From Cellulomonas sp. 73-145 (lineage in GTDB: Bacteria; Actinomycetota; Actinomycetes; Actinomycetales; Cellulomonadaceae), in assembly GCA_001898185.1 (NCBI GenBank), contig MKTI01000004.1, forward strand, positions 124,001 through 188,000: 64,000 bases of DNA. The letters run 5' to 3'. The position numbers and the translations under genes are program-made. The notes under the pieces are model-generated. The model had not been told where the DNA came from, did no database searches, and worked only from the letters and a program-made list of their open reading frames with translations. Shown here in pieces: positions 1 through 64,000 of this stretch (positions are counted from its first letter, which is position 1; the number at the start of each line of letters is the position of its first letter).

Positions 1-47
1 CAGCATCGTCGAGCCCATCATCGCCAGCATCTGCACCTGCTGGACGT
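1..47. repeat. 47-bp exact copy of 433-479 at window edge
   Basis: These bases are identical to 433-479, in the same orientation and at an offset of 432 bp (144 codons, so in frame). The copy at 433-479 fits the transporter family. The copy here replaces the sequence expected at this point, so it is either a local rearrangement or a contig-edge artefact. Confidence 0.85.
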
Positions 48-840
48 TCACCTTGATGCCGCCGAACCAGATGACGCCGATCACGGTGACGTTCAGCACG
101 AGCATGACGAGCGGGAACAGCGCGACGAACAGGGAGCCGATCTTGCGGCCGACGACCATGATGTCGGTGTTCGCCAGCCGGAACCGCTCCGCCTCGATCG
201 TCTCGCGGACGAACGCCCTGACCACGCGCACGCCGGTCAGCTGCTCGCGCATGATGCGGTTCACCGCGTCGAGCTTGAGCTGGTAGGACCGGAACAGCGG
301 GACCATCCGGCTGATCACCAGCCCGGCGATGATCAGCAGCGCGGGCACGGCGACGGCGATGATCCAGGACAGCCCGACGTCCTGCCGCAGGGCCATCACG
401 ATCCCGCCGATCGCCAGCAGCGGGGCGCTGACCAGCATCGTCGAGCCCATCATCGCCAGCATCTGCACCTGCTGGACGTCGTTGGTGTTGCGGGTGATCA
501 GCGACCCGGCGCCGAACTGCGAGATCTCGCGCTCCGAGAAGCCGCTGACCTGGTGGTACACCTCGTCGCGGATGTCCCGCCCCAGCTGCATCGACGCGCG
601 CGCCGCGAGGTACGTCGCGATGATCGCGGCCACGATCTGGCCCAGCGACACGGCCAGCATGAAGCCGCCGGTGCGCCAGATGTAGCCGGTGTCGCCCGCG
701 GCCACGCCCTTGTCGATCACGTCGGCGTTGAGGCTGGGCAGGTAGAGCATCGCCAGAGCGGAGGCCAGCTGGAACACCAGCACGCCCGCGAGCAGCGGTC
801 GGTACGGGCGCAGGTAGCGCCACAGCAGTCGTGCGAGCAC
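1..840 (-). CDS. ABC exporter permease domain, 3' truncated by window edge
   Basis: This is the N-terminal, membrane-spanning half of a type I ABC exporter (permease and ATPase usually fused). It reads from a GTG at 838-840, preceded by GGAG seven bases upstream. About 280 residues are visible. They include the family signatures ITRNTNDVQQVQML and REQLTGVRVVRAFVRE, typical of actinobacterial MDR/lipid exporter half-transporters, and several hydrophobic helices. The ATPase domain lies outside the window. After residues WFGGIKVN the family normally continues with a short loop and the next helix. Here the last 15 codons instead repeat VQQVQMLAMMGSTML from earlier in the same protein (see the 47-bp repeat). 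The substrate cannot be told from the sequence. Confidence 0.85.
   Translation of the reverse strand, partial: MLARLLWRYLRPYRPLLAGVLVFQLASALAMLYLPSLNADVIDKGVAAGDTGYIWRTGGFMLAVSLGQIVAAIIATYLAARASMQLGRDIRDEVYHQVSGFSEREISQFGAGSLITRNTNDVQQVQMLAMMGSTMLVSAPLLAIGGIVMALRQDVGLSWIIAVAVPALLIIAGLVISRMVPLFRSYQLKLDAVNRIMREQLTGVRVVRAFVRETIEAERFRLANTDIMVVGRKIGSLFVALFPLVMLVLNVTVIGVIWFGGIKVNVQQVQMLAMMGSTML
433..479. repeat. 47-bp direct repeat, native copy inside ABC exporter gene
   Basis: This copy encodes the conserved stretch VQQVQMLAMMGSTML right after TRNTND in the transmembrane domain, where the family has it. The same 47 bases recur at 1-47. Identity ends at 48/480 and cannot be followed past the window start. 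Confidence 0.85.
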
Positions 841-1074
841 GGGTGTCTCCAGGGGAAACGGTGGGCTGGTTGAGGTGTCCGCGGACGACGGGGAACCTCA
901 GCGAGACCCCCGTTCACGCTCGCCGTCAGCGTTCCACACGCCACCGACACGGCCGCAAGCCCTTATGCCCTGGGCGTGATCGCCGTGCTCGACCCGTCCC
1001 CCGCCCGTGCTGGACATCTGCCCAGTCGGCGGACCCGGCGAGCAGTCCCCGCCCGTCGACTGCAGCATGAGGGC

Positions 1075-1806
1075 ATGCCGCTGCCCGCCACCGAGATCGC
1101 CCTGCTCACCGACACGTTGGCCCGCCAGTGGCGCCGCGTCCGCACCTGGGTGGGGGATGCGGTCGGCGACGACGTGCGGGGAGAGCCGTCGGTGCTGCCC
1201 GGGTGGACGGTCGCCGAGCTCGTCGCGCACCTCGCCCGTGCCATGGATGCCTTGGCCGTCTGCGTCCCGGCCGAGCCGACGACGGTGCCGGCCACGTTCG
1301 CGGAGTACCTCGGCAGCTACCCGGACCGTGCCGAAGAGGTGGCTGAGACCGCCCGGATCATCGCGCGGCAGATCGAGGACGCCCCGCTGCAGTGGGCGGA
1401 CGCCCGTGCGACGGCCGCGCTGCACGAGGCGGAGTCGCTGGGGCCCGACGACGTCGTCGTGCAGGGCCGCCGCGCCCCGGTGCTGCTGAGCACGATGCTG
1501 GTGTCCCGCATCCTCGAGCTGGTCGTGCACGCGGACGACCTGCTGCGCTCGGTCCGTCGCGTCCGCGGCGCCGACGCCGCGCCCGACCCCGTGGACCCGG
1601 TCGCGCTGCACCTGGTGGCCGAGGAGCTGCTCGACATCGTCGTCGCGCGCGGCGGCTGGGACCTGGAGGTCGCGGACGCGCGGCTGTGGCTGCGGCTCGC
1701 CGCCGGACGGGTCCCCTACGACGTCGACGCGCTCGCCCGCGCCCTGCACCCCCGCTTCGCGTCCGACGCGGTGCCCGACCTCGGCCGGATGCTGCCGCTG
1801 CTCTGA
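1075..1806 (+). CDS. Maleylpyruvate isomerase family (mycothiol-dependent) protein
   Basis: The 243-residue protein belongs to the DinB-like MDMPI fold. Members use mycothiol as cofactor or act as uncharacterised metal-binding four-helix bundles. The N-terminal signature LPGWTVAELVAHLAR (about residues 40-55) carries the conserved Trp and a metal-ligand His. ELVVHADDLLRSV in the second half matches the second conserved His helix. The ATG at 1075 is preferred over the upstream in-frame ATG at 976, because GAGG precedes it and the upstream residues look non-coding. It is followed 27-36 bp later by a co-directional reductase. The family is clear; the substrate is unknown. Confidence 0.8.
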   Translation: MPLPATEIALLTDTLARQWRRVRTWVGDAVGDDVRGEPSVLPGWTVAELVAHLARAMDALAVCVPAEPTTVPATFAEYLGSYPDRAEEVAETARIIARQIEDAPLQWADARATAALHEAESLGPDDVVVQGRRAPVLLSTMLVSRILELVVHADDLLRSVRRVRGADAAPDPVDPVALHLVAEELLDIVVARGGWDLEVADARLWLRLAAGRVPYDVDALARALHPRFASDAVPDLGRMLPLL

Positions 1807-1842
1807 GCGGACGCGTCACCGGCAGTCACTACGGTGACACCC

Positions 1843-2811
1843 ATGCTCGCCGCGTACGCCGCCCGGTCCGACGCCGAGGACCCGCTGACCGCCCTCGAGG
1901 TCGGGGAGCGCCCCGATCCGCAGCCGCGCGACGGCTGGACCGTGGTGACCGTCAGGGCAGCGGCGCTGAACCACCACGACCTGTGGTCGCTGCGCGGTGT
2001 CGGCCTGCCGGCCGACCGGCTGCCGATGATCCTCGGCACGGACGCCGCCGGGACCACCCCGGACGGGCGCGAGGTGATCGTGCACGGCGTGATCGGCGGG
2101 CCGCACGCGCCCACCGGTCAGGCGGTGCCGGCCGACGAGCCCCGCAGCCTGCTGTCCGAGCGGTACCCCGGCACATTGGCCGAGCAGCTCCTCGTCCCGA
2201 CGGCCAACCTCGTGGACAAGCCGGCCGACCTGTCCTGGGAGCACGCCGCCTGCCTCCCGACGGCGTACCTGACGGCCTACCGGTCGCTGTTCCGCAGCGG
2301 CGGTGCGACGCCCGGTCAGCGGGTGCTGGTGCAGGGCGCGGGCGGCGGGGTGGCGACGGCCGCGGTCGTGATCGGGGCCGCCGCAGGCCTGGAGATGGTG
2401 GTGACCAGCCGCGACGCCGGCAAGCGGGAGCGCGCGCTGCAGCTCGGTGCGGCCGAGGCGGTGGAGACGGGCGCGCGGATCGGTCGGGTGGACCTCGTGC
2501 TCGAGACGGTCGGCGCGGCGACGTGGGCCCACACCATGCGGTCAGTCAAGCCAGGCGGCACGGTGGTGGTCATCGGCGCCACCACCGGCGAACCCGCCCG
2601 GATGGACATCAACCGGCTGTTCTTCCAGGAGATCTCCGTGGTCGGCGCGACCATGGGGTCGCGTGACGAGCTGGGCCGCCTCGCGGCCTTCTGCGCCCGC
2701 ACCGGGATCCGTCCGGTGATCGACCGCACGTACCCGCTGACCCAGGCGGCGGACGCGCTGGCACGGCTGGCGGGCGGGGGTCAGTTCGGCAAGATCGTCG
2801 TGACCCCGTGA
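1843..2811 (+). CDS. Zinc-type alcohol dehydrogenase/quinone oxidoreductase family (MDR)
   Basis: This is a medium-chain dehydrogenase/reductase of about 322 residues, predicted NAD(P)H-dependent and soluble. The N-terminal GroES-like half contains AAALNHHDLWSLRG. The Rossmann half contains VLVQGAGGGVATAAV, the dinucleotide-binding glycine motif, and LPTAYLTAYRSLF. The catalytic-zinc GHE motif is not seen, which favours a quinone-oxidoreductase-like, zinc-free enzyme. A GTG at 1834 is in frame and could start translation; the ATG at 1843 better fits relatives beginning MLAAY. The stop overlaps the start of the next gene (GTGA), so the two are probably translationally coupled. The substrate is unknown. 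Confidence 0.85.
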   Translation: MLAAYAARSDAEDPLTALEVGERPDPQPRDGWTVVTVRAAALNHHDLWSLRGVGLPADRLPMILGTDAAGTTPDGREVIVHGVIGGPHAPTGQAVPADEPRSLLSERYPGTLAEQLLVPTANLVDKPADLSWEHAACLPTAYLTAYRSLFRSGGATPGQRVLVQGAGGGVATAAVVIGAAAGLEMVVTSRDAGKRERALQLGAAEAVETGARIGRVDLVLETVGAATWAHTMRSVKPGGTVVVIGATTGEPARMDINRLFFQEISVVGATMGSRDELGRLAAFCARTGIRPVIDRTYPLTQAADALARLAGGGQFGKIVVTP

Positions 2812-3770
2812 GCCGCTGGCTCCCCGACGTCCTGGGCGACGGGTTCGAGGCGCGCACGCTGCACCTGACGCCGGACGACGAGGGCGACGTGGTCGCCACC
2901 TTGGTCCGCTACGCGCCGCCGACCGAGGAGCCGGTGCGGCCTTCGCGCGTGGTGCTCTACCTGCACGGCTGGTCCGACTACTTCTTCCAGACGGAGCTCG
3001 CGCGCTTCTGGCACGCGACCGGTGCCGCGTTCTACGCCCTCGACCTGCGCAAGTACGGACGCTCGCTGCGTGAGCACCAGACGCCCGGCTACGTCGACGA
3101 CCTGCGGGTGTACGACGAGGACCTCGAGACAGCGCTCGCCGTGCTGCGCGCCGACCACGGGGACGCGGCCCGGATCATGGTGATGGCGCACTCGACCGGT
3201 GGGCTGGTCGCCGCCCTGTGGGCCGAGCGGCATCCCGACGCGCTGGCCGGGCTGGTGCTGAACAGCCCCTGGCTGGAGCTGCAGGGCTCGTCCGTGGTGC
3301 GGCACATCTCGGCACCCGCGATCGGCCGCCTCGCGCGGTACCAGCCCAAGACGCCCCTCCCGAGCATCGACCCCGGCTACTACGCCCGGACGCTGCGGGC
3401 GCCCGACGGCGAGTGGGAGTACGACGACACCTGGCGGCCGGTGCCGTCGTTCCCCGTCCGTGCCGGCTGGCTGAACGCGATCATCGTCGGCCACGCCGCC
3501 GTCGCCCGCGGGCTGCACATCCCCGCGCCGATCCTCACGCTCGCCTCGGCCCGGACGGTGATCAGCCCGCGCTGGAGCGAGGACATGCGCCGGTCGGACG
3601 TGGTGCTGGACGTCGAGCTGGTCGCGCGCCGCGCGGTGCAGCTGGGACCCGTGGTGACCGTCGTCCGCATCCCCGACGGGCTGCACGACCTCACGCTCTC
3701 CGCACCACCGGTCCGCGCGAGGTTCTACGCCGAGATCGACCGCTGGCTCGCGGCCTACGGCTGGTCCTGA
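2808..3770 (+). CDS. Alpha/beta hydrolase (serine aminopeptidase S33/lysophospholipase-like)
   Basis: This 320-residue cytoplasmic hydrolase has the oxyanion segment LYLHGWSDYFF near residue 50. The nucleophile elbow AHSTGG (about residue 127) matches GxSxG with Ala for the first Gly. The likely catalytic His lies in DGLHDL near residue 298. This layout is typical of the S33/monoglyceride-lipase-like group. It starts with GTG in a 4-bp GTGA overlap with the reductase gene, so the two form an operon. A joint role in detoxification or lipid catabolism is conceivable but not shown. It converges on the RAMA-domain gene with only 9 bp between the stops. Confidence 0.85.
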   Translation: MSRWLPDVLGDGFEARTLHLTPDDEGDVVATLVRYAPPTEEPVRPSRVVLYLHGWSDYFFQTELARFWHATGAAFYALDLRKYGRSLREHQTPGYVDDLRVYDEDLETALAVLRADHGDAARIMVMAHSTGGLVAALWAERHPDALAGLVLNSPWLELQGSSVVRHISAPAIGRLARYQPKTPLPSIDPGYYARTLRAPDGEWEYDDTWRPVPSFPVRAGWLNAIIVGHAAVARGLHIPAPILTLASARTVISPRWSEDMRRSDVVLDVELVARRAVQLGPVVTVVRIPDGLHDLTLSAPPVRARFYAEIDRWLAAYGWS

Positions 3771-3779
3771 CCGGCGACC

Positions 3780-5213
3780 TCAGCGACCGGCAGCGTCGGC
3801 CAGCGTGGGGCCACCGACGCCGAGGCGCCACGCACGCCACCCGTCGACCAGCCCGTCGACGCCGGCAGCGCGCGCTGCCGCGGTGTCCGGGTCGGCGAAC
3901 ACCGACCCGTCGGGCAGTTGGATCAACCCGTCGGCGCGCAGCATCGCCTCGAACCGCTGCCCACGCCGCTCACGCACCCACACCAGCAGCGTCACCGCCT
4001 GCCGGCGCTTGGCCAGGCTGGTCAGCTCAGGCATGGGCCACTGCCGGTCGGGCAGCTCGGGGCTGCGGGGCGCCGGCGCCGCGACGGAGGACCGTGCGTC
4101 GCCACCCGTTGGCAGGAACTCCGGCGGCACCTCGAGGCGAGGTGCGGGGGGTTCCACCGGTGCGTACGCCGGCGGTGCGGGCCGCTCGCGACCGGCGGGG
4201 GCGGCACCTGCGGTCGCGAGACCCGACGGCGCGGCAGGCGGGAGCGTGCCGGCCGGCGGCGCCGGAGCGGGCGCCGGAGTGGGAGCCGGAGCGGGGGCCG
4301 GAGCCGGAGCGCCGGCGTACGGCAGCGCGGGATCCGTGGGGAACGAGAGGTCGATGCTGGTGGGGTCCGCCGGAGCCCGGTGCGACGTCACGCGCGCCGG
4401 CACCGTCGGGAGCGCTGTCTCGACCGGCAGCACTGTCTGGGCCGGCAGCGGCGTCTCGGCCGGCAGCACTGTCTGGGCCGGCAGTGGCGTCTCGTGCGGG
4501 GTGGGGATCGGTGCGGTCGACACCCGGTCCTCCCGGACGGGCGCCGACCACTCGCCCCCGCCGCCGAGCCGCTCGTCCGGCACCCCGCCGGCCGCCGCAC
4601 GGACCAGGCGCAGCGCCGTCGGCTCGACAGGCCGACGCTCCCGCTCGTGCACCGCCAGCGGGGACACGTCGAGCAGGCGGCGGTCGTCGGAGCCGCGCAT
4701 CACACCGACCTGGAGCACGGTGATGCGAGTGTCGGCCGCTCGCAGCGCGCCGAGCGCATCGGCCGTCTCGGCGGCGACCTCCGCGCACAGCAGCACCACG
4801 CGCACGTGCGGGCGGTCGGTGGTGGAGGGATGGAACGACACCTGCTCGCGGAAGCCCGCGTAGTCGACGGTGAACCGGGTGGGGTCGGCGTGGTAGGCGC
4901 GGGCGAGGTCGCCGGCGGTGAGCCGTGCCGCGGTGCCGGCGTGCCGGAGCAGCGTGACCAGGGCGTCGTCGTCCACCACCTGCATCGCCTCGACCAGCAC
5001 GGGGTTGCCGGCCGCGTCGAGCGCCAGGAGCTCGGGCCCGTCGGCGTGCTCGGGCAGCACCGCGCGTGACCGTACGCGGAACAGCGGTTCGCCGACGACG
5101 ACCGGCAGGTGCTCGTTGAGCAGCCCGCGCAGCTCGGCGACGAACGAGGACGCCAGTGGCTGCATCGGCTGCAGCAGGCGCGCGCGCCCGTCGTCCATCT
5201 CGAAGATCGGCAT
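3780..5213 (-). CDS. Degenerate nuclease-like domain plus C-terminal RAMA domain
   Basis: The protein has 477 residues from the ATG at 5213; longer upstream frames lack a ribosome site. The first ~200 residues (PIFEMDDGRARLLQP, then GPELLALDAAGNPVLVEA) resemble the core of NucS/DUF91-type PD-(D/E)xK nucleases. The usual catalytic Lys after the Glu is replaced (VEAMQ), so activity is doubtful. A long Pro/Ala-rich linker follows, with a 36-bp repeat (LPAQTVLP) and an AP-repeat tract. The last ~75 residues (RRGQRFEAMLRADG, then DGSVFADPDTAAA, then DGWRAWRLG) match the RAMA pattern of a Gly-Trp-x-x-Trp ending. That domain is associated with restriction and DNA-modification systems. A role as a reader of DNA or modified DNA is inference. 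Confidence 0.6.
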   Translation of the reverse strand: MPIFEMDDGRARLLQPMQPLASSFVAELRGLLNEHLPVVVGEPLFRVRSRAVLPEHADGPELLALDAAGNPVLVEAMQVVDDDALVTLLRHAGTAARLTAGDLARAYHADPTRFTVDYAGFREQVSFHPSTTDRPHVRVVLLCAEVAAETADALGALRAADTRITVLQVGVMRGSDDRRLLDVSPLAVHERERRPVEPTALRLVRAAAGGVPDERLGGGGEWSAPVREDRVSTAPIPTPHETPLPAQTVLPAETPLPAQTVLPVETALPTVPARVTSHRAPADPTSIDLSFPTDPALPYAGAPAPAPAPAPTPAPAPAPPAGTLPPAAPSGLATAGAAPAGRERPAPPAYAPVEPPAPRLEVPPEFLPTGGDARSSVAAPAPRSPELPDRQWPMPELTSLAKRRQAVTLLVWVRERRGQRFEAMLRADGLIQLPDGSVFADPDTAAARAAGVDGLVDGWRAWRLGVGGPTLADAAGR

Positions 5214-5337
5214 CGCCCCCGGGGCCCTTCTCACCGTCCGCCACGGCGTCGGCCAAGGATCCCACAGCACCCTGCCCCGGCCGAGGCGCGACGCTGCTCC
5301 GTCCGAGCGAATCTCGACCGACGGAGCCGTCCCGGCG

Positions 5338-5376
5338 TCAGCCGACGGTTGCGCCCTCGCCGAACAGCCGCTCCGC
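5338..5376 (-). repeat. In-frame duplicate of the 3' end of the upstream gene
   Basis: Forty-five bases beyond the stop of the thiamine-binding gene, the same frame reads ERLFGEGATVG and stop. This closely parallels the authentic tail ERLLGEGGSAG and stop at 5383-5421. It looks like a 45-bp tandem duplication of the gene end that now lies in the 3' untranslated region. Confidence 0.6.
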
Positions 5377-5382
5377 CGCGTG

Positions 5383-5691
5383 TCAGCCCGCGGAGCCGCC
5401 CTCGCCGAGCAGCCGCTCGACGCGCGCCACCTTGCCGTCGATCTCACCGCTGTGCCCGGGCCGGATGTCGGCCTTCAGCACCAGCGCCACCCGGCCGGCC
5501 CCGCGCCCGGCGGCCTCCGTCGCGCGCTTCACCACGTCCATCACCTCGTCCCACTCCCCCTCGATGGTGGTGAACATCGAGTCGGTCCGGTTGGGCAGCC
5601 CCGACTCGCGGACGACCCGGACGGCCTCGGACACGGCGTGCGACACGGAGTCCCCGGTGTCCATCGGGGAGACGGAGAAGGCGACGAGCAT
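5383..5691 (-). CDS. MTH1187 family thiamine-binding protein (YqgV/UPF0045)
   Basis: This small cytoplasmic protein of 102 residues has the family hallmarks: MLVAFSVSPMDTGDSVSHAV at the start, then NRTDSMFTTIEGEWDEVM, and VALVLKADIRPGHSGEID near the end. MTH1187/YkoF-like proteins have a ferredoxin-like fold, oligomerise and bind thiamine or related pyrimidines. The start at 5691 is set by a GAGGGTGG ribosome site and family alignment; the frame remains open upstream but reads through repeat DNA. The gene lies upstream of, and co-directional with, the RAMA protein gene (170-bp gap). Its 3' end is duplicated beyond the stop. Confidence 0.9.
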   Translation of the reverse strand: MLVAFSVSPMDTGDSVSHAVSEAVRVVRESGLPNRTDSMFTTIEGEWDEVMDVVKRATEAAGRGAGRVALVLKADIRPGHSGEIDGKVARVERLLGEGGSAG

Positions 5692-5791
5692 GTCCCCACC
5701 CTCCCCCGCCGACCCCCCGCCGTCCACCCACCGGCGCAGTGGCAACAACGCGGCGGACGCCGACGTGCCGCCGCCAGACCGCGGCGGTGTT

Positions 5792-5834
5792 TTCGGCTGT
5801 ACGCCCGGTGTACGTACACCAGGCGCACACCGAA
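5792..5834. repeat. 43-nt imperfect palindrome, copy A
   Basis: The perfect inner palindrome GGTGTACGTACACC occupies 5807-5820. The arms extend to TTCGG at 5792-5796 and CCGAA at 5830-5834, with two mismatches and one bulged C (5797). It could form a long stem-loop or be a dimeric protein site. Confidence 0.8.
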
Positions 5835-5955
5835 GACGCATCCCGCTCCCCGCCGCCTGAACCTCCCCACCATCCCCAGCCGACCCCCCGTCGTCCACAG
5901 ACCAGCGAAGTGGCGACAACGCGGTGGACACCCGCAGTCAGGCGGCGGTGGTGTC

Positions 5956-5998
5956 TTCGGCTGTGCGCCTTGTGTACGTACACGAGGCACACACCGAA
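5956..5998. repeat. 43-nt imperfect palindrome, copy B
   Basis: The inner palindrome GTGTACGTACAC is at 5972-5983. The arms end in TTCGG (5956-5960) and CCGAA (5994-5998), with a bulged C at 5961, just as in copy A. Several base changes relative to copy A keep or restore pairing, which suggests selection on the palindrome. Confidence 0.8.
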
Positions 5999-6185
5999 AA
6001 AGGGCTTCCCGCTCCCCGCCGGTCGCGGCCTCGGCTGCCGCGCCGTCCGTGACCGATCCACAGCCCCGGGTGCTCCCCGACGCCACCGCCGGAGGGCTGT
6101 CCCTGGGCCAGCCGGGCCCCCTCATGGCCCACGGTGATGGCGGCGCCAGACGGGGCCGCCAGGAGACCGGAGAGGTGAGGACGGG

Positions 6186-6590
6186 TTGACGAGCTGGGCG
6201 TCGGAACCGGAGGACGGCCCATGGGCGGCTCGGTCCGCGCGGATCTCGCTGCGCCTGCAACCGGCGGCGCTCGAGGCGCTGCGGACCGCGGCCGAGCTGC
6301 GCGCGCAGGACCTCACGTCGTTCGTGCTCGGTGCCGCCCTGGACCGGGCGGCCGACGTGGTGGGGCGGGAGCGGAACAGCCGGCTGCAACTGGCGCTGAT
6401 CGCCGAGGACCCGGCGCGCTACCGGAGGGACCCGCGGATCCCGGACGATCCCGATCTGGTGGCGATGGTGGCCGAGGCGCTCCTCGCCCGGGACCGCCGA
6501 CGACCGGGCGACGTGCCGACCGTGGACCTGAGCCCCGTCGAACCGCGACGGCACCGAGGAGGCCGCGACGTCCACCCCGCCGCCCGGTGA
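6186..6590 (+). CDS. TacA-like (DUF1778) antitoxin-type protein without adjacent toxin
   Basis: The 134-residue protein starts at TTG 6186, preceded by GAGAGGTGAGG; an upstream GTG leads straight to a stop. Residues 18-60 (ARISLRLQPAALEALRTAAE, then DLTSFVLGAALDRA) resemble the ribbon-helix-helix domain of TacA/DUF1778 antitoxins. Those normally neutralise a GNAT tRNA-acetylating toxin encoded right next to them. No GNAT gene is present on either side. The C-terminal 70 residues are unlike the short toxin-wrapping tail of TacA. It may therefore be an orphan antitoxin or a RHH regulator that binds neighbouring DNA. It converges with the FAD oxidase gene. Confidence 0.6.
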   Translation: MTSWASEPEDGPWAARSARISLRLQPAALEALRTAAELRAQDLTSFVLGAALDRAADVVGRERNSRLQLALIAEDPARYRRDPRIPDDPDLVAMVAEALLARDRRRPGDVPTVDLSPVEPRRHRGGRDVHPAAR

Positions 6591-6610
6591 AGGACGGTCG
6601 CCGCCCCGGG

Positions 6611-6730
6611 CACGCCGCTCGCCCCCGCACGCCGCTCGCCGCCGCACGCCGGTCGCCTCCGCACGCCGGTCGCCCCCGCACGCCGGTCGCCCCCGCACGC
6701 CGCTCGCCGCCGCACGCCGGCTGCCTCGTG
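6611..6730. repeat. 17-bp minisatellite, seven units
   Basis: Units begin CACGCC at 6611, 6628, 6645, 6662, 6679, 6696 and 6713. The unit is of the form CACGCCGGTCGCCCCCG with few substitutions. The array lies in the 183-bp convergent gap between the antitoxin-like gene and the FAD oxidoreductase gene. Seventeen is not a multiple of three and the array codes for nothing recognisable. Confidence 0.9.
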
Positions 6731-6773
6731 CACGCGACGGCCTGAGGCGGCGCCGTGCTCCGCGGGTGGTGGG

Positions 6774-9674
6774 TCAGGCGTCGGCGGTGGTGCTCGTGGG
6801 GAGGTGGGACGCGAGGAGCTGGGCGAGGTGGACGCCCTGGACACCGGCGAGGTGGTCGGCCTGGGTGCGGCAGGAGAAGCCGTCGGCCAGGTAGACGTCG
6901 CCGGGAGCGGCGGCGCGCAGGGCCGGCAGCAGGGCGTGCTCGGCGACCGCGACGGAGACGTCGTAGTGACCGGCCTCCATGCCGAAGTTGCCCGCCAGGC
7001 CGCAGCAGCCCGCCAGCTCGGAGAACTGAGCGCCGGCCTCGCGCAGCAGGGTGCGGTCGGCAGTCCAGGTCATCACCGCGTGGTGGTGGCAGTGCGGCTG
7101 GACGACGGCGGTGACGTCGGAGAGGTCCGGCATCGACCAGCGGTCGCCGGGACCGATCGGCGCCGGTGCCGTGAGCAGCTCGGCCAGCGTGTGGGTGGCG
7201 CGAGCGACGGCGGCGGCGCGGGGGTCGTCGGGAAGCAGGTCCTTCAGGTCGGAACGCAGCACCGCGGTGCAGCTCGGCTCCAGGCCGACGATCGGGATGC
7301 CGTTCACCGCGAACGGCGCCAGCACTCCGAGCAGGTGGCGCAGGCGGTCCTTGGCACCGTCGAGCTGCCCGGTGGTGATCCACGTCAGGCCGCAGCACGC
7401 GTCGTGGTCGGGGACGATCACCTCGTACCCGGCGGCGCGCAGCACGGCGACGGCCGCGCGCGGGACGTCGGGGGCCAGCGAGTCGCTGAACGAGTCGGTC
7501 CACAGCAGGACGGGCGGACGACGGGCCGCCCGCTCGGCCGGCGGAGGCGTGCCGGCGACGACCACCTGATCGCGACCCTCGGCACGGGCCCACGCCCGGA
7601 ACGGCCGGTCGGCGAAGGTCACCATCTGCCGTCGGGGGTCCATGCCGCCTGCGCGCAGGACGGTCCGAGCCAGGGGGCGGATCCGGAGCGCGGTGTTGAC
7701 CAGGGACGAGACCCCCGGCACGGAGGTGACCAGCCGGGTCCAGCGGGGCAGCCAGCCGAGCACGTAGTGCGACACCGGCCGCAGCTTGTGCCGATAGGCC
7801 CGGTGCAGCACCTCGGACTTGTACTGGGCCATGTCGACGCCGGCCGGGCAGTCTGACGAGCACGCCTTGCACGCCAGGCACAGGTCGAGGGACTCGCGGA
7901 TCTCCGGTGCCGACCAGCCGCGCGACACGAGGCGGCCGTTGGCCAGCTCCTGCAGCACGCGGGCGCGGCCGCGGGTGGTGTCCTTCTCGTCGTGCGTCGC
8001 CTGGTAGCTGGGGCACATGAAGTCGCCGGCCGCCGTGTTGTCCGCCCGGCACTTGCCGACGCCGACGCAGCGGTGCACGGCGGTGGTCAGGTCGCCGTCG
8101 TCGTGCGCGAAGGAGAAGCCGACCGCGCCCAGGCGTTGGGCCGCGGGTCGGCGGAGGTCGGCATCGATCGGTCGGGGGCGGACCAGCACGCCCGGGTTGA
8201 GCAGGTCCTTCGGGTCGAGCAGCGCCTTGAACTGCTCGAACAGGCCGATGGCCGCCGGCGAGTACATCACCGGCAGCAGGTCGGAGCGGGCCCGGCCGTC
8301 TCCGTGCTCGCCGGACAGGGAGCCGCCGTGGGACGCGACCAGGGCGGCGGCGTCCTCCATGAAGGACCGCAGCGGCGTACCGGAGTCCTCCAGGGGCATG
8401 TCGAGACGCAGGTGCACGCAGCCGTCGCCGAAGTGGCCGTAGGCCATGCCGTCCACGTCGTGCCGCTGCATCAGCGCGGACAGCTCGCGCAGGTAGGTGC
8501 CGAGGTGCTCGGGCGGGACCGCGGAGTCCTCGAAGCCGGGCCACGCCTGTGCGCCGGACGCGGTGCGGCCGGCCAGACCCGCGCCGTCGGCGCGGATGCG
8601 CCACATCGCGGTCGCCTCGGGGCCGGGCGGGAACAGGCCGACGGCGTCGGTGGCGGCATCGGCCGCGAGCGCGCGAGCCGTCGACAGCGCCTCGTCGAGC
8701 GTCTCGCCGCCCACCTCGACGAACAGCCAGCCGCCGCCCTCCGGCAGGTCCGGTACGGCGGCGGCGCCGCGGACACGCCGGACCACGTCGACCAGCCGGG
8801 CGTCCATCCCCTCGATCGCCAGCGGCGCGTGGGCCAGCAGCGCCGGGACGTCGTCGGCCGCCACCGCCATGTCGGGGTAGCCGAGCACCACCAGCACGGG
8901 TGCCGCGGCTGTCGGGACGAGCCGGACGGTGGCCCCGAGCACGGTCACCACGGTCCCCTCGGTGCCGACCAGCGCCTTGGCCAGGTCGGTGCCGCGCTCC
9001 GGTAGCAGGTGCTCGAGCGAGTAGCCGGACACCTGCCGACCGAACCGGCCCAGCTCGGTGCGGATGGTCGACAGGTTGGCTCTGACCAGGGCATCGAGGC
9101 CGGGGACCGCGTCGAGCGCACCGGCACCGGCCCCGGCCGTGAACCGCCGACCGGTGCCGTCCACCACGTCGAGGCTGTGCACGTTGTCGCTGGTCCGGCC
9201 GTACGCGACGGCGTGGGGGCCACAGGCGTTGTTGCCGATCATCCCGCCGAGGGTGGCGCGGGTCCACGTCGACGGGTCGGGGCCGAACCGCAGGCCGTGC
9301 GGCGCGGCCTCGCGCTGGAGGGTCGCCATGACGGTGCCGGGCTGGATGCGGGCGGTGCGCGCCTCCGGGTCCAGATCCAGCACGCGGTTCACGTGACGGG
9401 ACCAGTCGAGCACGACGCCGGGGCCGATCGCGTTGCCGGCCACCGAGGTGCCCGCGCCGCGGGACGTGACCGGGATCCCGAGCTCGCGGGCGACGGTCAG
9501 GGCGGCGAGGGCGTCGTCCTCGTCGTGCGGGAAGACGACGACGCGCGGCACGACGCGGTAGTTCGAGGCGTCGGTGGAGAACTCGGCGCGACGGCGGGCG
9601 GAGTCGTCGACCTCGCCGCGCACCGCCGAGCGGAGCCCGGCGACGAGGGCGTCGGTCGCAGTCGCGGTGGCCAC
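6774..9674 (-). CDS. FAD-linked oxidase / Fe-S (GlpC-type) fusion oxidoreductase
   Basis: This 966-residue fusion resembles D-lactate/D-2-hydroxyacid dehydrogenases with a C-terminal heterodisulfide-reductase-like half. The N-terminal half (about residues 30-500) carries the PCMH FAD-binding motif SRGAGTSVAGNA and GGMIGNNACGPHAVAYGRTSD. Two ferredoxin-type Cys clusters follow: C-x6-C with a trailing Cys-Pro near residues 535-560, and CLACKACSSDCP near 596-608. CCG-domain regions follow (SCTAVLRSDL and CCGLAGNFGM). It is probably a membrane-associated dehydrogenase passing electrons to quinone; the substrate is unproven. It starts with GTG and stands alone with no glycolate or lactate genes beside it. 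Confidence 0.9.
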   Translation of the reverse strand: MATATATDALVAGLRSAVRGEVDDSARRRAEFSTDASNYRVVPRVVVFPHDEDDALAALTVARELGIPVTSRGAGTSVAGNAIGPGVVLDWSRHVNRVLDLDPEARTARIQPGTVMATLQREAAPHGLRFGPDPSTWTRATLGGMIGNNACGPHAVAYGRTSDNVHSLDVVDGTGRRFTAGAGAGALDAVPGLDALVRANLSTIRTELGRFGRQVSGYSLEHLLPERGTDLAKALVGTEGTVVTVLGATVRLVPTAAAPVLVVLGYPDMAVAADDVPALLAHAPLAIEGMDARLVDVVRRVRGAAAVPDLPEGGGWLFVEVGGETLDEALSTARALAADAATDAVGLFPPGPEATAMWRIRADGAGLAGRTASGAQAWPGFEDSAVPPEHLGTYLRELSALMQRHDVDGMAYGHFGDGCVHLRLDMPLEDSGTPLRSFMEDAAALVASHGGSLSGEHGDGRARSDLLPVMYSPAAIGLFEQFKALLDPKDLLNPGVLVRPRPIDADLRRPAAQRLGAVGFSFAHDDGDLTTAVHRCVGVGKCRADNTAAGDFMCPSYQATHDEKDTTRGRARVLQELANGRLVSRGWSAPEIRESLDLCLACKACSSDCPAGVDMAQYKSEVLHRAYRHKLRPVSHYVLGWLPRWTRLVTSVPGVSSLVNTALRIRPLARTVLRAGGMDPRRQMVTFADRPFRAWARAEGRDQVVVAGTPPPAERAARRPPVLLWTDSFSDSLAPDVPRAAVAVLRAAGYEVIVPDHDACCGLTWITTGQLDGAKDRLRHLLGVLAPFAVNGIPIVGLEPSCTAVLRSDLKDLLPDDPRAAAVARATHTLAELLTAPAPIGPGDRWSMPDLSDVTAVVQPHCHHHAVMTWTADRTLLREAGAQFSELAGCCGLAGNFGMEAGHYDVSVAVAEHALLPALRAAAPGDVYLADGFSCRTQADHLAGVQGVHLAQLLASHLPTSTTADA

Positions 9675-9744
9675 GGCTGGCAGTCTCGCATCGCCTGACG
9701 GGCGGTGGACGGCGTGCCCGCTGAGCGGTCAACCGCCGGGGACG

Positions 9745-10656
9745 TCAGCTGCAGCCCGGGTCGTCCGGGTGCTCGGTGCAGGTGCCGGCGACGAGGTGGG
9801 CGCGCAGCTCCTGGACCTCGAAGGGGGCGCTGGTCGCGGTGGTGGTGGCCGTGCCGGCGACGTCGTGCCAGACGGTGGTGCCGACGACGCGGTACCGGCC
9901 CGTCCAGGTGGTGGTGAGGGTGATGGTCCGGGTACCGAGTCGGCGGTAGACGTGGCTGGTGTCCTGGTGCGGCCACGGTGCGCCGGGGCTGGTGGTGGCC
10001 AGTGGAGCCGACCCGTCGCCGAAGTCGTAGGTGAACCGGCTGGGGGTGGCCTCGACCTCCATGGGATACCCGAGCAGGTCCGTCGTCAGGTGCACCACAG
10101 CGGGGTCGGTGTAGACGATCGTCTCCTTGTTGACCAGCACCCAGGCGCGGGCCGGCTGGACGTTGAGGGTGGGCGCCGGCAGCGGCAGGCGGCGGAAGTC
10201 CTCGGCGGTCATCGGCGGGACGACGTCCTCCGGGCAGCCGTACCCGCGGACCAGCTGCCACGGCAGGCCGGTCCAGGGGACCGTGACCGCGGGTCGGGTC
10301 TGGCGCCAGAGCGGCAGCGTGGGCTGTCCGGCGTCGCAGACCAGCGGACGGCGGGTGGCGTTGTTGGCGGAGCAGCCGGGAAGCGCCGGATCGCCCCCGA
10401 CGACCTCGCCGACGGCCGGCCCCGGCTCCGGGTTCGCGTCGGTCGAGGAATCGCACAGTGGCGCCCTCATGAACCGAACGAGCACCTGATCCGGTGCCAC
10501 ACGCCGAGCGGCCGCCACAGCCTGCGCCGCCTCCCACGCCGTCAGCTCGACCATCCCGTCGCGCGCCTCAGCGAGGAAAGGGTCGTTGCCAGCGGTACCA
10601 CCGCCTGCTGCGAGCACCGCGGCCACCACGAGCGAGAGCGGCAGTCGTAGCGTCAT
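9745..10656 (-). CDS. Exported PKD-like domain protein
   Basis: The 303-residue protein has an N-terminal signal sequence (TLRLPLSLVVAAVLAAGGG) and is predicted to be secreted or cell-surface. A PKD-like segment occurs near residue 210 (TYDFGDGS, followed by HVYRRLGTRTITLTTTW). Several Cys could form disulfides (CDSST, PGCSANN, CTEHPDDPGC). Such proteins commonly pair with DUF6318 lipoproteins in actinobacteria. Here the start overlaps the stop of the DUF6318 gene by 4 bp (ATGA), so they are co-translated. The function is unknown; surface binding or adhesion is a guess. Confidence 0.75.
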   Translation of the reverse strand: MTLRLPLSLVVAAVLAAGGGTAGNDPFLAEARDGMVELTAWEAAQAVAAARRVAPDQVLVRFMRAPLCDSSTDANPEPGPAVGEVVGGDPALPGCSANNATRRPLVCDAGQPTLPLWRQTRPAVTVPWTGLPWQLVRGYGCPEDVVPPMTAEDFRRLPLPAPTLNVQPARAWVLVNKETIVYTDPAVVHLTTDLLGYPMEVEATPSRFTYDFGDGSAPLATTSPGAPWPHQDTSHVYRRLGTRTITLTTTWTGRYRVVGTTVWHDVAGTATTTATSAPFEVQELRAHLVAGTCTEHPDDPGCS

Positions 10657-11318
10657 TCGGCTTGCTTCGGCTGGACGCCGCGCACGCGCCAGGTGCCGTC
10701 TTCGAACAGAACGACGATGTCAGATTCATAGCGTCCGGCGGGCTGATCCTTCACGACCGCGCCAGCGGTGATGACGACCTGCGACGTGGCGCCTTCACTT
10801 GTGACTTGGATGTCGAAGAACTTCCCGGGGGTCACTTCTGTCCCCTTGACAGCAGTGATGGTGAAGGCTCCCCCCACGGTGTGCCGGCCCACGCTGGTGG
10901 CTTCGGACACGTGGGTCCGCACACTCGCGCAGAAGTTGCAGTCCGGGTGGGCAAGGGCGTTCCACGCAGACAGGTCGCCTGTTTGGTAGGCGTACGGGTA
11001 GAGCAGCAGGAAGTAGGCGGCGACGGCCTTCGCGCCGTCGAGGGTCGGCGGCTGATCCAGTGCGGCGGGCCGTGCCGGTGCGACACCGTCGGGCAGCGGC
11101 CCGAGCGTGGGGTTGGCGACCGCGGCGGCCGTGGGTGTCGCGGAGGCCGGTGTCGATGACGGCGCCGCGGTCGGGGACACGGTCGGTCCCGTCGTAGTGC
11201 CCCAGGGAGGCTCACGAGGCGGACCGTCAGGGCCACCTGGGGCGCAACCCGCGAGGGCCGCCCCGACCAGCAGGACCGTGACGAGCGCACGCGCGAGCGG
11301 ACGAGAACCTGGGGACAT
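10653..11318 (-). CDS. DUF6318 family lipoprotein
   Basis: The 221-residue protein starts at ATG 11318, chosen because a lipoprotein signal follows at once: a hydrophobic stretch ending VGAALAGCAPG, lipobox LAGC. A Ser/Thr/Ala/Pro linker leads to the DUF6318 domain: LDGAKAVAAYFLLLYPYAYQ, an HPDCNFC cysteine pair, then GGAFTITAVKG and WRVRGVQP. The fold recalls NTF2/SnoaL-like domains. It is anchored outside the membrane and is encoded as the first gene of a two-gene operon with the PKD protein. No enzymatic role is known for the family. Confidence 0.85.
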   Translation of the reverse strand: MSPGSRPLARALVTVLLVGAALAGCAPGGPDGPPREPPWGTTTGPTVSPTAAPSSTPASATPTAAAVANPTLGPLPDGVAPARPAALDQPPTLDGAKAVAAYFLLLYPYAYQTGDLSAWNALAHPDCNFCASVRTHVSEATSVGRHTVGGAFTITAVKGTEVTPGKFFDIQVTSEGATSQVVITAGAVVKDQPAGRYESDIVVLFEDGTWRVRGVQPKQAE

Positions 11319-11429
11319 GCCCGGAATGTACTGGTTGACACCAGTCACGGTGGGCGATTCAGACGGTTCTGTGGACCCCTCTCCGGCGAGACGGCGGACG
11401 CGCCACCGCGAGCTGAGCACTCTGCATCC

Positions 11430-11474
11430 AGACGAGCAGTTCGCACTGCTCACCTGAGTGCAAAGTGCTCGTCT
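11430..11474. terminator. 45-nt imperfect hairpin between feo operon and DUF6318 gene
   Basis: AGACGAGCAGTTCGCACTG (11430-11448) pairs with GAGTGCAAAGTGCTCGTCT (11456-11474) with about three mismatches. A nested GAGCAGT/ACTGCTC hairpin lies at 11434-11451. There is no clear T-run. It sits in the 227-bp gap after the feoC-like gene and could end the iron operon; a dispersed palindromic element is the alternative. Confidence 0.5.
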
Positions 11475-11545
11475 CGGCTCGAGGGCCGGGCCGAGGACAC
11501 GGTGGGCCGAGGACGCGGTTGGCCGGGGACCGGGGTGGTCCGCCC

Positions 11546-11788
11546 TCAGCGGGCGAAGGGGCAGCCGGCGCAGGCCAACGGGTTCACGGTCGCCGTCCGG
11601 CAGCCGGTGCCGCACGGCGCGGCACTCCGCCCCGACGACTCTCCCCCGGCGCGCAGCACCAGGCCGATCCGCTCCGCATGGTCGAGAGCCGCGTGCACCA
11701 GCCCCTCGTCCACACCGAGCACCGCGGCGACCCGCTGCGGGGGCAGCCCGCGGCCGGTCTCGCGCAGCACCTGCGTCAGGACGCTCAT
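11546..11788 (-). CDS. FeoC-like small winged-helix/Fe-S protein
   Basis: This 80-residue protein is encoded directly after feoB, its ATG overlapping the feoB stop by one base. The N-terminal ~45 residues (SVLTQVLRETG, then VAAVLGVDEGLVHAALDHAE) look like a winged helix. Cys59, Cys63, Cys73 and Cys76 form a potential Fe-S ligand set (CGTGC and CAGC), as in FeoC. FeoC proteins bind FeoB or regulate its turnover. Identification rests on position, size and the cysteine set rather than overall similarity. Confidence 0.75.
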   Translation of the reverse strand: MSVLTQVLRETGRGLPPQRVAAVLGVDEGLVHAALDHAERIGLVLRAGGESSGRSAAPCGTGCRTATVNPLACAGCPFAR

Positions 11789-13920
11789 CAGGCGCCCAGC
11801 AGTCGTGAGCCGAGCTGGAAGGCCGCCACCGCGAGCAGCCAGGCGATCACCAGCGAGCTGCCGACGGACACGGCCGTCCAGCGCGACCCGAACAGCCGGC
11901 GCTGCTCGGCGACCGTCGCGAGGCACGGCGTGTACGCCAGCACGAACACCATGAACGCGAACGCCGCCGACTGCGGGGCGCCACCCGACGTCCGGTCGAA
12001 CGTGGCGCGCAGCTGCGTGCCCAGGGAGCCACCCGACGTCGCCGAGGGGACGCCGGACGACGAGGCGCCCGACGACGACGTGCCTGACGAGGCCGTCGTC
12101 GATGCGGCACCGCCGGTCGGGCCCTGGACGGCGTAGGTCTGCGCCATCGAGCCGACCACCACCTCCTTGGCGACGAAGCCGGTCATCAGCGCCGAGGACG
12201 CGTGCCAGTCGGCGAACCCGGCGGGGCCGAACACCGGCGCGATGCCGGCCGCCACCCGCCCGTACACGCTGTCCGCCACCGGCACCTGGGCCACCGAGTA
12301 CCCGGATGTCGCCGGGATGGCCATCAGCACCCACACGGCGGACAGGGTGATCACGATGATGGTCCCGGCCTTGGTGACGAAGGCCCGGACCCGGACCCAG
12401 GCGGACGTGGCGATCGCCCGCAGGCGGGGCCGCTGGTAGGCGGGCAGCGCCAGCACGAACGGCTCGCGGCGCAGGTCGCGGAACGCCGTCCGGCGCAGCA
12501 GCAGGCCGATGCCGATCACCAGCAGGGCCGAGAGCAGGTACATCGCGAGCACGGCCAGCCCGGCGTGCCCCGGGAAGAACGCCCCGGCGAGCATGAGGTA
12601 GACGGTCAGCCGCGCCGTGCAGCTGGTGAACGGGATCAGCAGGCCGGACAGCAGCCGCTGGCGGGCGTGCGGCAGGGTGCGGGTGGCCGACAGGGCGGCG
12701 ACGTTGCAGCCGAATCCCACGACGAGCGGCAGCACGGCACGGCCGTCGAGCCCGAGCGCCCGCATCGCGCGGTCGGCGACGAACGCCGCACGGGCGAGGT
12801 AGCCGGAGTCCTCCAGCAGCGCGACGGCGACGAACATCAGCGCCATCAGCGGTGCGAAGGACAGGACGGTCGCGACGCCGGCGAGCAGGCCGTCGACGAC
12901 GAACCCGCCGACCCACGGCGGTGCACCGCCGAGCCAGCCGCGCAGCAGCCCGCCGAACCAGCCGACGACGAGGTGGTTCACGCCGTCCATCAGCGGGGCG
13001 GCCGCCGTGGTGGCCAGCTGGAACAGGCCCCACATCACCGCGAGCAGCACCGGCACGCCGACCCAGGGCCGCAGCAGCCAGGCGTCCACCCGGTCCGACC
13101 ACGTGCGGACGGCACCGGCCGCCGCGCCCGACCGTGCGCCGTCGGCAGCGGCTGCCGAGTCGTCCGACGGCGCGAGCCGAGCGAGCACCCCCTCGACCCA
13201 CTCGAACAGGTCGGCCGCCTCGGCCAGCCGCGGGTCGAGGTCGTCGTCGAGGGCGAGGTCGTCGAGCGCCCGGGCCTCGTCGGGCCCGGTCGCGCCCGGC
13301 CCCGTCGCGCGCGACGCACCAGGACGCACGACGAGCCGGACGGGCGGCCCGTCGAGCGCCGACCGCACCGCGCCGACCAGGACGTCCACACCCGCGCCGG
13401 TCCGCGGGTCGAGCCCGACCACCGGCACACCGAGCGCCGTCGCGAGCGCCTCCGGGTCGACGTCCATGCCGCGGGCGGCCGCCACGTCCCGCATGGTCAG
13501 CCCCACCAGCACGGGCATCCCAGCGCGGGCCACCTGCGCGACGAGGTACAGGGACCGAGCCAGCGCCGAGGCGTCGGCCAGCACCACCACCAGGTCGAGG
13601 GTGCCGAGCGGCCCGGTGCCGGCGACGGCGTCGGCCGTCACCTGCTCGTCCGGCGTGCGCGCCAGCAGGCTGTACGCGCCCGGCAGGTCGACGAGCAGCG
13701 CACCGGCCGCCCGCCACGGTCCGGTGGCCAGCTCGACGGTGGTGCCGGGGGCGTTGACCACCTGCTGCCGGGAGCCGGTGACCGCGTTGAACAGGGTCGA
13801 CTTGCCGACGTTGGGGCTGCCGACCAGGGCGACGGTCGCCTGCCGGGTGCCGGGCCCGGTGTCCCCCGTGCCGCGGCGTGCCGCCAGCGTGGCGACGTCG
13901 GACGACTCGTGGCAGCTCAT
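11788..13920 (-). CDS. feoB: Ferrous iron transporter FeoB
   Basis: FeoB of 710 residues from the ATG at 13920, overlapping feoA by 4 bp; the frame stays open upstream but that part is out of family. It has an N-terminal G domain with P-loop GSPNVGKST (residues 34-42), a G2 threonine in PGTTVE and G3 DLPG. The G4 position reads TMRD rather than the usual NxxD. A helical region and a polytopic membrane half follow, with GFGCNVAAL and SCTARLTVY, typical of FeoB gate regions. It carries Fe2+ inward across the cytoplasmic membrane, driven or gated by GTP hydrolysis. A Ser/Thr/Gly/Ala-rich stretch (about residues 605-640) lies between late membrane segments. Expression is probably iron-repressed. 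Confidence 0.95.
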   Translation of the reverse strand: MSCHESSDVATLAARRGTGDTGPGTRQATVALVGSPNVGKSTLFNAVTGSRQQVVNAPGTTVELATGPWRAAGALLVDLPGAYSLLARTPDEQVTADAVAGTGPLGTLDLVVVLADASALARSLYLVAQVARAGMPVLVGLTMRDVAAARGMDVDPEALATALGVPVVGLDPRTGAGVDVLVGAVRSALDGPPVRLVVRPGASRATGPGATGPDEARALDDLALDDDLDPRLAEAADLFEWVEGVLARLAPSDDSAAAADGARSGAAAGAVRTWSDRVDAWLLRPWVGVPVLLAVMWGLFQLATTAAAPLMDGVNHLVVGWFGGLLRGWLGGAPPWVGGFVVDGLLAGVATVLSFAPLMALMFVAVALLEDSGYLARAAFVADRAMRALGLDGRAVLPLVVGFGCNVAALSATRTLPHARQRLLSGLLIPFTSCTARLTVYLMLAGAFFPGHAGLAVLAMYLLSALLVIGIGLLLRRTAFRDLRREPFVLALPAYQRPRLRAIATSAWVRVRAFVTKAGTIIVITLSAVWVLMAIPATSGYSVAQVPVADSVYGRVAAGIAPVFGPAGFADWHASSALMTGFVAKEVVVGSMAQTYAVQGPTGGAASTTASSGTSSSGASSSGVPSATSGGSLGTQLRATFDRTSGGAPQSAAFAFMVFVLAYTPCLATVAEQRRLFGSRWTAVSVGSSLVIAWLLAVAAFQLGSRLLGA

Positions 13921-14201
13921 CGGGCCGCCGCCGAGGTGGCGTATCCCGCGCCGGCCACTGCGCCCGCCACCGCGCCGGCCGTCGCCGGCTCGACGGTGAT
14001 CCGCGCGCACGTCGCCGAGTCGAGCGCGAACCGGTCGGCGCCGACGGCGACCACCCGGCCCTGTGCCCCGACGTCGTGGGTGACCTGCACCAACGCACCG
14101 GCGCGCAGACCGAGCTCACCGAAGCGGAGGCGTGCGGCGGGGTCGACGTCCACCCGCACGATCCGCACGACCATGCCCGCCCGGCAGGCTCCCAGCTCCA
14201 T
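13917..14201 (-). CDS. feoA: Ferrous iron transport protein A (FeoA)
   Basis: The 94-residue SH3-like protein is a cytoplasmic accessory of FeoB. The core LRFGELGLRAGALVQVTHDV is characteristic, followed by VVAVGADRFALD and ending in an Ala-rich tail. Its ATG at 14201 lies 15 bp downstream of an IdeR-like box, and its stop overlaps the feoB start (ATGA), giving feoA-feoB-feoC order. FeoA is thought to bind the FeoB G domain and promote transport. Confidence 0.92.
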   Translation of the reverse strand: MELGACRAGMVVRIVRVDVDPAARLRFGELGLRAGALVQVTHDVGAQGRVVAVGADRFALDSATCARITVEPATAGAVAGAVAGAGYATSAAAR

Positions 14202-14215
14202 ACCCTCACGCTAAC

Positions 14216-14234
14216 TAAGGGTTGCCTTGCCTCA
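14216..14234 (-). promoter_or_regulatory. IdeR/DtxR-type iron box upstream of feoA
   Basis: On the coding strand the site reads TGAGGCAAGGCAACCCTTA. It agrees at about 14 of 19 positions with the actinobacterial iron box TTAGGTTAGGCTAACCTAA and keeps its symmetry. At 15 bp from the feoA ATG it would overlap the promoter or start region, consistent with repression when Fe2+ is plentiful. Confidence 0.75.
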
Positions 14235-14342
14235 TAGGACAGTGGTCCCGGGCGGTGGGACGGGGTGGTGAGGTGGGCCACAGCGCGCTGGACCGCGGTG
14301 AGGCGAGCCGCGAGAAGACGTCGGGCACAAGGAGCCGCGCAC

Positions 14343-14392
14343 GACGACGGCGCCGGCCCGCGGGTCTGCACCCGCCGGTCGGCGCCGTCGTC
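14343..14392 (-). terminator. Strong hairpin after OsmC gene
   Basis: A 13-bp perfect stem, GACGACGGCGCCG (14343-14355) with CGGCGCCGTCGTC (14380-14392), has further GC pairing inside the loop. It lies 16 bp past the OsmC stop. There is no T-run, as is common for actinobacterial terminators. Confidence 0.7.
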
Positions 14393-14407
14393 CCGGCGTC
14401 CGGGTGA

Positions 14408-14845
14408 TCAGATCAGCGCGGCGTCCAGCGACACGGTGGTGCCGGTCAGCGCCTTGCTGACGGGGCAGCTCGCCTTCGCGTCCTCCGCCACCGCCTGGAA
14501 CCCGTCGGCGTCCATCCCGTCCACCTCACCGCGCACGGTGAGCGTGATCCCGCTGATCCGGAAGCCGCCAGCCGGGTCCGGGCTGAGCCGTACGTCGGCG
14601 AGCACGTCGAGGCTCCTCGGCGTGCCGCCCGCCTGCGCGATCAGGGCGGACAGCTGCATGGCGTAGCAGGACGAGTGCGCGGCGGCGATCAGCTCCTCGG
14701 GGCTCGTCGTGCCCTGCGCGTCGTCGGAGGTGCGCCGCGGGAACGAGACGTCGTACCGCCCCGCCTTGGAGCTGAGCAGCTCGACGTGGCCGCCGCCGTC
14801 CTCGAGGCCTCCGGTCCAGTCGGTGCGTGCGCTGCGCGTGGCCAT
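14408..14845 (-). CDS. OsmC family peroxiredoxin
   Basis: The protein has 145 residues from the ATG at 14845, preceded by AAGGAG. OsmC/Ohr enzymes reduce organic hydroperoxides in the cytoplasm with a Cys pair. Cys60 (HSSCYAMQLS) and Cys127 (EDAKASCPVSKAL) are both present, and TSPEELIAAAHSS is the family signature. Sequence features favour the OsmC rather than the Ohr subgroup. It is monocistronic, followed by a strong hairpin. The neighbouring feo operon makes iron/oxidative stress a natural theme, but no shared regulation is visible. Confidence 0.92.
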   Translation of the reverse strand: MATRSARTDWTGGLEDGGGHVELLSSKAGRYDVSFPRRTSDDAQGTTSPEELIAAAHSSCYAMQLSALIAQAGGTPRSLDVLADVRLSPDPAGGFRISGITLTVRGEVDGMDADGFQAVAEDAKASCPVSKALTGTTVSLDAALI

Positions 14846-14915
14846 CGCAGATCTCCTTCGTGATGGGAGTCCGGGCGCGGGTCGGCGCCCGGCTCCCACG
14901 CTAGAAGTCAGCGGG

Positions 14916-16064
14916 TCAGCGCGCGCGCTCGAGGTGGCCGGTGATCACGTGCGACGGCGCGCCGGCAGCCTCGAGGGCCCAGGCGGCGCGCGCGTGCAGG
15001 GCCCGCCGCTGCTCAGCGGGCAGGTCGTCGTACAGGGCGGTGCGGACGACGTCGTGCCGGAAGGCCAGCCGGTCCCCGCGAGCCGCCACCAGCCCCGCCG
15101 CGAGCGCGTACCGCAGCGTGCGCCAGCAGGTGGTGACGTCCAGCGCCGCGAGGGCGGCCAGGTCCGGCACGACGAACGAGGTGCCGAGCACGCTCGCCTG
15201 CGTCAGCAGCGTGCGCACCGACGCGTCGACGTAGGCGACGTGCCGACGCACCCGCGCGTCCAGCTCCGCCTGCCAGTCAGAGCCGGTCAGCTCTGCCGTG
15301 CCGTCCGACGTGCTCAGCGACCCAGTGGTCGCCGCAGCGGCCAGCACGTCGCCGACCAGCCGGGGGTTGCCGCCCGTGGTGGCCAGCACGCCGCGCAGCA
15401 CCGGGCCGGGGGTTCTCCCGACGGTCCGCTCCACGAGGGTCTGCACCGCCGGCGTGGACAGGGGCCGCAGCTCGACGTTGCGGGCGCCGGCCCGCACCCA
15501 GGCGGCGACCAGGTCCTGCACCTCCCGCCGGTGCGGCACCGGCCGCAGGGTGAGCACCACCAGCACGCCGGGCAGCGGCGCCTCGTGGGCGAGGCGCGTC
15601 AGCACGTCCAGGGTGGCCGCGTCGGCCAGGTGCGCGTCGTCGAGCAGCAGGGCCCACGGGTGCTGCGCCCCGCGGCGCAGCGCCACGGTGGCGACCAGCT
15701 CGGCGATGCGTCGTGGCGCCGGCGGCTCGTCGGGCGCCGCCAGCAGCGCCGCGAGCTCCGCATCCTCCGGTCCCGCCGGCCACACGTCGGCACGCGGCGC
15801 GACCAGCTGACGGAGCGGTCCGTACGGGACCGTCGCGGCGTCGACCCGCACGAGCACGGGCTCGACCGCGACCAGCCGTGCGCCCGGGACCAGGGCGGCC
15901 AGGAGGGCCGACCGGCCGATGCCGGCCTCGCCCTCCAGCAGCGCGGCGGCACCGGCACCGCCGGCCACCGACGTCAGCAGCCCGTCGATGTCGTCCAGCT
16001 CACCGGCTCGGCCGACCAGCGCACCCGAACCGGGCCCCGGCCCCGCTGGATCGCGCTGGTCCAC
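14916..16064 (-). CDS. Stand-alone AAA/STAND-type ATPase domain protein lacking an HTH
   Basis: The 382 residues look like the ATPase plus winged-helix part of LuxR-family LAL regulators (opening ALVGRAGELDDIDGLL). The protein ends after the helical domain, with no TPR array and no LuxR DNA-binding domain. The P-loop is GEAGIGRS (residues 45-52), with Arg51 in place of the usual Walker A Lys, while Walker B (WALLLDDAHLAD, near 136-147) is intact. It starts with GTG. Nucleotide binding may be weak or altered. It could be a decayed regulator or a signalling subunit; nothing in the sequence tells which. Confidence 0.7.
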   Translation of the reverse strand: MDQRDPAGPGPGSGALVGRAGELDDIDGLLTSVAGGAGAAALLEGEAGIGRSALLAALVPGARLVAVEPVLVRVDAATVPYGPLRQLVAPRADVWPAGPEDAELAALLAAPDEPPAPRRIAELVATVALRRGAQHPWALLLDDAHLADAATLDVLTRLAHEAPLPGVLVVLTLRPVPHRREVQDLVAAWVRAGARNVELRPLSTPAVQTLVERTVGRTPGPVLRGVLATTGGNPRLVGDVLAAAATTGSLSTSDGTAELTGSDWQAELDARVRRHVAYVDASVRTLLTQASVLGTSFVVPDLAALAALDVTTCWRTLRYALAAGLVAARGDRLAFRHDVVRTALYDDLPAEQRRALHARAAWALEAAGAPSHVITGHLERAR

Positions 16065-16088
16065 CCGCCCGATGCTAGGGGCGCCTCG

Positions 16089-17618
16089 TCAGCCGGTGTA
16101 CTCCCAGTGCCACGGCTCCGGCTTGCTGCCGTCGGGCTGCGCCCACGACGGGTGCTCGAACTGGAAGGTCGCGGCGTTCTTCACCATCCACGCGTGCTGC
16201 GCGGAACCCGGCTGCTCGATGCCGCCGCCGAGGTCCACCGCGATGCCCAGACCGTGGTGCGAGGTGCCCGGCGTGGCGCACAGCCAGCCACGGGTGGACA
16301 GGCAGGCGACCTGCGCGGCGTAGGACCGGTAGGAGTCGTTGATCGTCAGGTGCGCGCCGAACGCCTGGAAGTAGGCGGCGTCGAGGCTGTCGAGGGCCTC
16401 CGCGGCGTCGCACCGCAGCAGCGCACCGCCGTCGAACGTCGGCGCGCACAACGCCGAGGCGGGGATCTTCCCGTTCGGGTAGCCCTGCAGCGACGTCTTC
16501 CAGGCGGCCCGCTGCGCGTCGGCAGCGGCCTGGGCGGCGGCGGCCTCGGCAGCGGAGGCGGCTGCCTGGGTGGCGGCGTCGGCCGCGGCCTTGGCAGCGG
16601 TGCGGTTGGCGTCGGCGGCGGCGCTGACGGCCGCCGTGCTGCGGGCCAGGGCGATCACCGCGTCGCGCAGCTGGGCGGCGTCCGGGTCGTCCGTGCCGAG
16701 CACCTGCGGGATGGCGGCAGCCACCTGGTCAGGCGTCTCGACGGCGGTGGCCGACGGCGTCGCGGAGGTGGCGGCGGAGGGCGTGGCGCTCGCGGACGGG
16801 GTGGCGCTGGCCGAAGGGGCGTCCGGCGACGGCGTGGCCACGTCCGTCGAGGCGGAGCCGGTCGGGGCAGGCGCGGTCGAGGGCGATCCGGTCGAGGTCG
16901 AGCCGGTCGGTGCCGGGCTGGCACTCGCGGCCGGGGTGTCGGTCGACGCGCTCGGCGACGGGGCGGCGAGGGCGGCTGCGGTGGACGTCGGGTCCGCACC
17001 GGCGGCTGTCGCGCCGGGCGTCGGGGGGGTCGACGCCGTCGACGAGGGGCTCGCGGTGGGGGCCGACGGGTCGGGGGCGCCGCCGCGCTCGGCAGACGCG
17101 CCGCCGCGCGAGGCGACTCCCGCCCGGTCGGTGCGCGCCGCCACGTTCTCCTGCTGCACCTTGGTCACCAGGGTGGCCACCTGGGCACGGAGCGAGTCGA
17201 GCTGGGCGAGCTGGTCCGCGGACACCTGGGCCTGCGCACCGTCGGCACGGACGGCGACGGCCCGCGCGGTCACGGCGTCGGCAACCTGGGCGACCTTCTC
17301 CCGCGTGGAGCGCGCGGCCTGGTCGGCCTGCGCGGCGGTGTCGGCGCCGGTCAGGCTCGTCGAGGAGGAGGCCGTGGCGCCCTCACCGGTGGCGGGGTTC
17401 ACCAGCACGACGCCGAGCGCGACGGCCAACGCCACCACGACACCGCCCTGGGCGATGCGGGGCGCGAGCGGACGCGGCGTGCGCGGACGGTGGTCCTGCG
17501 GGGCGCGGTGGGCGCCGGCCTGACGGCTGCGGCGCGTGGCGGCGGCCGGCGCGGTGGCGACATGCCTGCCGCCTCCGGACCGACGCCGGGGCGGCAATCT
17601 GTCACTCACGCGAAACAC
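16089..17618 (-). CDS. M15 family D-alanyl-D-alanine carboxypeptidase, membrane anchored
   Basis: The protein has 509 residues. A basic N-terminus and one membrane segment (GGVVVALAVALGVVLV, near residue 60) are followed by an Ala-rich coiled-coil region and a long Ser/Thr/Pro/Ala linker. The C-terminal VanY/D,D-peptidase domain follows. Its zinc motif SHHGLGIAVD (residues 453-462, Ser-x-His-x6-Asp) and EPWHWEY (about 501-507) are complete. It should trim stem peptides of peptidoglycan outside the membrane. The GTG at 17618 or a second GTG at 17609 may start it. A related enzyme is encoded at 32839-34011. It diverges from an HTH gene. Confidence 0.88.
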   Translation of the reverse strand: MFRVSDRLPPRRRSGGGRHVATAPAAATRRSRQAGAHRAPQDHRPRTPRPLAPRIAQGGVVVALAVALGVVLVNPATGEGATASSSTSLTGADTAAQADQAARSTREKVAQVADAVTARAVAVRADGAQAQVSADQLAQLDSLRAQVATLVTKVQQENVAARTDRAGVASRGGASAERGGAPDPSAPTASPSSTASTPPTPGATAAGADPTSTAAALAAPSPSASTDTPAASASPAPTGSTSTGSPSTAPAPTGSASTDVATPSPDAPSASATPSASATPSAATSATPSATAVETPDQVAAAIPQVLGTDDPDAAQLRDAVIALARSTAAVSAAADANRTAAKAAADAATQAAASAAEAAAAQAAADAQRAAWKTSLQGYPNGKIPASALCAPTFDGGALLRCDAAEALDSLDAAYFQAFGAHLTINDSYRSYAAQVACLSTRGWLCATPGTSHHGLGIAVDLGGGIEQPGSAQHAWMVKNAATFQFEHPSWAQPDGSKPEPWHWEYTG

Positions 17619-17673
17619 GTTAAGTGCATCGGACGGTCGCCCAGACCGCTTGAGGCCTTTGGGCGGCGAAGAT

Positions 17674-17706
17674 CTTGTGATGATCTCGTCACGGTGTCGT
17701 CACAAG
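17674..17706. promoter_or_regulatory. Inverted repeat between divergent carboxypeptidase and HTH genes
   Basis: CTTGTGATGA (17674-17683) and TCGTCACAAG (17697-17706) form 10-bp arms with one mismatch and a 13-bp spacer. They sit in the 119-bp divergent intergenic region, 31 bp from the HTH gene start. The position suits an operator for either gene; the binding protein is unknown. Confidence 0.45.
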
Positions 17707-17737
17707 ACTGACCCCGGCTTGCCGCTACGCTGCCGCC

Positions 17738-18136
17738 GTGCCAGACGCCCAGCAGCCCCCGGCGGACCACCTCGCGACGGCCCCGCGGGGACTGGACGAT
17801 CTGTACGACATCGCGCGGCTGGCCGACCGGCTCGGCGTCGAGCACGCCACCATCCGGGTGTGGTTGTCCCGCAAGGTGCCCTGGCTGCCCGCCCCTGACG
17901 GGCGGCTCAACGGTGGCGCCGTCTGGCGCGCCACGACCCTCGAGGGCCTCGAGGACCGCCGTCGGCCGGGCCGCCCCGGCCCCAAGCCGCGCTACCGCTC
18001 GGCACCGGCCGCTGCCGACGTCGCTCGCACGGGCCCGCTCCCGATCGTCTCCCAGGACCTGATCCGCACCGGCCCCATCCCGGTCGTCCCCGAGACCGGA
18101 CGTCCGGACGGCCCCTGGGGTTCGTCCGGACGGTGA
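17738..18136 (+). CDS. Small HTH (MerR/AlpA-like) protein
   Basis: The 132-residue protein has a predicted helix-turn-helix near residues 22-45 (LYDIARLADRLGVEHATIRV). A wing-like segment follows (LPAPDGRLNGGAVWR), as in MerR/excisionase-like DNA-binding proteins. The C-terminus is basic and then repetitive, with RTGPLPIV and RTGPIPVV motifs. It probably binds DNA. It starts the rightward run that continues with the methyltransferase gene, and may act at the inverted repeat just upstream. Confidence 0.65.
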   Translation: MPDAQQPPADHLATAPRGLDDLYDIARLADRLGVEHATIRVWLSRKVPWLPAPDGRLNGGAVWRATTLEGLEDRRRPGRPGPKPRYRSAPAAADVARTGPLPIVSQDLIRTGPIPVVPETGRPDGPWGSSGR

Positions 18137-18152
18137 CGGACGTGGGCCCGCG

Positions 18153-18833
18153 GTGAGCTGGACGGGTGGCGCCGGCGGCGCCGACCGTGCGGACTCCGAC
18201 CGGTCGGCGGACGTCGTCGCCGCGATGCGGGCCCTCGACCGCGCCCGGTTCCTCCCGCCCGACCAGGTGTTCCACGCCCACGAGGACCGCGCCCTCCCCC
18301 TGTTCCACGGCCAGACCGGTTCTCAGCCGTCGACCGTCGCCGCCATGCTCCGGCTGCTGCAGGTGCCGGTCGGCGGCCGCGTGCTCGACGTCGGCTCCGG
18401 CTCCGGCTGGAGCACGGCCCTGCTGGCGCGGCTGGTCGGACCGAGCGGTGAGGTGCTGGGTCTGGAGCTCGACGCCGAGCTGTGCGCGTTCGGTGCCGCC
18501 AACCTCGCCCCGTGGCACATGCCCTGGGCACGCATCGAGCAGGCGGACCCCGGCCGGCTCGGCCGGCCCGTGCCCGGCGGCTGGGACCGGATCCTCGTCT
18601 CGGCGTCGCCGCGGGTGCTGCCCCAGGAGCTGGTGGACCAGCTGGCGGTCGGCGGCCGGATGGTGGTGCCGGTGCAGACGACCATGACCCTGGTGGTCAG
18701 CCGTGCCGACGGGCCACCGGAGATCAGCCGGCACGGCCAGTACGAGTTCGTCCCGCTCCGTACCGGTTTCACGGGTGAGGCTTCGGGGGCGACCGGTCGG
18801 CACGATCAAGGGTGGCCGCGCGGGCGCCGATGA
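18153..18833 (+). CDS. Protein-L-isoaspartate O-methyltransferase family protein
   Basis: This 226-residue SAM-dependent methyltransferase shows motif I VLDVGSGSGWSTALLA (about residues 80-95). Just before it, HGQTGSQPSTVAAMLRLL corresponds to the PCMT substrate loop (usually QTxSxP). PCMT enzymes methylate isoaspartyl residues for repair of aged proteins. The tail beyond residue ~205 is irregular and probably unstructured. It starts with GTG 16 bp after the HTH gene and 7 bp before the DUF3806 gene. Confidence 0.82.
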   Translation: MSWTGGAGGADRADSDRSADVVAAMRALDRARFLPPDQVFHAHEDRALPLFHGQTGSQPSTVAAMLRLLQVPVGGRVLDVGSGSGWSTALLARLVGPSGEVLGLELDAELCAFGAANLAPWHMPWARIEQADPGRLGRPVPGGWDRILVSASPRVLPQELVDQLAVGGRMVVPVQTTMTLVVSRADGPPEISRHGQYEFVPLRTGFTGEASGATGRHDQGWPRGRR

Positions 18834-18840
18834 GAACCGC

Positions 18841-19470
18841 ATGCCGCTGTTCCGCCGCACGCCGCGCCCGTCGGGCGGGACGTTGATCCCGACCCCCTTC
18901 GGGTCGGTGGAGGACGAGGTGTCCGGCCCCACCCCGCCGGACATCACGCCGGGCGTGGTCGAGGAGCTGAACGACGCAGAGCGGCTGTGGACGGCTCAGC
19001 AGCGGGAGCTGCTGCTCGAGCTGTGCGACGCCGTGGTGGACGCCCCGACCGTCGGTCGGCTGTTCGACCGGGTGCACACCGCGTGGCGTGCGACTGTGCG
19101 ACCCGCCGACCCCGACCTGCTGGTCAACGTGTTCGGGGTGGCGCTCGGCGACCTGATCGCCCAGCGGGTGCCCGGCCTGTCGTGGGCCGTCTACCGCGAC
19201 GACGTGGGCACCGAGCTGGTGCTGGCGCACTCGTCGCACCCGTTGGTGGTGTTCCCGGTGGCTGCCGTCGCCGAGCGGTGGGGGACCGCGGAGCCCGGGT
19301 GGTTCGCCGGTTATGTCGCGGAGGCGGCGCGGCTGTCGTCGGCTGTGCTCGATCCGGCGGGTGACGCCGTACCGTGGAACGAGCAGGGGCCGGACCAGGA
19401 AGGGCGGGATCACCACGGACAAGGTGACGAACCGCAGGACGGGACGCCGGACGACGAGCGACGCCGCTGA
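18841..19470 (+). CDS. DUF3806 domain protein
   Basis: The protein has 209 residues from the ATG at 18841. The central region (LLVNVFGVALGDLIAQRVPG, a WAVYRDD turn, LVVFPVAAVAERW, then GWFAGYV) matches DUF3806, a soluble domain of unknown function with a typical aromatic core and an LGD pair. The last 40 residues are Gly/Asp/Gln-rich and disordered. It follows the isoaspartyl methyltransferase by 7 bp. A paralogue with the same domain order at its N-terminus is encoded at 34059-35363. Confidence 0.75.
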   Translation: MPLFRRTPRPSGGTLIPTPFGSVEDEVSGPTPPDITPGVVEELNDAERLWTAQQRELLLELCDAVVDAPTVGRLFDRVHTAWRATVRPADPDLLVNVFGVALGDLIAQRVPGLSWAVYRDDVGTELVLAHSSHPLVVFPVAAVAERWGTAEPGWFAGYVAEAARLSSAVLDPAGDAVPWNEQGPDQEGRDHHGQGDEPQDGTPDDERRR

Positions 19471-19534
19471 GCCCTCGACCGGCTCGTTGGCCGTCGTGCC
19501 TCAGGTTCAGGCGTCGAGCAGCCGATGGACCGGT

Positions 19535-20065
19535 ATGTCCGCCTTCACCGAATCGGCGCCGACCGACGAGCTGCTCTCGGGGTTCGGCACGCACGGCACC
19601 GCGCCCACGCCGCAGCAGCACCGGCGGGCCGGGATCACGCTGGTGGTCGCGTCCGCCCTGGTGGTGGCCGGTGGCGGGATCGGCTGGTGGCTGCTGGCGC
19701 CCGGCTCCTCGTCGGGGCCCGCGGCGCACGTCGCCGCCTTCGACAACCCGCAGCAGGACGGCGACAAGCTCGACGCGGACGACGCTGACCAGCTGCAGGT
19801 GGACCCGGCCTCGACGCGGCTGGTGGTGCACACCCCGGCCGCCGCGACCTACGTGGGACGGTCGGTGTCCGGCCGGCTGTGCATCATGCAGCTGCCGACC
19901 GGCGACGTCTCGACCGAGACCTGCGGCCCGGACCGCAAGGGTGTGGTGCTGACCGTCGGCACCCCCCGTGAGGGGCAGGTGCGGCTGGTGGCCGACGGCG
20001 GTCCGACGCCCGCGGCGGCGGAAGGCTGGAAGTCGGCCGGGGCCAACGTCTGGACGCACGCCTGA
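19535..20065 (+). CDS. Single-pass membrane protein of unknown function
   Basis: The protein has 176 residues from the ATG at 19535; upstream in-frame sequence overlaps the DUF3806 gene and is unlikely to be coding. A ~40-residue cytoplasmic segment is followed by one transmembrane helix (AGITLVVASALVVAGGGIGW). The extracytoplasmic domain of ~115 residues has a Cys pair (SGRLCIMQL, and TETCGPD). It is co-directional with the DUF3806 gene. No family is recognised. Confidence 0.65.
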   Translation: MSAFTESAPTDELLSGFGTHGTAPTPQQHRRAGITLVVASALVVAGGGIGWWLLAPGSSSGPAAHVAAFDNPQQDGDKLDADDADQLQVDPASTRLVVHTPAAATYVGRSVSGRLCIMQLPTGDVSTETCGPDRKGVVLTVGTPREGQVRLVADGGPTPAAAEGWKSAGANVWTHA

Positions 20066-20104
20066 CCCGTCGTCGGGCGTGACCCCTCCTAGGGTGCAGC
20101 GCGC

Positions 20105-21055
20105 TCAGACGGCCGCGAGCGCGTCCACCAGGCGCCGGACGCTCGACGTCAGGCCCCAGCGCTGCGCCAGCTCGACCACCCGGTCGGCGTCGGCGACCAC
20201 GCGCGGCAGCTCGTCGGGCACCTGCTCCACCGGGGCGTCGCGGGCGACCCGCACCACCGCGGGTGCCACGGCGAGGTAGTCGGCGGCGTCGGTCAGCCGT
20301 CGCCGGGCCGCTGGCGCCAGCGCGGGGTCGGACCGGTCCCGCGCCGCGAGCACCCCCGGCAGGTCACCGAACCGGGCGACCAGCTGGGCGGCCGTCTTCT
20401 CCCCGATGCCGGGGACGCCGGGCAGCCCGTCGCTCGGGTCGCCCCGCAGCACGGCGAGGTCGGCGTAGGCCGCGCCCGACGAGACGCCGTACCGCTCGGC
20501 GAGCATGCTCTGGTCCACCACCAGCAGGTCCTTCACGCCCTTCGACGGGTACAGCACCCGGACGCGCGCCTCGTCGTCGACCAGCTGGAACAGGTCCCGG
20601 TCACCCGTCACCACGTCCACGGCCGCGCGCTCGGCCGCCGGCCGGGCCAGCTCGCGGGTGACCAGGGTGCCGATCACGTCGTCGGCCTCGAAGCCCGGGG
20701 CGCCGACGCGCGCGACGCCGACCGCCGCCAGCACCTCGACGATCACCGGGATCTGCGCCGTCAGCGCCGCGGGGACCTCCTCGACCCAGCGCTCACCGTC
20801 CTGACCGGCCACCCGGTGCGCCTTGTACGTGGGGATCGCGGCCACCCGGAAGGCCGGCCGCCAGTCGTCGTCCCACGCCGCGACGAGCCGGGCGGGCCGG
20901 TGGTCGGTCACCAGCCGGGCGATCATGTCCAGCAGCCCGCGCACGGCGTTCACCGGCGTGCCGTCCGGCGCCTTGACGCTGTCCGGCACCCCGAAGAACG
21001 CCCGGAAGTACAGCGACGCGGTATCGAGCAACATGAGCGACGCACGACCCGACAT
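20105..21055 (-). CDS. 5'-3' exonuclease (PolA N-terminal/FEN-like)
   Basis: This 316-residue stand-alone flap/exonuclease resembles the N-terminal domain of DNA polymerase I. Conserved acidic metal-binding stretches include MLLDTASLYFRAF, AWDDDWRP, GFEADDVIGTLV and VVTGDRDLFQLV. The H3TH helix-hairpin-helix is GDPSDGLPGVPGIGEKTA. It removes RNA primers or flaps. The first ~12 codons (MSGRASLMLLDT) use less GC-rich codons than the rest. A second, GC-rich version of the same start lies 1.3 kb upstream (22301-22351), so this 5' end was probably supplied by an inserted islet. Confidence 0.9.
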   Translation of the reverse strand: MSGRASLMLLDTASLYFRAFFGVPDSVKAPDGTPVNAVRGLLDMIARLVTDHRPARLVAAWDDDWRPAFRVAAIPTYKAHRVAGQDGERWVEEVPAALTAQIPVIVEVLAAVGVARVGAPGFEADDVIGTLVTRELARPAAERAAVDVVTGDRDLFQLVDDEARVRVLYPSKGVKDLLVVDQSMLAERYGVSSGAAYADLAVLRGDPSDGLPGVPGIGEKTAAQLVARFGDLPGVLAARDRSDPALAPAARRRLTDAADYLAVAPAVVRVARDAPVEQVPDELPRVVADADRVVELAQRWGLTSSVRRLVDALAAV

Positions 21056-21120
21056 GGGCCCACGCTAGGTGATCGCCTACGCGGAGTGCCGAACGCCGCG
21101 GGGAGCCGCGGTCCTCGCGG

Positions 21121-21489
21121 TCACGCAGGCAGCCGGTGAAGGCGAAGAGAGGGCGCGTCGTCGGCAGGTTCGAACCGCCATGACCGGAACGGCCGACTAT
21201 CGATCGAGAACGAGCCCGCGCTGAACGTCCGGAGCCATGCGGCGAGGTGCGGCCCGGCTGTGAGGTCACCGCTCCAGAAGCGACCTCGGGGGGTGCAGAC
21301 CTCGATGTAGAAGACGCGCTCGTCCTCAGACGTCAGGCGCAACGTCAGGCCGCGGACATCCGGTGCGGAGACCTGCACGAATGGCAGCCCGACCGCCCCA
21401 TAGGCGTCCCACACACCGAAGACTGCGCGTTCAGCAACCCCAGCAGCCGTCGCGATCTCGCGGAGTGTCGCTCCGGCGGACGATGCCAC
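21121..21489 (-). CDS. Hypothetical protein in islet
   Basis: The protein has 122 residues and no recognised family. The N-terminus (ATLREIATAAGVAERAVFGV) could be a short helix-turn-helix. The rest is a mixed alpha/beta stretch with LTLRLTSEDERVFYIEV and FWSGDLTAGPHLAAWLRTF. It is soluble, with no signal or membrane segment. Base composition is less GC-biased than in neighbouring genes, consistent with acquired DNA. It lies just upstream of the exonuclease gene on the same strand, a 65-bp gap. Confidence 0.6.
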   Translation of the reverse strand: MASSAGATLREIATAAGVAERAVFGVWDAYGAVGLPFVQVSAPDVRGLTLRLTSEDERVFYIEVCTPRGRFWSGDLTAGPHLAAWLRTFSAGSFSIDSRPFRSWRFEPADDAPSLRLHRLPA

Positions 21490-21681
21490 GCCGCGAATCT
21501 ACGCGTCACTGTCCCTAGGGACCGTGGCTCGGTCGTGCCGGGCGCCGACCGAAGATGCGGGTTCGGCGCGCTGCAGCGAGGTGCTGCCCAACAGGAGGAG
21601 CTGTCCGGGGTCACCCTGGGCCGAGACGCTACCGAGAGTGGCCGTCGCCATGCCGCATCCGGACCCACGAGACTGAGCGCC

Positions 21682-22209
21682 ATGTCGACGGCCGACCATC
21701 AAGGCCCCAGCCCTGCGCCGGGGCCCTGGCCAGTGCCCGCGCGCAGAACGAACGAGCGCCTCCTCGGCGCCCTCGGCTGGACCATCGAGGTCGCTCTCGG
21801 CCTGTTCGCCGGTGCCGGTGCCCTCTCGGTGTCCTCAGCACCAGCAAGGACTCTCGCCGACATACGCGCCGGCGGGAGCGCCTCGGCGAGCGCCGCGATA
21901 TTCGGTGCGGCCTCGTGGTGTCCCGCGATCCCGGGCACGGGGATGCTGCGGCTCACGCAGGACGGAGCGACGTACGACCAGGGCCTGCGCAGGCGTCTTC
22001 CGCTCGACCGCCTGACAGCGGTCGCCGCGCACGCGCCCGGAACCGTCTCCACAGCCGTGCGACTGCCACACCGGTGGTGGGTCCTCGACCTCGACGGACC
22101 CGCGGGGGCGGGCAGCGTCGCTGCACTCCCGGAGGAGCTTGCCCTGCTCGGCGGCCTGGCCGGCTGGCCACCGCCGCTCGGGTGGCCGGTCGGCGAGCCT
22201 GCGCCGTAG
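21682..22209 (+). CDS. Hypothetical protein with possible membrane segment, in islet
   Basis: The protein has 175 residues from the ATG at 21682; the in-frame extension upstream looks non-coding. Residues ~30-50 (LGWTIEVALGLFAGAGALSV) are hydrophobic and might form one membrane helix. The remainder has a MLRLTQDGATYDQGL turn and a WWVLDLDGP strand, loosely recalling PH-like or bacterial PH/YdbT-type small domains. No family is assigned with confidence. It is divergently arranged with the other islet gene and followed by a short hairpin at 22275-22291. Confidence 0.55.
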   Translation: MSTADHQGPSPAPGPWPVPARRTNERLLGALGWTIEVALGLFAGAGALSVSSAPARTLADIRAGGSASASAAIFGAASWCPAIPGTGMLRLTQDGATYDQGLRRRLPLDRLTAVAAHAPGTVSTAVRLPHRWWVLDLDGPAGAGSVAALPEELALLGGLAGWPPPLGWPVGEPAP

Positions 22210-22274
22210 GCGCCAACCCGGTCCACGCGCGGCCCAGCGGCAACGCTGGTCGCTGAACCTCCTGAGCCTTGCTC

Positions 22275-22294
22275 GGCACCGAGATGGTGCCTTT
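22275..22294 (+). terminator. Short hairpin with T-run
   Basis: GGCACC (22275-22280) and GGTGCC (22286-22291) form a 6-bp stem with a GAGAT loop followed by TTT. It is a plausible intrinsic terminator for the 21682-22209 gene, 65 bp past its stop. It is AT-richer than other terminators in the window. Confidence 0.5.
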
Positions 22295-22300
22295 GGAGAG

Positions 22301-22351
22301 CTACGACGACGCGGTGTCCAGGAGCATCAGCCGGTCGGCGCGGTCCGTCAT
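22301..22351 (-). pseudogene. Displaced 5' end of a 5'-3' exonuclease gene
   Basis: Seventeen codons read MTDRADRLMLLDTASS and stop. The segment RLMLLDTAS parallels the first residues of the intact exonuclease (SLMLLDTASLYFRAF). Its ATG overlaps the stop of the upstream small membrane gene (ATGA), the usual arrangement for coupled genes. This suggests it was once the real start. Translation now ends after 16 residues. Confidence 0.6.
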
Positions 22352-22545
22352 GGCGTGGAGTCTGGCACCCGGGTCCCACGTCGGGCCCGGCGCCCGCGCA
22401 CAAGGTCGGCGGACGCGGCCACGACGCCCATGAGGACCGTGAAGGCGATGTCCTGCGGGCCGTGCACGACGGCCCGGACGACGACGACGATCACCACGAT
22501 GAGCGCGCCCTGGCCCAGAGCGTGCAGCACGTCGGTCCGCATCAT
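22348..22545 (-). CDS. Small two-helix membrane protein
   Basis: The protein has 65 residues: a short cytoplasmic start (MMRTDVLHALGQG), two hydrophobic helices (GALIVVIVVVVRAVV and DIAFTVLMGVVAASADLV) and a basic tail. No family is recognised. The stop overlaps the ATG of the exonuclease remnant, indicating a former two-gene operon with the exonuclease. No strong ribosome site is visible, so the exact start is uncertain. Confidence 0.55.
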   Translation of the reverse strand: MMRTDVLHALGQGALIVVIVVVVRAVVHGPQDIAFTVLMGVVAASADLVRGRRARRGTRVPDSTP

Positions 22546-22594
22546 CCGGCCATCGTGGCGTGCCGGACACCCCCGCGGGGCCGGTTCGGCGGCC

Positions 22595-24388
22595 TCAGCC
22601 GGCAGCGTTGAGGTCGAGCTGGGTGTCGACGACCGCGATCACCGACCACGTGCCACCGTCGGCGTCGGTCAGCTGGTAGGTCGGCACCAGCACGGAGGCG
22701 CCGGACGGCAGCGTGGTGACGGCCAGCCCGAGGCGGGCTGACGTGATGGTCACGTGGCGGACCGGCCATGCGATCGCACTGCCCGCGGACGGGGTGGTCG
22801 GCGCCACGGGCGGGACGGTGGACGACGGGCCTCCGGTCGGCTCGTCACCGGGCGTGACGGCCGGTGCCGGAGCGATGACACCCGGACCGGCGGTCGCTGT
22901 GCCAGACGTCGCTGTGCCGGACGTCGCTGTGCCGGACGTCGCGGTGCCGGACGAGCCGGATCCCGTGGACGCGGACGGCGCTGTGCCGGACGACGCAGCG
23001 GCGGAAGGCGCCGTGACGGACGGCTGCACCTGCGACGGGACGGCCCCCGAGGTCGCCGACCCCGTGCTCGCACCATCAGGCGGCGGGACCGCCCCCGACG
23101 TCGCAGAGCCGACCGCCGGTTCCGCCGCACCGCTGTCCACCTGCACGCCGCCGGCCGCCATCGGCATCGGGCCGGCGCCGAACGCGCCGAACCGCGGGTC
23201 GTTGAGCCGTTCCACCGCCGCGGCCGGGCTGATCACCTGGTAGCGACCCAGGTCGACCAGCGGCGCGAGCGGTCCCCACAACGACTGGACGCCCGAGCCG
23301 ACCAGGGTGGCCGACCACGTGACGCCGGTCAGCTGACCGTCCACCACCTGCGAGAACCTCACGGTCTCGCGACCGGCCGTCGGCACCGTCGCACCGGTGC
23401 CGTCGCGCACGGGCTTCTCGGGCTCGCCCACCTGGACCGTCGCGCCGGTCAGGTCGACGCCGACCGCGTGGAACAGCGCCCGCACCTTCGCCACGGCCGC
23501 ATCGCCGGTCGGTGCCGCCGCCGCGTTCGGGCCGCACACCGAGGCGTTGGCCGCGGTCTTCTCGCCGGTGCACGTCCACGGGTCCCAGGCGGGGTCGGAG
23601 TAGGAGAGCGTTGCCATCCCGTCCCCGGAGAGGGTCAGCACGGCACCCTTGCCGTCCAGCGTCCCGACGGTCCAGGTGCCCCACTGCGCGCGCGGCTCCC
23701 CCGGCACCCCGAGCACCTTGGCCGCTCGACGGACGGTGTCGGCGCTGACCACGGACGCGGCGTCGAACGCCCTCGCCGTCCCGGTGCCGCCCGTGGTGGA
23801 CAGGCCGGACGCGGTGAAGACGGTCCGTGAGCCCCACCAGCGGCCCGGTGCGGGCACGGCGATGGACGACGACGAGGCGCTGCCCGATGCCGCGCCGTTC
23901 GCCGGCGCTGCCATGTCGGCCCCCGCGCGCTGCGGACCACCGACCTGCGCACCACCGAGCGCGATCGCCGGCAGCGGTGTCGCACCGGCCGTCGAGCTGC
24001 CGCCCGTGCGGCCGCCCAGCGCATACGCCCCGCCGCCGACCACCGCGAACGCCGCCACGGCCGCCGCGACCTGCAGCCATCGCGGGGCAGCCGTCGGCCG
24101 CCACCGACGTCGAGCCGCCTCAGCGGCCGGGCCCGAGCCCGTCGCCCCGTCCGTGCGGCCGACGTCGACACCCGTCGCGGCGCGCAGCGTCGCTGCCAGG
24201 CGATCCGCGTCCGGTGCCGCGTCGGCAGCGGGGTCGGCGGCGCGCAGCCGGTCGAACGCGGGCTCGCCATCGAACGCCAGGTCGCCGTCGAACGCCGGGT
24301 CGTCACCGACCGTCGGCTCGGGCGCCGACGGCACGTCCGGGGGGACCGACCCGTCGGACGGCGTCCAGCCCGGCAGCTTCTCGCTCAT
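22595..24388 (-). CDS. Putative anti-sigma-type membrane protein downstream of ECF sigma gene
   Basis: The protein has 597 residues from the ATG at 24388 (GGAGG upstream). An acidic cytoplasmic region of ~120 residues repeats short Asp-rich units (DPAFDGDLAFDGEPAFD). A single membrane helix follows (LQVAAAVAAFAVVGGGAYAL), then a large extracytoplasmic part: a folded region (about 200-430), a Ser/Thr/Gly/Pro linker with a TATSG pentapeptide repeat (15-bp DNA repeat, 22900-22950) and a C-terminal ~80-residue domain. Position after an ECF sigma gene suggests it controls or senses for that sigma. The canonical HxxxCxxC zinc anti-sigma motif is absent, so the role is inferred from context only. 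Confidence 0.7.
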   Translation of the reverse strand: MSEKLPGWTPSDGSVPPDVPSAPEPTVGDDPAFDGDLAFDGEPAFDRLRAADPAADAAPDADRLAATLRAATGVDVGRTDGATGSGPAAEAARRRWRPTAAPRWLQVAAAVAAFAVVGGGAYALGGRTGGSSTAGATPLPAIALGGAQVGGPQRAGADMAAPANGAASGSASSSSIAVPAPGRWWGSRTVFTASGLSTTGGTGTARAFDAASVVSADTVRRAAKVLGVPGEPRAQWGTWTVGTLDGKGAVLTLSGDGMATLSYSDPAWDPWTCTGEKTAANASVCGPNAAAAPTGDAAVAKVRALFHAVGVDLTGATVQVGEPEKPVRDGTGATVPTAGRETVRFSQVVDGQLTGVTWSATLVGSGVQSLWGPLAPLVDLGRYQVISPAAAVERLNDPRFGAFGAGPMPMAAGGVQVDSGAAEPAVGSATSGAVPPPDGASTGSATSGAVPSQVQPSVTAPSAAASSGTAPSASTGSGSSGTATSGTATSGTATSGTATAGPGVIAPAPAVTPGDEPTGGPSSTVPPVAPTTPSAGSAIAWPVRHVTITSARLGLAVTTLPSGASVLVPTYQLTDADGGTWSVIAVVDTQLDLNAAG

Positions 24389-24532
24389 GACGACCTCCGT
24401 CGACCTCCGTCGGGGCCGCCCGTGCGACCCGTCATCCGTCCTGTGTCCGCACCGCCGCGGACCTTGCACGCCACGTCGACGGCGATCACCCGACCCTGAG
24501 CCGCCAGCAACGGCCGGCCGGCCGACCCCTCC

Positions 24533-25054
24533 TCAGTCCTGGTCGGCCGTCCACGCCGCCGCCAGCCGCGCCCGCGCACGGCTCAGCGCCGCATCGGCAC
24601 CGCCCCTGCCGATCCCCAGCACCGCGGCCAGCTCGGCACCGCCCAACCCCTCCCAGGCGGCGAGCAGCAGGATCTGCCGGTCGCGGGGCGCCAGGCCGGC
24701 GAGCACCCGGCGCACCCGCTCGTCGCCGACCGCACGCAGCGCGGGGTCGTCGTCGGCCTCCGGCGGCTCGGGCAGCTGTTCCATCACCAGCGGACGGACC
24801 TTGCGGCGGTGGTTGGCCAGCACGTACGCCGCAGTCCGGTACAGCCACGGCAGCTCGGCGCCCTCCGGCACGTCCTCGCGCCGCCGCCAGGCGACCACCA
24901 GCACGTCGGCCGTCAGGTCGTCCGCGTCCCCGATGCCGTCACGGCGCACCAGGTACCGGTGCACGGCGGTCGCGTGCTGACGGACGAGGGTGGTGAACCA
25001 CGCCTCGTCGTGCGCCGACACGGTGGTCGGCTCGAGCGAGGTCCTCGCTGACAC
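24533..25054 (-). CDS. ECF-type RNA polymerase sigma factor
   Basis: The protein has 173 residues from the GTG at 25054, preceded by AGGAG. The sigma region 2 helices are present (FTTLVRQHATAVHRYLVRR, then DADDLTADVLVVAWRR and WLYRTAAYVLANHRRK). So is region 4 (LAPRDRQILLLAAWEGLGGA, then LGIGRGGADAALSRARARL). It directs polymerase to a small regulon. The membrane protein encoded next (144 bp after the stop, same strand) is the natural candidate for its regulator. No autoregulated promoter could be defined by eye. Confidence 0.9.
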   Translation of the reverse strand: MSARTSLEPTTVSAHDEAWFTTLVRQHATAVHRYLVRRDGIGDADDLTADVLVVAWRRREDVPEGAELPWLYRTAAYVLANHRRKVRPLVMEQLPEPPEADDDPALRAVGDERVRRVLAGLAPRDRQILLLAAWEGLGGAELAAVLGIGRGGADAALSRARARLAAAWTADQD

Positions 25055-25197
25055 GGTGGCTCCTGGAGGCGCGGACGCACGGACACCCCTGTGGTGTGCC
25101 CAGCGTGCCGGATCTTGCACGCTGCAGGGCGCGGATCCGCCGCACGCCGCGCCGGGCGCCCTGCGCAGGGTCCGCGCCGGCGCCCGACGACGGGTCC

Positions 25198-26658
25198 TCA
25201 GAGCCCCTCGGCCACCGCCGCCGTCGCCCGCAGCCACGCCCGCCGGGTGGCCGGCCGCAGCTTGTCGTAGTCGATCGGCCCACCGGACACCAGCGCCCGC
25301 TCGTAGGGCACCTCGACGACCGTCCTGGTGAGCGCCCCGAAGTGGTTCCGCAGCCGCTTCTGCAGGGCCTTGTCCACCTTCGGGTCCGGGGCGGACAGCA
25401 CCGTCACCGCCTTGCGGACGGCGTCCTCGTGGCCCATCGCCCGCAGCGCGTCCAGCGCCCACGCGGCCGACTGCGCGGTGTCCTCGCGGATGGTGCTCAC
25501 CACCACCAGCTGGTCGGCGGAGTCGACCGCCGCCCGCCAGTTCGAGGCGCGCATGTTGTTGCCCGTGTCCACCACCAGCACCCGGTAGAACTGCGACAGC
25601 AGCCGGTGCAGCCGCTGGAAGCTCTCCGCGTCGACGGAGGCGACCGAGGCGGCGTTCTCGTCCGAGGCGAGCACGTCGAACTGCTCGGTCGGCTGGGTGC
25701 GCATGTACCCGTCGAGGTCGCCGATCCGCACGGCGCCGTGCGAGGTCAGCGTCGGCAGCGAGCGCAGCAGGTCGACGGCGGTGCGGGTGTGGTCCGACGG
25801 CGCCGACCGCCAGCCCAGGGTGCCGTGCGTCTCGTTGTTGTCCCAGGCGAGGGTGTACCCGCCGCGCTGCAGGCCGAACGTCGAGGCGAGCAGCATGGTG
25901 GCCGTCGTCTTGTGGGCGCCGCCCTTGGGGTTGATCACCACGACGGTGCGGGGCCCGTCGAGGGACCGGCGCACGGCGGCGATGTCGGCACGCAGCCGGC
26001 GCTCGGCGCGGCCGGGGCCGGGCTTGACCGCGCCGAACGTCAGTGTGCGAACGCCGCGCTGCCAGCCCTGGCGGGCGGGACCGTTGCGGTCCGAGCGGCG
26101 GACGGACACCAGGTCCTCGAGCGTGGGGAGCACCTCGCCGTCGCGGCGCCGGCTGGCAGCGGCGTCCGCGGCGCTCCGGGTCCCGGTGGCGCGGGGCTCG
26201 GCGGTGCGGGCGTCCGCCGTGCGGGCGTCCGACGACGAGGCCGCAGCCGTCGCACCGGCCGGCGTGGGCCCGGCGGTGGGTACCGGGGCCCCGATCGGCG
26301 CGGAGGCTCCCGGCACCGGTGCGCCGGAGGGCAGGGGCGCGGCCGGCACCGGCGGCGCTCCGAGCTTGTCGGCCTCGTCGGGCTCCGGCGGTGCCTCGTC
26401 CACGCGTCCGTCCGGGTGGATCAGCAGGGACCACACCCCGTCGGGGTCGCGCACCTGCACCGGCAGCGGCCGGCCGAGCTCCGCGGCCAGCGCCGCGACC
26501 TGCGACGTCACCTCGGCACCGGCCTGCGCCAGGTCCTCGCGGGCCACCGGGCGGCGGTCGCCGTCCACCACCAGCTCGCCGGTGCCGTCGTCGCGCACCT
26601 CGGCCGTGATGGTGGGGACACGCCCCGTGCTGGTCGTCAGGCTGCTGCCGTCGGTCAT
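25198..26658 (-). CDS. ParA/MinD-like ATPase with long N-terminal extension
   Basis: The protein has 486 residues from the ATG at 26658 (AAGGAG upstream). Residues 1-110 form a small domain of unknown fold, and ~60 Ala/Pro-rich residues follow. The SIMIBI ATPase (from about 230) has the P-loop VVVINPKGGAHKTTATM. It keeps the signature Lys of KGGxxKTT but has Ala-His instead of Val-Gly. Later motifs include AWDNNETHGTLGW and VLVVDTGNNMRASNW. Similar proteins are linked to ESX/type VII secretion (EspI-like) or unassigned in actinobacteria. No parB, parS or secretion genes are nearby, so plasmid/chromosome partition is unlikely. The gene appears monocistronic. Confidence 0.82.
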   Translation of the reverse strand: MTDGSSLTTSTGRVPTITAEVRDDGTGELVVDGDRRPVAREDLAQAGAEVTSQVAALAAELGRPLPVQVRDPDGVWSLLIHPDGRVDEAPPEPDEADKLGAPPVPAAPLPSGAPVPGASAPIGAPVPTAGPTPAGATAAASSSDARTADARTAEPRATGTRSAADAAASRRRDGEVLPTLEDLVSVRRSDRNGPARQGWQRGVRTLTFGAVKPGPGRAERRLRADIAAVRRSLDGPRTVVVINPKGGAHKTTATMLLASTFGLQRGGYTLAWDNNETHGTLGWRSAPSDHTRTAVDLLRSLPTLTSHGAVRIGDLDGYMRTQPTEQFDVLASDENAASVASVDAESFQRLHRLLSQFYRVLVVDTGNNMRASNWRAAVDSADQLVVVSTIREDTAQSAAWALDALRAMGHEDAVRKAVTVLSAPDPKVDKALQKRLRNHFGALTRTVVEVPYERALVSGGPIDYDKLRPATRRAWLRATAAVAEGL

Positions 26659-26848
26659 CCCCGAGAGCTCCTTCGTCGTCCACCGCTGTGCCCGAATCTG
26701 CGCAGCTCCGTCGCGCGGACAACCCACGCATGCGCGACGAAACTACGCCGTAGGGTCTCAGGTCGCACCGGGAGAGCGACGAACGCCCAGGCCAGCGGGG
26801 CCGGCACAGCCCCCCGAACCGTCGACGGGACGGCCGACGAGGTCGGCT

Positions 26849-27292
26849 CTAGTCGTCCAGCTCGACGTCGAACCACACCGTCTTGCCGCCGTCGGCGTGC
26901 GTCGCGGTGCCCCAGGCGGAGGACAGCGCCTCGACGAGAGCCAGGCCGCGGCCGCTCGGCGCGGTCGGCTCGGGGTGCCGCACCCGCGGACGGCCCTGAC
27001 CGGTGTCCCGGACGCTCACCCGGACGGTGCGCCGGTCGACCCGCAGGCCCACCAGCACCTCGCCGTCGGCGGGTCCGTGCACGACCGCGTTGGAGACCAG
27101 CTCCCCGGTCAGCAGCTCGATCACCTGGTTGTTCGAGCCGACCACACCCTCGGCGGCGATGGCCCGCATCACCCAGTGGCGCGCCAGCCGAGGTGCGTGC
27201 CGCTCGGCGCGCAGCGTCAGCTCGTCGTCGACCGGGCGCCAGCCACTCCGGCGCGCACTCGGTGCGCTGGAGAGGTCTCGGACGTCGCCCAC
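26849..27292 (-). CDS. RsbW-like ATP-binding (HATPase) regulatory protein
   Basis: This protein of about 147 residues has a single GHKL ATPase domain, as in anti-sigma/anti-anti-sigma switch kinases. The N-box is ELLTGELVSNAVVHG, G1 VSVRDTGQGRPRV and G2 SGRGLALVEALSSAWG. It carries no partner domain. Such proteins bind sigma factors or phosphorylate STAS antagonists; a STAS-like protein is encoded far away at 53576-53932. The start is uncertain: GTG 27292 is given, but an ATG at 27343 is also in frame. Neither has a strong ribosome site. Confidence 0.8.
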   Translation of the reverse strand: MGDVRDLSSAPSARRSGWRPVDDELTLRAERHAPRLARHWVMRAIAAEGVVGSNNQVIELLTGELVSNAVVHGPADGEVLVGLRVDRRTVRVSVRDTGQGRPRVRHPEPTAPSGRGLALVEALSSAWGTATHADGGKTVWFDVELDD

Positions 27293-27404
27293 GGGACCAG
27301 CGTGCCTGATGGTCGTCCGCAGCGCCCTCCGAGGCGCGCGCACCGATGGGTGATCCGCCCCTCGGGACGAGGTCGCCCCGGCTCCCCCCGCCTGCCGGAC
27401 GGGG

Positions 27405-27650
27405 TCAGCGGCGCACCGGCGGGGCGGGCCGCCACACCGACGACTCGATCGGCATGAGGATCCACAGCGCGATGTAGACGATGAGGAAGCTGCCGGGGAT
27501 CACCAGGTTGGCCAGCAGGAACAGCAGCCGCGTCACCCACGGGCCCAGGCCGATGCGCCGGCCGATGCCGGCGCACACACCGGCGACGACCCGCCCCTCG
27601 TAGACCCGGATCAGGCCCGTGCGGCCCAGCGGCTCCTGGATGGTGCTCAT
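27405..27650 (-). CDS. PspC domain membrane protein
   Basis: This 81-residue phage-shock-protein-C family member has the PspC core VVAGVCAGIGRRIGLGPWVTR. Two hydrophobic helices follow (LLFLLANLVIPGSFLIVYIA and the following LWILMP). It sits in the cytoplasmic membrane, where PspC-type proteins sense envelope stress. It has its own start with GAGGA upstream. It is divergent from the 28024 gene across 373 bp. Confidence 0.9.
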   Translation of the reverse strand: MSTIQEPLGRTGLIRVYEGRVVAGVCAGIGRRIGLGPWVTRLLFLLANLVIPGSFLIVYIALWILMPIESSVWRPAPPVRR

Positions 27651-28023
27651 CTCGTCCTCCTGTCACCGGACGTCCGGGTCGGGTGTCCGCCCCTCGGTCG
27701 TCCAGCGCTCTCCGGCGCCGTCCGCGCCGTCTCGTCGTGGTGCCGACCCCCGTACGGGCCGGTGTGCTCCCAGCCTGGCGCGGGCGTCCGTCCCGGCCCA
27801 TCGGGGACAGCCCTGATCCGTCCCGGGTTCGTCCCTGAGCCCCTCAGCGCCGCCGCCTCAGCGCCGCGGGCGGGCCACCTCAGGGGCGGCCGGTGCCACC
27901 TCAGACGTCGTCGGGCGCACGGCACCTGCAGGACTGGGCGATCGACCGATCCGCCGACCCGGGCCTCACGACGACCTTGGGGTCATCACAAGGAGAAGGA
28001 CGAAGGACGGGGAGCGCACCACC
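27651..28023. other. Divergent intergenic region without a gene
   Basis: This 373-bp stretch separates the PspC gene (leftward) from the small Arg-rich gene (rightward). It must hold both promoters. The repeat CCACCTCAG occurs twice near 27877 and 27896, and GGGGAG precedes the right-hand start. No RNA gene, clear -35/-10 pair or long palindrome was recognised. Confidence 0.5.
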
Positions 28024-28269
28024 ATGATCGAGATCACGAGGACGTGGCAGGCACCGGCGGTCGACGCCGAGCTGGCCTACCGTCGCGAGCACCTGCTGGA
28101 CGAGCTGGGCGAGGCACGCCGGGCGGCGTACCTCAGCCGGGCGGCCCGCGCCGAGCGTGCCGCGCGCCGCGACGCCGCCGGCCGGGAGCGGTCCGGCGGC
28201 CGGTCACTAAACAGGTGGCTGCGTGGGTGGTCCCTGCGAGGATCGGGGGCATGGCACGCAGCCCGATGA
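28024..28269 (+). CDS. Small Ala/Arg-rich hypothetical protein
   Basis: The protein has 81 residues, starting at ATG 28024 with GGGGAG nine bases upstream. The first half (TRTWQAPAVDAELAYRREHLL) is helical. The second half is very basic, with a predicted amphipathic helix (AAYLSRAARAERAARRDAAG). No family is assigned. Its 3' end overlaps the start of the LuxR-LAL gene by 19 bp, suggesting coupling. A nucleic-acid- or membrane-associated role is possible but unsupported. Confidence 0.55.
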   Translation: MIEITRTWQAPAVDAELAYRREHLLDELGEARRAAYLSRAARAERAARRDAAGRERSGGRSLNRWLRGWSLRGSGAWHAAR

Positions 28270-31169
28270 GCACGCCGTTCGTCGCCCGTGCGGCACAGGT
28301 CGAGCGCCTCTGGGAGGCGTTCGAGGGCGCGAGCGCGGGCGACCCGTCGCTGGTGGTCGTCGCCGGTGACGCCGGCGTCGGCAAGACGCGGCTGGTGCGC
28401 CACGTGAGGAGCCTGGCCAAGCAGGCCGGCGCCCGGACGGTCGTGTCGGCGTGCGTCGACCTCGGTGAGATCGGCCTGCCGTACCTGCCGTTCGCGGCGG
28501 CGCTCGCGACGCTGCAGGGCGTGGAGCCGGACGTGGTCGACGCGGTGGTGGCGGACCGTCCGGCGCTCGGCCGGCTGCTGCCCGGCGGGACGGACCGACC
28601 GGCCCGGGCCGACGAGGCGCAGGACCGGTTCGAGCTGTTCGAGGGCGTGGCAGACGTGCTGGCCCGCATGGGCACGGCCGAGCGGCCGCTGCTGGTGGTG
28701 CTCGAGGACCTGCACTGGGCGGACGCCTCCTCGCGGGACCTGCTGCGCTTCCTGGTCAGCCGCCTGGCCATGCAGCACCTGCTGCTGGTCGCCACGTACC
28801 GCACGGACGACCTGCACCGGCGCCACGCCCTGCGCCCGCTGATCGCCGAGCTGGTGCGGCACCCGCGCGTGCAGCGGCTGGAGCTGCTGCCGTTCGACGA
28901 GCCGGAGCTGCGGGAGTTCACCACGGCGGTGCTCGGCGCTCCCTTGGACGACGACACCTTCGGCCGGGTGGTCGCCCGCTCGGAGGGCAACGCGTACTTC
29001 GCCGAGGAGCTGCTGGCGGCCGGTCCCGAGACGGACGAGCTGCCGTGGTCCCTGGTCGACGTGCTGCGCGTGCGGCTCGAGGCGCTGCAGCCCGCGTCCC
29101 AGCGGCTGGCGGAGCTGGTCGCCGCCGCCGGACGCAGCGTCCCGGAGACGCTGCTGCGCGCCGCGGCCGCGGCCGACGACTCCGCGGTGCTGAGCGGGCC
29201 GGGCGCCGTGGACCTCGCCCTGCGGGACGCCGTCGCCCAGCACGTGCTGGCCGCCGAGGACGGCGGCCGCATCGCGTTCCGGCACGCCCTGCTGGCCGAG
29301 GCGGTGTACGGGGACCTGCTGCCGGGCGAGAAGTCAGGCCTGCACCGCGCCTACCTCCGCGCGATGCAGGCCGACCCGACCGTCGCCTCGTCGGCCCGCC
29401 TGGCCAGCCACGCGCTGCGCGCCCCGGACCTCGACGTCGCGCTCACCGCCTCCTACGCCGCGGCGAGCGAGGCGCAGGCCGTGCTGGCGCCCGAGGAGCA
29501 GCTGCAGCACCTCGAGGTGGTGCTCCGGCTGTGGGACGCGGCCCCTCGTGCGGCCGCCGGGCTGCCGGAGGACCACGTGGCGCTCCTGGGCCTCGCGGCG
29601 GGCGCGGCGTCGGAGGCCGGGCGGGCGGACCACGCGCTGCAGCTGGCCCGCGCCGCGGTCGACGAGACCGGCCACGACACACGCCGCCAGGCGGGCTGCC
29701 GCACGGCGCTCGCCCGGTTCCTGCTCGATGCCGACCGGGTGCACGAGGCCCGGACCGAGGCGTCCCGCGCCGTGGCCGTGCTCGACGAGCCGTCCGCCGA
29801 CCGGGCGTGGGCACTGGCGACCTACGCGCGCGCCGCGATGAACATGGACCTCGACGAGGAGGCCGAGGTGGTGGCGACCCAGGCGCTCGAGGTGGCGCGG
29901 GCCGTCGGCGCCACCGACGCCGAGTCGGACGCGCTGACCACGCGGGCGCTGCTGGTCAGGGAGTCGCCGGAACGGTCCGAGGAGCTGCTCGAGGCGGCGC
30001 TGGTGCGCGCCGAGGAGTCCGGGGACCTGGCGACGGAGCTGCGGACCCGGTTCAACCTGGTGTCCGGCCGGTACTACGCGGGTGACCTCGCCGGGGCCGC
30101 CGCGCTCGCGGCGAGCAGCGTGGCGCGCGCCGAGCGGCTCGGCGCCGGCCGCGGGGCGTACACGCTGGAGCTGCGCTGGATGGCGGAGCTGATCCGGTAC
30201 CAGTCGGGCGACCTCACCCCCGGGCCGGCGGCGCGCGCCCCGGTCGACCAGTGGGACGAGCACACGTCGTGGCTGGCCGTGGCGTGCACGTACGCCGCCG
30301 TCGCGCGGGGCGACGAGGACGCCGTCGAGCGCGGGCGGGCGCTGGTCGCCCACCGGGACCGGGACCCGCAGATCCTGCTGATCGCGGGCGGCACCACGGT
30401 CGACGCGCTGACGTGGCGTGGCGAGCCCGACGCGGCCGTCGAGCTCGCGGCGGACGTGATGACCGGGGTGGCGGCCTCCTGGGGCGAGTACGTGCTCGGC
30501 GGCATCTGGGTGTGCGCGCTCGCGCTGGCGGCGCACGCCGATGCGGCGGAGGAGGAGCGGCTCGCCGGTCGGGACGTCACGCAGCGGCTCGAGGCCGGCG
30601 AACGGCTGCTGGGCCACGCCGAGGACACCGCGGTGAAGGGGCGTCCGCGCGGAGGCCGGCTGGGACCGGAGGGTCGCGGCTGGGCGGCACGGGCCCGCGC
30701 CGAGCACGCGCGGCTGAACGGTCGGCCGGAGCCGGAGCTCTGGGCGGCGGCGGTCGCGGAGTTCGGCAACGGGTTCCGGTACGAGGTGGCCCGCACGCGG
30801 TGGCGGTGGGCCGAGGCGCTGCTGGCCGCCGGCGATCGCAGCGGCGCGCAGGGACAGGCGTTGACGGCGCTGGCCGAGGCCGAGGCGATGGGCGCACGCC
30901 CGCTGGCCACCGCGGTGCGGGCCCTGGCGCGCCGCGGCCGGCTCGAGCTGCCCGGCACCCGGGCCGAGACGGCGGACGTGCTGACGGCCCGCGAGGCGGA
31001 GGTGCTGCGCCTGGTGGCCCAGGGCCTGTCCAACCGGCAGATCGGCGAGCGGCTGTTCATCTCCGCCAAGACCGTGTCCGTGCACATCTCCAACCTGCTG
31101 GCCAAGCTCGGCGTGTCCGGCCGAGCGGAGGCCGTCGCGGTGGCCCACCACCGAGGCCTGCTGAGCTGA
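28251..31169 (+). CDS. Large LuxR-family (LAL) transcriptional regulator
   Basis: The regulator has 972 residues. The P-loop GDAGVGKT is at residues 39-46 and Walker B is LLVVLEDLHWADASS. A winged-helix/TPR-like helical midsection follows. The C-terminal LuxR HTH reads LTAREAEVLRLVAQGLSNRQ then FISAKTVSVHISNLL, and is complete. LAL proteins couple ATP binding and an unknown ligand to activation of target operons, in some cases sugar utilisation. A second ATG at 28266 is an alternative start. Nothing adjacent identifies the target; the neighbours are a small basic protein and a LigD-type polymerase. Confidence 0.92.
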   Translation: MARSPMSTPFVARAAQVERLWEAFEGASAGDPSLVVVAGDAGVGKTRLVRHVRSLAKQAGARTVVSACVDLGEIGLPYLPFAAALATLQGVEPDVVDAVVADRPALGRLLPGGTDRPARADEAQDRFELFEGVADVLARMGTAERPLLVVLEDLHWADASSRDLLRFLVSRLAMQHLLLVATYRTDDLHRRHALRPLIAELVRHPRVQRLELLPFDEPELREFTTAVLGAPLDDDTFGRVVARSEGNAYFAEELLAAGPETDELPWSLVDVLRVRLEALQPASQRLAELVAAAGRSVPETLLRAAAAADDSAVLSGPGAVDLALRDAVAQHVLAAEDGGRIAFRHALLAEAVYGDLLPGEKSGLHRAYLRAMQADPTVASSARLASHALRAPDLDVALTASYAAASEAQAVLAPEEQLQHLEVVLRLWDAAPRAAAGLPEDHVALLGLAAGAASEAGRADHALQLARAAVDETGHDTRRQAGCRTALARFLLDADRVHEARTEASRAVAVLDEPSADRAWALATYARAAMNMDLDEEAEVVATQALEVARAVGATDAESDALTTRALLVRESPERSEELLEAALVRAEESGDLATELRTRFNLVSGRYYAGDLAGAAALAASSVARAERLGAGRGAYTLELRWMAELIRYQSGDLTPGPAARAPVDQWDEHTSWLAVACTYAAVARGDEDAVERGRALVAHRDRDPQILLIAGGTTVDALTWRGEPDAAVELAADVMTGVAASWGEYVLGGIWVCALALAAHADAAEEERLAGRDVTQRLEAGERLLGHAEDTAVKGRPRGGRLGPEGRGWAARARAEHARLNGRPEPELWAAAVAEFGNGFRYEVARTRWRWAEALLAAGDRSGAQGQALTALAEAEAMGARPLATAVRALARRGRLELPGTRAETADVLTAREAEVLRLVAQGLSNRQIGERLFISAKTVSVHISNLLAKLGVSGRAEAVAVAHHRGLLS

Positions 31170-31226
31170 GCCGACGGGCCGGCGGCAGGGGGTGCCGGTG
31201 TCGGTGCGCGGCTCTAGCGTGAGCCC

Positions 31227-32297
31227 ATGCCGAGCGCCAGCACGCCCGCCGTCGAGCTCGAGGTGCGCGGCCGCACCGTGCGCGTGTCCAACCCGGACCG
31301 GGTCTACTTCGCCGAGCGGGGGCTGACCAAGCTCGACGTGGTCGAGTACTTCGTCGCGGTGGGTGACGGGATCCTCGGCGCGCTGCTGGACCGCCCGACG
31401 ACGCTGGAACGCTGGCCCCGCGGCTGGTTCGCCGACGCGAAGCGGGCCACCCGCGCCGACTCGTCGGGCGACGCGTTCTACCAGAAGCGGGTGCCGCAGG
31501 GCGCCCCGGACTACGTCGAGACCAGCCGGATCGGCTTCCCGAGCGGTCGCACGGCCGACGAGGTGGCACCCACCGAGCTGGCCGTCGTCGCGTGGGCCGC
31601 CAACCTCGGCACGCTGACCTTTCACCCGTGGCCGGTGGTGCGGGACGACGTCGACCGGCCGGACCAGCTGCGCATCGACCTGGACCCGCAGCCGGGCACC
31701 GACTTCTCCGATGCCGCCCGGGTCGCGCCGCACGTCCGCGAGCTGCTGACCGAGCACGGTCTGACGGGGTTCCCCAAGACGTCCGGCGGCCGCGGCATCC
31801 ACGTCTTCGTGCCGATCGAGCCGCGCTGGACCTTCACGGAGGCCCGGCGGGCCACCATCGCGTTCGGCCGGGAGCTGACCCGCCGGCTGCCGGAGCAGGT
31901 GACGGTGAAGTGGTGGAAGGAGGAGCGCGGCTCGAAGATCTTCGTCGACTACAACCAGATGGCGCGGGACCGCACCATCGCCTCGGCCTACTCGGTCCGC
32001 GCCAACGCCCGTGCCACCGTGTCCGCTCCCCTGCGCTGGGACGAGATCGGCGACGTGGCGCCGGACGACTTCGACGTCACGACGATGCCGGCGCGGTTCG
32101 CCGAGGTCGGCGACCTCTTCGCCCCGCTGGTCGCCCACCGGGAACCGCGCTACTCGATCGAGTCGCTGCTGGAGCTGGCCGACCGGCAGGAGCGCGACGA
32201 GGGTGAGGGTGACCTGCCCTACCCGCCGGAGTACCCGAAGATGCCGGGCGAGCCGAAGCGCGTGCAGCCGAGCAAGGACGCCGACCGCCCCCGCTGA
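31227..32297 (+). CDS. LigD-type polymerase/primase domain protein (NHEJ)
   Basis: This 356-residue stand-alone PolDom belongs to the archaeo-eukaryotic primase superfamily. Key motifs are the metal-binding RIDLDPQPG (about residues 149-157), SGGRGIHVFVPI with its nucleotide-binding Ser/Gly/His, and KIFVDYNQ. In bacterial NHEJ, such enzymes fill gaps with ribonucleotides at breaks joined by Ku and a ligase. The nuclease and ligase domains of full LigD are absent, as in split systems. Neither ku nor a ligase gene is in the window. It lies 57 bp after the LAL regulator gene. Confidence 0.9.
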   Translation: MPSASTPAVELEVRGRTVRVSNPDRVYFAERGLTKLDVVEYFVAVGDGILGALLDRPTTLERWPRGWFADAKRATRADSSGDAFYQKRVPQGAPDYVETSRIGFPSGRTADEVAPTELAVVAWAANLGTLTFHPWPVVRDDVDRPDQLRIDLDPQPGTDFSDAARVAPHVRELLTEHGLTGFPKTSGGRGIHVFVPIEPRWTFTEARRATIAFGRELTRRLPEQVTVKWWKEERGSKIFVDYNQMARDRTIASAYSVRANARATVSAPLRWDEIGDVAPDDFDVTTMPARFAEVGDLFAPLVAHREPRYSIESLLELADRQERDEGEGDLPYPPEYPKMPGEPKRVQPSKDADRPR

Positions 32298-32337
32298 CGG
32301 GCGCCTGTCAGTGGCGCGCCTGTCAGTGGCGCGACCG

Positions 32338-32802
32338 TCAGCGGTCGCCCCCGACGCCGAGCGCGGTGAGCAGCCGGCTCAGGACGCCCACCGGGTCGTG
32401 CAGCACGCGGAACCCGTCGCCCACCACCCGCGCGGTGCCGTCGTCCACCGGCTCGGCCGCCCAGTCGCGCGGCACGATCCCCAGCTCGACCTCCAGGCCG
32501 CTCGCCAGCCGCACCCGTCGCTCCGTCAGCACTCCCCACGCCTGGGTCCGCACCGGCGTCGCGTCCTGGCCGACCGCCACCGGGATCCAGTCGTCCGCCT
32601 GGATCCAGCGCTCGGGCACGTCGGTCGGCAGGACGAGGTCCACGTCGGAGTCCGCGCGCGCAGCGCCACGTGCCCACGACCCCGCCAGCCCCACCGCCAC
32701 GACGTCGGGACGTGCCGCCGCCCACGCCGCCACGGACCGGCACACGGCCAGGACCTCATCCCGCCGGCTCGGCTCGGACGGCACGCTCGGTCCTTCGGTC
32801 AT
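32338..32802 (-). CDS. Nucleotidyltransferase domain protein (MNT/ANT-like)
   Basis: The protein has 154 residues. The nucleotidyltransferase motif GSWARGAARADSDVDL (residues 41-56) holds the Gly-Ser and Asp-x-Asp metal ligands. A third acidic residue in a later strand (VELGIV, Glu) is plausible. Without the helical C-terminal domain of resistance enzymes it resembles MNT-type minimal nucleotidyltransferases, which often pair with HEPN proteins. No HEPN gene is adjacent. The substrate is unknown. Confidence 0.75.
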   Translation of the reverse strand: MTEGPSVPSEPSRRDEVLAVCRSVAAWAAARPDVVAVGLAGSWARGAARADSDVDLVLPTDVPERWIQADDWIPVAVGQDATPVRTQAWGVLTERRVRLASGLEVELGIVPRDWAAEPVDDGTARVVGDGFRVLHDPVGVLSRLLTALGVGGDR

Positions 32803-32838
32803 CGGCGGTTCGTCCCGGCGCGCTGCGCGGGCGACCCG

Positions 32839-34011
32839 TCAGCCCGTGTACTCGTAGTGCCAGTACTCCGGCCCCGACCCGTTCTGCAGCGCCCACGCCG
32901 GCTGCACCCAGCCGAACGACGGACCGTGCGCCAGCAGCCACGCGCGCTGCGCGCTGTTCCAGCCGTACTCGCACGGCAGCTCCGGCACGTCGATCGCCTT
33001 GCCGTACCCGTGCGGCGACGTCCCCGGCACCGCGGCGACGGTGCCGAGCGCGGCGCGCATCGCCACCTGCGTCGCGTAGTCCCGGTACGCCAGGTCGATG
33101 TCCAGGTTGTGCCCGAACGCCGCCCGGAACGCGACGTTCAGCCGTTCGAGCGCCTGCGCCGCCGGGGTGAGCAGGTAGAAGCGGGTGCCGTGCGAGTCGG
33201 TGGTCCAGGACAGCGCCGTCATGGACGAGGCCGGCAGGTTCCCGTTCGAGCCGTCGCCGGTCGCGGTGGGCACCGACGTCCAGAAGGGCGGTCCGGTGTA
33301 GGTGGTGCGGCAGGGGTCGACGGACGACGTCGGCGCGGGGCTCGCTGCGGCACGTGCCTTCGCCGCTGCCTGCGCCGCTGCCTGCGCCGCCCGGGCGGCC
33401 TGCCAGGCCTGCTGCGCCTGGTTCACCTGCGCCGCGGCGGTGGAGACGGAGGCGGTGAGCGTCGCGGCGCGAGCGGGCGCCACGGTCCCGGCGAGCGCCT
33501 GGTCCGCCTCGGTGAGCGCCGACGCGAGGGCCGTGCGCACCGCGTCGTCGGACACCTGCCCAGCGCTGCCGTCCAGCACGGCACGCGCCGCGGCGACCGC
33601 CTGCTGCAGCTCGGCACGGGACTGGTCGGTCAGGCCCTGGGCTGCCGCCTGCGCAGCCTGGGCCGTCAGGCCGGACACCTGCGACGCGTCGTCGCTCACG
33701 GCCGCGGCCGCCCGAGCCGACGTCAGATCGTCCGCAGCGGCCGGCCGCCGACCGTCCTGCCAGGCCCACGCCCCCGTGCCGCCCGCACCCAGCACCAGGG
33801 CGGCGGCGAGCGCGACAGCGGCGGGACGACGGATGGCGTACCTCCCCGATCGGTGCGACGGGGTCCGCAGCAGTGCGGCGCGACGGACGAGCCAGGCTAA
33901 CCCGCTGCCCCGTGCGGCGCCCAGCCCCGGCCACCACACGGTGGGTGCGCGGAGGACCGCCCCACGACTAGGTCCGACGACCCCCGGGACCACCCGCGGG
34001 AGCGATCTCAC
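32839..34011 (-). CDS. Second M15 family D-alanyl-D-alanine carboxypeptidase
   Basis: The protein has 390 residues. A basic N-terminus and a membrane/signal segment (AAVALAAALVLGAGGTGAWAW, near residue 65-85) precede an Ala/Gln-rich coiled coil. The C-terminal peptidase domain has the zinc motif SPHGYGKAID (residues 332-341) and YWHYEY (about 383-388). It has the same architecture as the 16089-17618 enzyme but a shorter linker and an extra Cys pair. The start is uncertain: GTG 34011 is listed, and GTG 33939 is an alternative nearer the membrane segment. It acts on peptidoglycan stem peptides outside the membrane. Confidence 0.85.
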   Translation of the reverse strand: MRSLPRVVPGVVGPSRGAVLRAPTVWWPGLGAARGSGLAWLVRRAALLRTPSHRSGRYAIRRPAAVALAAALVLGAGGTGAWAWQDGRRPAAADDLTSARAAAAVSDDASQVSGLTAQAAQAAAQGLTDQSRAELQQAVAAARAVLDGSAGQVSDDAVRTALASALTEADQALAGTVAPARAATLTASVSTAAAQVNQAQQAWQAARAAQAAAQAAAKARAAASPAPTSSVDPCRTTYTGPPFWTSVPTATGDGSNGNLPASSMTALSWTTDSHGTRFYLLTPAAQALERLNVAFRAAFGHNLDIDLAYRDYATQVAMRAALGTVAAVPGTSPHGYGKAIDVPELPCEYGWNSAQRAWLLAHGPSFGWVQPAWALQNGSGPEYWHYEYTG

Positions 34012-34058
34012 TCTCCGGGTTCCTCAAGACCGGCGCGGCGCTGGTCGATCCCCACACC

Positions 34059-35363
34059 ATGACCGAGTTGACTGCGATGGTGCAGACGCTCACGCCCGAC
34101 CCCACCCTCGTCGGCCCGCGTGACCTCACCTCGCACGAGCACGCCGACCTCGATCGGCTGCGAGCGCCGCTCGCCGGCAGCGTCGACCGCACGGACTCCC
34201 GGGCGCTGAGCTGGTTCTGGGACCGGGTGGTCCCGCAGCCCGGCACGGCCGCACCGGCGGGACTCGTGGAGTGGGTCGGGGTCGCACTCGGCGACCTGCT
34301 GGTCACCCATGTCGCCGGTTCGCGCTGGGTGGTGTGCCCGGGACCGTCCGGACCGACGCTCGGCATCGTCGGCGATGCGCACCCCCTGGCACCGGTGGTG
34401 CCGATCCCGGACGCGCAGGACCGGTGGGACGCCGGTGCCCGCGGCTGGATCGGCGGCTACCTCGGCGCGGCAGCCGCGCACCTGGCGGGCGTCACGATGC
34501 CGCAGCCGCGCGTGTCGGTCGAGAACGTGACCGCCTCGGAGCGCACCACCGCGCCGGCATCCGCGCCCGTGGACGACGAGCCCTCGGCCCCTGCCGACTC
34601 CCTCGCCGCATCCCTCGCAGAAGCCGGCATCGTGCCGGATGCCGCACCGGCGGCGGCGGAGGCGGAGGCGGAGGCGACGGAGTGGACCCCGGTCGTCGTA
34701 CCGGCGCCGGGCACACCGCTGCCCAGCCGCCACCACGCCCCGGCGGACGGAACCGCCGCGGCAGCTGCCGGTGCCGCACCGACTGCCGACCCGGGACCGG
34801 GCGCCGCCCGGCCGGCGGCCGCCGCGCCTGCTCCCGTCCAGGCTGCACCCGTCCAACCGCCAGCCGTCCAGGCGGCAGCCGTCCAGCCTGCACCAGTCCA
34901 GCCGGCAGCCGTCCAGCCGACGGCGGTCCAGCCGACCGCCCCGCGGCGGCCGACCAACCTGCCGCACCCTCCGTCGACCGCCGCGCAGGAGCTGGCGCTG
35001 CGCGCCCTCGAGCACGCGCTCGTCGTGCTGCGCCGCGGACCGTTCGACCGCGAGGCGTTCGTCATGCTGGTCGACGAGTCGGGCACCCGCACCCTCGCCT
35101 GCACCGGTGAGCCGTCGCAGGCCCTGCGACAGGCGCGGGACACCGCGCGTACGTCAGATGCCCGCGCGGTGGCGATCGGCTGGATCGACCGGCACCCGGC
35201 CGGCATCCCGGACCCGCGTCAGGGGTTCCCGGCGGTGCTGATCGAGGCGTCGGAGGCGGGAGCACCGGGGCTGAAGGTGGCGCACCGGTTCGTGGAGGAC
35301 GCGCTCGGCACCGGCCCGCTCGGCGACCCCGTGCTGGTGGGCGAGGTCCCGCCGCTGCTCTAG
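34059..35363 (+). CDS. DUF3806 protein with repetitive linker and extra C-terminal domain
   Basis: The protein has 434 residues. The N-terminal domain (about 30-150; WVGVALGDLLVTHVAGSRWV, then GWIGGYLGAAAAHLAG) is the DUF3806-like fold shared with 18841-19470. An Ala/Pro linker carries a pentapeptide-like PAVQ/PVQ repeat (about residues 265-300). A C-terminal ~125-residue domain (LRALEHALVVLRRGPFDREA, then VAIGWIDRHPAG) is of unknown type. No signal or membrane segment is visible. A 17-bp repeat array begins at the base after the stop codon. Confidence 0.7.
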   Translation: MTELTAMVQTLTPDPTLVGPRDLTSHEHADLDRLRAPLAGSVDRTDSRALSWFWDRVVPQPGTAAPAGLVEWVGVALGDLLVTHVAGSRWVVCPGPSGPTLGIVGDAHPLAPVVPIPDAQDRWDAGARGWIGGYLGAAAAHLAGVTMPQPRVSVENVTASERTTAPASAPVDDEPSAPADSLAASLAEAGIVPDAAPAAAEAEAEATEWTPVVVPAPGTPLPSRHHAPADGTAAAAAGAAPTADPGPGAARPAAAAPAPVQAAPVQPPAVQAAAVQPAPVQPAAVQPTAVQPTAPRRPTNLPHPPSTAAQELALRALEHALVVLRRGPFDREAFVMLVDESGTRTLACTGEPSQALRQARDTARTSDARAVAIGWIDRHPAGIPDPRQGFPAVLIEASEAGAPGLKVAHRFVEDALGTGPLGDPVLVGEVPPLL

Positions 35364-35430
35364 CTGCGGCTGGTGCTCAGCTCCGGCTAGTGCTCGGCTG
35401 CGGCTGCTGCTCGGCTCCGGCTGGACTGGA
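35364..35430. repeat. 17-bp tandem repeat immediately after stop codon
   Basis: Four units (35364-35380, 35381-35397, 35398-35414 and a partial 35415-35430) follow the pattern CT(G/C)CGGCT(G/A)(G/C)TGCTC(A/G)G. The array starts directly at the stop of the DUF3806 gene. The unit length equals that of the 6611-6730 array, but the sequence differs. Confidence 0.85.
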
Positions 35431-35461
35431 TGGCCCGGGTTGCGTCGACCTCCGGACACAG

Positions 35462-35494
35462 GAATCGCCCGGCGACGTCGTCGTCGGGCGATTC
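35462..35494. terminator. Bidirectional hairpin terminator
   Basis: GAATCGCCCG (35462-35471) pairs perfectly with CGGGCGATTC (35485-35494) around a 13-nt loop, followed by GGTTT. It lies between convergent genes (stops at 35363 and 35553) and can serve both. Confidence 0.8.
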
Positions 35495-35552
35495 GGTTTG
35501 ACCGGCCTCGCGTGAGACCTGCGGGCGCGACGCTGCGTCCGCGTGGTGCGTC

Positions 35553-35774
35553 TCAGGCGATGCGGCGCTTGGCGCGGAACTCGTCGGCGATCTGCTGGGC
35601 CTGCAGGCTGATCAGGGCCCGGTAGTACTCGAAGAGGATGGCCACCCGCTCGGCGGGCACCTCGTCGTCGCCGTCGCGCGCCGCCAGCCACTCGTACTTC
35701 GCCACGCGGATCTCCGCGTCCGATATGTACAGCTGCCAGTCCGCTGTCGTCGGGAGCTCGTTGTTCGGTTCCAT
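35553..35774 (-). CDS. Small hypothetical protein
   Basis: This 73-residue acidic-to-basic helical protein contains LPTTADWQLYISDAEIRVAK and ILFEYYRALISLQAQQIADE, ending in a basic tail (FRAKRRIA). It has no signal, Cys or known domain. The mostly helical, charged sequence with a conserved-looking Trp/Tyr pattern suggests a genuine cytoplasmic protein. It converges on the DUF3806 gene; upstream there is a 204-bp gap. Confidence 0.65.
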   Translation of the reverse strand: MEPNNELPTTADWQLYISDAEIRVAKYEWLAARDGDDEVPAERVAILFEYYRALISLQAQQIADEFRAKRRIA

Positions 35775-35978
35775 GCCGTGAGTCTGGCCCGGCCGGAGCG
35801 CGCCTGGGACAAACGTCCTGTGTTTTCGCCCCCCATGACAACGCGTCGCGACACCGTGTCACATAACCCGCCCGGGTGAGCGACTCACCACCCGAACCTG
35901 CCCTGACCTGCGAGGACACACCCTCTCAGAGTCTGGGCGATTGTCATGGTCAAGCGTCCAGTTCACCCTTTACTGCCA

Positions 35979-36305
35979 CTAGGCGCGACGGCTCCGGGGG
36001 CCCTCCGGGGCCTCGACCGCGCCGTTGGCACCGTCGTCGACCGAGCCGCCGGCATCGTCCTCGTCCAGCTGCCGGTGCAGCCCGTCGAGCTCGGTCCGGA
36101 GCTCTGCAGCCGTCTGCGCCCACCGGCGCGCGTCGTCGTCCCGGCCCCACACCTCTGCGTAGCCGCGGGCGCGGAACATCGCCAGGCTGAGGCGAACGGT
36201 GGTGTCGCGGACGCGTGCCCGCAGGAACGCCTCCTGCAGCCCCGCCAGCCCGGCGTCGCCGGGCTGCCCCACGAGCGGGTCGCGTCGGTCGACGGAGGCG
36301 GTCAT
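35979..36305 (-). CDS. Small hypothetical helical protein
   Basis: The protein has 108 residues. The central part (LQEAFLRARVRDTTVRLSLA, then RWAQTAAELRTELDGLHRQL) is helical and probably coiled-coil. The C-terminus is acidic, then ends in a basic tail. No family is recognised. Its ATG at 36305 lies 6 bp from a perfect 11-bp inverted repeat. It follows the hydrolase gene on the same strand with an 86-bp gap. Confidence 0.6.
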   Translation of the reverse strand: MTASVDRRDPLVGQPGDAGLAGLQEAFLRARVRDTTVRLSLAMFRARGYAEVWGRDDDARRWAQTAAELRTELDGLHRQLDEDDAGGSVDDGANGAVEAPEGPRSRRA

Positions 36306-36310
36306 GCCCT

Positions 36311-36338
36311 ACCGATCGGCCGGTGAGGGCCGATCGGT
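36311..36338. promoter_or_regulatory. Perfect 11-bp inverted repeat upstream of 36305 start
   Basis: ACCGATCGGCC (36311-36321), GGTGAG spacer and GGCCGATCGGT (36328-36338) form a perfect repeat six bases before the ATG of the small gene and 54 bases after the hydrolase stop. It may be a terminator, an RNA hairpin covering the ribosome site, or a dimer operator. Confidence 0.6.
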
Positions 36339-36390
36339 GAGCCATCCGGCACGACTACGCGGGAGATCACACGGCGGCAGAGCCGGACCG

Positions 36391-36424
36391 GTCAGGTACC
36401 ACTCCCCGTCAGGTACCACTCGAG
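36391..36424. repeat. 17-bp tandem duplication at a gene 3' end
   Basis: GTCAGGTACCACTC occurs at 36391 and again at 36408. The duplication spans the stop of the hydrolase gene, so the last residues (EWYLTGSGT) include a reading of the second copy in another frame. Confidence 0.8.
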
Positions 36425-37144
36425 GAACCGTTCCGACTGCTCGACCTCGACCCAGGGCACCTGGTGGTGGCCGCCGACGTGGGCCCGCAGCGTCTTGTGC
36501 GGCGAGCCGAAGGCGTCGAACAGCGCCAGCCCCGAGGGGCGGTCCAGCTCGGGGTCGTCCCAGGAGAGGATCACCTCGACCGGGATGGTCACCTGCCTGG
36601 CGAGGGCGAGCACCGGCTCGGTGCCGAAGTACCCGCCCAGCACCGCCGCGCGGATGCGGGCATCGGCCAGGATCAGCGGGATCCCGATGCCGGTGGCCAG
36701 CGTCAGACCGGTGTACCCGATGGGCGCCTCGGCACCGACCTGCGGGAGCGCCTGCAGCGCGTCGATCGTCGCGCGCCACTCCGGCACGGCCCGCTCGGCG
36801 ATCGAGGCGTTGAGCTCGACGACGAACGGCGCGAGCGGCTGACCGGCCGCGCGGGCGGCCACCATCGCGTCGATCAGGCGCTGGTCCACGGCGCTGCGCG
36901 GACGGTCGCCGTGCCCCGGAGCGTCGACGGCCGCGACGGCGTACCCGTACGTGGCGACCAGGTGACGAGCACGCGCCACGAGGCCCGGCGCGCGCTTGTG
37001 CAGCCCGCCGCCGTGACCCATCAGCACGAGGGCGGGGGGAGGGTCGACGGCACCGCTCGGGGTCCAGAGGACCCCCGGGACGTCGTCGAGCATGAAGTCG
37101 TGCTCGTCGACGCCGTCGGCGGACGAGGAGGTGTGCAGGTGCAT
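36392..37144 (-). CDS. Alpha/beta hydrolase (dienelactone-hydrolase-like) with altered nucleophile elbow
   Basis: The protein has 250 residues; ATG 37144 is preceded by GGAAGG. Features are LVLMGHGGGLHKRAPG (oxyanion region), AAVDAPGHGDRP, and the acid/His region LSWDDPELDRPS with HVGGHHQVPW near the C-terminus. The nucleophile elbow, normally GLSMGT in relatives, reads GLTLAT, so the catalytic Ser is replaced by Thr. The enzyme may be inactive or unusual. The last few residues come from a 17-bp duplication. It diverges from the SRPBCC gene across 228 bp in which no further feature was seen. Confidence 0.8.
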   Translation of the reverse strand: MHLHTSSSADGVDEHDFMLDDVPGVLWTPSGAVDPPPALVLMGHGGGLHKRAPGLVARARHLVATYGYAVAAVDAPGHGDRPRSAVDQRLIDAMVAARAAGQPLAPFVVELNASIAERAVPEWRATIDALQALPQVGAEAPIGYTGLTLATGIGIPLILADARIRAAVLGGYFGTEPVLALARQVTIPVEVILSWDDPELDRPSGLALFDAFGSPHKTLRAHVGGHHQVPWVEVEQSERFLEWYLTGSGT

Positions 37145-37372
37145 GGCGGACGCCTTCCGATCAGCTGACGGAGGGCTCCCGGCGCCGAGCGAGCAGGCCG
37201 GTCAGTGACGACGTGGGGAGCACCCGTGGGACACAGCGTTCATCGGTGCTCACCCCCTCCGGTCGTCGGCCTCGCGCCGCCAGGATCCCCTGCGTCGGCG
37301 CGGGTGTCGACGACATTTCTGGGCCTCCGCCTGAGGTGGGTCGCTGTCGGTGCCGGCACCTAGCCTGCCGGC

Positions 37373-37768
37373 ATGACCTGGGACTGCCGGCACGTCTCCG
37401 TACCCGTCGACCGGCCACCGGCCGACGTCGCCGCGTTCGCCGGCGACCCGGCGAACCTGCCGCTGTGGGCGGGTGGCCTGAGCTCCGGCATCCGCCGCGA
37501 GGGCGACCGGTGGCTCACCGACTCGCCGATGGGGGTCGTCGAGGTGGCGTTCGTCGGACCCGTGGAGCTGGGCATCCTCGACCACGACGTGACGCTCCCG
37601 GACGGCACGGTGGCGCACAACCCGCTCCGCGTGCTGCACAACGACCGCGGCAGCGAGGTCGTCTTCACGCTCTACCGGCTCCCTGGCGTGTCCGACGAGG
37701 AGCTCGATCGGGACGCAGCGCTTGTGGCAGAGGACCTCGGGAGGCTGCAGGCGCTGCTGGAGCAGTGA
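37373..37768 (+). CDS. SRPBCC (START-like) family protein
   Basis: The protein has 131 residues. The N-terminal HVSVPVDRPPADVAAFAGDP with LPLWAGGL is the usual first strand and helix of polyketide-cyclase/START-like folds. The later strands (VEVAFVGPVELGILDHDVTL, then EVVFTLYRLPG) and a long C-terminal helix (ALVAEDLGRLQALLE) complete the helix-grip. Members bind small hydrophobic ligands. It is monocistronic with no partner that reveals the ligand. Confidence 0.85.
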   Translation: MTWDCRHVSVPVDRPPADVAAFAGDPANLPLWAGGLSSGIRREGDRWLTDSPMGVVEVAFVGPVELGILDHDVTLPDGTVAHNPLRVLHNDRGSEVVFTLYRLPGVSDEELDRDAALVAEDLGRLQALLEQ

Positions 37769-37874
37769 ACCGCGCGGCGCAGTCAGCTGACGAAACGGGC
37801 ACATCGGCCCCTTCCCCCCTGCTAGCGTCGCCCCGCCATGGCGGCCGAGCGCGGGCGCTGATCAGGGGGTTCGC

Positions 37875-38090
37875 ATGGGTGACGGTCGCGGTGCGCCGCG
37901 CGGCGGTGGCTGGTCGGACGTGGTGATGCGGGTCGTCATCGGGCTGGCGGCCGGTGGGTTCACCTCGTGGTCGCTCTACCGCTCGGTGCTCACCTGGGTG
38001 CCGCTCGCATTCCTCGCGGCGTTCCTCGCCGTGGACGGCTGGCGCCTCACGGACCGGGCCCGTTCCGCGCGCCGGCGACGCAACGCCTGA
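37875..38090 (+). CDS. Small two-helix membrane protein
   Basis: The protein has 71 residues; the ATG at 37875 has AGGGGG upstream. Two predicted helices (VVMRVVIGLAAGGFTSW and VLTWVPLAFLAAFLAVDGW) are followed by a strongly basic C-terminus (RARSARRRRNA), implying a cytoplasmic tail. No family is recognised. It lies 106 bp after the SRPBCC gene. Confidence 0.7.
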   Translation: MGDGRGAPRGGGWSDVVMRVVIGLAAGGFTSWSLYRSVLTWVPLAFLAAFLAVDGWRLTDRARSARRRRNA

Positions 38091-38164
38091 CGTCTGCAGC
38101 GCCCGGCGTCCGCAACGCCTGCCGCCCCAGCGCCTGACGGCCCCCAGCGCCCCGCGTCCCAAGG

Positions 38165-39175
38165 TCAGGCGCGCGGGGCGCCCGTGCTGCCCCGCACGAC
38201 GAGGCTGGTCGGGATCAGCTCGCTCCCGGGTGGGGTACCGCCGGCGATCGTCTCCAGCAGCACCTGCAGGCAGCGCTCCCCCAGCCGGCCGAAGTCCTGG
38301 CGCACGGTGGTCAGCGGCGGGACGAAGTGCGCGGAACCGTCGACGTCGTCGAACCCCACCACCGACACGTCGTCCGGCACCCGCAGGTCGGCCTCCCAGA
38401 ACGCCCGCAGCAGGCCGAGCGCCAGCTGGTCGTTGGCGGCGAACACCGCGGTCGGCGGCCCACCCGCCACCAGCTCCCGCCCGACGGCGTAACCGCGGTC
38501 GGCGCTCCAGTCGCCCGTGCTGGGCTCCCGCGACTCGATGCCGGCAGCCGCCAGCTCGTCGTGCCAGCCCTCGATGCGGCGGCGTGCGTCCAGCCAGTCG
38601 GTCGGGCCGGCCAGGTGCAGCACGTCCCGGTGCCCGAGGTCCAGCAGGTGCCGCACCGCCTGGCGCGCGCCGGCGTAGTGGTCCACCGCGACCGACCGCA
38701 ACGGCGCCGGCAGGGCCATCGGCCCCACCATCACCACCGGCACCGGGGAGGCGAAGGAGCGCACCGCCTCGACCGCGTCGTCGTGCGCCGCGAGCACCAC
38801 GACCCCGTCGACACCCTCCGTCATGAAGTGCTCGAGCACGGACGCGACGTCGTCCGAGCTCCACGCCGGCAGCGTGGCCAGGGACACGAACAGCCCGAGC
38901 TCCCGGGCCGCGTTCTCGATCGCGATCAGCGTGCTGGTCGGCCCGAACAGCGCGGAGCCGGACGAGAGGACGCCGATGGTGCCGCTGCGGCGGGTCACCA
39001 GCGCCCGCGCGGCGAGGTTGGGCCGGTACCCCAGGGCGGCGACGGCGTCGAGCACCCGCCGCCGAGTGGCCGGACGCACGCTGGGATGGTCGTTGAGGAC
39101 CCGGGAGACGGTCTGGTGGGACACCCCGGCGAGCGCGGCGACGTCGCTCATCACGGGTGGGCGTGTGCTGGACAT
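38165..39175 (-). CDS. LacI family transcriptional regulator
   Basis: The regulator has 336 residues from the ATG at 39175; the frame is open further upstream without a ribosome site. The N-terminal HTH (VAALAGVSHQTVSRVLN, residues 11-27) is followed by a hinge (YRPNLAARALVTRRS) and a periplasmic-binding-protein fold (AVFAANDQLALGLLRA, VSVVGFDDVDGSAHFVPPL). Such proteins repress sugar operons until an inducer binds. No sugar genes adjoin it; the GH3/ABC operon 16-25 kb away is the only carbohydrate locus in the window and shows no LacI-type palindrome. The target is therefore open. Confidence 0.92.
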   Translation of the reverse strand: MSSTRPPVMSDVAALAGVSHQTVSRVLNDHPSVRPATRRRVLDAVAALGYRPNLAARALVTRRSGTIGVLSSGSALFGPTSTLIAIENAARELGLFVSLATLPAWSSDDVASVLEHFMTEGVDGVVVLAAHDDAVEAVRSFASPVPVVMVGPMALPAPLRSVAVDHYAGARQAVRHLLDLGHRDVLHLAGPTDWLDARRRIEGWHDELAAAGIESREPSTGDWSADRGYAVGRELVAGGPPTAVFAANDQLALGLLRAFWEADLRVPDDVSVVGFDDVDGSAHFVPPLTTVRQDFGRLGERCLQVLLETIAGGTPPGSELIPTSLVVRGSTGAPRA

Positions 39176-39242
39176 CGGTCCGCATCCTCCACCCGTCGAG
39201 GCGCCGGAGGTGGCCGGACACTCCACCGACCCGTGAGACACG

Positions 39243-39281
39243 AAGGCCCCGCGCCGGCATTGGTGCTGGTCACGGGGCCTT
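39243..39281. terminator. Hairpin terminator after tRNA-Thr
   Basis: AAGGCCCCG (39243-39251) and CGGGGCCTT (39273-39281) form a 9-bp stem around a 21-nt loop, 10 bp past the tRNA 3' end. It separates the tRNA from the lacI-type gene. Confidence 0.75.
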
Positions 39282-39290
39282 TCGGTGCTG

Positions 39291-39363
39291 AGCCGCCTGA
39301 GAGAATCGAACTCTCGACCTTCTCATTACGAGTGAGACGCTCTGCCGACTGAGCTAAGGCGGC
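39291..39363 (-). tRNA. tRNA-Thr (anticodon CGT)
   Basis: It is a complete cloverleaf on the minus strand. The acceptor stem is GCCGCCT/AGGCGGC, the D-arm contains AGCTCAGTCGGCAGAGC, the anticodon stem is TCTCA/TGAGA with loop CTCGTAA (anticodon CGT, codon ACG), and the T-arm is GAGAGTTCGATTCTCTC. The discriminator base is U; the CCA end is not encoded. Confidence 0.95.
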
Positions 39364-39479
39364 GTCGTCGTGGGGTGACGCGGAGCGACCCCCGGCACGG
39401 CGAGCGGGCCCACTGTACCCGGAGGCCGGTCCGGCCTCCAAAGCGGGCCCACGGCCGGTCGCGCCGGTCGGCGCGCGTG

Positions 39480-41072
39480 TCAGCAGCGCGTGCCGGCCTT
39501 GGGCGCTGTGCCGTCGAGGAAGTAGTCGTCCACGGCGTTCTGCACGCACGAGTTCGACAGGCCGTACGCGCCGTGCCCCTCCCCGACGTGGGTGAGCAGG
39601 ACGCCCGACGACAGGGTCGAGGCCATCTTCTGCGCCCAGACGTAGGGCGTCGCCGGGTCGTTGGTGGTGCCGACGACGACGATCGGCGGCGCACCCTTCG
39701 CCGAGTAGTCGGTCAGGTCCGTCACCTGGGGCACCGGCCAGCTGGCGCAGGTGGTGCCGGAGTAGGCGAAGAAGTCCCCGACGGTGGGCGCCGCCTGCTT
39801 GATGGCGGCGGCCTGCGTGCGCATGGTCGCCAGGTCCGACGAGCCGCGCGAGTCCAGGCAGTCGATGGCGGTGAACGCCTCGGTGGTGTTGGTGGTGTAC
39901 CGGCCGTCGGACGAGCGGTCGTAGTACGCGTCGGCCAGCTGCAGCAGCCCGGAGCCGTCCCCCTTCACCGCGGCGGTCAGCGCCTGGGTCAGCATCGGCC
40001 AGGCCCTCTGCGAGTACAGCGGGTAGGCGATGCCGGTGAAGGCGAGCGGTGCGGTGAGCCGGCGGGAGGTGCCCGTGGGCAGCGGGGTGGTGTGCGTGTG
40101 GGTCAGCAGGCCGGCGATCTCCTTCATCGCGGTGTCCACGTCGCCCGTCAGCGGGCAGCCCTTGCCGCCCAGGCAGTCGGTGACGTATGCCCGCAGGGCG
40201 CTCTCGAACCCGGCCGCCTGGCCGGCCGCGACGGCGTCGGCGTCCAGCGTCGGGTCGAGCGCCGAGTCGAGCACCATGCGGCCGACCGTCTTGGGGAACA
40301 GCGCCGCGTAGGTGGCGCCGAGCTTGGTGCCGTACGAGTAGCCGAGGTAGTCGAGCGTCACGTCGCCGACCGCGGCCCGCACCACGTCCATGTCCTTGGC
40401 GGAGCTGATGGTGTCCACGTGCCCCAGCACGGCGCCCGTGTTCTGGGCGCACGCGGCGCCGAAGTCGGCCCACGCCTTCTCCTGGGCCTGCACGCCCGCG
40501 TCGGTGGACAGGTCGAAGTCGGCGGAGACGAGCTTGTCCATCGCCGGCCCGTCGTAGCACTTCACCGGCACCGACCGCTGCACGCCGCGGGGGTCGAAGG
40601 CCACCAGGTCGTACTCGTCGCGCACCTCGGCGCTCACCACGGTGCCGGCCGTCTCGAGGAAGTCGACGGCCGAGGCGCCCGGTCCACCCGGGTTGACCAG
40701 GATCGACCCGACGGTGTCCGACCCCTTGGCCTTCAGCCGTGCCAGGGCCAGGTCGATGGTCTGGCCGGCCGGCTGGGCCCAGTCGAGCGGGACCGTGACG
40801 GTGCCGCACTGGGCGGTCTCGCCCTGCGGCGCCGCGACGCCGGAGCAGCCCTTCCACTGCACGGTCTGCGAGTAGAACCGGGTCAGGTCGGCCGGGACCG
40901 GGGTCGCGGGCGCCGACACGCTGCGCGAGGCGTTGCCCGTGGGGCTGGTCCGGTGCTTGGCGGGGGCCGGCGTGCAGCCGGCGAGCACGAGTCCGACGAC
41001 GAGCAGGGCCGATGCCGCACCGAGGCGGGTGGACCGGCGCAGGCCGGTGGACGGCCGGGCGGCGATGGGCAT
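39480..41072 (-). CDS. Lipoprotein alpha/beta hydrolase, TAP-like peptidase
   Basis: The protein has 530 residues. From the ATG at 41072 a lipoprotein signal ends LVLAGCTPAPA (Cys33). The hydrolase resembles the Streptomyces tripeptidyl aminopeptidase/SCO-type family: LVNPGGPGASAVDFL (oxyanion region), AFDPRGVQRS, nucleophile elbow GYSYGT (about residue 244), and a C-terminal TAP-like domain with VGTTNDPATPYVWAQ (Asp) and HVGEGHGAYGLSNSC (His). It should cleave short peptides outside the membrane. Disulfide-prone Cys pairs fit an exported enzyme. The gene stands alone between the tRNA and a divergent four-gene run. Confidence 0.92.
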   Translation of the reverse strand: MPIAARPSTGLRRSTRLGAASALLVVGLVLAGCTPAPAKHRTSPTGNASRSVSAPATPVPADLTRFYSQTVQWKGCSGVAAPQGETAQCGTVTVPLDWAQPAGQTIDLALARLKAKGSDTVGSILVNPGGPGASAVDFLETAGTVVSAEVRDEYDLVAFDPRGVQRSVPVKCYDGPAMDKLVSADFDLSTDAGVQAQEKAWADFGAACAQNTGAVLGHVDTISSAKDMDVVRAAVGDVTLDYLGYSYGTKLGATYAALFPKTVGRMVLDSALDPTLDADAVAAGQAAGFESALRAYVTDCLGGKGCPLTGDVDTAMKEIAGLLTHTHTTPLPTGTSRRLTAPLAFTGIAYPLYSQRAWPMLTQALTAAVKGDGSGLLQLADAYYDRSSDGRYTTNTTEAFTAIDCLDSRGSSDLATMRTQAAAIKQAAPTVGDFFAYSGTTCASWPVPQVTDLTDYSAKGAPPIVVVGTTNDPATPYVWAQKMASTLSSGVLLTHVGEGHGAYGLSNSCVQNAVDDYFLDGTAPKAGTRC

Positions 41073-41203
41073 GGCGCCCACCGTAACGGTCGGTGCTGAA
41101 CGGTCTTGACGGAACCCGAACACAGGGCGGACACACCCCGAACCGAGGTCGTCGACAGTCCTCCTCGTCGGCGGGAGCGGCCCGCCCTGGTGAAGGAGTC
41201 GTC

Positions 41204-41674
41204 ATGACGCTGCCCCTCGCACGCATCGTCGGGACCGTCGCGCTGACCGGTGCGCTCGCGCTCGGTGCCGCCGTGCCCGCCCTCGCCGACGGGACGTCCA
41301 CCCCCGTCGCGACCCCGACGGCGAGCTCGTCGCCCAGCCCGTCGACGCACGTGACGGTCGACGGGAACACGGTCACCATCACCACCGACCTGGCGACCGT
41401 CCAGGCGTGGTGCACCCGCGACCACAAGGCGCAGGCCCGCCTGACGGCGCTGCAGCAGCGGATCCAGGCCGGGGCCGACACGAAGGGCTCGGTCGCCTGG
41501 CTGCGCGCCAAGGCCACCGCAGCGGCGAGCGCCGGGCACCCCGAGCAGGCGAAGAGGCTCAACGAGCGTGCCGACCGGCGCCAGGACCGGTTGCCGCAGA
41601 TCGCCAACGCGCTGACCCGGCTGAAGAACGCGGACACCACGGTGTGCTCCGCCCTGCCCGGCGCCGGCGCATGA
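41204..41674 (+). CDS. Secreted helical protein upstream of two-component system
   Basis: The protein has 156 residues from the ATG at 41204 (GAAGGAG upstream). A Sec signal peptide (LARIVGTVALTGALALGAAV, cleavage after ALA) precedes a Ser/Thr/Pro stretch. A helical region with one Cys near its start (WCTRDHKAQARLTALQQRI) and another near the end (TTVCSALPG) may be joined by a disulfide. No family is known. It is the first gene of a tight run: its stop overlaps the next start (ATGA), and the response regulator follows. Confidence 0.75.
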   Translation: MTLPLARIVGTVALTGALALGAAVPALADGTSTPVATPTASSSPSPSTHVTVDGNTVTITTDLATVQAWCTRDHKAQARLTALQQRIQAGADTKGSVAWLRAKATAAASAGHPEQAKRLNERADRRQDRLPQIANALTRLKNADTTVCSALPGAGA

Positions 41675-42018
41675 GCCTGCGCCTGCGCGCGGCCGCGCGC
41701 CGAGGTGGCGTCGCGCTGCTGCTCACCGCGGGGCTCGTGGCCGGCCTGGCCGGCTGCGGCCTCGCGGGGCACGGCAGCGGGGCCGGTGGCGGGACGACGA
41801 ACGGCGCGGCCAGCGGGACGGCGGGCGGCAGCGCGGCCCGTGGCGGGTCGGCGACCGGCAGCGCGTCCGGCGGGACGGGGGCTGGCGCCGGAGGCTCGTC
41901 CGGCGCGTCGTCGTCGCCTGCCGCGACGGACGTCGACGGGCTGCAGCAGGCTGTCGACCAGGCCGGCAGCCTCGCCGACCAGGTGGACCAGGACATGGCG
42001 GGCGACGCCTCGTCCTGA
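41671..42018 (+). CDS. Small Gly/Ser-rich lipoprotein
   Basis: The protein has 115 residues. The signal peptide ends LVAGLAGCGLAG (lipobox LAGC), and about 55 residues of Gly/Ser/Ala/Thr linker follow. A short acidic helix (DGLQQAVDQAGSLADQVDQD) ends the protein. It overlaps the preceding gene by 4 bp and is 45 bp from the response regulator. It could be a surface sensor input or a target of the two-component system; nothing shows which. Confidence 0.7.
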   Translation: MSLRLRAAARRGGVALLLTAGLVAGLAGCGLAGHGSGAGGGTTNGAASGTAGGSAARGGSATGSASGGTGAGAGGSSGASSSPAATDVDGLQQAVDQAGSLADQVDQDMAGDASS

Positions 42019-42063
42019 CCCCCTCGCCCGGCACGACGGGCGCGGCAGCCGACAGGAGGATCG

Positions 42064-42846
42064 ATGGCGCAGGGCAGCGGGCTGGTGGTGCTCGCCGAGG
42101 ACGACGCGGCGGTGACCGAGCTGGTGCGCCTGTACCTGACCCGCGACGGGTTCACGGTGCAGGCCTACGCCGACGGCTCGCACGCGCTGCAGGCCGTGCT
42201 GACCCACCGGCCCGTCGCCGTCGTGCTCGACATCGGCCTGCCCGGCCTGGACGGCATCGAGGTGTGCCGACGGCTGCGCGCTCGCGGGGACCGCACGCCG
42301 GTGCTGTTCGTCACCGCGCGGGACGACGAGGTGGACCGGGTGCTCGGCCTCGAGCTCGGTGCCGACGACTACGTCACCAAGCCGTTCAGCCCCCGCGAGC
42401 TCGTCGCCCGCGTGCACGCGGTGCTGCGCCGCACGCAGCCGGTGGACGCCGAGCGGCTGATGCTCGGGCCCGTGACCGTCGACGTGCCGGGCCGGCGGGT
42501 GTGGGTCTCCGACCGTCCGGTGCACCTGACCGCGACGGAGTTCGACCTGCTCACGCACCTCCTGCGCACGCCGGGGCGGGTGTGGCAGCGCGAGGAGCTG
42601 CTCGCGGCGGTCTGGGGGTACGCCGACGCCGGCAGCCGCACGGTCGACGTCCACGTCGCCCAGCTCCGCGCCAAGCTCGGCGCGGACGCGCCGCTGCGCA
42701 CGGTCCGCGGGGTCGGCTACGCCGCCGACGAGGCCGCGATCGGCGCAGAGCAGGGCCGAGGCGACGGCGCCGAGCAGGGCGGGCGCGGCGGTACGGACCC
42801 CGACGGACATGGAGGCTCCGACCAGCGTGGGCGAGGCCGGCTGTGA
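42064..42846 (+). CDS. OmpR/PhoB-type response regulator
   Basis: The protein has 260 residues; AGGAGG precedes the ATG. The receiver domain has acidic residues AEDD near 11-14, the phospho-acceptor Asp56 (VVLDIGLPGLDG), a Thr in VLFVTARDD and the conserved Lys in YVTKPFSP. The winged-helix DNA-binding domain (HLTATEFDLLTHLLRTPGRV, then GSRTVDVHVAQLRAKLG) ends near residue 225. A Gly/Asp-rich tail follows. The stop overlaps the kinase start (GTGA), so the two are translationally coupled. Confidence 0.95.
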   Translation: MAQGSGLVVLAEDDAAVTELVRLYLTRDGFTVQAYADGSHALQAVLTHRPVAVVLDIGLPGLDGIEVCRRLRARGDRTPVLFVTARDDEVDRVLGLELGADDYVTKPFSPRELVARVHAVLRRTQPVDAERLMLGPVTVDVPGRRVWVSDRPVHLTATEFDLLTHLLRTPGRVWQREELLAAVWGYADAGSRTVDVHVAQLRAKLGADAPLRTVRGVGYAADEAAIGAEQGRGDGAEQGGRGGTDPDGHGGSDQRGRGRL

Positions 42847-44126
42847 CCGGTACGCCGGCGGATGACCGGTCTCCCGCCACCTCACCGATTCCGCTCGCAA
42901 GCCCTCCCGAGGCACCCCGCCGCGACGCCCCCCGTCGGTGGTACGGCCCGCTGAGCCTCAGCGTCCAGATGACCCTGGTGTGCGTCGCGGTGGCCCTGGT
43001 CGCGGCCGCTCTCTCCGGGGTGGCCGCCGCGCGGGCCGTCGTCCAGGAGGACCGCATCGCGGCCGCCGCGGCAGCAGCACCGGAACCCGTCGCCACCACC
43101 CCGGCGGAGCGGGCCCGGGAGCGCGCTCGTGAACGGGCACTGGCCCGCGCCGAGGCCCGGCCGCTGCAGCGCGTGGAGCGGGCGGTGGCCATCGCCCTCG
43201 CCGTGGGGCTCGGCGTCGGTCTCCTCGCCGGCGGTGGCGCCGCCCGGTTGCTGACCCGTCCGCTGCGTCGCACCGCCGTCGCGGCCACCGCCCTGCAGCA
43301 CGGCCGCCGCGACGTCAGGGTGCCCGCCGAGGGTCCCCCCGAGATCGCCGAGGTGGCCGACTCGCTCAACGCCCTGGCGGCGGCGCTGGCGACGTCCGAG
43401 GCTCGGCAGCGTCGGTTCCTGCTGTCCGTCTCGCACGAGCTGCGCACGCCGCTGACGGCGGTGCAGGGGTTCGGCGAGTCGATCGCCGACGGTGTGGTCG
43501 AGGGCGAGCAGGCCCGTGAGGCCGGACGCGTGGTGGTCGCGGAGTCGCAACGGCTGGCGCGCCTGGTCGAGGACCTGCTGGCGCTGGCCCGGATGGGCGC
43601 CGACGACTTCCGGCTGGAACCCGCCACGGTGGACGTCGGTGCGCTCGTCGACGACGCGGGCCGCACCTGGTCGGCGCGGGCGGCGGCCTCCGGTGCCGTG
43701 CTGCGGGTGGAGCTGCCGTCGGTTCCGCTGGTGATCCGCACGGATCCCGGCCGGTTGCGGCAGGTGCTCGACGGGCTGGCGGCCAACGCCGTGCGCATGA
43801 CCCCCGCGGGATACCCCGTGGTGCTCGCCGCACGTCCGCCGGCGCCGACGGACCCGCCCGGGACGGCCGCCGTTCTGCAGGTGCGCGACGGCGGCCCGGG
43901 GCTGACGGAGGCCGACCGTGCCGTCGCCTTCGAGCCGGGTGCGCTCGGGGCCCGCTACCGGGACGAGCGGCCCGTGGGCGTCGGTATCGGCCTGTCCCTG
44001 GTGCACGGTCTGGTGCAGCGGCTCGGCGGCGCCATCGCCGTCGACGTCGCACCGGAGGGCGGCGCGGCGTTCACGGTCGCCCTGCCCGTGGCGGCGCCGA
44101 CCGGTGCGCCGTCGCCTCTGCCGTGA
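42843..44126 (+). CDS. Sensor histidine kinase
   Basis: The protein has 427 residues from the GTG at 42843. Two membrane helices (VQMTLVCVAVALVAAALSGV, and AIALAVGLGVGLLAGGGAAR) flank only ~70 charged Ala/Arg/Glu residues, so the outside sensor is minimal. HAMP (RPLRRTAVAATALQHGRRDV), the H-box VSHELRTPLTAVQGF with His198, the N-box (LAANAVRMTP), G1 DGGPGL and G2 GVGIGLSLVHG follow. It phosphorylates the adjacent response regulator. The two exported proteins upstream may provide the stimulus. Its last 56 bp overlap the convergent TetR gene. Confidence 0.93.
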   Translation: MTGTPADDRSPATSPIPLASPPEAPRRDAPRRWYGPLSLSVQMTLVCVAVALVAAALSGVAAARAVVQEDRIAAAAAAAPEPVATTPAERARERARERALARAEARPLQRVERAVAIALAVGLGVGLLAGGGAARLLTRPLRRTAVAATALQHGRRDVRVPAEGPPEIAEVADSLNALAAALATSEARQRRFLLSVSHELRTPLTAVQGFGESIADGVVEGEQAREAGRVVVAESQRLARLVEDLLALARMGADDFRLEPATVDVGALVDDAGRTWSARAAASGAVLRVELPSVPLVIRTDPGRLRQVLDGLAANAVRMTPAGYPVVLAARPPAPTDPPGTAAVLQVRDGGPGLTEADRAVAFEPGALGARYRDERPVGVGIGLSLVHGLVQRLGGAIAVDVAPEGGAAFTVALPVAAPTGAPSPLP

Positions 44127-44859
44127 CGGGCTGCTTCCCGCCGGTGAGCAGCGGCACGACGACCTCGTCGACGATCGACGCCACCGCCTGGGCCGACGGC
44201 GCCCGCAGGGTCGTCGTCACCTCCTGACGCAGCAGGTCGGCGGCAAGCCGCAAGGTGCGCGGCGTCACCCGGCTCGGGTCCACCTCACCCCGGCGCTCGG
44301 CGCGGCGGACCACTTCCACGACCGCGGCACCGCCACCGCCGAGCCAGTGCTCGCGCAAGGCGTACGGGGCGATGCCGGTCTCCCGGTAGAACTCCCCCAT
44401 CTGCACGCCGAGCAGCACCATCACGTCCGTGCGCCGCGTCATCGCGTGCAGGATCTCGAGCAGGTCGCCGCGCAGGCTGCCCGTGTCCGGTGCCGGTCCG
44501 GGGTCGCCGGCGGTGCGGTGCCGCAGTGCCGCCAGCGCCAGGTCGCGTCGGGTGGACCAGCGGCGGTAGACGACGCTGCGCGACGTACCGGCCCGCGTGG
44601 CGACGGCGTCGAAGGTGAGATCGGCATAGCCCCGCTCCACCAGCTCGGCCCACGCCGCCTCGAGCAGCGCGGCATCGAGCTGAGCGCCCCGCCGACGACG
44701 CCGAAGCCCAGAACCGGCATCGCGCCCGGGATCACGGCCGGCACCGCGCCCGAGATCCGGGCCGGCACCGCGCCTCGGACCCGGCCCGGGATCACCGCCT
44801 CGACCGCGCCCTGGATCGCGCCTGGAACCGGGAGCCGGACTCTCCACGTCAAGATCCAC
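44071..44859 (-). CDS. TetR family transcriptional regulator
   Basis: The regulator has 262 residues from the GTG at 44859. An unusual ~50-residue Gly/Pro/Arg/Asp-rich leader (DPGRGRGGDPGPGPRRGAGP) precedes the TetR HTH domain: LDAALLEAAWAELVERGYAD, then FDAVATRAGTSRSVVYRRWS. A ligand-binding helical domain follows, with VTPRTLRLAADLLRQEVTTT. A start further inside is possible. Its 3' end overlaps the histidine kinase gene in the opposite strand. A palindrome spans the proposed start codon, suggesting autoregulation or that true translation starts later. Confidence 0.85.
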   Translation of the reverse strand: MDLDVESPAPGSRRDPGRGRGGDPGPGPRRGAGPDLGRGAGRDPGRDAGSGLRRRRRGAQLDAALLEAAWAELVERGYADLTFDAVATRAGTSRSVVYRRWSTRRDLALAALRHRTAGDPGPAPDTGSLRGDLLEILHAMTRRTDVMVLLGVQMGEFYRETGIAPYALREHWLGGGGAAVVEVVRRAERRGEVDPSRVTPRTLRLAADLLRQEVTTTLRAPSAQAVASIVDEVVVPLLTGGKQPVTAEATAHRSAPPRAGRP

Positions 44860-44870
44860 CCGTGCATCTT
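44851..44870. promoter_or_regulatory. Probable TetR operator at the TetR gene start
   Basis: The site reads AAGATGCACGGGTGGATCTT on the minus strand, with 8 of 10 symmetric pairs matching. A related half-site AAGATCCACGG recurs at 44888-44898 near a TCTT. The position fits an autorepressor operator. Confidence 0.6.
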
Positions 44871-44913
44871 ATCGACGCCAGGCACCTAAGATCCACGGAC
44901 GACTCTTAGCCGG

Positions 44914-46395
44914 TCAGCCGCTGGTCATCGCAGGCACCCGCGCCGGCACCGATCCAGGCCCGGCGAATCGACCCGGGACGGCGACGAGCGGCACGCCGTG
45001 CCGGCTGCTGAACGACCAACCGCCGGTCCGGGAGGGCCGGATGCGCACGTGGTGCCGGTGGACCACGTCGTGGTGGTGCCAGCACAGCAGGACGCCCGTG
45101 TTGACGTCGGTCTCCCCACCGTCCCGCACCCACTCGGCGACATGATGGATCTCGCCGAGCGCCGGCGGCGCCGTGCACCCTGGATACCGGCACGTGCCGT
45201 CGCGCGCGACCACCGCCCTCAGACGGGGACCGGCATAGGTGCGCTCCGCGCGGCCCACGTTGATCACCTGCGAGTCCGGACCGAACACGAGCCGCGAGAC
45301 GGCCGAGTCGCAGGCCAGCCGCACGAGGACCGTCTGCGGCACCGGCCCGGCGCCGAGCAGCTCCGCCACCGCGAACCGGTCGACGTCCGCGACGGCCGGC
45401 AGCCGAAACGGCCGGCGCGCTCGTCTGCCCGCGCCGCTCTCCGCCACTCGACGCTCCGCCACTCGCCGCTCCACCGCTCCACCGGCAGCGCGCTGGTCCG
45501 GGGCGCCGGCCTCGACGGCACGCCGCAACGTCTCGAAGTCGACGACGACGTCGAGGTGCGGCCGGACCGGTGCACCGGTGCCGACCAACCCGTGGTCGAG
45601 CACGAGCCGTGCCACGTCGGCAAGCCCCTGCGCACGACGCTGCTGCGTGGTCCGTCGGTCGTCCGGTGCGGGTGGCGTCATCACGGTGTCCAGCGCGGCG
45701 TTGACTGCCGCACCGTGCTCCGTCGTCAGGAAGCCCGAGAGGTGATACCCGCCCTTGGTGGCGGCAAGCCCGACGAACTCCCGGTCGCACGCCTCGCGGT
45801 ACCCGCGCTCGTCCGCGTCGGGATCGGCCGCGGCGGCCCAGCGCCGGGCCAGCCGGCGGAAGCCGTCGGCGCCGTCCTGAGCCGCGTGCTCGACGAGGAA
45901 CGGCTCACCGCACTCCTCCGTCGATCCGGCGAGAGCGTCGCACCGCGGCTCGCTGGTGGCGACGACCGTCACCATCGTCCGCACCTGGTCCCGGCCCACC
46001 ACCCCGGCCAGTGCCGCGGCGCTCGTGGCGGGCAGGTGGTCCCGCAGGACCCGGCCTGTGGTGACGAGCTCCCGCGCCCTGACGAACGACATCCCGGTGC
46101 GGGAGGCCAACCAGTGCGCGAACGAGCGAGAGCCGTCGGCCGCCCACATCCCGTCCTCGGCCGCCGACGCCGACAGCCACGCGGCCGCGACGCTCAGGCG
46201 GTCCAGCTGCTCGACCAGGCTCAACAGCACGTCCAGCGGTTCACCGTCCGCGGCTCCGCCGAACGACGACGACTGCTGCACACTCTCCACGACGGCGTCG
46301 ACCGCCACGGTCAGCGCGTCGACGACTCCCTCCGCCGCCGATCCGTGCACCGCTACCACCGCCGCCCACCCCAGAGAGACCCGTCCGACCAGCAC
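44914..46395 (-). CDS. DUF222/13E12-type HNH endonuclease, probably LexA controlled
   Basis: The protein has about 493 residues. The DUF222 helical region covers roughly residues 30-330 (LDRLSVAAAWLSASAAEDGM, then GMSFVRARELVTTGRVLRDH). The C-terminal HNH domain is CRYPGCTAPPALGEIHHVAE, then NTGVLLCWHHHDVVH, with all His/Asn positions and the zinc Cys present. Members of this abundant actinobacterial family are often SOS induced. The listed GTG 46395 lies 25 bp after a near-perfect LexA box; GTG 46359, with GGGGTGGG before it, is an alternative. An Arg-rich insertion (about residues 340-370) interrupts the middle. Confidence 0.85.
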   Translation of the reverse strand: MLVGRVSLGWAAVVAVHGSAAEGVVDALTVAVDAVVESVQQSSSFGGAADGEPLDVLLSLVEQLDRLSVAAAWLSASAAEDGMWAADGSRSFAHWLASRTGMSFVRARELVTTGRVLRDHLPATSAAALAGVVGRDQVRTMVTVVATSEPRCDALAGSTEECGEPFLVEHAAQDGADGFRRLARRWAAAADPDADERGYREACDREFVGLAATKGGYHLSGFLTTEHGAAVNAALDTVMTPPAPDDRRTTQQRRAQGLADVARLVLDHGLVGTGAPVRPHLDVVVDFETLRRAVEAGAPDQRAAGGAVERRVAERRVAESGAGRRARRPFRLPAVADVDRFAVAELLGAGPVPQTVLVRLACDSAVSRLVFGPDSQVINVGRAERTYAGPRLRAVVARDGTCRYPGCTAPPALGEIHHVAEWVRDGGETDVNTGVLLCWHHHDVVHRHHVRIRPSRTGGWSFSSRHGVPLVAVPGRFAGPGSVPARVPAMTSG

Positions 46396-46419
46396 CAACG
46401 ATATCGGGCTTGGCTCTAT

Positions 46420-46435
46420 TCGAACGTGTGTTCGC
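46420..46435 (-). promoter_or_regulatory. LexA (SOS) box
   Basis: TCGAACGTGTGTTCGC matches the actinobacterial SOS consensus TCGAAC-N4-GTTCGA at all positions but the last. It lies in the 322-bp gap (46396-46717) upstream of the HNH gene. A second GTGTGTTCGC half-site follows at 46442-46451. The rest of the gap shows nothing else recognisable. Confidence 0.85.
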
Positions 46436-46717
46436 CCAGCTGTGTGTTCGCTGTGAGCGATATGACCGGCAGGCGACGGCGGGCTCGTCGCGGCACCGCC
46501 CCCAGCCACACGAACCGTGCGACTGCGCACCTCAACGCGCACCGCGCTGGCCATAGCAGGAGTCACGCCCACCGCACGGCAGAGATACATGACTGACTCT
46601 TGGGTGGGCACTCACGCGCCGGGCCGCCGCCGGTACCGGGCTCGGCGTCGGCCCCGACGCCCTCGACCTCGGCCCCCAGCCGGCAGTCGGCAGGCAACGC
46701 CGCGGAGCCCGCAGCTC

Positions 46718-47854
46718 TCACCCCTGCGGCCGGAGCGCCACCGCCATCGCCTCGACCGCGAGCAGTGGCGCCACGTTCCCCGCCAGCCGCGTCCGCGCGA
46801 CGCCCACGGCATCCATCCGCCGCAGGGTCTGCTCCGCGGTGCTGTCCGCCGCCAGCCCCCGCACCAGTGCCTCGTGCTCGCTGTTCACCAGCTCCACGTC
46901 GGCACCCAGCTGCACCACCAGCACGTCCCGGTAGAGCGACAGCAGGTCCACCATCGCCCGGTCCAGCACGTCGCGCTGCGAGCGGGTCGCGCGGCGCTTC
47001 TGCTCCTCCTCGAGCTGGCGCACCTGCGCCCGCACGGTCGGCGGGAGCGTCGCGGCGTTCTCGGCGCCGAGCGTGTGCAGCAGAGCGGCACGCTCGGCCG
47101 CGTCCTTCTCGTCCGTCCGCGCGCGGGCCTCCGCCTGCGACGTCTCGACCAGCTCCCCCGCAGCCAGCACCGCGTCGCCGACGCCGCGGATGCCACCGGC
47201 CAGCTCGAGGACGCGGTTGCGACGGGCCCGCGCGTCCGCGTCCCGCGCGAGCCGGCGGGCGATGCCGACGTGGCTCTGCGCGGCACGGGCCGCCACCAGG
47301 GCTGTGGTCGGGTCGATACCGTCCCGACGAGCCAGCAGCTCCGCGACCGCCTCGACCGGCGGCACCCGCAACGGCACCGAACGACAGCGTGAGCGCAGGG
47401 TGACCAGCACGTCCTGGGCGCTCGGCGCGCACAGCACCCAGACGGTCCGCGCCGCCGGCTCCTCGATGGCCTTGAGCAGCACGTTTCCCGACGAGTCGTT
47501 CAGCCGGTCCGCGTCCTCGACCACCACCACCCGCCACCGGCCCTGCGACGGCGCCCGCGCCGCGAGCTCCACCAGCGGACGCGCGGTGTCGACGCGGATG
47601 AACACGCCCTCGGTGGCCACCAGCGTCACGTCCGGATGGGTACCTGCCAGCGCCGTCGTGCACTCGTGGCACACCCCGCAGCCGCCGCGCGGGCACTGCA
47701 GCGCCGCGGCGAAGGCCCGCGCCGCGTTGGACCGGCCGGATCCCGGCGGCCCGGTCAGCAGCCAGGCGTGGGTCATCGCCGTCGGGTCCGCCACCGCGTG
47801 CGCGAGCACCGCGACGGCCGGCTCCTGCCCGACGACGTCGTCCCAGACCGTCAC
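46718..47854 (-). CDS. holB: DNA polymerase III subunit delta'
   Basis: This 378-residue clamp-loader subunit has the opening TVWDDVVGQEPAVAVL. The P-loop-like GPPGSGRS has Arg where DnaX has Lys, as usual for delta'. Zinc-type cysteines are CPRGGCGVCHEC and the pseudo-Walker B is VVVVEDADRLND. It helps load the sliding clamp in replication. Its ATG overlaps the tmk stop (ATGA), the standard tmk-holB pairing in actinobacteria. No terminator is obvious downstream. Confidence 0.95.
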   Translation of the reverse strand: MTVWDDVVGQEPAVAVLAHAVADPTAMTHAWLLTGPPGSGRSNAARAFAAALQCPRGGCGVCHECTTALAGTHPDVTLVATEGVFIRVDTARPLVELAARAPSQGRWRVVVVEDADRLNDSSGNVLLKAIEEPAARTVWVLCAPSAQDVLVTLRSRCRSVPLRVPPVEAVAELLARRDGIDPTTALVAARAAQSHVGIARRLARDADARARRNRVLELAGGIRGVGDAVLAAGELVETSQAEARARTDEKDAAERAALLHTLGAENAATLPPTVRAQVRQLEEEQKRRATRSQRDVLDRAMVDLLSLYRDVLVVQLGADVELVNSEHEALVRGLAADSTAEQTLRRMDAVGVARTRLAGNVAPLLAVEAMAVALRPQG

Positions 47855-48567
47855 GACGGGCCCGTCACCGTCGGCGTCACGACCCCGCCGCGCGTCGGCA
47901 CGGAACCAGAGGCCGGTGCCACCCCCACGGACGCACCGCCCGAGGACGCCACGGGCACGTCACCCAGCAACGGTTCGACACGCCCACGGATCGCCGCCGC
48001 GAGTTCGTCGGTCGGCCGGGTCCCGTCCAGCACCAGCCACCGTCCCGGGTCCGCCGCCGCCCGGTCGAGGAACGCCTGCCGCGTCCGCCGGTGGAACTCG
48101 TCCCCCGCACGCTCCAGCCGGTCCGGCTCTCCCGTCAACCGCGCCTTGCCCGCCACGGGGTCGATGTCGAGCAGCACCGTCAGCGCAGGCAGCAGTCCCT
48201 CGGTCGCCCACAGCGACAGCTGCTCCACGGCGTCGGCTCCGAGGTCCCGGCCGACCCCCTGGTACGCCACCGACGAGTCGAGGTACCGGTCCGTCACCAC
48301 CACCTCGCCGCGGTCCAGCGCGGGCCGCACGACGGTGGTGACGTGGTGCGCACGGTCGGCGGCATAGAGCAGCGCCTCGGTGCGGGCGTCGACGTGGTCG
48401 CCGTGCATCACCGCGTTGCGGAGCACCCGACCGAGCTCGGTGTCCCCCGGCTCGAAGGTGAGCAGCACCGTGCGACCGGTGCTGACGAGCCAGTCGCGCA
48501 GCGCACGGGCCTGCGTCGACTTCCCGGCCCCGTCACCGCCCTCGAAGGACACGAACAGCCCGTTCAC
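47851..48567 (-). CDS. tmk: Thymidylate kinase
   Basis: The protein has 238 residues from the GTG at 48567 (opening VNGLFVSFEGGDGAGKST). The P-loop is residues 10-18. The DRYLDSSVAYQG motif (DRY/H family signature) and a LID region (GEPDRLERAGDEFHRRTRQ) are present. It phosphorylates dTMP to dTDP for DNA synthesis. A C-terminal extension of about 30 Ser/Gly/Val/Thr-rich residues goes beyond the usual family length and is probably disordered. It is coupled to holB by a 4-bp overlap. Confidence 0.95.
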   Translation of the reverse strand: MNGLFVSFEGGDGAGKSTQARALRDWLVSTGRTVLLTFEPGDTELGRVLRNAVMHGDHVDARTEALLYAADRAHHVTTVVRPALDRGEVVVTDRYLDSSVAYQGVGRDLGADAVEQLSLWATEGLLPALTVLLDIDPVAGKARLTGEPDRLERAGDEFHRRTRQAFLDRAAADPGRWLVLDGTRPTDELAAAIRGRVEPLLGDVPVASSGGASVGVAPASGSVPTRGGVVTPTVTGPS

Positions 48568-48610
48568 GTGCGCCAGGGTAGCCGCCGGCACCGACACCGC
48601 CCGGCACGGC

Positions 48611-48643
48611 GAGGGGGACCGGCCGCCTCGGCCGATCCCCCTC
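48611..48643. terminator. Strong hairpin between tmk and Gfo/Idh genes
   Basis: GAGGGGGACCGGC (48611-48623) and GCCGATCCCCCTC (48631-48643) form a 13-bp stem with one mismatch and a 7-nt loop. It lies 20 bp past the stop of the Gfo/Idh gene (minus strand), which it probably terminates. Confidence 0.8.
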
Positions 48644-48662
48644 CGCCACCGTCGGGTGCGGC

Positions 48663-49676
48663 TCAGCCCCGCGGCTCGCCCGGGTACACCACGCCGACCT
48701 GCCGGCGCACCTCGTCCATCGTCCGGAGCACGGCCAGCGTGCCCTCCCACGTCATCCGCGGGCTCTCCGTCTCCCCGGCCGCCACGCGCCGCGCCACCTC
48801 GGCAGCCTCGTACTGCAGGCCGTTCTCGGCCGGCTGCGTGAACGTCCACACCCGCCCGTCCCGACGGGTCACCTGGAACGACGTCGGCCGGTAGAACTCG
48901 CCGGCGACCCGGATGTGACCCTCCGTGCCCGAGATGGACGACGTGGTCGGCGTCTTGGCCCACAGCGTGGTGTTCAGCTGCGCCAGCGCGCGGTCGCCGT
49001 AGCGCAGCACCGCGGACACCTGCCCGTCCACGCCCGTCTCCGTCAGCACGCCGACGGCGTGCACCTCGTCGGGAACGCCCAGGAAGTCGTGCGCCCAGGC
49101 GGCGGTGTAGACGCCGAGGTCGAGCAGGGCGCCGCCGGCCAGCTCGGGTGCGTACACGCGGCTGCGCGGGTCGAAGGCGAACCACTGACCGTGGTCGGCG
49201 CGGAGGTTGACGATCTCGCCGATCTCACCGGCGTCGATCACCTGGTGCAGCGCGGCGACGTGCGGCAGGAACCGCGTCCACATCGCCTCCATGACGAAGA
49301 CGCCGGCCTGCCGGGCGGCGGAGAAGATCTCCTCCGCCTCGGCGACGTTGCGGGTGAACGCCTTCTCGACGAGCACGTGCTTGCCGGCCTTGATCGCCTG
49401 CAGGGCGTTGTCCCGGTGCTCGGAGTGCGGGGTGGCGATGTAGACGGCGTCGACCTGCGGGTCCTCGACCAGCTGCCGGTAGCCGACGTGCGTCGTCGGG
49501 ATGCCGTGCGCCGTGGCGAACCGCTCGGCACGGTCGCGGTTGCGGGAGCCGACGGCCACCAGCTGGGCCCGTGTGTACTGCGCCACCGCGTGGGCGAACA
49601 CGGAGGCGATTCCGCCGGCGCCGAGGATGCCCCAGCGGATCGGAGGTGCGGTACGGGGGTCCTCGGTGCGTGGCAT
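48663..49676 (-). CDS. Gfo/Idh/MocA family oxidoreductase
   Basis: The protein has 337 residues. The NAD(P)-binding Rossmann motif is WGILGAGGIASVFAHAV (about 15-31). The active-site loop HVLVEKAFTRN has Ala instead of the common Pro in EKP. The C-terminal beta-sheet domain contains GGALLDLGVYTAAWAHDFLG, with the substrate-binding Asp-x-Gly-x-Tyr. It resembles the dihydrodiol/1,5-anhydrofructose/xylose dehydrogenase group that oxidises sugars or sugar-like diols. The substrate is not identified. It is monocistronic, sitting between replication genes and ending in a strong hairpin. Confidence 0.9.
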   Translation of the reverse strand: MPRTEDPRTAPPIRWGILGAGGIASVFAHAVAQYTRAQLVAVGSRNRDRAERFATAHGIPTTHVGYRQLVEDPQVDAVYIATPHSEHRDNALQAIKAGKHVLVEKAFTRNVAEAEEIFSAARQAGVFVMEAMWTRFLPHVAALHQVIDAGEIGEIVNLRADHGQWFAFDPRSRVYAPELAGGALLDLGVYTAAWAHDFLGVPDEVHAVGVLTETGVDGQVSAVLRYGDRALAQLNTTLWAKTPTTSSISGTEGHIRVAGEFYRPTSFQVTRRDGRVWTFTQPAENGLQYEAAEVARRVAAGETESPRMTWEGTLAVLRTMDEVRRQVGVVYPGEPRG

Positions 49677-49796
49677 GGCGCCAACGTAGCGCTGACCCGA
49701 CCGCCTCGTCGCGCGCGCCCGAACGCGTCACGACGAGCCTCGCGACCGGCTCACGACGAGCGTCGTGCCCCGTCCCGGCGCGACCGCCGGAACCGC

Positions 49797-52526
49797 TCAG
49801 GAGCGCGAGCTCGCCCGGCTCTTCCCGGCCCCGGCACGGGCCCGCGGAGCCGCCTTCCGCTTGGTCGGGCCGGCGTCCCGCTTCGCCGCCAGCAGGGCGA
49901 TCGCCTCGTCCGGGGTGATCGACTCGGGCGTCGTGTCCTTGGGCAGCGTGCGGTTGGTGACGCCGTCCGTGACGTAGGCGCCGAACCGGCCCTCCTTGAC
50001 CACGATCGGCTTTCCGCTGGTCGGGTCGGTGCCGAGCTCGCGCAGCGGCGGCGTGGTGACCGCGCCGCGGCCGCGCTTCGGCTGGGCGTAGATGGCCAGC
50101 GCGTCCTCGAGCGTGACGTCGAACAGCGCCTCCTCCGAGGGGAGGGTGCGGGAGTCGGTGCCCTTCTTCAGGTACGGCCCGTACCGGCCGTTCTGCGCGG
50201 TGATCTCCGCACCGGTCTCCGGGTCGGTGCCCACCACGCGCGGCAGGGACAGCAGCTTGAGCGCGTCCTCGAGCGTGATCGTGTCCAGGGACATCGACTT
50301 GAACAGGGACCCGGTGCGCGGCTTCGGGGCCGCGGCGAGAGCCTTCTTGCGGGCGACCGCCGAGAGGTTCGGATCGAGCTCCGGCTCGGGCAGCACCTCG
50401 GTGACGTAGGGGCCGTAGCGGCCGCTGCGCGCGACGATCGTCGTCCCGGTGGAGGGGTCCGTACCGAGCTCGCGGTCGCCGTCCGGCTGCGTGGTCAGCA
50501 GCTCATGCGCCTTCTCGACGGTCAGCTCGTCCGGCGCCAGGTCGTCCGGCACCGACGCCCGCTGCGGGTCCGTGGAGCCCTCCAACGGCGGCGCCTCGAG
50601 GTACGGCCCGTACCGCCCGACGCGCAGCGTGATGCCGTCGCCGACGTCGATCGAGTTCACGTCCCGCGCATCGATCTCGCCGAGGTTGTCCACCAGCCCG
50701 TGCAGCCCGCCGGACTCGCGGGAGTCCGACCGGTCGCCGAAGTAGAACTCGGTCAGCCAGTCGACCCGGTCCCGCTGCCCCTCGGCGATCGCGTCGAGGC
50801 CCTCCTCCATGTCGGCCGTGAAGGAGTAGTCGACCAGCCGGTCGAAGTTCTCCTCGAGCAGCCGCGTGACCGCGAACGCCAGCCACGTCGGCACCAGCGC
50901 CTGACCGCGGCTGGTCACGTAGCCGCGGTCCTGGATGGTCGAGATGGTCGCCGCGTAGGTGGACGGGCGGCCGATGCCGCGCTCCTCGAGGGCCTTGACC
51001 AGGCTCGCCTCGGTGTACCGCGGGGGCGGTGACGTCCGGTGGCCGTCCGCCGCCAGGTCGCTCGCGGTCAGCGGGTCGCCCTGCGCCATCCGCGGCAGGC
51101 GCGCCTCGCGGCCCTCGCCGGCGGAGCCGGCCGCGGCGTCGTCGTCGTACCGGGAGACGTCCCGGCCCTCCTCGTACGCCGCGAGGAACCCGCGGAACGT
51201 GATCACGGTGCCGGAGGCGGAGAACACGGCCTCGCGCCCGTCGCTCGTCGTCGCCGCGAGACGCACCGAGGCCGTCTGCCCGCGGGCGTCCGCCATCTGC
51301 GAGGCGACCGTGCGCTTCCAGATCAGCTCGTACAGCCGGAACTGGTCGCCGGACAGCTCGCGGGCCACCTGGGCCGGCGTGCGGAAGTGGTCGCCGGCGG
51401 GGCGGATCGCCTCGTGCGCCTCCTGGGCGCCCTTCGCCTTGGCGGTGTAGATGCGGGCCGCGTCCGGCACGTACTCCGAGCCGTACAGCTCGGCGGCCTG
51501 CCGGCGGGCCGCGTCGATCGCCTGCGTGGAGAGCGCGGGCGAGTCGGTCCGCATGTAGGTGATGTAGCCGTTCTCGTACAGGCCCTGCGCGGTGCGCATC
51601 GCCTGGCGCGCGCTCATCCGCAGCTTGCGGCCGGCCTCCTGCTGCAGCGTGGAGGTGGTGAACGGCGCCGCCGGGCGGCGGGTGTATGGCTTGGTGTCCA
51701 GCGACTGCACGGCGAACGGCGAGGCGGCCAGCGCGCCGACCAGGGCGGTCGCGGCCGCCTCGTCGAGCGCGACCACACCGGACGACGAGCGCAGCGCGCC
51801 GCGGTCGTCGAAGTCGCGGCCGCTGGCCACCCGCGCCCCGTCGAGCCCCGTCAGCCGCGCGGAGAACGTCGGCTCGTCGTCGTCGGCCACCGCGAAGGTG
51901 CCCGTCAGGTCCCAGTAGTCCGCGGCGCGGAACGCCATCCGCTCCCGCTCGCGCTCCACCACCAGACGCGTCGCCACCGACTGCACACGACCGGCGGACA
52001 GCCCCGGCCGCACCTTGCGCCACAGCACCGGCGACACCTCGTACCCGTACAGCCGGTCGAGGATGCGGCGGGTCTCCTGCGCGTCCACCAACCGGTCGTC
52101 CAGCTCCCGGGTCGACGTCAGCGCCCGCTGGATCGCCTCGCGGGTGATCTCGTGGAACACCATCCGCTTGACCGGCACCTTGGGCTTCAGCTCGGACAGC
52201 AGGTGCCAGGCGATCGCCTCACCCTCGCGGTCCTCGTCGGTGGCGAGGTAGAGCTCGTCGGAGTCCTTGAGCAGCCGCTTGAGCTCGGCGACCTTCTTCT
52301 TCTTGTCCGCGTCGACCACGTAGTACGGCGTGAAGCCGTTGTCGACGTCGACGGCGAACTTGCCGAACGGACCCTTCTTCATGTCCGCCGGCAGCTCGGA
52401 CGGCTGCGGGAGGTCGCGGATGTGGCCCACGGACGCCTCGACGTCGTACCCCTCGCCGAGGTACCCCGCGATCGTGCGCGCCTTGGCAGGCGACTCCACG
52501 ATGACGAGCTTGCGTCCTGCAGCCAT
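49797..52526 (-). CDS. topA: DNA topoisomerase I
   Basis: This 909-residue type IA topoisomerase relaxes negative supercoils. The TOPRIM domain at the N-terminus (KLVIVESPAKARTIAGYLG, with the catalytic Glu, and TDEDREGEAIAWHL) is intact. The active-site tyrosine is Tyr324 in GYITYMRTDS. The C-terminal third lacks zinc ribbons and consists of several topo_C_Rpt modules (for example GRYGPYLEAP, GRFGAYVTDG) and a Lys/Arg/Ala-rich tail, the actinobacterial arrangement. It is an essential housekeeping gene. Confidence 0.97.
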   Translation of the reverse strand: MAAGRKLVIVESPAKARTIAGYLGEGYDVEASVGHIRDLPQPSELPADMKKGPFGKFAVDVDNGFTPYYVVDADKKKKVAELKRLLKDSDELYLATDEDREGEAIAWHLLSELKPKVPVKRMVFHEITREAIQRALTSTRELDDRLVDAQETRRILDRLYGYEVSPVLWRKVRPGLSAGRVQSVATRLVVERERERMAFRAADYWDLTGTFAVADDDEPTFSARLTGLDGARVASGRDFDDRGALRSSSGVVALDEAAATALVGALAASPFAVQSLDTKPYTRRPAAPFTTSTLQQEAGRKLRMSARQAMRTAQGLYENGYITYMRTDSPALSTQAIDAARRQAAELYGSEYVPDAARIYTAKAKGAQEAHEAIRPAGDHFRTPAQVARELSGDQFRLYELIWKRTVASQMADARGQTASVRLAATTSDGREAVFSASGTVITFRGFLAAYEEGRDVSRYDDDAAAGSAGEGREARLPRMAQGDPLTASDLAADGHRTSPPPRYTEASLVKALEERGIGRPSTYAATISTIQDRGYVTSRGQALVPTWLAFAVTRLLEENFDRLVDYSFTADMEEGLDAIAEGQRDRVDWLTEFYFGDRSDSRESGGLHGLVDNLGEIDARDVNSIDVGDGITLRVGRYGPYLEAPPLEGSTDPQRASVPDDLAPDELTVEKAHELLTTQPDGDRELGTDPSTGTTIVARSGRYGPYVTEVLPEPELDPNLSAVARKKALAAAPKPRTGSLFKSMSLDTITLEDALKLLSLPRVVGTDPETGAEITAQNGRYGPYLKKGTDSRTLPSEEALFDVTLEDALAIYAQPKRGRGAVTTPPLRELGTDPTSGKPIVVKEGRFGAYVTDGVTNRTLPKDTTPESITPDEAIALLAAKRDAGPTKRKAAPRARAGAGKSRASSRS

Positions 52527-52583
52527 GCTGTCCGGCCTCTCCAGCGTTCCGGCGCATCGGTCGAGCGCCGTTCCCGCCGAACC

Positions 52584-53468
52584 CTACGACCTTCCGTCAA
52601 GCGAGCCGGTGGCCCGGCGCAGCACCAGCATCGCGGCGAAGGTCAGCGCGGAGGCGGCGATCACCGCGCTCACGCCGCCGGCGTAGGCCAGCACCTCGGC
52701 CGCCCGGGTGGCCGTGGCGGCCCGCACCGACCACGTGCGGACCAGCAGCAGCGCCCCGACGGCTCCCGCCGCGACGCCGCCGGCCAGCAGCACGCCGAGG
52801 ACCACCGAGTAGGTGCTCGGCCCGCGCTCCGTACGCACCACCGGCACCTGGTCGGTGACGGTCGGTGCGGACCGGCGGTAGGTGGACAGGGCGCAGGCGA
52901 CGGCGGTCCACGCGAGCACGACGAGGGTCGCGGCGACGGCGTCCGACGGGCGGTGCCAGCGCCCGATCAGCGTCGAGACACCGGTCGCGGCGGTGTACGC
53001 GCCGCCCAGACCGGCCACCCACGGGCGGGCGCGCGGCGGGACGACGAACAGCAGGGCCGCCGAGACGGAGGCGGCCGCGGTGGTGTGGCCGCTCGGCAGC
53101 GTGTTGTCCCCGGTGCCGGGCTGCAGGTGCGGTCGCTGGAGCACCACCAGCTTGAGCAGTCGCGTGGTGCCGTTGGCGCCGATCACCAGCACGGCGACCT
53201 GCACGGCGAGCTCCCAGCGGCGCCGGACCAGCGCCACCACCACCGAGACGGCCAGCGCCGCGGCGATGAACCACGTCGACACCACGTCGAGCACGCCGTG
53301 GGCGGTGCTCCACAGGTGCGTCTGGCCGAACCGCGCACCGTCGAACGCCAGCCGCTCCACCTGCTGACCGGCCACCGTGTCCACGAACACGCGCCACAGC
53401 AGCCACACGCCGACGGCCGAGACGGCCGCCACCGACCAGGCGACCAGCGCCGCGCGTCGCCTGCTCAC
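52584..53468 (-). CDS. PAP2 superfamily membrane phosphatase
   Basis: The protein has 294 residues from the GTG at 53468; the longer frame upstream is not family-like. Five or more membrane helices surround the PAP2 active site: KLVVLQRPHLQP (K-x6-RP), PSGHTTAAAS (His acid/base) and GRWHRPSDAVAATLV (R-x-x-H-R-x-x-D type, the nucleophile His). It should dephosphorylate lipid phosphates such as phosphatidate or undecaprenyl pyrophosphate. Two extra C-terminal helices (VLGVLLAGGVAAGAVGALLL, and a last one) exceed the minimal family length. It lies 57 bp after the topA start region on the same strand. Confidence 0.88.
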   Translation of the reverse strand: MSRRRAALVAWSVAAVSAVGVWLLWRVFVDTVAGQQVERLAFDGARFGQTHLWSTAHGVLDVVSTWFIAAALAVSVVVALVRRRWELAVQVAVLVIGANGTTRLLKLVVLQRPHLQPGTGDNTLPSGHTTAAASVSAALLFVVPPRARPWVAGLGGAYTAATGVSTLIGRWHRPSDAVAATLVVLAWTAVACALSTYRRSAPTVTDQVPVVRTERGPSTYSVVLGVLLAGGVAAGAVGALLLVRTWSVRAATATRAAEVLAYAGGVSAVIAASALTFAAMLVLRRATGSLDGRS

Positions 53469-53575
53469 CGCCCCACGGTAGGCGACGGCACCGCTGCCCC
53501 GCCGCCGGCCCGTCGGCCCATGGCCCGCCAGCGCACCCGGCGGCGCACCCGTCGACGCACCAGTCGGCCCCGCCG

Positions 53576-53932
53576 TCAGCCGACCGCCACCGGCACCGGC
53601 TCGCCGGCGCCGACCACCACCGCGTGCGTGCACGCGCCCAGCCGGCCCCGTGCCTCGTCGTCCGCGTTGATGCACAGCAGGCAGCCGCCGCGGCCCTCGA
53701 GCCGGGCCGCCGCCTCGTCGATCGCCGCGGCCGCCCGTCCGGACCGCAACCGCGCTGCGCCGAGGTCGAGCACGACGAGCGAGGCGCACGCGGAGAGCGC
53801 GTCGAGCAGGGCGCGCAGCCGGCCGACGTCCTCCCGTCCGAACGAACCCGCCGGTCGCACCTGCGCGGTGAGCCAGCCCTCGCCCTCGAGCGGTCGGTGC
53901 TCGGACGTGCGCGGCACGGTGGGAACCGTCAT
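53576..53932 (-). CDS. STAS-like domain protein
   Basis: The protein has 118 residues. The core GREDVGRLRALLDALSACAS, LVVLDLGAARLRSGRAAAAI, then GGCLLCINADDEARGRLG suggests a STAS (anti-sigma antagonist) fold. The phospho-acceptor Ser position reads Ser in RLRSGRA, which could be modified by an RsbW-type kinase (27 kb to the left is one, 26849-27292). It has its own ATG and no partner gene next to it. The family call is moderate because sequence signals are short. Confidence 0.6.
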   Translation of the reverse strand: MTVPTVPRTSEHRPLEGEGWLTAQVRPAGSFGREDVGRLRALLDALSACASLVVLDLGAARLRSGRAAAAIDEAAARLEGRGGCLLCINADDEARGRLGACTHAVVVGAGEPVPVAVG

Positions 53933-54044
53933 GGCTGGCCTCCTGGTCGATGCGACCTGGTCAGCCCATCGCCCGAGCCTGGGACGGTGCTGGGAGCCGA
54001 CGTCGGGATGGCTGAGAGCGGCACGCTCCCGGTCGACCTCCCGC

Positions 54045-55079
54045 TCAGCCGCCGAGCCCGGGGATCGTCGTCGCCTGGGCCGCGGAGCCGAGCAGCGGCA
54101 GGCCGAGCAGCAGCTCCGTGGTGCGCAGCAGGGAGTAGTGGTCCAGGCGGGTGCCGATCCGGGTCTGCGCGGGGACGGTGGGCGCCACCACCAGCAGGGG
54201 GACGCGGTTGTCGTGCGCGGTGTCGTCCTCGTCCCACGTGATCAGCACCACCGTGGTGCCGCGGGTGTAGGCGCTGCTGTTCAGCACCGCGGGCAGGTGC
54301 TCGCGCAGCCAGGTGTCGCCGGTGGACACCGAGCAGTCGTGCATGTCGTGGCACAGGTCGGGCGTGACCAGGGAGAACGCGGGCAGCCGGTCGGCCGCGA
54401 GGTCGGTGCTCAGCTGGCCGAGGCCGACGTCCCAGCGGGCGCAGTCGGCGCGCACCGCGGTGTAGTAGGCGGCGGGGTTGTGCCGGACGGCGTAGCTGCC
54501 CGACGAGCTCGGCGCGCACGGCGCCGGCATCCCCTCCTGGTACGACCGCCACTGCTTGCCGGCGGCCGTCAGCTGGCCGAACAAGGACGGGCCGGACAGC
54601 GGGTGGACAGCGGGGTCGCCGTCGTCCGCGACACCGTTGGTGGAGCCGGACGTGGCCGCGAGGTAGTTGGGCAGCGACGGGTGCGTGATGCCGTGGTAGT
54701 CCATCGCCAGCGCGCACGAGGCGGCGAGAGTGGTGATGTAGGACGCGTCCGGTGAGCCGATGATGCTGGTCGAGGGCTTGTTCTCGAACCAGATCCAGAT
54801 CACGTGCTCCCAGGTGGCCGGCTGCGCGGCGCCGACGCACGGCCGGGTCGACGAGACGCCGGACACGCTGGGTGACGGCGCCGACGTGGAACCGTCGGCC
54901 GCCGTGGCGATCGAGGACCCGGCCGTCCCAGCCGCCGACGGCCGCACGGACGACGAGGTGGCGGAACCGTCGGACGGCGACGTGCCGACCGTGCACCCGG
55001 CCAGCAGCAGGAGCACCGCGGCGGCACCGACCAGCGCCGACCGGCCCGTCGTCAGCCGACCCTTCACCCGAACGCGCAC
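54045..55079 (-). CDS. Lipoprotein phosphoesterase (alkaline phosphatase-like)
   Basis: The protein has 344 residues. The GTG at 55079 (or 55067) gives a lipoprotein signal ending AAVLLLLAGCTVG (Cys29 from the first GTG). A Ser/Thr linker precedes a phosphoesterase-family (PF04185-like) domain: HVIWIWFENKPSTSIIGSPD at its start, GITHPSLPNYLAATSGST, LVTPDLCHDMHDC, then TTVVLITWDEDDTAHDN. Acidic/His metal ligands fit an acid phosphatase or phospholipase-C-like enzyme acting outside the membrane. It is encoded on its own between the STAS protein and the ABC importer operon end. Confidence 0.85.
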   Translation of the reverse strand: MRVRVKGRLTTGRSALVGAAAVLLLLAGCTVGTSPSDGSATSSSVRPSAAGTAGSSIATAADGSTSAPSPSVSGVSSTRPCVGAAQPATWEHVIWIWFENKPSTSIIGSPDASYITTLAASCALAMDYHGITHPSLPNYLAATSGSTNGVADDGDPAVHPLSGPSLFGQLTAAGKQWRSYQEGMPAPCAPSSSGSYAVRHNPAAYYTAVRADCARWDVGLGQLSTDLAADRLPAFSLVTPDLCHDMHDCSVSTGDTWLREHLPAVLNSSAYTRGTTVVLITWDEDDTAHDNRVPLLVVAPTVPAQTRIGTRLDHYSLLRTTELLLGLPLLGSAAQATTIPGLGG

Positions 55080-55174
55080 CCGGACACTGTGCCGCCCCCA
55101 CCTACCGGGACGCGAACCGGCGGGCCGCCGGGGGACGGACCCGACGGCCCACCGGCCGGCTCGGCGGGCCCGGC

Positions 55175-56278
55175 TCAGCGGGCCGCGAGCTCCGGCGGTA
55201 CCGGGACCGGCTCGAACCCGGCGGCGGCCACCCGGTCGGGGTCGTGGCGCAGGCACGCCACCGTCCGCCGCGGGTCGTCGCCGGCCACCGCCGGGGTCAC
55301 CAGCTCCGGCCGCACGGCCGCGCACGCGTCGAACGCGTACGGGCAGCGGGCCTGGAACGCGCAGCCGGACGGCAGGGCCGCCAGGTCCGGCGGCGAGCCC
55401 GGGATGCCGCCCAGCTCGCGCTTCGGCCCGCGCAGCGGCGGGAACGAGTGCAGCAGCCCGCTCGCGTAGGGGTGGCGCGGGCGGCGGTACACGTCCTGGG
55501 CCGCGGCGTCCTCGACGATCTCGCCGGCGTACATGATCGCGATGCGGTCGGCGATCTCGATCAGCAGGGAGACGTCGTGCGTGATGAACACGACGGAGAA
55601 CCCGAGGCGCTCGCGCAGGTCGGCGATCTGCTCGACGATCTGCCGCTGCATCACCACGTCCAGGGCCGTGGTCGGCTCGTCCATGATCAGCACCTGCGGG
55701 TCCAGGGCCAGCGCCATGGCGATCATCACGCGCTGCCGCATGCCGCCGGACAGCTGGTGCGGGTAGCTGCGCAGCCGGTCGGTGGAGATGCCCACCAGCT
55801 CGAGCAGCTCGGCCGCCTTCTCCAGCGACTCCGCGCGGCCGATCTCCGGCCGGTGCGCACGGATGCCGTCCGCGATCTGACGGCCCACCCGGAACACCGG
55901 GTTGAGGGAGTTCATCGCCCCCTGGAACACGATCGCGGTGTCCTGCCAGCGGGAGGCGCGCAGCTCGGTGTCGCTCAACGCCAGCAGGTCGCGGCGCGAC
56001 CCGTCCCGGTCGGTGAAGACCACCTCGCCCCCGGTGACCAGGCCCGGCGGCGGCAGCAGGCGGGTGGCGGCGTAGGCCAGCGTCGACTTGCCGCAGCCCG
56101 ACTCACCCGCCAGCCCCAGCACCTCGCCACGGTGCAGCGTCAGGGACACCTGGCGCAGCACGTGCACCGGGTCCTCGTCGTACCCGTAGTCCACCGACAG
56201 GTTGCGGATCTCGAGCACGGGGTCCCCGACCACGGCCCGCCCCGGACCGGTCTCCTCCAGCACCACGTCCACGCTCAC
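55175..56278 (-). CDS. Dpp/Opp-type ABC importer ATPase (DppD-like)
   Basis: The protein has 367 residues; its GTG 56278 overlaps the permease stop (GTGA). The ATPase contains Walker [10 protein letters not shown], signature [15 protein letters not shown], Walker [13 protein letters not shown] and switch His (ITHD). The C-terminal oligopeptide/dipeptide extension holds a Cys cluster ([14 protein letters not shown] and a later Cys) that binds an iron-sulfur cluster in relatives. It is the last gene of the GH3/importer operon. It powers uptake together with the DppF-like ATPase. Confidence 0.95.
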
Positions 56279-57267
56279 TGCTCCTTCGCCTCGTGCACCA
56301 CGGGGGTGAACCCGACGCGCGGCCGGATGCCGCGCCGGCGCAGGGAGCCGGCGTTCAGGCCGGTGCTGCGCAGGCGGGGGTTGACGAACTCGTCGATGCC
56401 GAAGTTGATCAGCGTCAGGCCCGTGCCCAGCAGCGCGATGCAGAGCCCGGCCGGGACGAACCACCACCACGCGCCGCGCTGCAGCGCGAGGTTGCCCTGG
56501 GCCCAGAACAGGACGGTTCCCCAGTTCCAGCTGGACACGCTGGTCACGCCGATGAAGGCGAGCGTGATCTGCGACAGCACGGCGAACACCACGGTGCCGA
56601 CGAACCCGCTGGCGATGATCGCCGTCAGGTTGGGCAGGATCTCGCTGGTGATGATGCGCCACGTGGTCTCGCCGTTGGCGCGCGCGGCCTCCACGAAGTC
56701 CCGACGCCGCAGCGAGAGCGTCTGCGCGCGCAGCACCCGCGCGCCCCACGCCCAGCCGGTCAGCGCGATCACCATCGCGACGGTGATGCCGCCGGCCGAC
56801 GGCAGCTGGCCCGCGATGATGATGATCAGCGGCAGCTGCGGGATCACCAGGAACACGTTGGACAGCGCCGACAGCGTCTCGTCCCCCGCACCGCCGATGT
56901 AGCCGGCGGTCACGCCGATCAGCACACCCATCGCGGTGGCGACCACGCCGGCGATCAGGCCGACCACCATCACGCCCCGGGTGCCCACCACGATCTGCGA
57001 CAGCACGTCCTGACCCAGGTGCGTGGTGCCCAGCCAGTGCTGGGCCGACGGCGGTTTGAGGATGGCCGTCGAGACGGCGCTCGGGTCGTAGGGCGCGATC
57101 CACGGGCCGATCACGGCGAGCACGCCGAAGAACCCGAGGATCGCCATGCCGGTGATCGCCTTGGCGTTGCGCAGGAACAGCAGCCGGCGCCGCTTGCCCT
57201 TGCGAGCCCCCCGCACAGGAGCGGTGACGTCGGCGCCGGTGGTCAGCGCGGTGGTGTCGACGGCCAT
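56275..57267 (-). CDS. Dpp/Opp-type ABC permease (DppC-like)
   Basis: This 330-residue permease has six predicted helices. The EAA loop EAARANGETTWRIITSEILP contacts the ATPases. The N-terminal domain typical of DppC precedes (KAITGMAILGFFGVLAVIGP, APYDPSAVSTAI, HWLGTTHLGQDVLSQIVVG). It starts one base after the DppB-like stop and overlaps the DppD-like start. It forms the heterodimeric pore with the DppB-like permease. The substrate is probably an oligosaccharide given the GH3 gene in the operon. Confidence 0.95.
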   Translation of the reverse strand: MAVDTTALTTGADVTAPVRGARKGKRRRLLFLRNAKAITGMAILGFFGVLAVIGPWIAPYDPSAVSTAILKPPSAQHWLGTTHLGQDVLSQIVVGTRGVMVVGLIAGVVATAMGVLIGVTAGYIGGAGDETLSALSNVFLVIPQLPLIIIIAGQLPSAGGITVAMVIALTGWAWGARVLRAQTLSLRRRDFVEAARANGETTWRIITSEILPNLTAIIASGFVGTVVFAVLSQITLAFIGVTSVSSWNWGTVLFWAQGNLALQRGAWWWFVPAGLCIALLGTGLTLINFGIDEFVNPRLRSTGLNAGSLRRRGIRPRVGFTPVVHEAKEQ

Positions 57268-57268
57268 G

Positions 57269-58249
57269 TCAGCCCTCCTGCCGGGTGCGCGGGTCGAGCA
57301 GGGCGTACACGACGTCCGCGACGGCGTTGGCCACCAGCACGGACAGGGTGATCACCAGGAAGGTGCCCTGCATCAACGGGTAGTCGTGGTTGGACACGGC
57401 GGTGTAGAGCGCCCAGCCGATGCCCTGGTAGCTGAAGACCATCTCCATCACCAGCGTCCCGCCGACGATGAAGCCGAGGGACAGGGCGAAGCTCGACACC
57501 TGCGGCAGGATCGCGTTGCGCGCCGCGTAGCCGAACATCACGCGCCGCTCCGACAGGCCCTTGGCGTGCGCGACGGTGACGTAGTCCTCCGAGGAGACGG
57601 TCACCATCATGTTGCGCATCCCGAGGATCCAGCCCGCGATGGACGACAGCACGATGGTCAGCGCCGGCAGCGTGCCGTACCGGATCACCGACCCGGCGAA
57701 CTCCGGCGTCAGCGCCGGCACCATCGACCGGTCGTAGCTGCCCGAGGCCGGCATCCAGCCGAGCTTCACCGAGAACAGCGCGATGCACAGCAGGCCGAGC
57801 CAGAAGTACGGCACCGCTTGGAAGAAGGTCGAGACCGGCAGGAGCATGTCCGCCCACGTGCCGCGCCGCCAGCCGATGCCGGCCCCGATCAGGGTGCCGA
57901 TGACGAAGCTGAGGACGGTGGCGATGCCGACCAGCCCGATGGTCCACGGCAGCGACTGCTTGATCACCTCCACCACGGGCGTCGGGAAGTAGCTGAACGA
58001 CAGGCCGAGGTTGCCGTGCAGCAGCAGCCGCCAGTACTGCACGTACTGCGTCCAGATCGACGCGTGGCTGTCCAGGCCGAACAGCACGCTCAGCGCCTGC
58101 TCGGCGGAGGAGTCGAGGCGACCCTGGTTCTTGGCGATCAGCGCGGCGACCGGGTCACCCGGCATCATCCGCGGGATGAGGAAGTTGATGGTGACCGCGG
58201 CCCACGCCGTGATGACGTAGAAGATCGCGCGGCGGACGAAGAACTTCAC
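57269..58249 (-). CDS. Dpp/Opp-type ABC permease (DppB-like)
   Basis: The protein has 326 residues from the GTG at 58249, overlapping the DppF-like stop (GTGA). A first helix ([20 protein letters not shown]) and the diagnostic [15 protein letters not shown] are present. The periplasmic loop region follows and the EAA loop reads [20 protein letters not shown]. Six helices are predicted. It pairs with the DppC-like protein. The gene order F-B-C-D after the binding protein differs from peptide operons (A-B-C-D-F), which is common in sugar-type members. Confidence 0.95.
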
Positions 58250-59376
58250 GACAGGTCCTCCTCGACCGGCACGGTGGACGGGCGTGCGGGGCCCGTGGCG
58301 GCGGCCAGTGCGGAGCGGTCGCCGTAGGCGTCCAGCACCGAGCCCAGCACGGGTGCGTCCGGGCGGTCCGAGTAGCCCCAGCACGCGGCCTGACGCTCGG
58401 CGCCGACCTCCAGCAGCGGAGGCACCTCCGCGCTGCACAGGTCAACCGCGAACGGGCAGCGCGGGTGGAACCGGCAGCCGCTCGGCGGGTGCACCAGCGA
58501 CGGGGCCTCGCCGTGGGCGCCGTGGGCACGGGCGGCCAGGTCGTCGGGGTCCGGGGCCGAGCGGACCAGCAGCTGCGTGTACGGGTGCGCCGGCTCCTGG
58601 GTCACCGACTCGGCGTCCCCCGTCTCCACCACGCGACCCGCGTACATCACCATCACGCGGTCGGCGAAGTACCGGGCCGACGCGATGTCGTGGGTGATGT
58701 AGAGGATGGCGATCTGCAGCCGGTCCCGCAGGTCGCGCAGCAGGTTGAGGATGCCCAGGCGGATGGACACGTCGAGCATCGAGATCGGCTCGTCGGCCAG
58801 CAGCACGTCGGGGTCCGCCGCGAGCGTCCGGGCGATCGCCACGCGCTGGCGCTGGCCGCCGGACAGCTCGTGCGGGAACTTGTCCACGTACTGCGCCGCC
58901 GGCACCAGCTGCACGCGCTCCAGCAGGCCGGTCAGCGCCGCCTCGAGCTGCTCGCCGCGCAGCCGTCCCTGGTGGATCCGCACCGCGCGGGTCAGCGTGT
59001 ACCGCACGGTGTGGATCGGGTTCAGCGAGGCGAACGGGTCCTGGAAGATCATCTGCACCCGGCGCGTGTAGGCCCGGAACGCCCGGCGGCCGTGCACGGT
59101 GGCGTCCTGGCCGTCCACCAGCACCTGGCCGGCGGTCGCCGGCATCAGCTGGGCCAGCAGCCGCGCGATCGTCGACTTGCCGGAACCGGACTCACCGACC
59201 AGCGCCACGACCCGGCCGCGGTGCAGCTCGAGGTCGACGTCCTCGACGGCGTGCACCACGTCGTGGGAGCGGACGCCGCGGACGGGGAAGTGCTTGCGCA
59301 GGCCCACGGCCTGCAGCGCCGGGACGTCGGAGGCGGGGGCCGACCGGGGCCCCGGCACGTGCGGGGGGTTGCTCAA
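58246..59376 (-). CDS. Dpp/Opp-type ABC importer ATPase (DppF-like)
   Basis: The protein has 376 residues. The ATPase motifs are Walker [10 protein letters not shown], signature [15 protein letters not shown], Walker [13 protein letters not shown] and [19 protein letters not shown] is the typical DppF/OppF Q-loop. The C-terminal Cys-rich extension is [14 protein letters not shown], then a later Cys. About 40 Ala/Pro-rich residues trail the family end. It is first of the four membrane/ATPase genes and is separated from the binding-protein gene by a 16-bp-stem hairpin. Confidence 0.95.
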
Positions 59377-59399
59377 CGTTCACCTCGGAGGACGGGCGG

Positions 59400-59438
59400 G
59401 GGTGCGGCGGTCGCGCGGCTCACGCGACCGCCGCACCC
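59400..59438 (-). terminator. 16-bp perfect hairpin between binding-protein and ATPase genes
   Basis: GGGTGCGGCGGTCGCG (59400-59415) and CGCGACCGCCGCACCC (59423-59438) pair perfectly around a 7-nt loop. It lies within the operon, after the binding-protein stop (59470) and before the ATPase start (59376). It is likely a partial terminator and/or 3' mRNA stabiliser that keeps binding protein in excess. Confidence 0.8.
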
Positions 59439-59469
59439 GTTCGAACAGCTGGCGGACGGGGTCAGAGGC

Positions 59470-61155
59470 TCACTTGGTGGGCGTGAGCTTCATGACGATC
59501 TGGGCGGCCTGCGGACCCGTCGGCTGCGGGTTCGCGTAGGGGTCGTCGTCCGTCGGGAAGCCCGTGTAGTTGGCCGTCGAGTACTGCGCGACGGCCGGAC
59601 GGGCCCAGATCACCAGCGCCGGGGCGTCCTCGACGAAGTGCTTCTGCACCACGGCGAGCGACGACTTGCGGGTGGCGTCGTCGGACGCACCGCGGAAGTC
59701 CGCGAGCGCCTTGGTGACCTCGTCGTTCTTGTACCGGCCGAAGTCCCAGGTGGCCGTCTTGCCCAGCGGCACGTAGGAGGCGCCGTCCATCACGTCCGCG
59801 TACATGTTCCACGGGGTGGCGCCACCGTCGGTCCAGTGCAGGGTCGCCTGGAAGTTGCCGTTGGGAATGATGTCGTTGAACCAGGCGTCCTGGTTCGCGG
59901 CGTTGACGGTGGCGTCGACGCCCAGCTGGGCGGCCGCCGTCTTGATCAGGTCCAGGGCCGTCAGGTAGTCGTTCCAGCCGGCCGGGTTGACCAGCTCGAA
60001 GGTGACCTTCGCGCCCTTGGGGTCGAGCAGCTTGCCGGAGCCGTCCCAGGTGTAGCCGGCGTCCTTGAGCAGGGACTTGGCGGCGTTGACGTCCACGGAC
60101 TGCTTCCTGCCCTTGTAGTCCGGGGCGATCCAGTCGTCACCGGACGGGCTGGGCATGCCGGTCACGGACCCGATGGCGGGCCAGACGCCCGAACCGGCGA
60201 GCTGCGAGATCTGCTCGCGGTCCACCACCATCGACAGCGCCTTGCGGAACGCGACGTTGTCGAACGGCGCCTTCTCGTTGTTCAGGTAGAGCACGTCCAC
60301 CCCGAAGCCGCCGCCGGCGACCTGGTGGAACGCCTTGGGGTTCTTGGCGATGTACGTGTTCTTGTAGTCGGCGATGAACGTCCAGCCCCACTGCGCCTCA
60401 CCGGTGGTCAGGGCGGTGGTCAGGGCGTTGTTGTCGTTGTACGACGAGTACTGCAGCTTGGCGACCTTCGGCGCGCCACCCCAGTACGTGGGGTTCGGGA
60501 CGAGCGTCGCAGCCTGCGGCGTCCACGACTGCAGCGTGTACGGGCCCGTGCCCACCGGCTTGGTGTCGGTGTAGGTGGTCGGGTCGACGTCCTTCCACAG
60601 GTGCTCGGGGACGATCACCTGCTTCAGCAGCTTGATCTGGTTGACGTACTCCGGCTGCGTGAAGTCGACGGTCACCGTGCTGCCCGACGCGGTCGCGGAC
60701 TTGATCTGGTCCGGGAAGTCGGCGTTGATCGCCTTGTACTTGATCAGCAGGTTGAGGGTGAAGGCGATGTCGTTCGCGGTGAACGCCTGGCCGTCGGACC
60801 ACTTCACACCGTCACGGGCGACGATCTTCGCCTCCGTGTAGTCGGCGTTCCACGTCACCGACGTGGCCAGCCACGGCGTCGGGTTCTCCAGCGGTTTGAT
60901 GTCGTTGACCTGCATGAGCGACTCGTAGATCACCCACGCGTAGCCCAGCGACTTCGCCGCGGAGCCGGTGGGGATGATCGGGCTCTGGTTCTCCGTCAGC
61001 GTGCCGTTGGGCATGCCGACGGTCAGCACCGCGCCCGATCCCTTGCCGGTGGTGCCGGACGACGAGCTGCTGGCGCTGCCCGACGAGCAGGCGGTGACGG
61101 CCAGCGCGACGGCTGTCAGTCCGACCACGAGCGGTGCGAGCTTCCGCGTTCTCAC
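59470..61155 (-). CDS. ABC substrate-binding lipoprotein (SBP family 5)
   Basis: The protein has 561 residues from the GTG at 61155, preceded by GGAGG. The lipoprotein signal ends VALAVTACSSG (Cys23). It resembles DppA/OppA-type cluster C binding proteins (PLENPTPWLATSVTWNADYT, then VKWSDGQAFTANDIAFTLNL, YTDTKPVGTGPYTLQ). It sits outside the membrane and delivers substrate to the permease pair. In Thermotoga and some actinobacteria relatives bind cello- or beta-gluco-oligosaccharides. The adjacent intracellular GH3 makes that more likely than peptides, but sequence alone does not prove it. Confidence 0.95.
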   Translation of the reverse strand: MRTRKLAPLVVGLTAVALAVTACSSGSASSSSSGTTGKGSGAVLTVGMPNGTLTENQSPIIPTGSAAKSLGYAWVIYESLMQVNDIKPLENPTPWLATSVTWNADYTEAKIVARDGVKWSDGQAFTANDIAFTLNLLIKYKAINADFPDQIKSATASGSTVTVDFTQPEYVNQIKLLKQVIVPEHLWKDVDPTTYTDTKPVGTGPYTLQSWTPQAATLVPNPTYWGGAPKVAKLQYSSYNDNNALTTALTTGEAQWGWTFIADYKNTYIAKNPKAFHQVAGGGFGVDVLYLNNEKAPFDNVAFRKALSMVVDREQISQLAGSGVWPAIGSVTGMPSPSGDDWIAPDYKGRKQSVDVNAAKSLLKDAGYTWDGSGKLLDPKGAKVTFELVNPAGWNDYLTALDLIKTAAAQLGVDATVNAANQDAWFNDIIPNGNFQATLHWTDGGATPWNMYADVMDGASYVPLGKTATWDFGRYKNDEVTKALADFRGASDDATRKSSLAVVQKHFVEDAPALVIWARPAVAQYSTANYTGFPTDDDPYANPQPTGPQAAQIVMKLTPTK

Positions 61156-61189
61156 AAGTGCCTCCTTGCACTGGTTGCTGCCGTGGAGC

Positions 61190-61205
61190 GGGGGCGGACG
61201 CCCCC
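61190..61205 (-). terminator. Small GC hairpin between GH3 and binding-protein genes
   Basis: GGGGGC (61190-61195), loop GGAC, GCCCCC (61200-61205). It lies 5 bp after the GH3 stop and 34 bp before the binding-protein start. It is likely a weak transcript-end or stabilising element within the operon. Confidence 0.5.
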
Positions 61206-61210
61206 ACCGA

Positions 61211-63793
61211 TCACTGAGGTTCTGCTGCGCGCGTCGGCTGGACCACGTCCAGCGCCAGGCGCAGGTCCCGCGAGGACCGGCCGATGCGCAGCCGGTACGT
61301 GCCGGCCGGGACGGTCCAGCCGCCGCGACCCGCGTCCCCTGCCTGCCAGGTGCGGAAGGCCTGCACGGCCACCGGCACCCGGACCGTGGTGGTGACGCCC
61401 GGCTCGGCGTCCACCACGGCGAACCCGCCGAGCGCGCGCACCGGACGCTCGCCGCGAGGCGTGCCCTCCGGGGGCTCGACGTACACCTGAACCACCTCGC
61501 GGCCGGGCCGCGGGCCCGCGTTCCGCACGGTGACGGCCAGCTCGACGGACCCGTCGGCCTGCTGTCCCGCGAGCGTCGCGGAGAGGTGCTCCCACGTCGT
61601 CCAGCCCAGGCCGTGCCCGAACGGCGCCGCCGGCGTGCGACCGAGCAGGTCCCACGACCTGTGCCCGACGTGCACGCCCTCGCGGTACTCGACGACGCCG
61701 TCCACGGGGACCGCGTCCGGCACCGGCACGTCCTGCGCACGGGCGGGCAGCGTCCACGGCAGCCGTCCGGCCGGTTCGGCGCGACCGGCCAGCACGTCGG
61801 CGACCGCGTCGGGCCACTCCTGCCCGCCGAGCCAGCCCCACACCACGCAGGGCGCCCGGTCCAGCCACGGGAGCAGCACCGGGGCGCCGGCGTTGACCAC
61901 CACGACGGTCCGCGGGTTGGCGGCCAGCACGGCGTCGACCAGGGCGTCCTGCTCGCCCGGAAGGGCCAGCGAGGTGCGGTCCCAGCCCTCGGACTCGACC
62001 TCCTCGGTGGTGCCGACGACGACGATCGCGACGTCGGCCGCGGCCGCCGCGGCGACCGCCTCGTCCCGCAGCTGCGCGGCGGACGGTCCGGGCACGCGGT
62101 GCACCAGGAGGGCGCGGGCGAACGAGTCGTAGCCGACGGGGTGCACCGCCTGCACCGTCGCGTCGAGGTGGACGGTCGCCGGGCCGGCGACGGACAGCAT
62201 CGCCGGGACGGGGTGGTTGACGGTCGAGTCGAGGATCACCTCGGCGCCGACCAGGTGGTCGGACGAGGACACCGTGACGCCGTCGACCACCAGGCGGTGC
62301 GCTCCGACCGTGCCGACCCCGACCTGGTGCAGGCCCGGTTCGGTCAGCCGGATCGCAGCCCGCAGCCGGACCGATGCCGCGGCGGCCGGCGGCTCGCGCA
62401 GCCAGCCGTCCCAGGCGGTGACATCCTGGACGTCGAGCACCGCACCGTCGGCATCGAACAGCTCGACGCGCAGGCCCGGCGTGCCGTCCGGCGTGGTGCA
62501 CGCCACGAGGTCCAGGTCGGGCGGCACCAGGCGGGACCGTGCACCGACGTGCACGTCCACCGGTGCTCCCAACGCGTCCGCCAGTCGGTCGGCCAGCACG
62601 GCGCGACGGTCGGGGGCGACCATCGAGGAACCACCGCCCTGCAGGAACGGTTCGACGGCGTTGGCGCCGATCAGCGCCACGCGGGTCGGCGCCGGACCGG
62701 CCGCCGGGACGCCGCGCGTGCCGGTCAGCGGCAGCAGACCGTCGTCCCGCAGCACCACCATCGAGGCCGTGACCAGGGCGCGCAGCTGCGCGGCGACCTG
62801 CGCCGGGTCGGGCAGCGGCAGGGCTGCCTCGCCGTCGTCGTGCGCCTCGTCGTCGTCGCGCGCCTCGTCGTCGGGCGCCTCGTCATCGTCGGCCGCCGCC
62901 AACGCGCCCACGCGCTGCGCGAGCCGCAGCAGCCGCAGCACCTTGTCGTCCAGCTCGCTCTCCGCGACGACGCCGGTGCGCACCGCGTCGAGCAGCCCGT
63001 CGCCCCACGGCCCGTCCGGACCGGGCATCTGCAGATCCAGCCCGCCGCGGACGGCGCCGGCCACCGACCGGGTGGCCACCCAGTCGCTGAGCACCACGCC
63101 GTCGAAGCCCCACTCCTCCTTCAGCACCTCGGTGAGCAGGTGCCGGTGCTCCAGCACGGGGGCTGCCTCGACGCCGTCGTCCACGCCGCTGTACGCGCCC
63201 ATCACCGACCACGCGCCGGCGCGGACCGCGGCCTCGAACGGCGGCAGGTACACCTCCCGCAACGTCCGCTCGTCGACGTGCGACACGTACCGGGTGCGGT
63301 CGGTCTCGGAGTCGTTGGCGACGTAGTGCTTGACGCACATCGCCACCCCGGCGCGCTGCGCGGCGTCGACCAGCGGCACGGTGAGCAGGGACGTCAGCAG
63401 CGGGTCCTCCGAGAAGCACTCGAAGTGCCGGCCGCCAACCGGGGTCCGCTGAAGGTTGACCTGCGGGGCGAGCACCACGTCGACGCCGTGCCGGTGGGCC
63501 TCGGCCGCGAACAGGGTGCCGACCCGGCCGGCCAGCTCGACGTCCCAGGTGGCCGCGAGCGCGGTCGGCGCCGGGAACGACGCCGACGTCCCGGCGTCCG
63601 GACCGACGCCGCGCACCCCTGCGGGCCCGTCCGACAGCACCATCGCGCGCAGCCCGATCCGCGGGATCGCCGTGGTGGTCCACAGACCGGCGCCGACGAC
63701 GAGCGCGACCTTCTCCTCGAGGGTCAGGGTGCCGGCGAGCGCGACGAGCGCGTCGGTGCCGGTGCTCGGCTGCTGAGCCGTGTCGAGTGCCAC
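61211..63793 (-). CDS. Glycoside hydrolase family 3 beta-glucosidase
   Basis: The enzyme has 860 residues from the GTG at 63793, with no signal peptide, so it is intracellular. The GH3 N-domain has LSDGPAGVRG, KHYVANDSETDR (His/Lys/Asn substrate contacts) and nucleophile Asp237 in LSDWVATRS. The C-domain contains VVVGTTEEVESEGWDRTSLA. A PA14-like insertion spans roughly residues 435-570 and an Fn3-like domain ends the protein. An Asp/Glu/Ala-rich insertion (about 298-323) follows the N-domain. It hydrolyses beta-glucosides taken up by the importer encoded downstream. It is the first gene of the operon. Confidence 0.95.
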   Translation of the reverse strand: MALDTAQQPSTGTDALVALAGTLTLEEKVALVVGAGLWTTTAIPRIGLRAMVLSDGPAGVRGVGPDAGTSASFPAPTALAATWDVELAGRVGTLFAAEAHRHGVDVVLAPQVNLQRTPVGGRHFECFSEDPLLTSLLTVPLVDAAQRAGVAMCVKHYVANDSETDRTRYVSHVDERTLREVYLPPFEAAVRAGAWSVMGAYSGVDDGVEAAPVLEHRHLLTEVLKEEWGFDGVVLSDWVATRSVAGAVRGGLDLQMPGPDGPWGDGLLDAVRTGVVAESELDDKVLRLLRLAQRVGALAAADDDEAPDDEARDDDEAHDDGEAALPLPDPAQVAAQLRALVTASMVVLRDDGLLPLTGTRGVPAAGPAPTRVALIGANAVEPFLQGGGSSMVAPDRRAVLADRLADALGAPVDVHVGARSRLVPPDLDLVACTTPDGTPGLRVELFDADGAVLDVQDVTAWDGWLREPPAAAASVRLRAAIRLTEPGLHQVGVGTVGAHRLVVDGVTVSSSDHLVGAEVILDSTVNHPVPAMLSVAGPATVHLDATVQAVHPVGYDSFARALLVHRVPGPSAAQLRDEAVAAAAAADVAIVVVGTTEEVESEGWDRTSLALPGEQDALVDAVLAANPRTVVVVNAGAPVLLPWLDRAPCVVWGWLGGQEWPDAVADVLAGRAEPAGRLPWTLPARAQDVPVPDAVPVDGVVEYREGVHVGHRSWDLLGRTPAAPFGHGLGWTTWEHLSATLAGQQADGSVELAVTVRNAGPRPGREVVQVYVEPPEGTPRGERPVRALGGFAVVDAEPGVTTTVRVPVAVQAFRTWQAGDAGRGGWTVPAGTYRLRIGRSSRDLRLALDVVQPTRAAEPQ

Positions 63794-63856
63794 TGCGGTG
63801 GGGCCTTCCGATCGGGGGACGTCGTCGTCCGACCGGAGAACAGAACCACATCGCTT

Positions 63857-63874
63857 ACTTACCTGTCAGTAAGT
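63857..63874. promoter_or_regulatory. Palindromic operator between GH3 operon and divergent gene
   Basis: ACTTAC (63857-63862), CTGTCA, GTAAGT (63869-63874) form a perfect 6-bp inverted repeat of the TetR-operator kind, in AT-rich sequence unlike its surroundings. The divergent starts are 64 bp to the left (63793) and 27 bp to the right (63901). Confidence 0.65.
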
Positions 63875-63900
63875 CCTTGATAACAGTATGGTGTCGGTCC

Positions 63901-64000
63901 ATGGCGGACCCCGCTCCTCCGACGCCGGCGTCGACGGATGCCGCACCGGGCAGCGCCGCGCCCGCGGGCCGCTCGCCGAAGCCCGGCGCCACGGCCGCGC
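63901..64000 (+). CDS. Start of a divergent gene, possibly TetR-type regulator, truncated
   Basis: Only ~33 codons are visible: an Ala/Pro/Ser-rich leader ending GRSPKPGATAA, a sequence style common just before TetR-type HTH domains. ATG 63901 is the assumed start; another open frame begins at ATG 63888. A palindromic operator 27 bp upstream and divergence from the sugar operon support a local regulator. The conserved part lies beyond the window. Confidence 0.45.
   Translation, partial: MADPAPPTPASTDAAPGSAAPAGRSPKPGATAA

What the first reader, a model, noticed from the sequence alone, without database searches (positions are those of the whole stretch)
21014..22351. Islet has displaced the original start of the 5'-3' exonuclease gene and supplied a new one
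At 22301-22351 a 17-codon fragment reads MTDRADRLMLLDTASS-stop. Its ATG overlaps the stop of the small membrane gene upstream, as a coupled second gene would. The intact exonuclease 1.3 kb away starts SGRASLMLLDTASLY with less GC-rich codons before the shared block and normal GC-rich codons after it. The identical nine bases CGACGCGGT bracket 1.3 kb of two unknown genes. This looks like insertion into the gene start with repair of the frame by element-borne codons, without a visible integrase: a small, undescribed type of gene-restoring insertion.
Basis: partly seen in the sequence, partly recalled or inferred. Interest (0 to 1): 0.7.

Follow-up and report, generated by a model that had tools for sequence, protein, structure and literature searches.

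The report
Small islets replacing an exonuclease's start
In a bacterium of the genus Cellulomonas, a 1.3-kb piece of DNA absent from its closest relatives sits inside the first codons of a predicted DNA-repair exonuclease gene and supplies that gene with new first codons, and four other genomes of the genus carry other small predicted genes at the same spot, likely put there by a precise recombination whose enzyme has not been found.

Summary
Two sister genomes have the empty site: the small membrane ORF runs straight into the exonuclease (exo), which starts MTDRADRLMLLDTAS. Against sister G027 the two junctions together match without mismatch over 180 columns, with a 9-bp core and no target loss. 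The 1293-bp insert carries two orphan genes and a replacement exo start with a promoter-like -10. It is not unique: 5 of 75 examined genomes of the genus have a displaced exo tip. Under one blastn rule, 4 of 75 exo genes and 0 of 284 neighbouring genes have one. The other four inserts are smaller (315-503 bp), each with one cargo ORF overlapping the displaced tip's new stop; G022 reads as two serial insertions. No recombinase domain was found in the cargo proteins scanned; the nearest recombinase on an exo contig is 121 kb away. Crossover blocks shift by up to about 27 bp, so one fixed integrase site is not shown. Best reading: conservative gain of tiny gene-restoring cassettes, recombinase in trans or lost. 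A new variant of gene-restoring islands; the recombination mechanism is inferred.

The parts
20105..21055 (-). 5'-3' exonuclease-family gene (316 aa) with islet-borne start codons
   Evidence: PF02739 E 3.4e-44, PF01367 E 1e-18; 97% identical orthologue in G027
21014..21022 (+). left copy of the 9-bp core CGACGCGGT (crossover block, exo side)
21023..22315 (.). 1293-bp islet (including the right core copy)
   Evidence: absent from empty sites in G027 and G034
21023..21055 (-). islet-borne replacement 5' tip of exo, codons for MSGRASLMLLD
   Evidence: differs from both sisters upstream of the core; identical to G027 in the 101 columns compared from the core on
21062..21067 (-). promoter-like -10 (TAGCGT) 6 nt before the new ATG
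   Evidence: hexamers of this type before exo in 45 of 69 non-displaced genomes, 1 of 1656 control windows; motif partly chosen after seeing the sequences
21121..21489 (-). orphan gene, 122 aa
   Evidence: 2 proteins found, self and P0005 at 81%; AF2 pLDDT 81.5
21562..21618 (-). possible decayed earlier exo tip (LLLLGSTSLQ-RA), with GGTAGCGT upstream at 21626-21633
   Evidence: profile E 3.6 over all DNA searched, about 0.008 scaled to the islet; plain alignment did not separate it from background
21682..22209 (+). orphan gene, 175 aa, divergent from the 122-aa gene
   Evidence: 3 homologues at 75-94% on short contigs
22307..22315 (+). right copy of the 9-bp core
22301..22351 (-). displaced original 5' tip of exo, MTDRADRLMLLDTASS-stop
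   Evidence: identical to the intact exo start in G027 up to and including the core; profile E 4.1e-9
22348..22545 (-). small ORF (65 aa, hydrophobic) whose stop overlaps the displaced ATG; in the sisters it abuts exo itself

Best explanation
A 1293-bp islet sits inside the first codons of the exo gene and carries a substitute 5' tip that restores the reading frame, and it was likely inserted as a small circular cassette by conservative site-specific recombination at a 9-bp core, with a recombinase that would have acted in trans or been lost. Shown: the empty site in two sisters, no loss at the junctions, the displaced tip, the replacement tip, and the same footprint with other cargo in four more genomes of the genus. 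Inferred: the circular intermediate, the recombinase, and that cargo is expressed from the exo promoter. In the four small inserts the native promoter and tip would become a leader translationally coupled to the cargo ORF, and the cassette's tail would restart exo. In the window's islet a promoter-like -10 comes with the new tip instead. A possible decayed tip inside the window's islet would make it two serial insertions, as G022 reads.
For: Empty sites in G027 and G034. The fragment side matches G027 without mismatch up to and including the 9-bp block (88 columns), the exo side from it on (101 columns), so no foreign tract is seen there. Displaced tips in 5 of 75 genomes, profile E 1.6e-16 to 4.1e-9; the next hit, 0.083, is G022's second tip. 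Under one blastn rule 4 of 75 exo genes and 0 of 284 neighbour genes show a duplicated 5' tip, p 0.0018; the window's own case falls below that rule. The displaced tips end within about 27 bp of each other although conserved exo sequence continues beyond. Cargo starts overlap the displaced tip's stop by 4, 8, 4 and 7 nt in 4 of 4 small inserts. Third-codon GC is 0.76-0.77 for the cargo of G000 (122 aa), G012, G022 and G030, 0.68 for G014's and 0.82 for the window's 175-aa gene, against 0.97 for the window's exo.
Against: The crossover block differs between cases (columns about 79-87 in G000, 85-101 in G030, 88-105 in G012), so a single fixed core is not shown. I saw no common sequence at the islet ends (by eye). 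No recombinase hit on the exo contig of G000, G012 or G030 (G012's contig is only 11 kb); G022 and G030 have no PF00239 hit at all. No second copy of the window's islet was found and excision was not testable. G014 has no close empty-site relative. The cargo family of G012 also sits near exo without a displaced tip in G079 and G219, which fits ordinary hotspot gain too.
Confidence: 0.5

Rival explanations
1. Illegitimate recombination during DNA uptake: linear donor DNA with an upstream gene and an exo 5' end joined at microhomology inside the tip, with or without a homologous anchor in exo.
For: Short shared blocks (9 bp; up to about 18 bp in others) at varying positions. No recombinase near by. 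Cargo of G012's family sits within 1 kb of exo in 3 of the 5 genomes that have it, so donors with cargo beside exo exist.
Against: In the window exo is identical to G027 from the block on and the fragment is identical up to it: no donor tract and no deletion, which a one-sided homologous anchor would be expected to leave (recalled knowledge). The crossovers fall within about 27 bp although exo homology continues.
Confidence: 0.3
2. Remnant of a larger integrase-bearing prophage or conjugative element at exo that lost its middle, integrase included, by deletion.
For: Classical elements leave the same footprint of displaced fragment plus regenerated gene (abstract start of PMC4383910 in the listing). 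Tyrosine recombinases exist elsewhere in 10 of 10 genomes examined.
Against: A genome-wide tip pattern found no second tip beyond about 0.5 kb from exo in 75 matching genomes of the genus (it misses truncated tips), and none of 155 matching genomes in an order sample, some of the same genus, had two. The pattern is absent from viral contigs. Four of five inserts hold one compact ORF fitted after the displaced tip.
Confidence: 0.13
3. RecA-type single crossover of a circle through the homologous tips (Campbell integration without a site-specific enzyme).
For: Old and new tips align over 27-60 bp in four cases.
Against: In the window old and new tips share only 9 identical bp at the crossover, with 4 mismatches in the 12 bp before it, which seems too little for ordinary homologous recombination.
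Confidence: 0.05
4. Assembly artefact or ancestral gene structure.
For: The window comes from a 14-contig draft.
Against: The 122-aa protein cluster has 4 members on 3 contigs, the longest 351 kb. Homologues of both genes exist on other contigs. The same footprint occurs in other assemblies and the sisters have the empty site.
Confidence: 0.02

Closest known systems
Gene-restoring genomic islands in tRNA/tmRNA genes (Islander type)
   Same: Target gene split, displaced fragment at one end, regenerated gene at the other (abstract start of PMC4383910 seen in the listing)
   Different: Protein gene, 5' end, 0.3-1.3 kb, no integrase found, one or two orphan genes, crossover not at one fixed place
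SpyCI phage-like chromosomal islands at the 5' end of mutL
   Same: Insertion at a conserved attB at the beginning of a DNA-repair gene, separating it from its promoter; one variant gained a new promoter (passages of PMC4129442; abstract start of PMC4689407)
   Different: SpyCI carry an integrase and other phage-type genes and switch mutL off, whereas these islets supply a new start in frame and no mobility gene was found
Integron gene cassettes
   Same: Small, mostly single-gene, recombinase encoded elsewhere, serial insertion at one site (recalled)
   Different: Target is a housekeeping gene tip. No attC model was searched and no integron integrase was sought specifically
Recombination hotspots beside core genes
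   Same: Accessory genes concentrate and turn over at few places (abstract start of PMC5635113 in the listing)
   Different: Here the border cuts into the core gene and rebuilds it

Membership tests
Gene-restoring integrative element | Displaced gene fragment at one end and regenerated gene at the other | tested here: met
Gene-restoring integrative element | Empty site in close relatives | tested here: met
   G027 and G034, 2 of 2; G088 for G012, G080 for G030, G098 and G018 for G022, none close for G014
Gene-restoring integrative element | Short identical core at both ends | tested here: met
   9 bp in the window
Gene-restoring integrative element | One fixed core position for an element family | tested here: inconclusive
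   blocks shifted between cases with different cargo; G030 and G022, same cargo, end at the same codon
Gene-restoring integrative element | Integrase in the element | tested here: not met
   no recombinase match for the islet proteins; PF00589 and PF00239 not on the exo contig of G000 (260 kb), G012 (11 kb) and G030 (196 kb)
Gene-restoring integrative element | Excision and transfer | not testable with these tools
   needs culture and PCR
SpyCI-like chromosomal island | Phage-type genes and integrase | tested here: not met
   no PHROG match for 5 of 5 cargo proteins given: both of the window, those of G014 and G030, and P0010 for G012's family
Integron cassette | attC site and IntI | not tested
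   Rfam gave no match in 20900-22700 at E 0.1, but no attC model was built or searched
Known anti-phage defence gene | Match to a PADLOC model | tested here: not met
   0 of the same 5 cargo proteins

The most novel reading that the evidence does not exclude
A family of tiny tip-swapping cassettes that use the first codons of a housekeeping repair gene as attachment site and promoter trap: each brings one orphan gene, hooks it onto the gene's promoter and start, and rebuilds the gene with its own tail. Cassettes stack serially, and a recombinase provided in trans moves them.
Probability: 0.3. Interest if true: 0.8.

Novelty: new variant of a known kind. Interest (0 to 1): 0.6.

Why it matters
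If true, very small genes can be added to a bacterial genome without a carried integrase and without harming the gene they land in, by supplying that gene with a new start. It would explain how single orphan genes gain expression at once, and it names one locus in one genus where this can be caught and tested. It would also warn annotators: short ORFs before a core gene can be displaced starts.

Tried and rejected
Looked for the islet elsewhere: DNA in 81 genomes of the genus (own only); the 175-aa family in genome contigs (none); A2, A1 and A4 in viral contigs (none); both islet proteins by tblastn in phages and plasmids (none). DNA 20900-22500 against plasmid records matched only exo (2 records, query up to base 139). 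The exo tip pattern in viral contigs: none.

Looked for the phenomenon outside the genus: family sample, 221 genomes at up to 3 mismatches, 193 with a match. Its place list was cut, so genomes outside the genus with two or more same-strand hits were either read (4) or listed again (7); all extra hits lie on other contigs or 20 kb and more away. Order sample: 396 genomes at up to 2 mismatches, 155 with a match, none with two. At this strictness truncated tips like the window's own would be missed.

Decayed inner tip: a plain local alignment did not separate it from background (138 of 752 chunks scored as high); a profile gave E 3.6 over all DNA searched. Kept as a possibility only.

A looser tip-duplication scan was noisy (22 of 288 other genes, 6 of 75 exo, with an indexing fault at contig starts) and was replaced by the stricter, which misses the window's own case.

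Full report
What is there. The window lies on a 260-kb contig of a 3.87-Mb genome in 14 contigs. A 316-aa 5'-3' exonuclease-family gene (exo, 20105-21055, minus) carries PF02739 and PF01367. 1293 bp upstream, at 22351-22301 (minus), a second copy of the first exo codons ends in a stop. The 9-mer CGACGCGGT stands at both borders; as a word it is common in the window (15 copies).

Empty site. The two closest genomes, G027 and G034 (exo 97% and 95% identical), have no islet: blastn shows the flanks continuous, and in both the sequence reads from the small ORF straight into exo through an ATGA overlap. Set column by column against G027, the displaced tip with its upstream DNA is identical up to and including ACCGCGTCG (88 columns), and the exo side is identical from that block on (101 columns); together 0 mismatches over 180 columns. 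Against G034 a few substitutions appear. So nothing was lost and no donor DNA is seen in the exo stretch compared. The codons before the block in the present exo differ from both sisters and came with the islet.

The islet. It holds a 122-aa gene in exo orientation and a 175-aa gene on the other strand, divergent. Both are nearly orphan: of 5.8 billion proteins, 1 other homologue for the first (81%) and 3 for the second (75-94%), on contigs of 0.9-3.9 kb. The leader of P0001's ORF reads like the antisense of a 122-aa-type start, so the divergent pair likely exists elsewhere too (my reading; P0001's DNA was not seen). The new exo start has TAGCGT 6 nt before its ATG. Hexamers of this type lie 4-10 nt before an exo start in 45 of 69 non-displaced genomes and in 1 of 1656 control windows, which suggests leaderless transcripts; the motif was partly chosen after seeing the sequences.

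Recurrence. A tip pattern hit 75 of 81 genomes of the genus; the other 6 were not examined. I fetched the upstream DNA of 74 and added the window; upstream length is 1.3-9.6 kb, median 8.0, under 3 kb in 4. A position matrix and a profile HMM trained on 70 non-displaced genomes both find displaced tips in 5 of 75: G000 (1293 bp), G014 (503), G022 (484), G012 (441) and G030 (315). HMM E-values are 1.6e-16 to 4.1e-9. The next hit, E 0.083, is a second broken tip in G022, which therefore reads as two serial insertions. Under one blastn rule 4 of 75 exo genes and 0 of 284 neighbouring genes have a duplicated 5' tip (Fisher p 0.0018; the window's case falls below that rule). Outside the genus no pair was seen, within the limits of the pattern.

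Anatomy of the small inserts. In G012, G014, G030 and G022 a single cargo ORF (125, 148, 82 and 82 aa) runs in exo direction. Its start overlaps the displaced tip's new stop by 4, 8, 4 and 7 nt. In three cases its end overlaps or abuts the new exo start (17 nt, 8 nt, 1-nt gap); in G022 the further insertion follows. Cargo of G030 and G022 is the same family (236 of 282 columns identical), while the nearest relatives of each, G080 and G098, are empty: two gains, or one gain with losses. G014's cargo occurs in 1 of 81 genomes. Third-codon GC is 0.76-0.77 for G000's 122-aa gene, G012, G022 and G030, 0.68 for G014 and 0.82 for the window's 175-aa gene, against 0.97 for the window's exo; the long upstream genes in the part that was shown are mostly at 0.9 or more. 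The islet genes are therefore probably foreign.

Relation to exo. G012's cargo family occurs in 5 of 221 family genomes: within the displaced structure in G012; about 0.22 kb before exo in G079; about 0.84 kb before exo in G219 of another genus; and without exo on the 8 and 12.5 kb fetched around it in G118 and G148. Of these only G012 has a displaced tip. This shows the place attracts this gene even without tip displacement, and leaves open a functional link with exo.

Mechanism. Conservative joining at a short block, confinement of the crossovers to about 27 bp, serial stacking and restoration of the target are marks of site-specific recombination. Against a single enzyme stand the shifting blocks and the lack of a recombinase near by: PF00589 hits exist in 10 of 10 genomes examined but none is on the exo contig of G000, G012 or G030 (260, 11 and 196 kb), and the nearest are 121 kb (G022, a 143-aa open frame) and 214 kb (G014) away. 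PF00239 is absent from G022 and G030. I therefore commit to small cassettes inserted by a recombinase in trans or lost, at 0.5, with microhomology-mediated illegitimate recombination as the main rival at 0.3.

Possible inner tip. At 21600-21562 (minus) the islet reads LLLLGSTSLQ-RA in exo sense, with GGTAGCGT at 21633-21626. The profile match (21618-21574) has E 3.6 over all DNA searched, 0.008 scaled to the islet, and plain alignment did not separate it from background. P0001's ORF, set against the window by eye, seems to lack about 100 nt here (21567-21666), which would hold both features. It would mean that the window's islet is two serial insertions; not shown.

Print. Nine searches listed no report of gene-restoring islets at this exonuclease. 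Their terms were limited and lists were capped; I read passages of PMC4129442 and otherwise only listings with abstract starts.

Noticed in passing
[not shown]
   Followed up: partly
L025 / L084 (G022), exo upstream region: Three successive exo tips: promoter-like plus tip, cargo ORF, broken tip, spacer, promoter-like plus tip plus exo; reads as two serial insertions at one site.
   Followed up: yes
L172 (G219): A homologue of the G012 cargo lies about 0.84 kb before exo in another genus without a displaced tip, next to a CrcB-like ORF (name recalled from sequence, no family search).
   Followed up: partly
75 genomes, exo start: A -10-like hexamer 4-10 nt before the exo start in 45 of 69 non-displaced genomes suggests leaderless transcription of exo in this genus.
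   Followed up: partly
G033:C1:1110235-1111227: The exo match is split into two pieces that overlap in the query, in one open frame; possibly a small in-frame duplication.
   Followed up: no
window 22895-22950: Short tandem repeats (GTCGCTGTGCCGGAC type) in the gene upstream of the small membrane ORF; copy number differs in sister G027.
   Followed up: no
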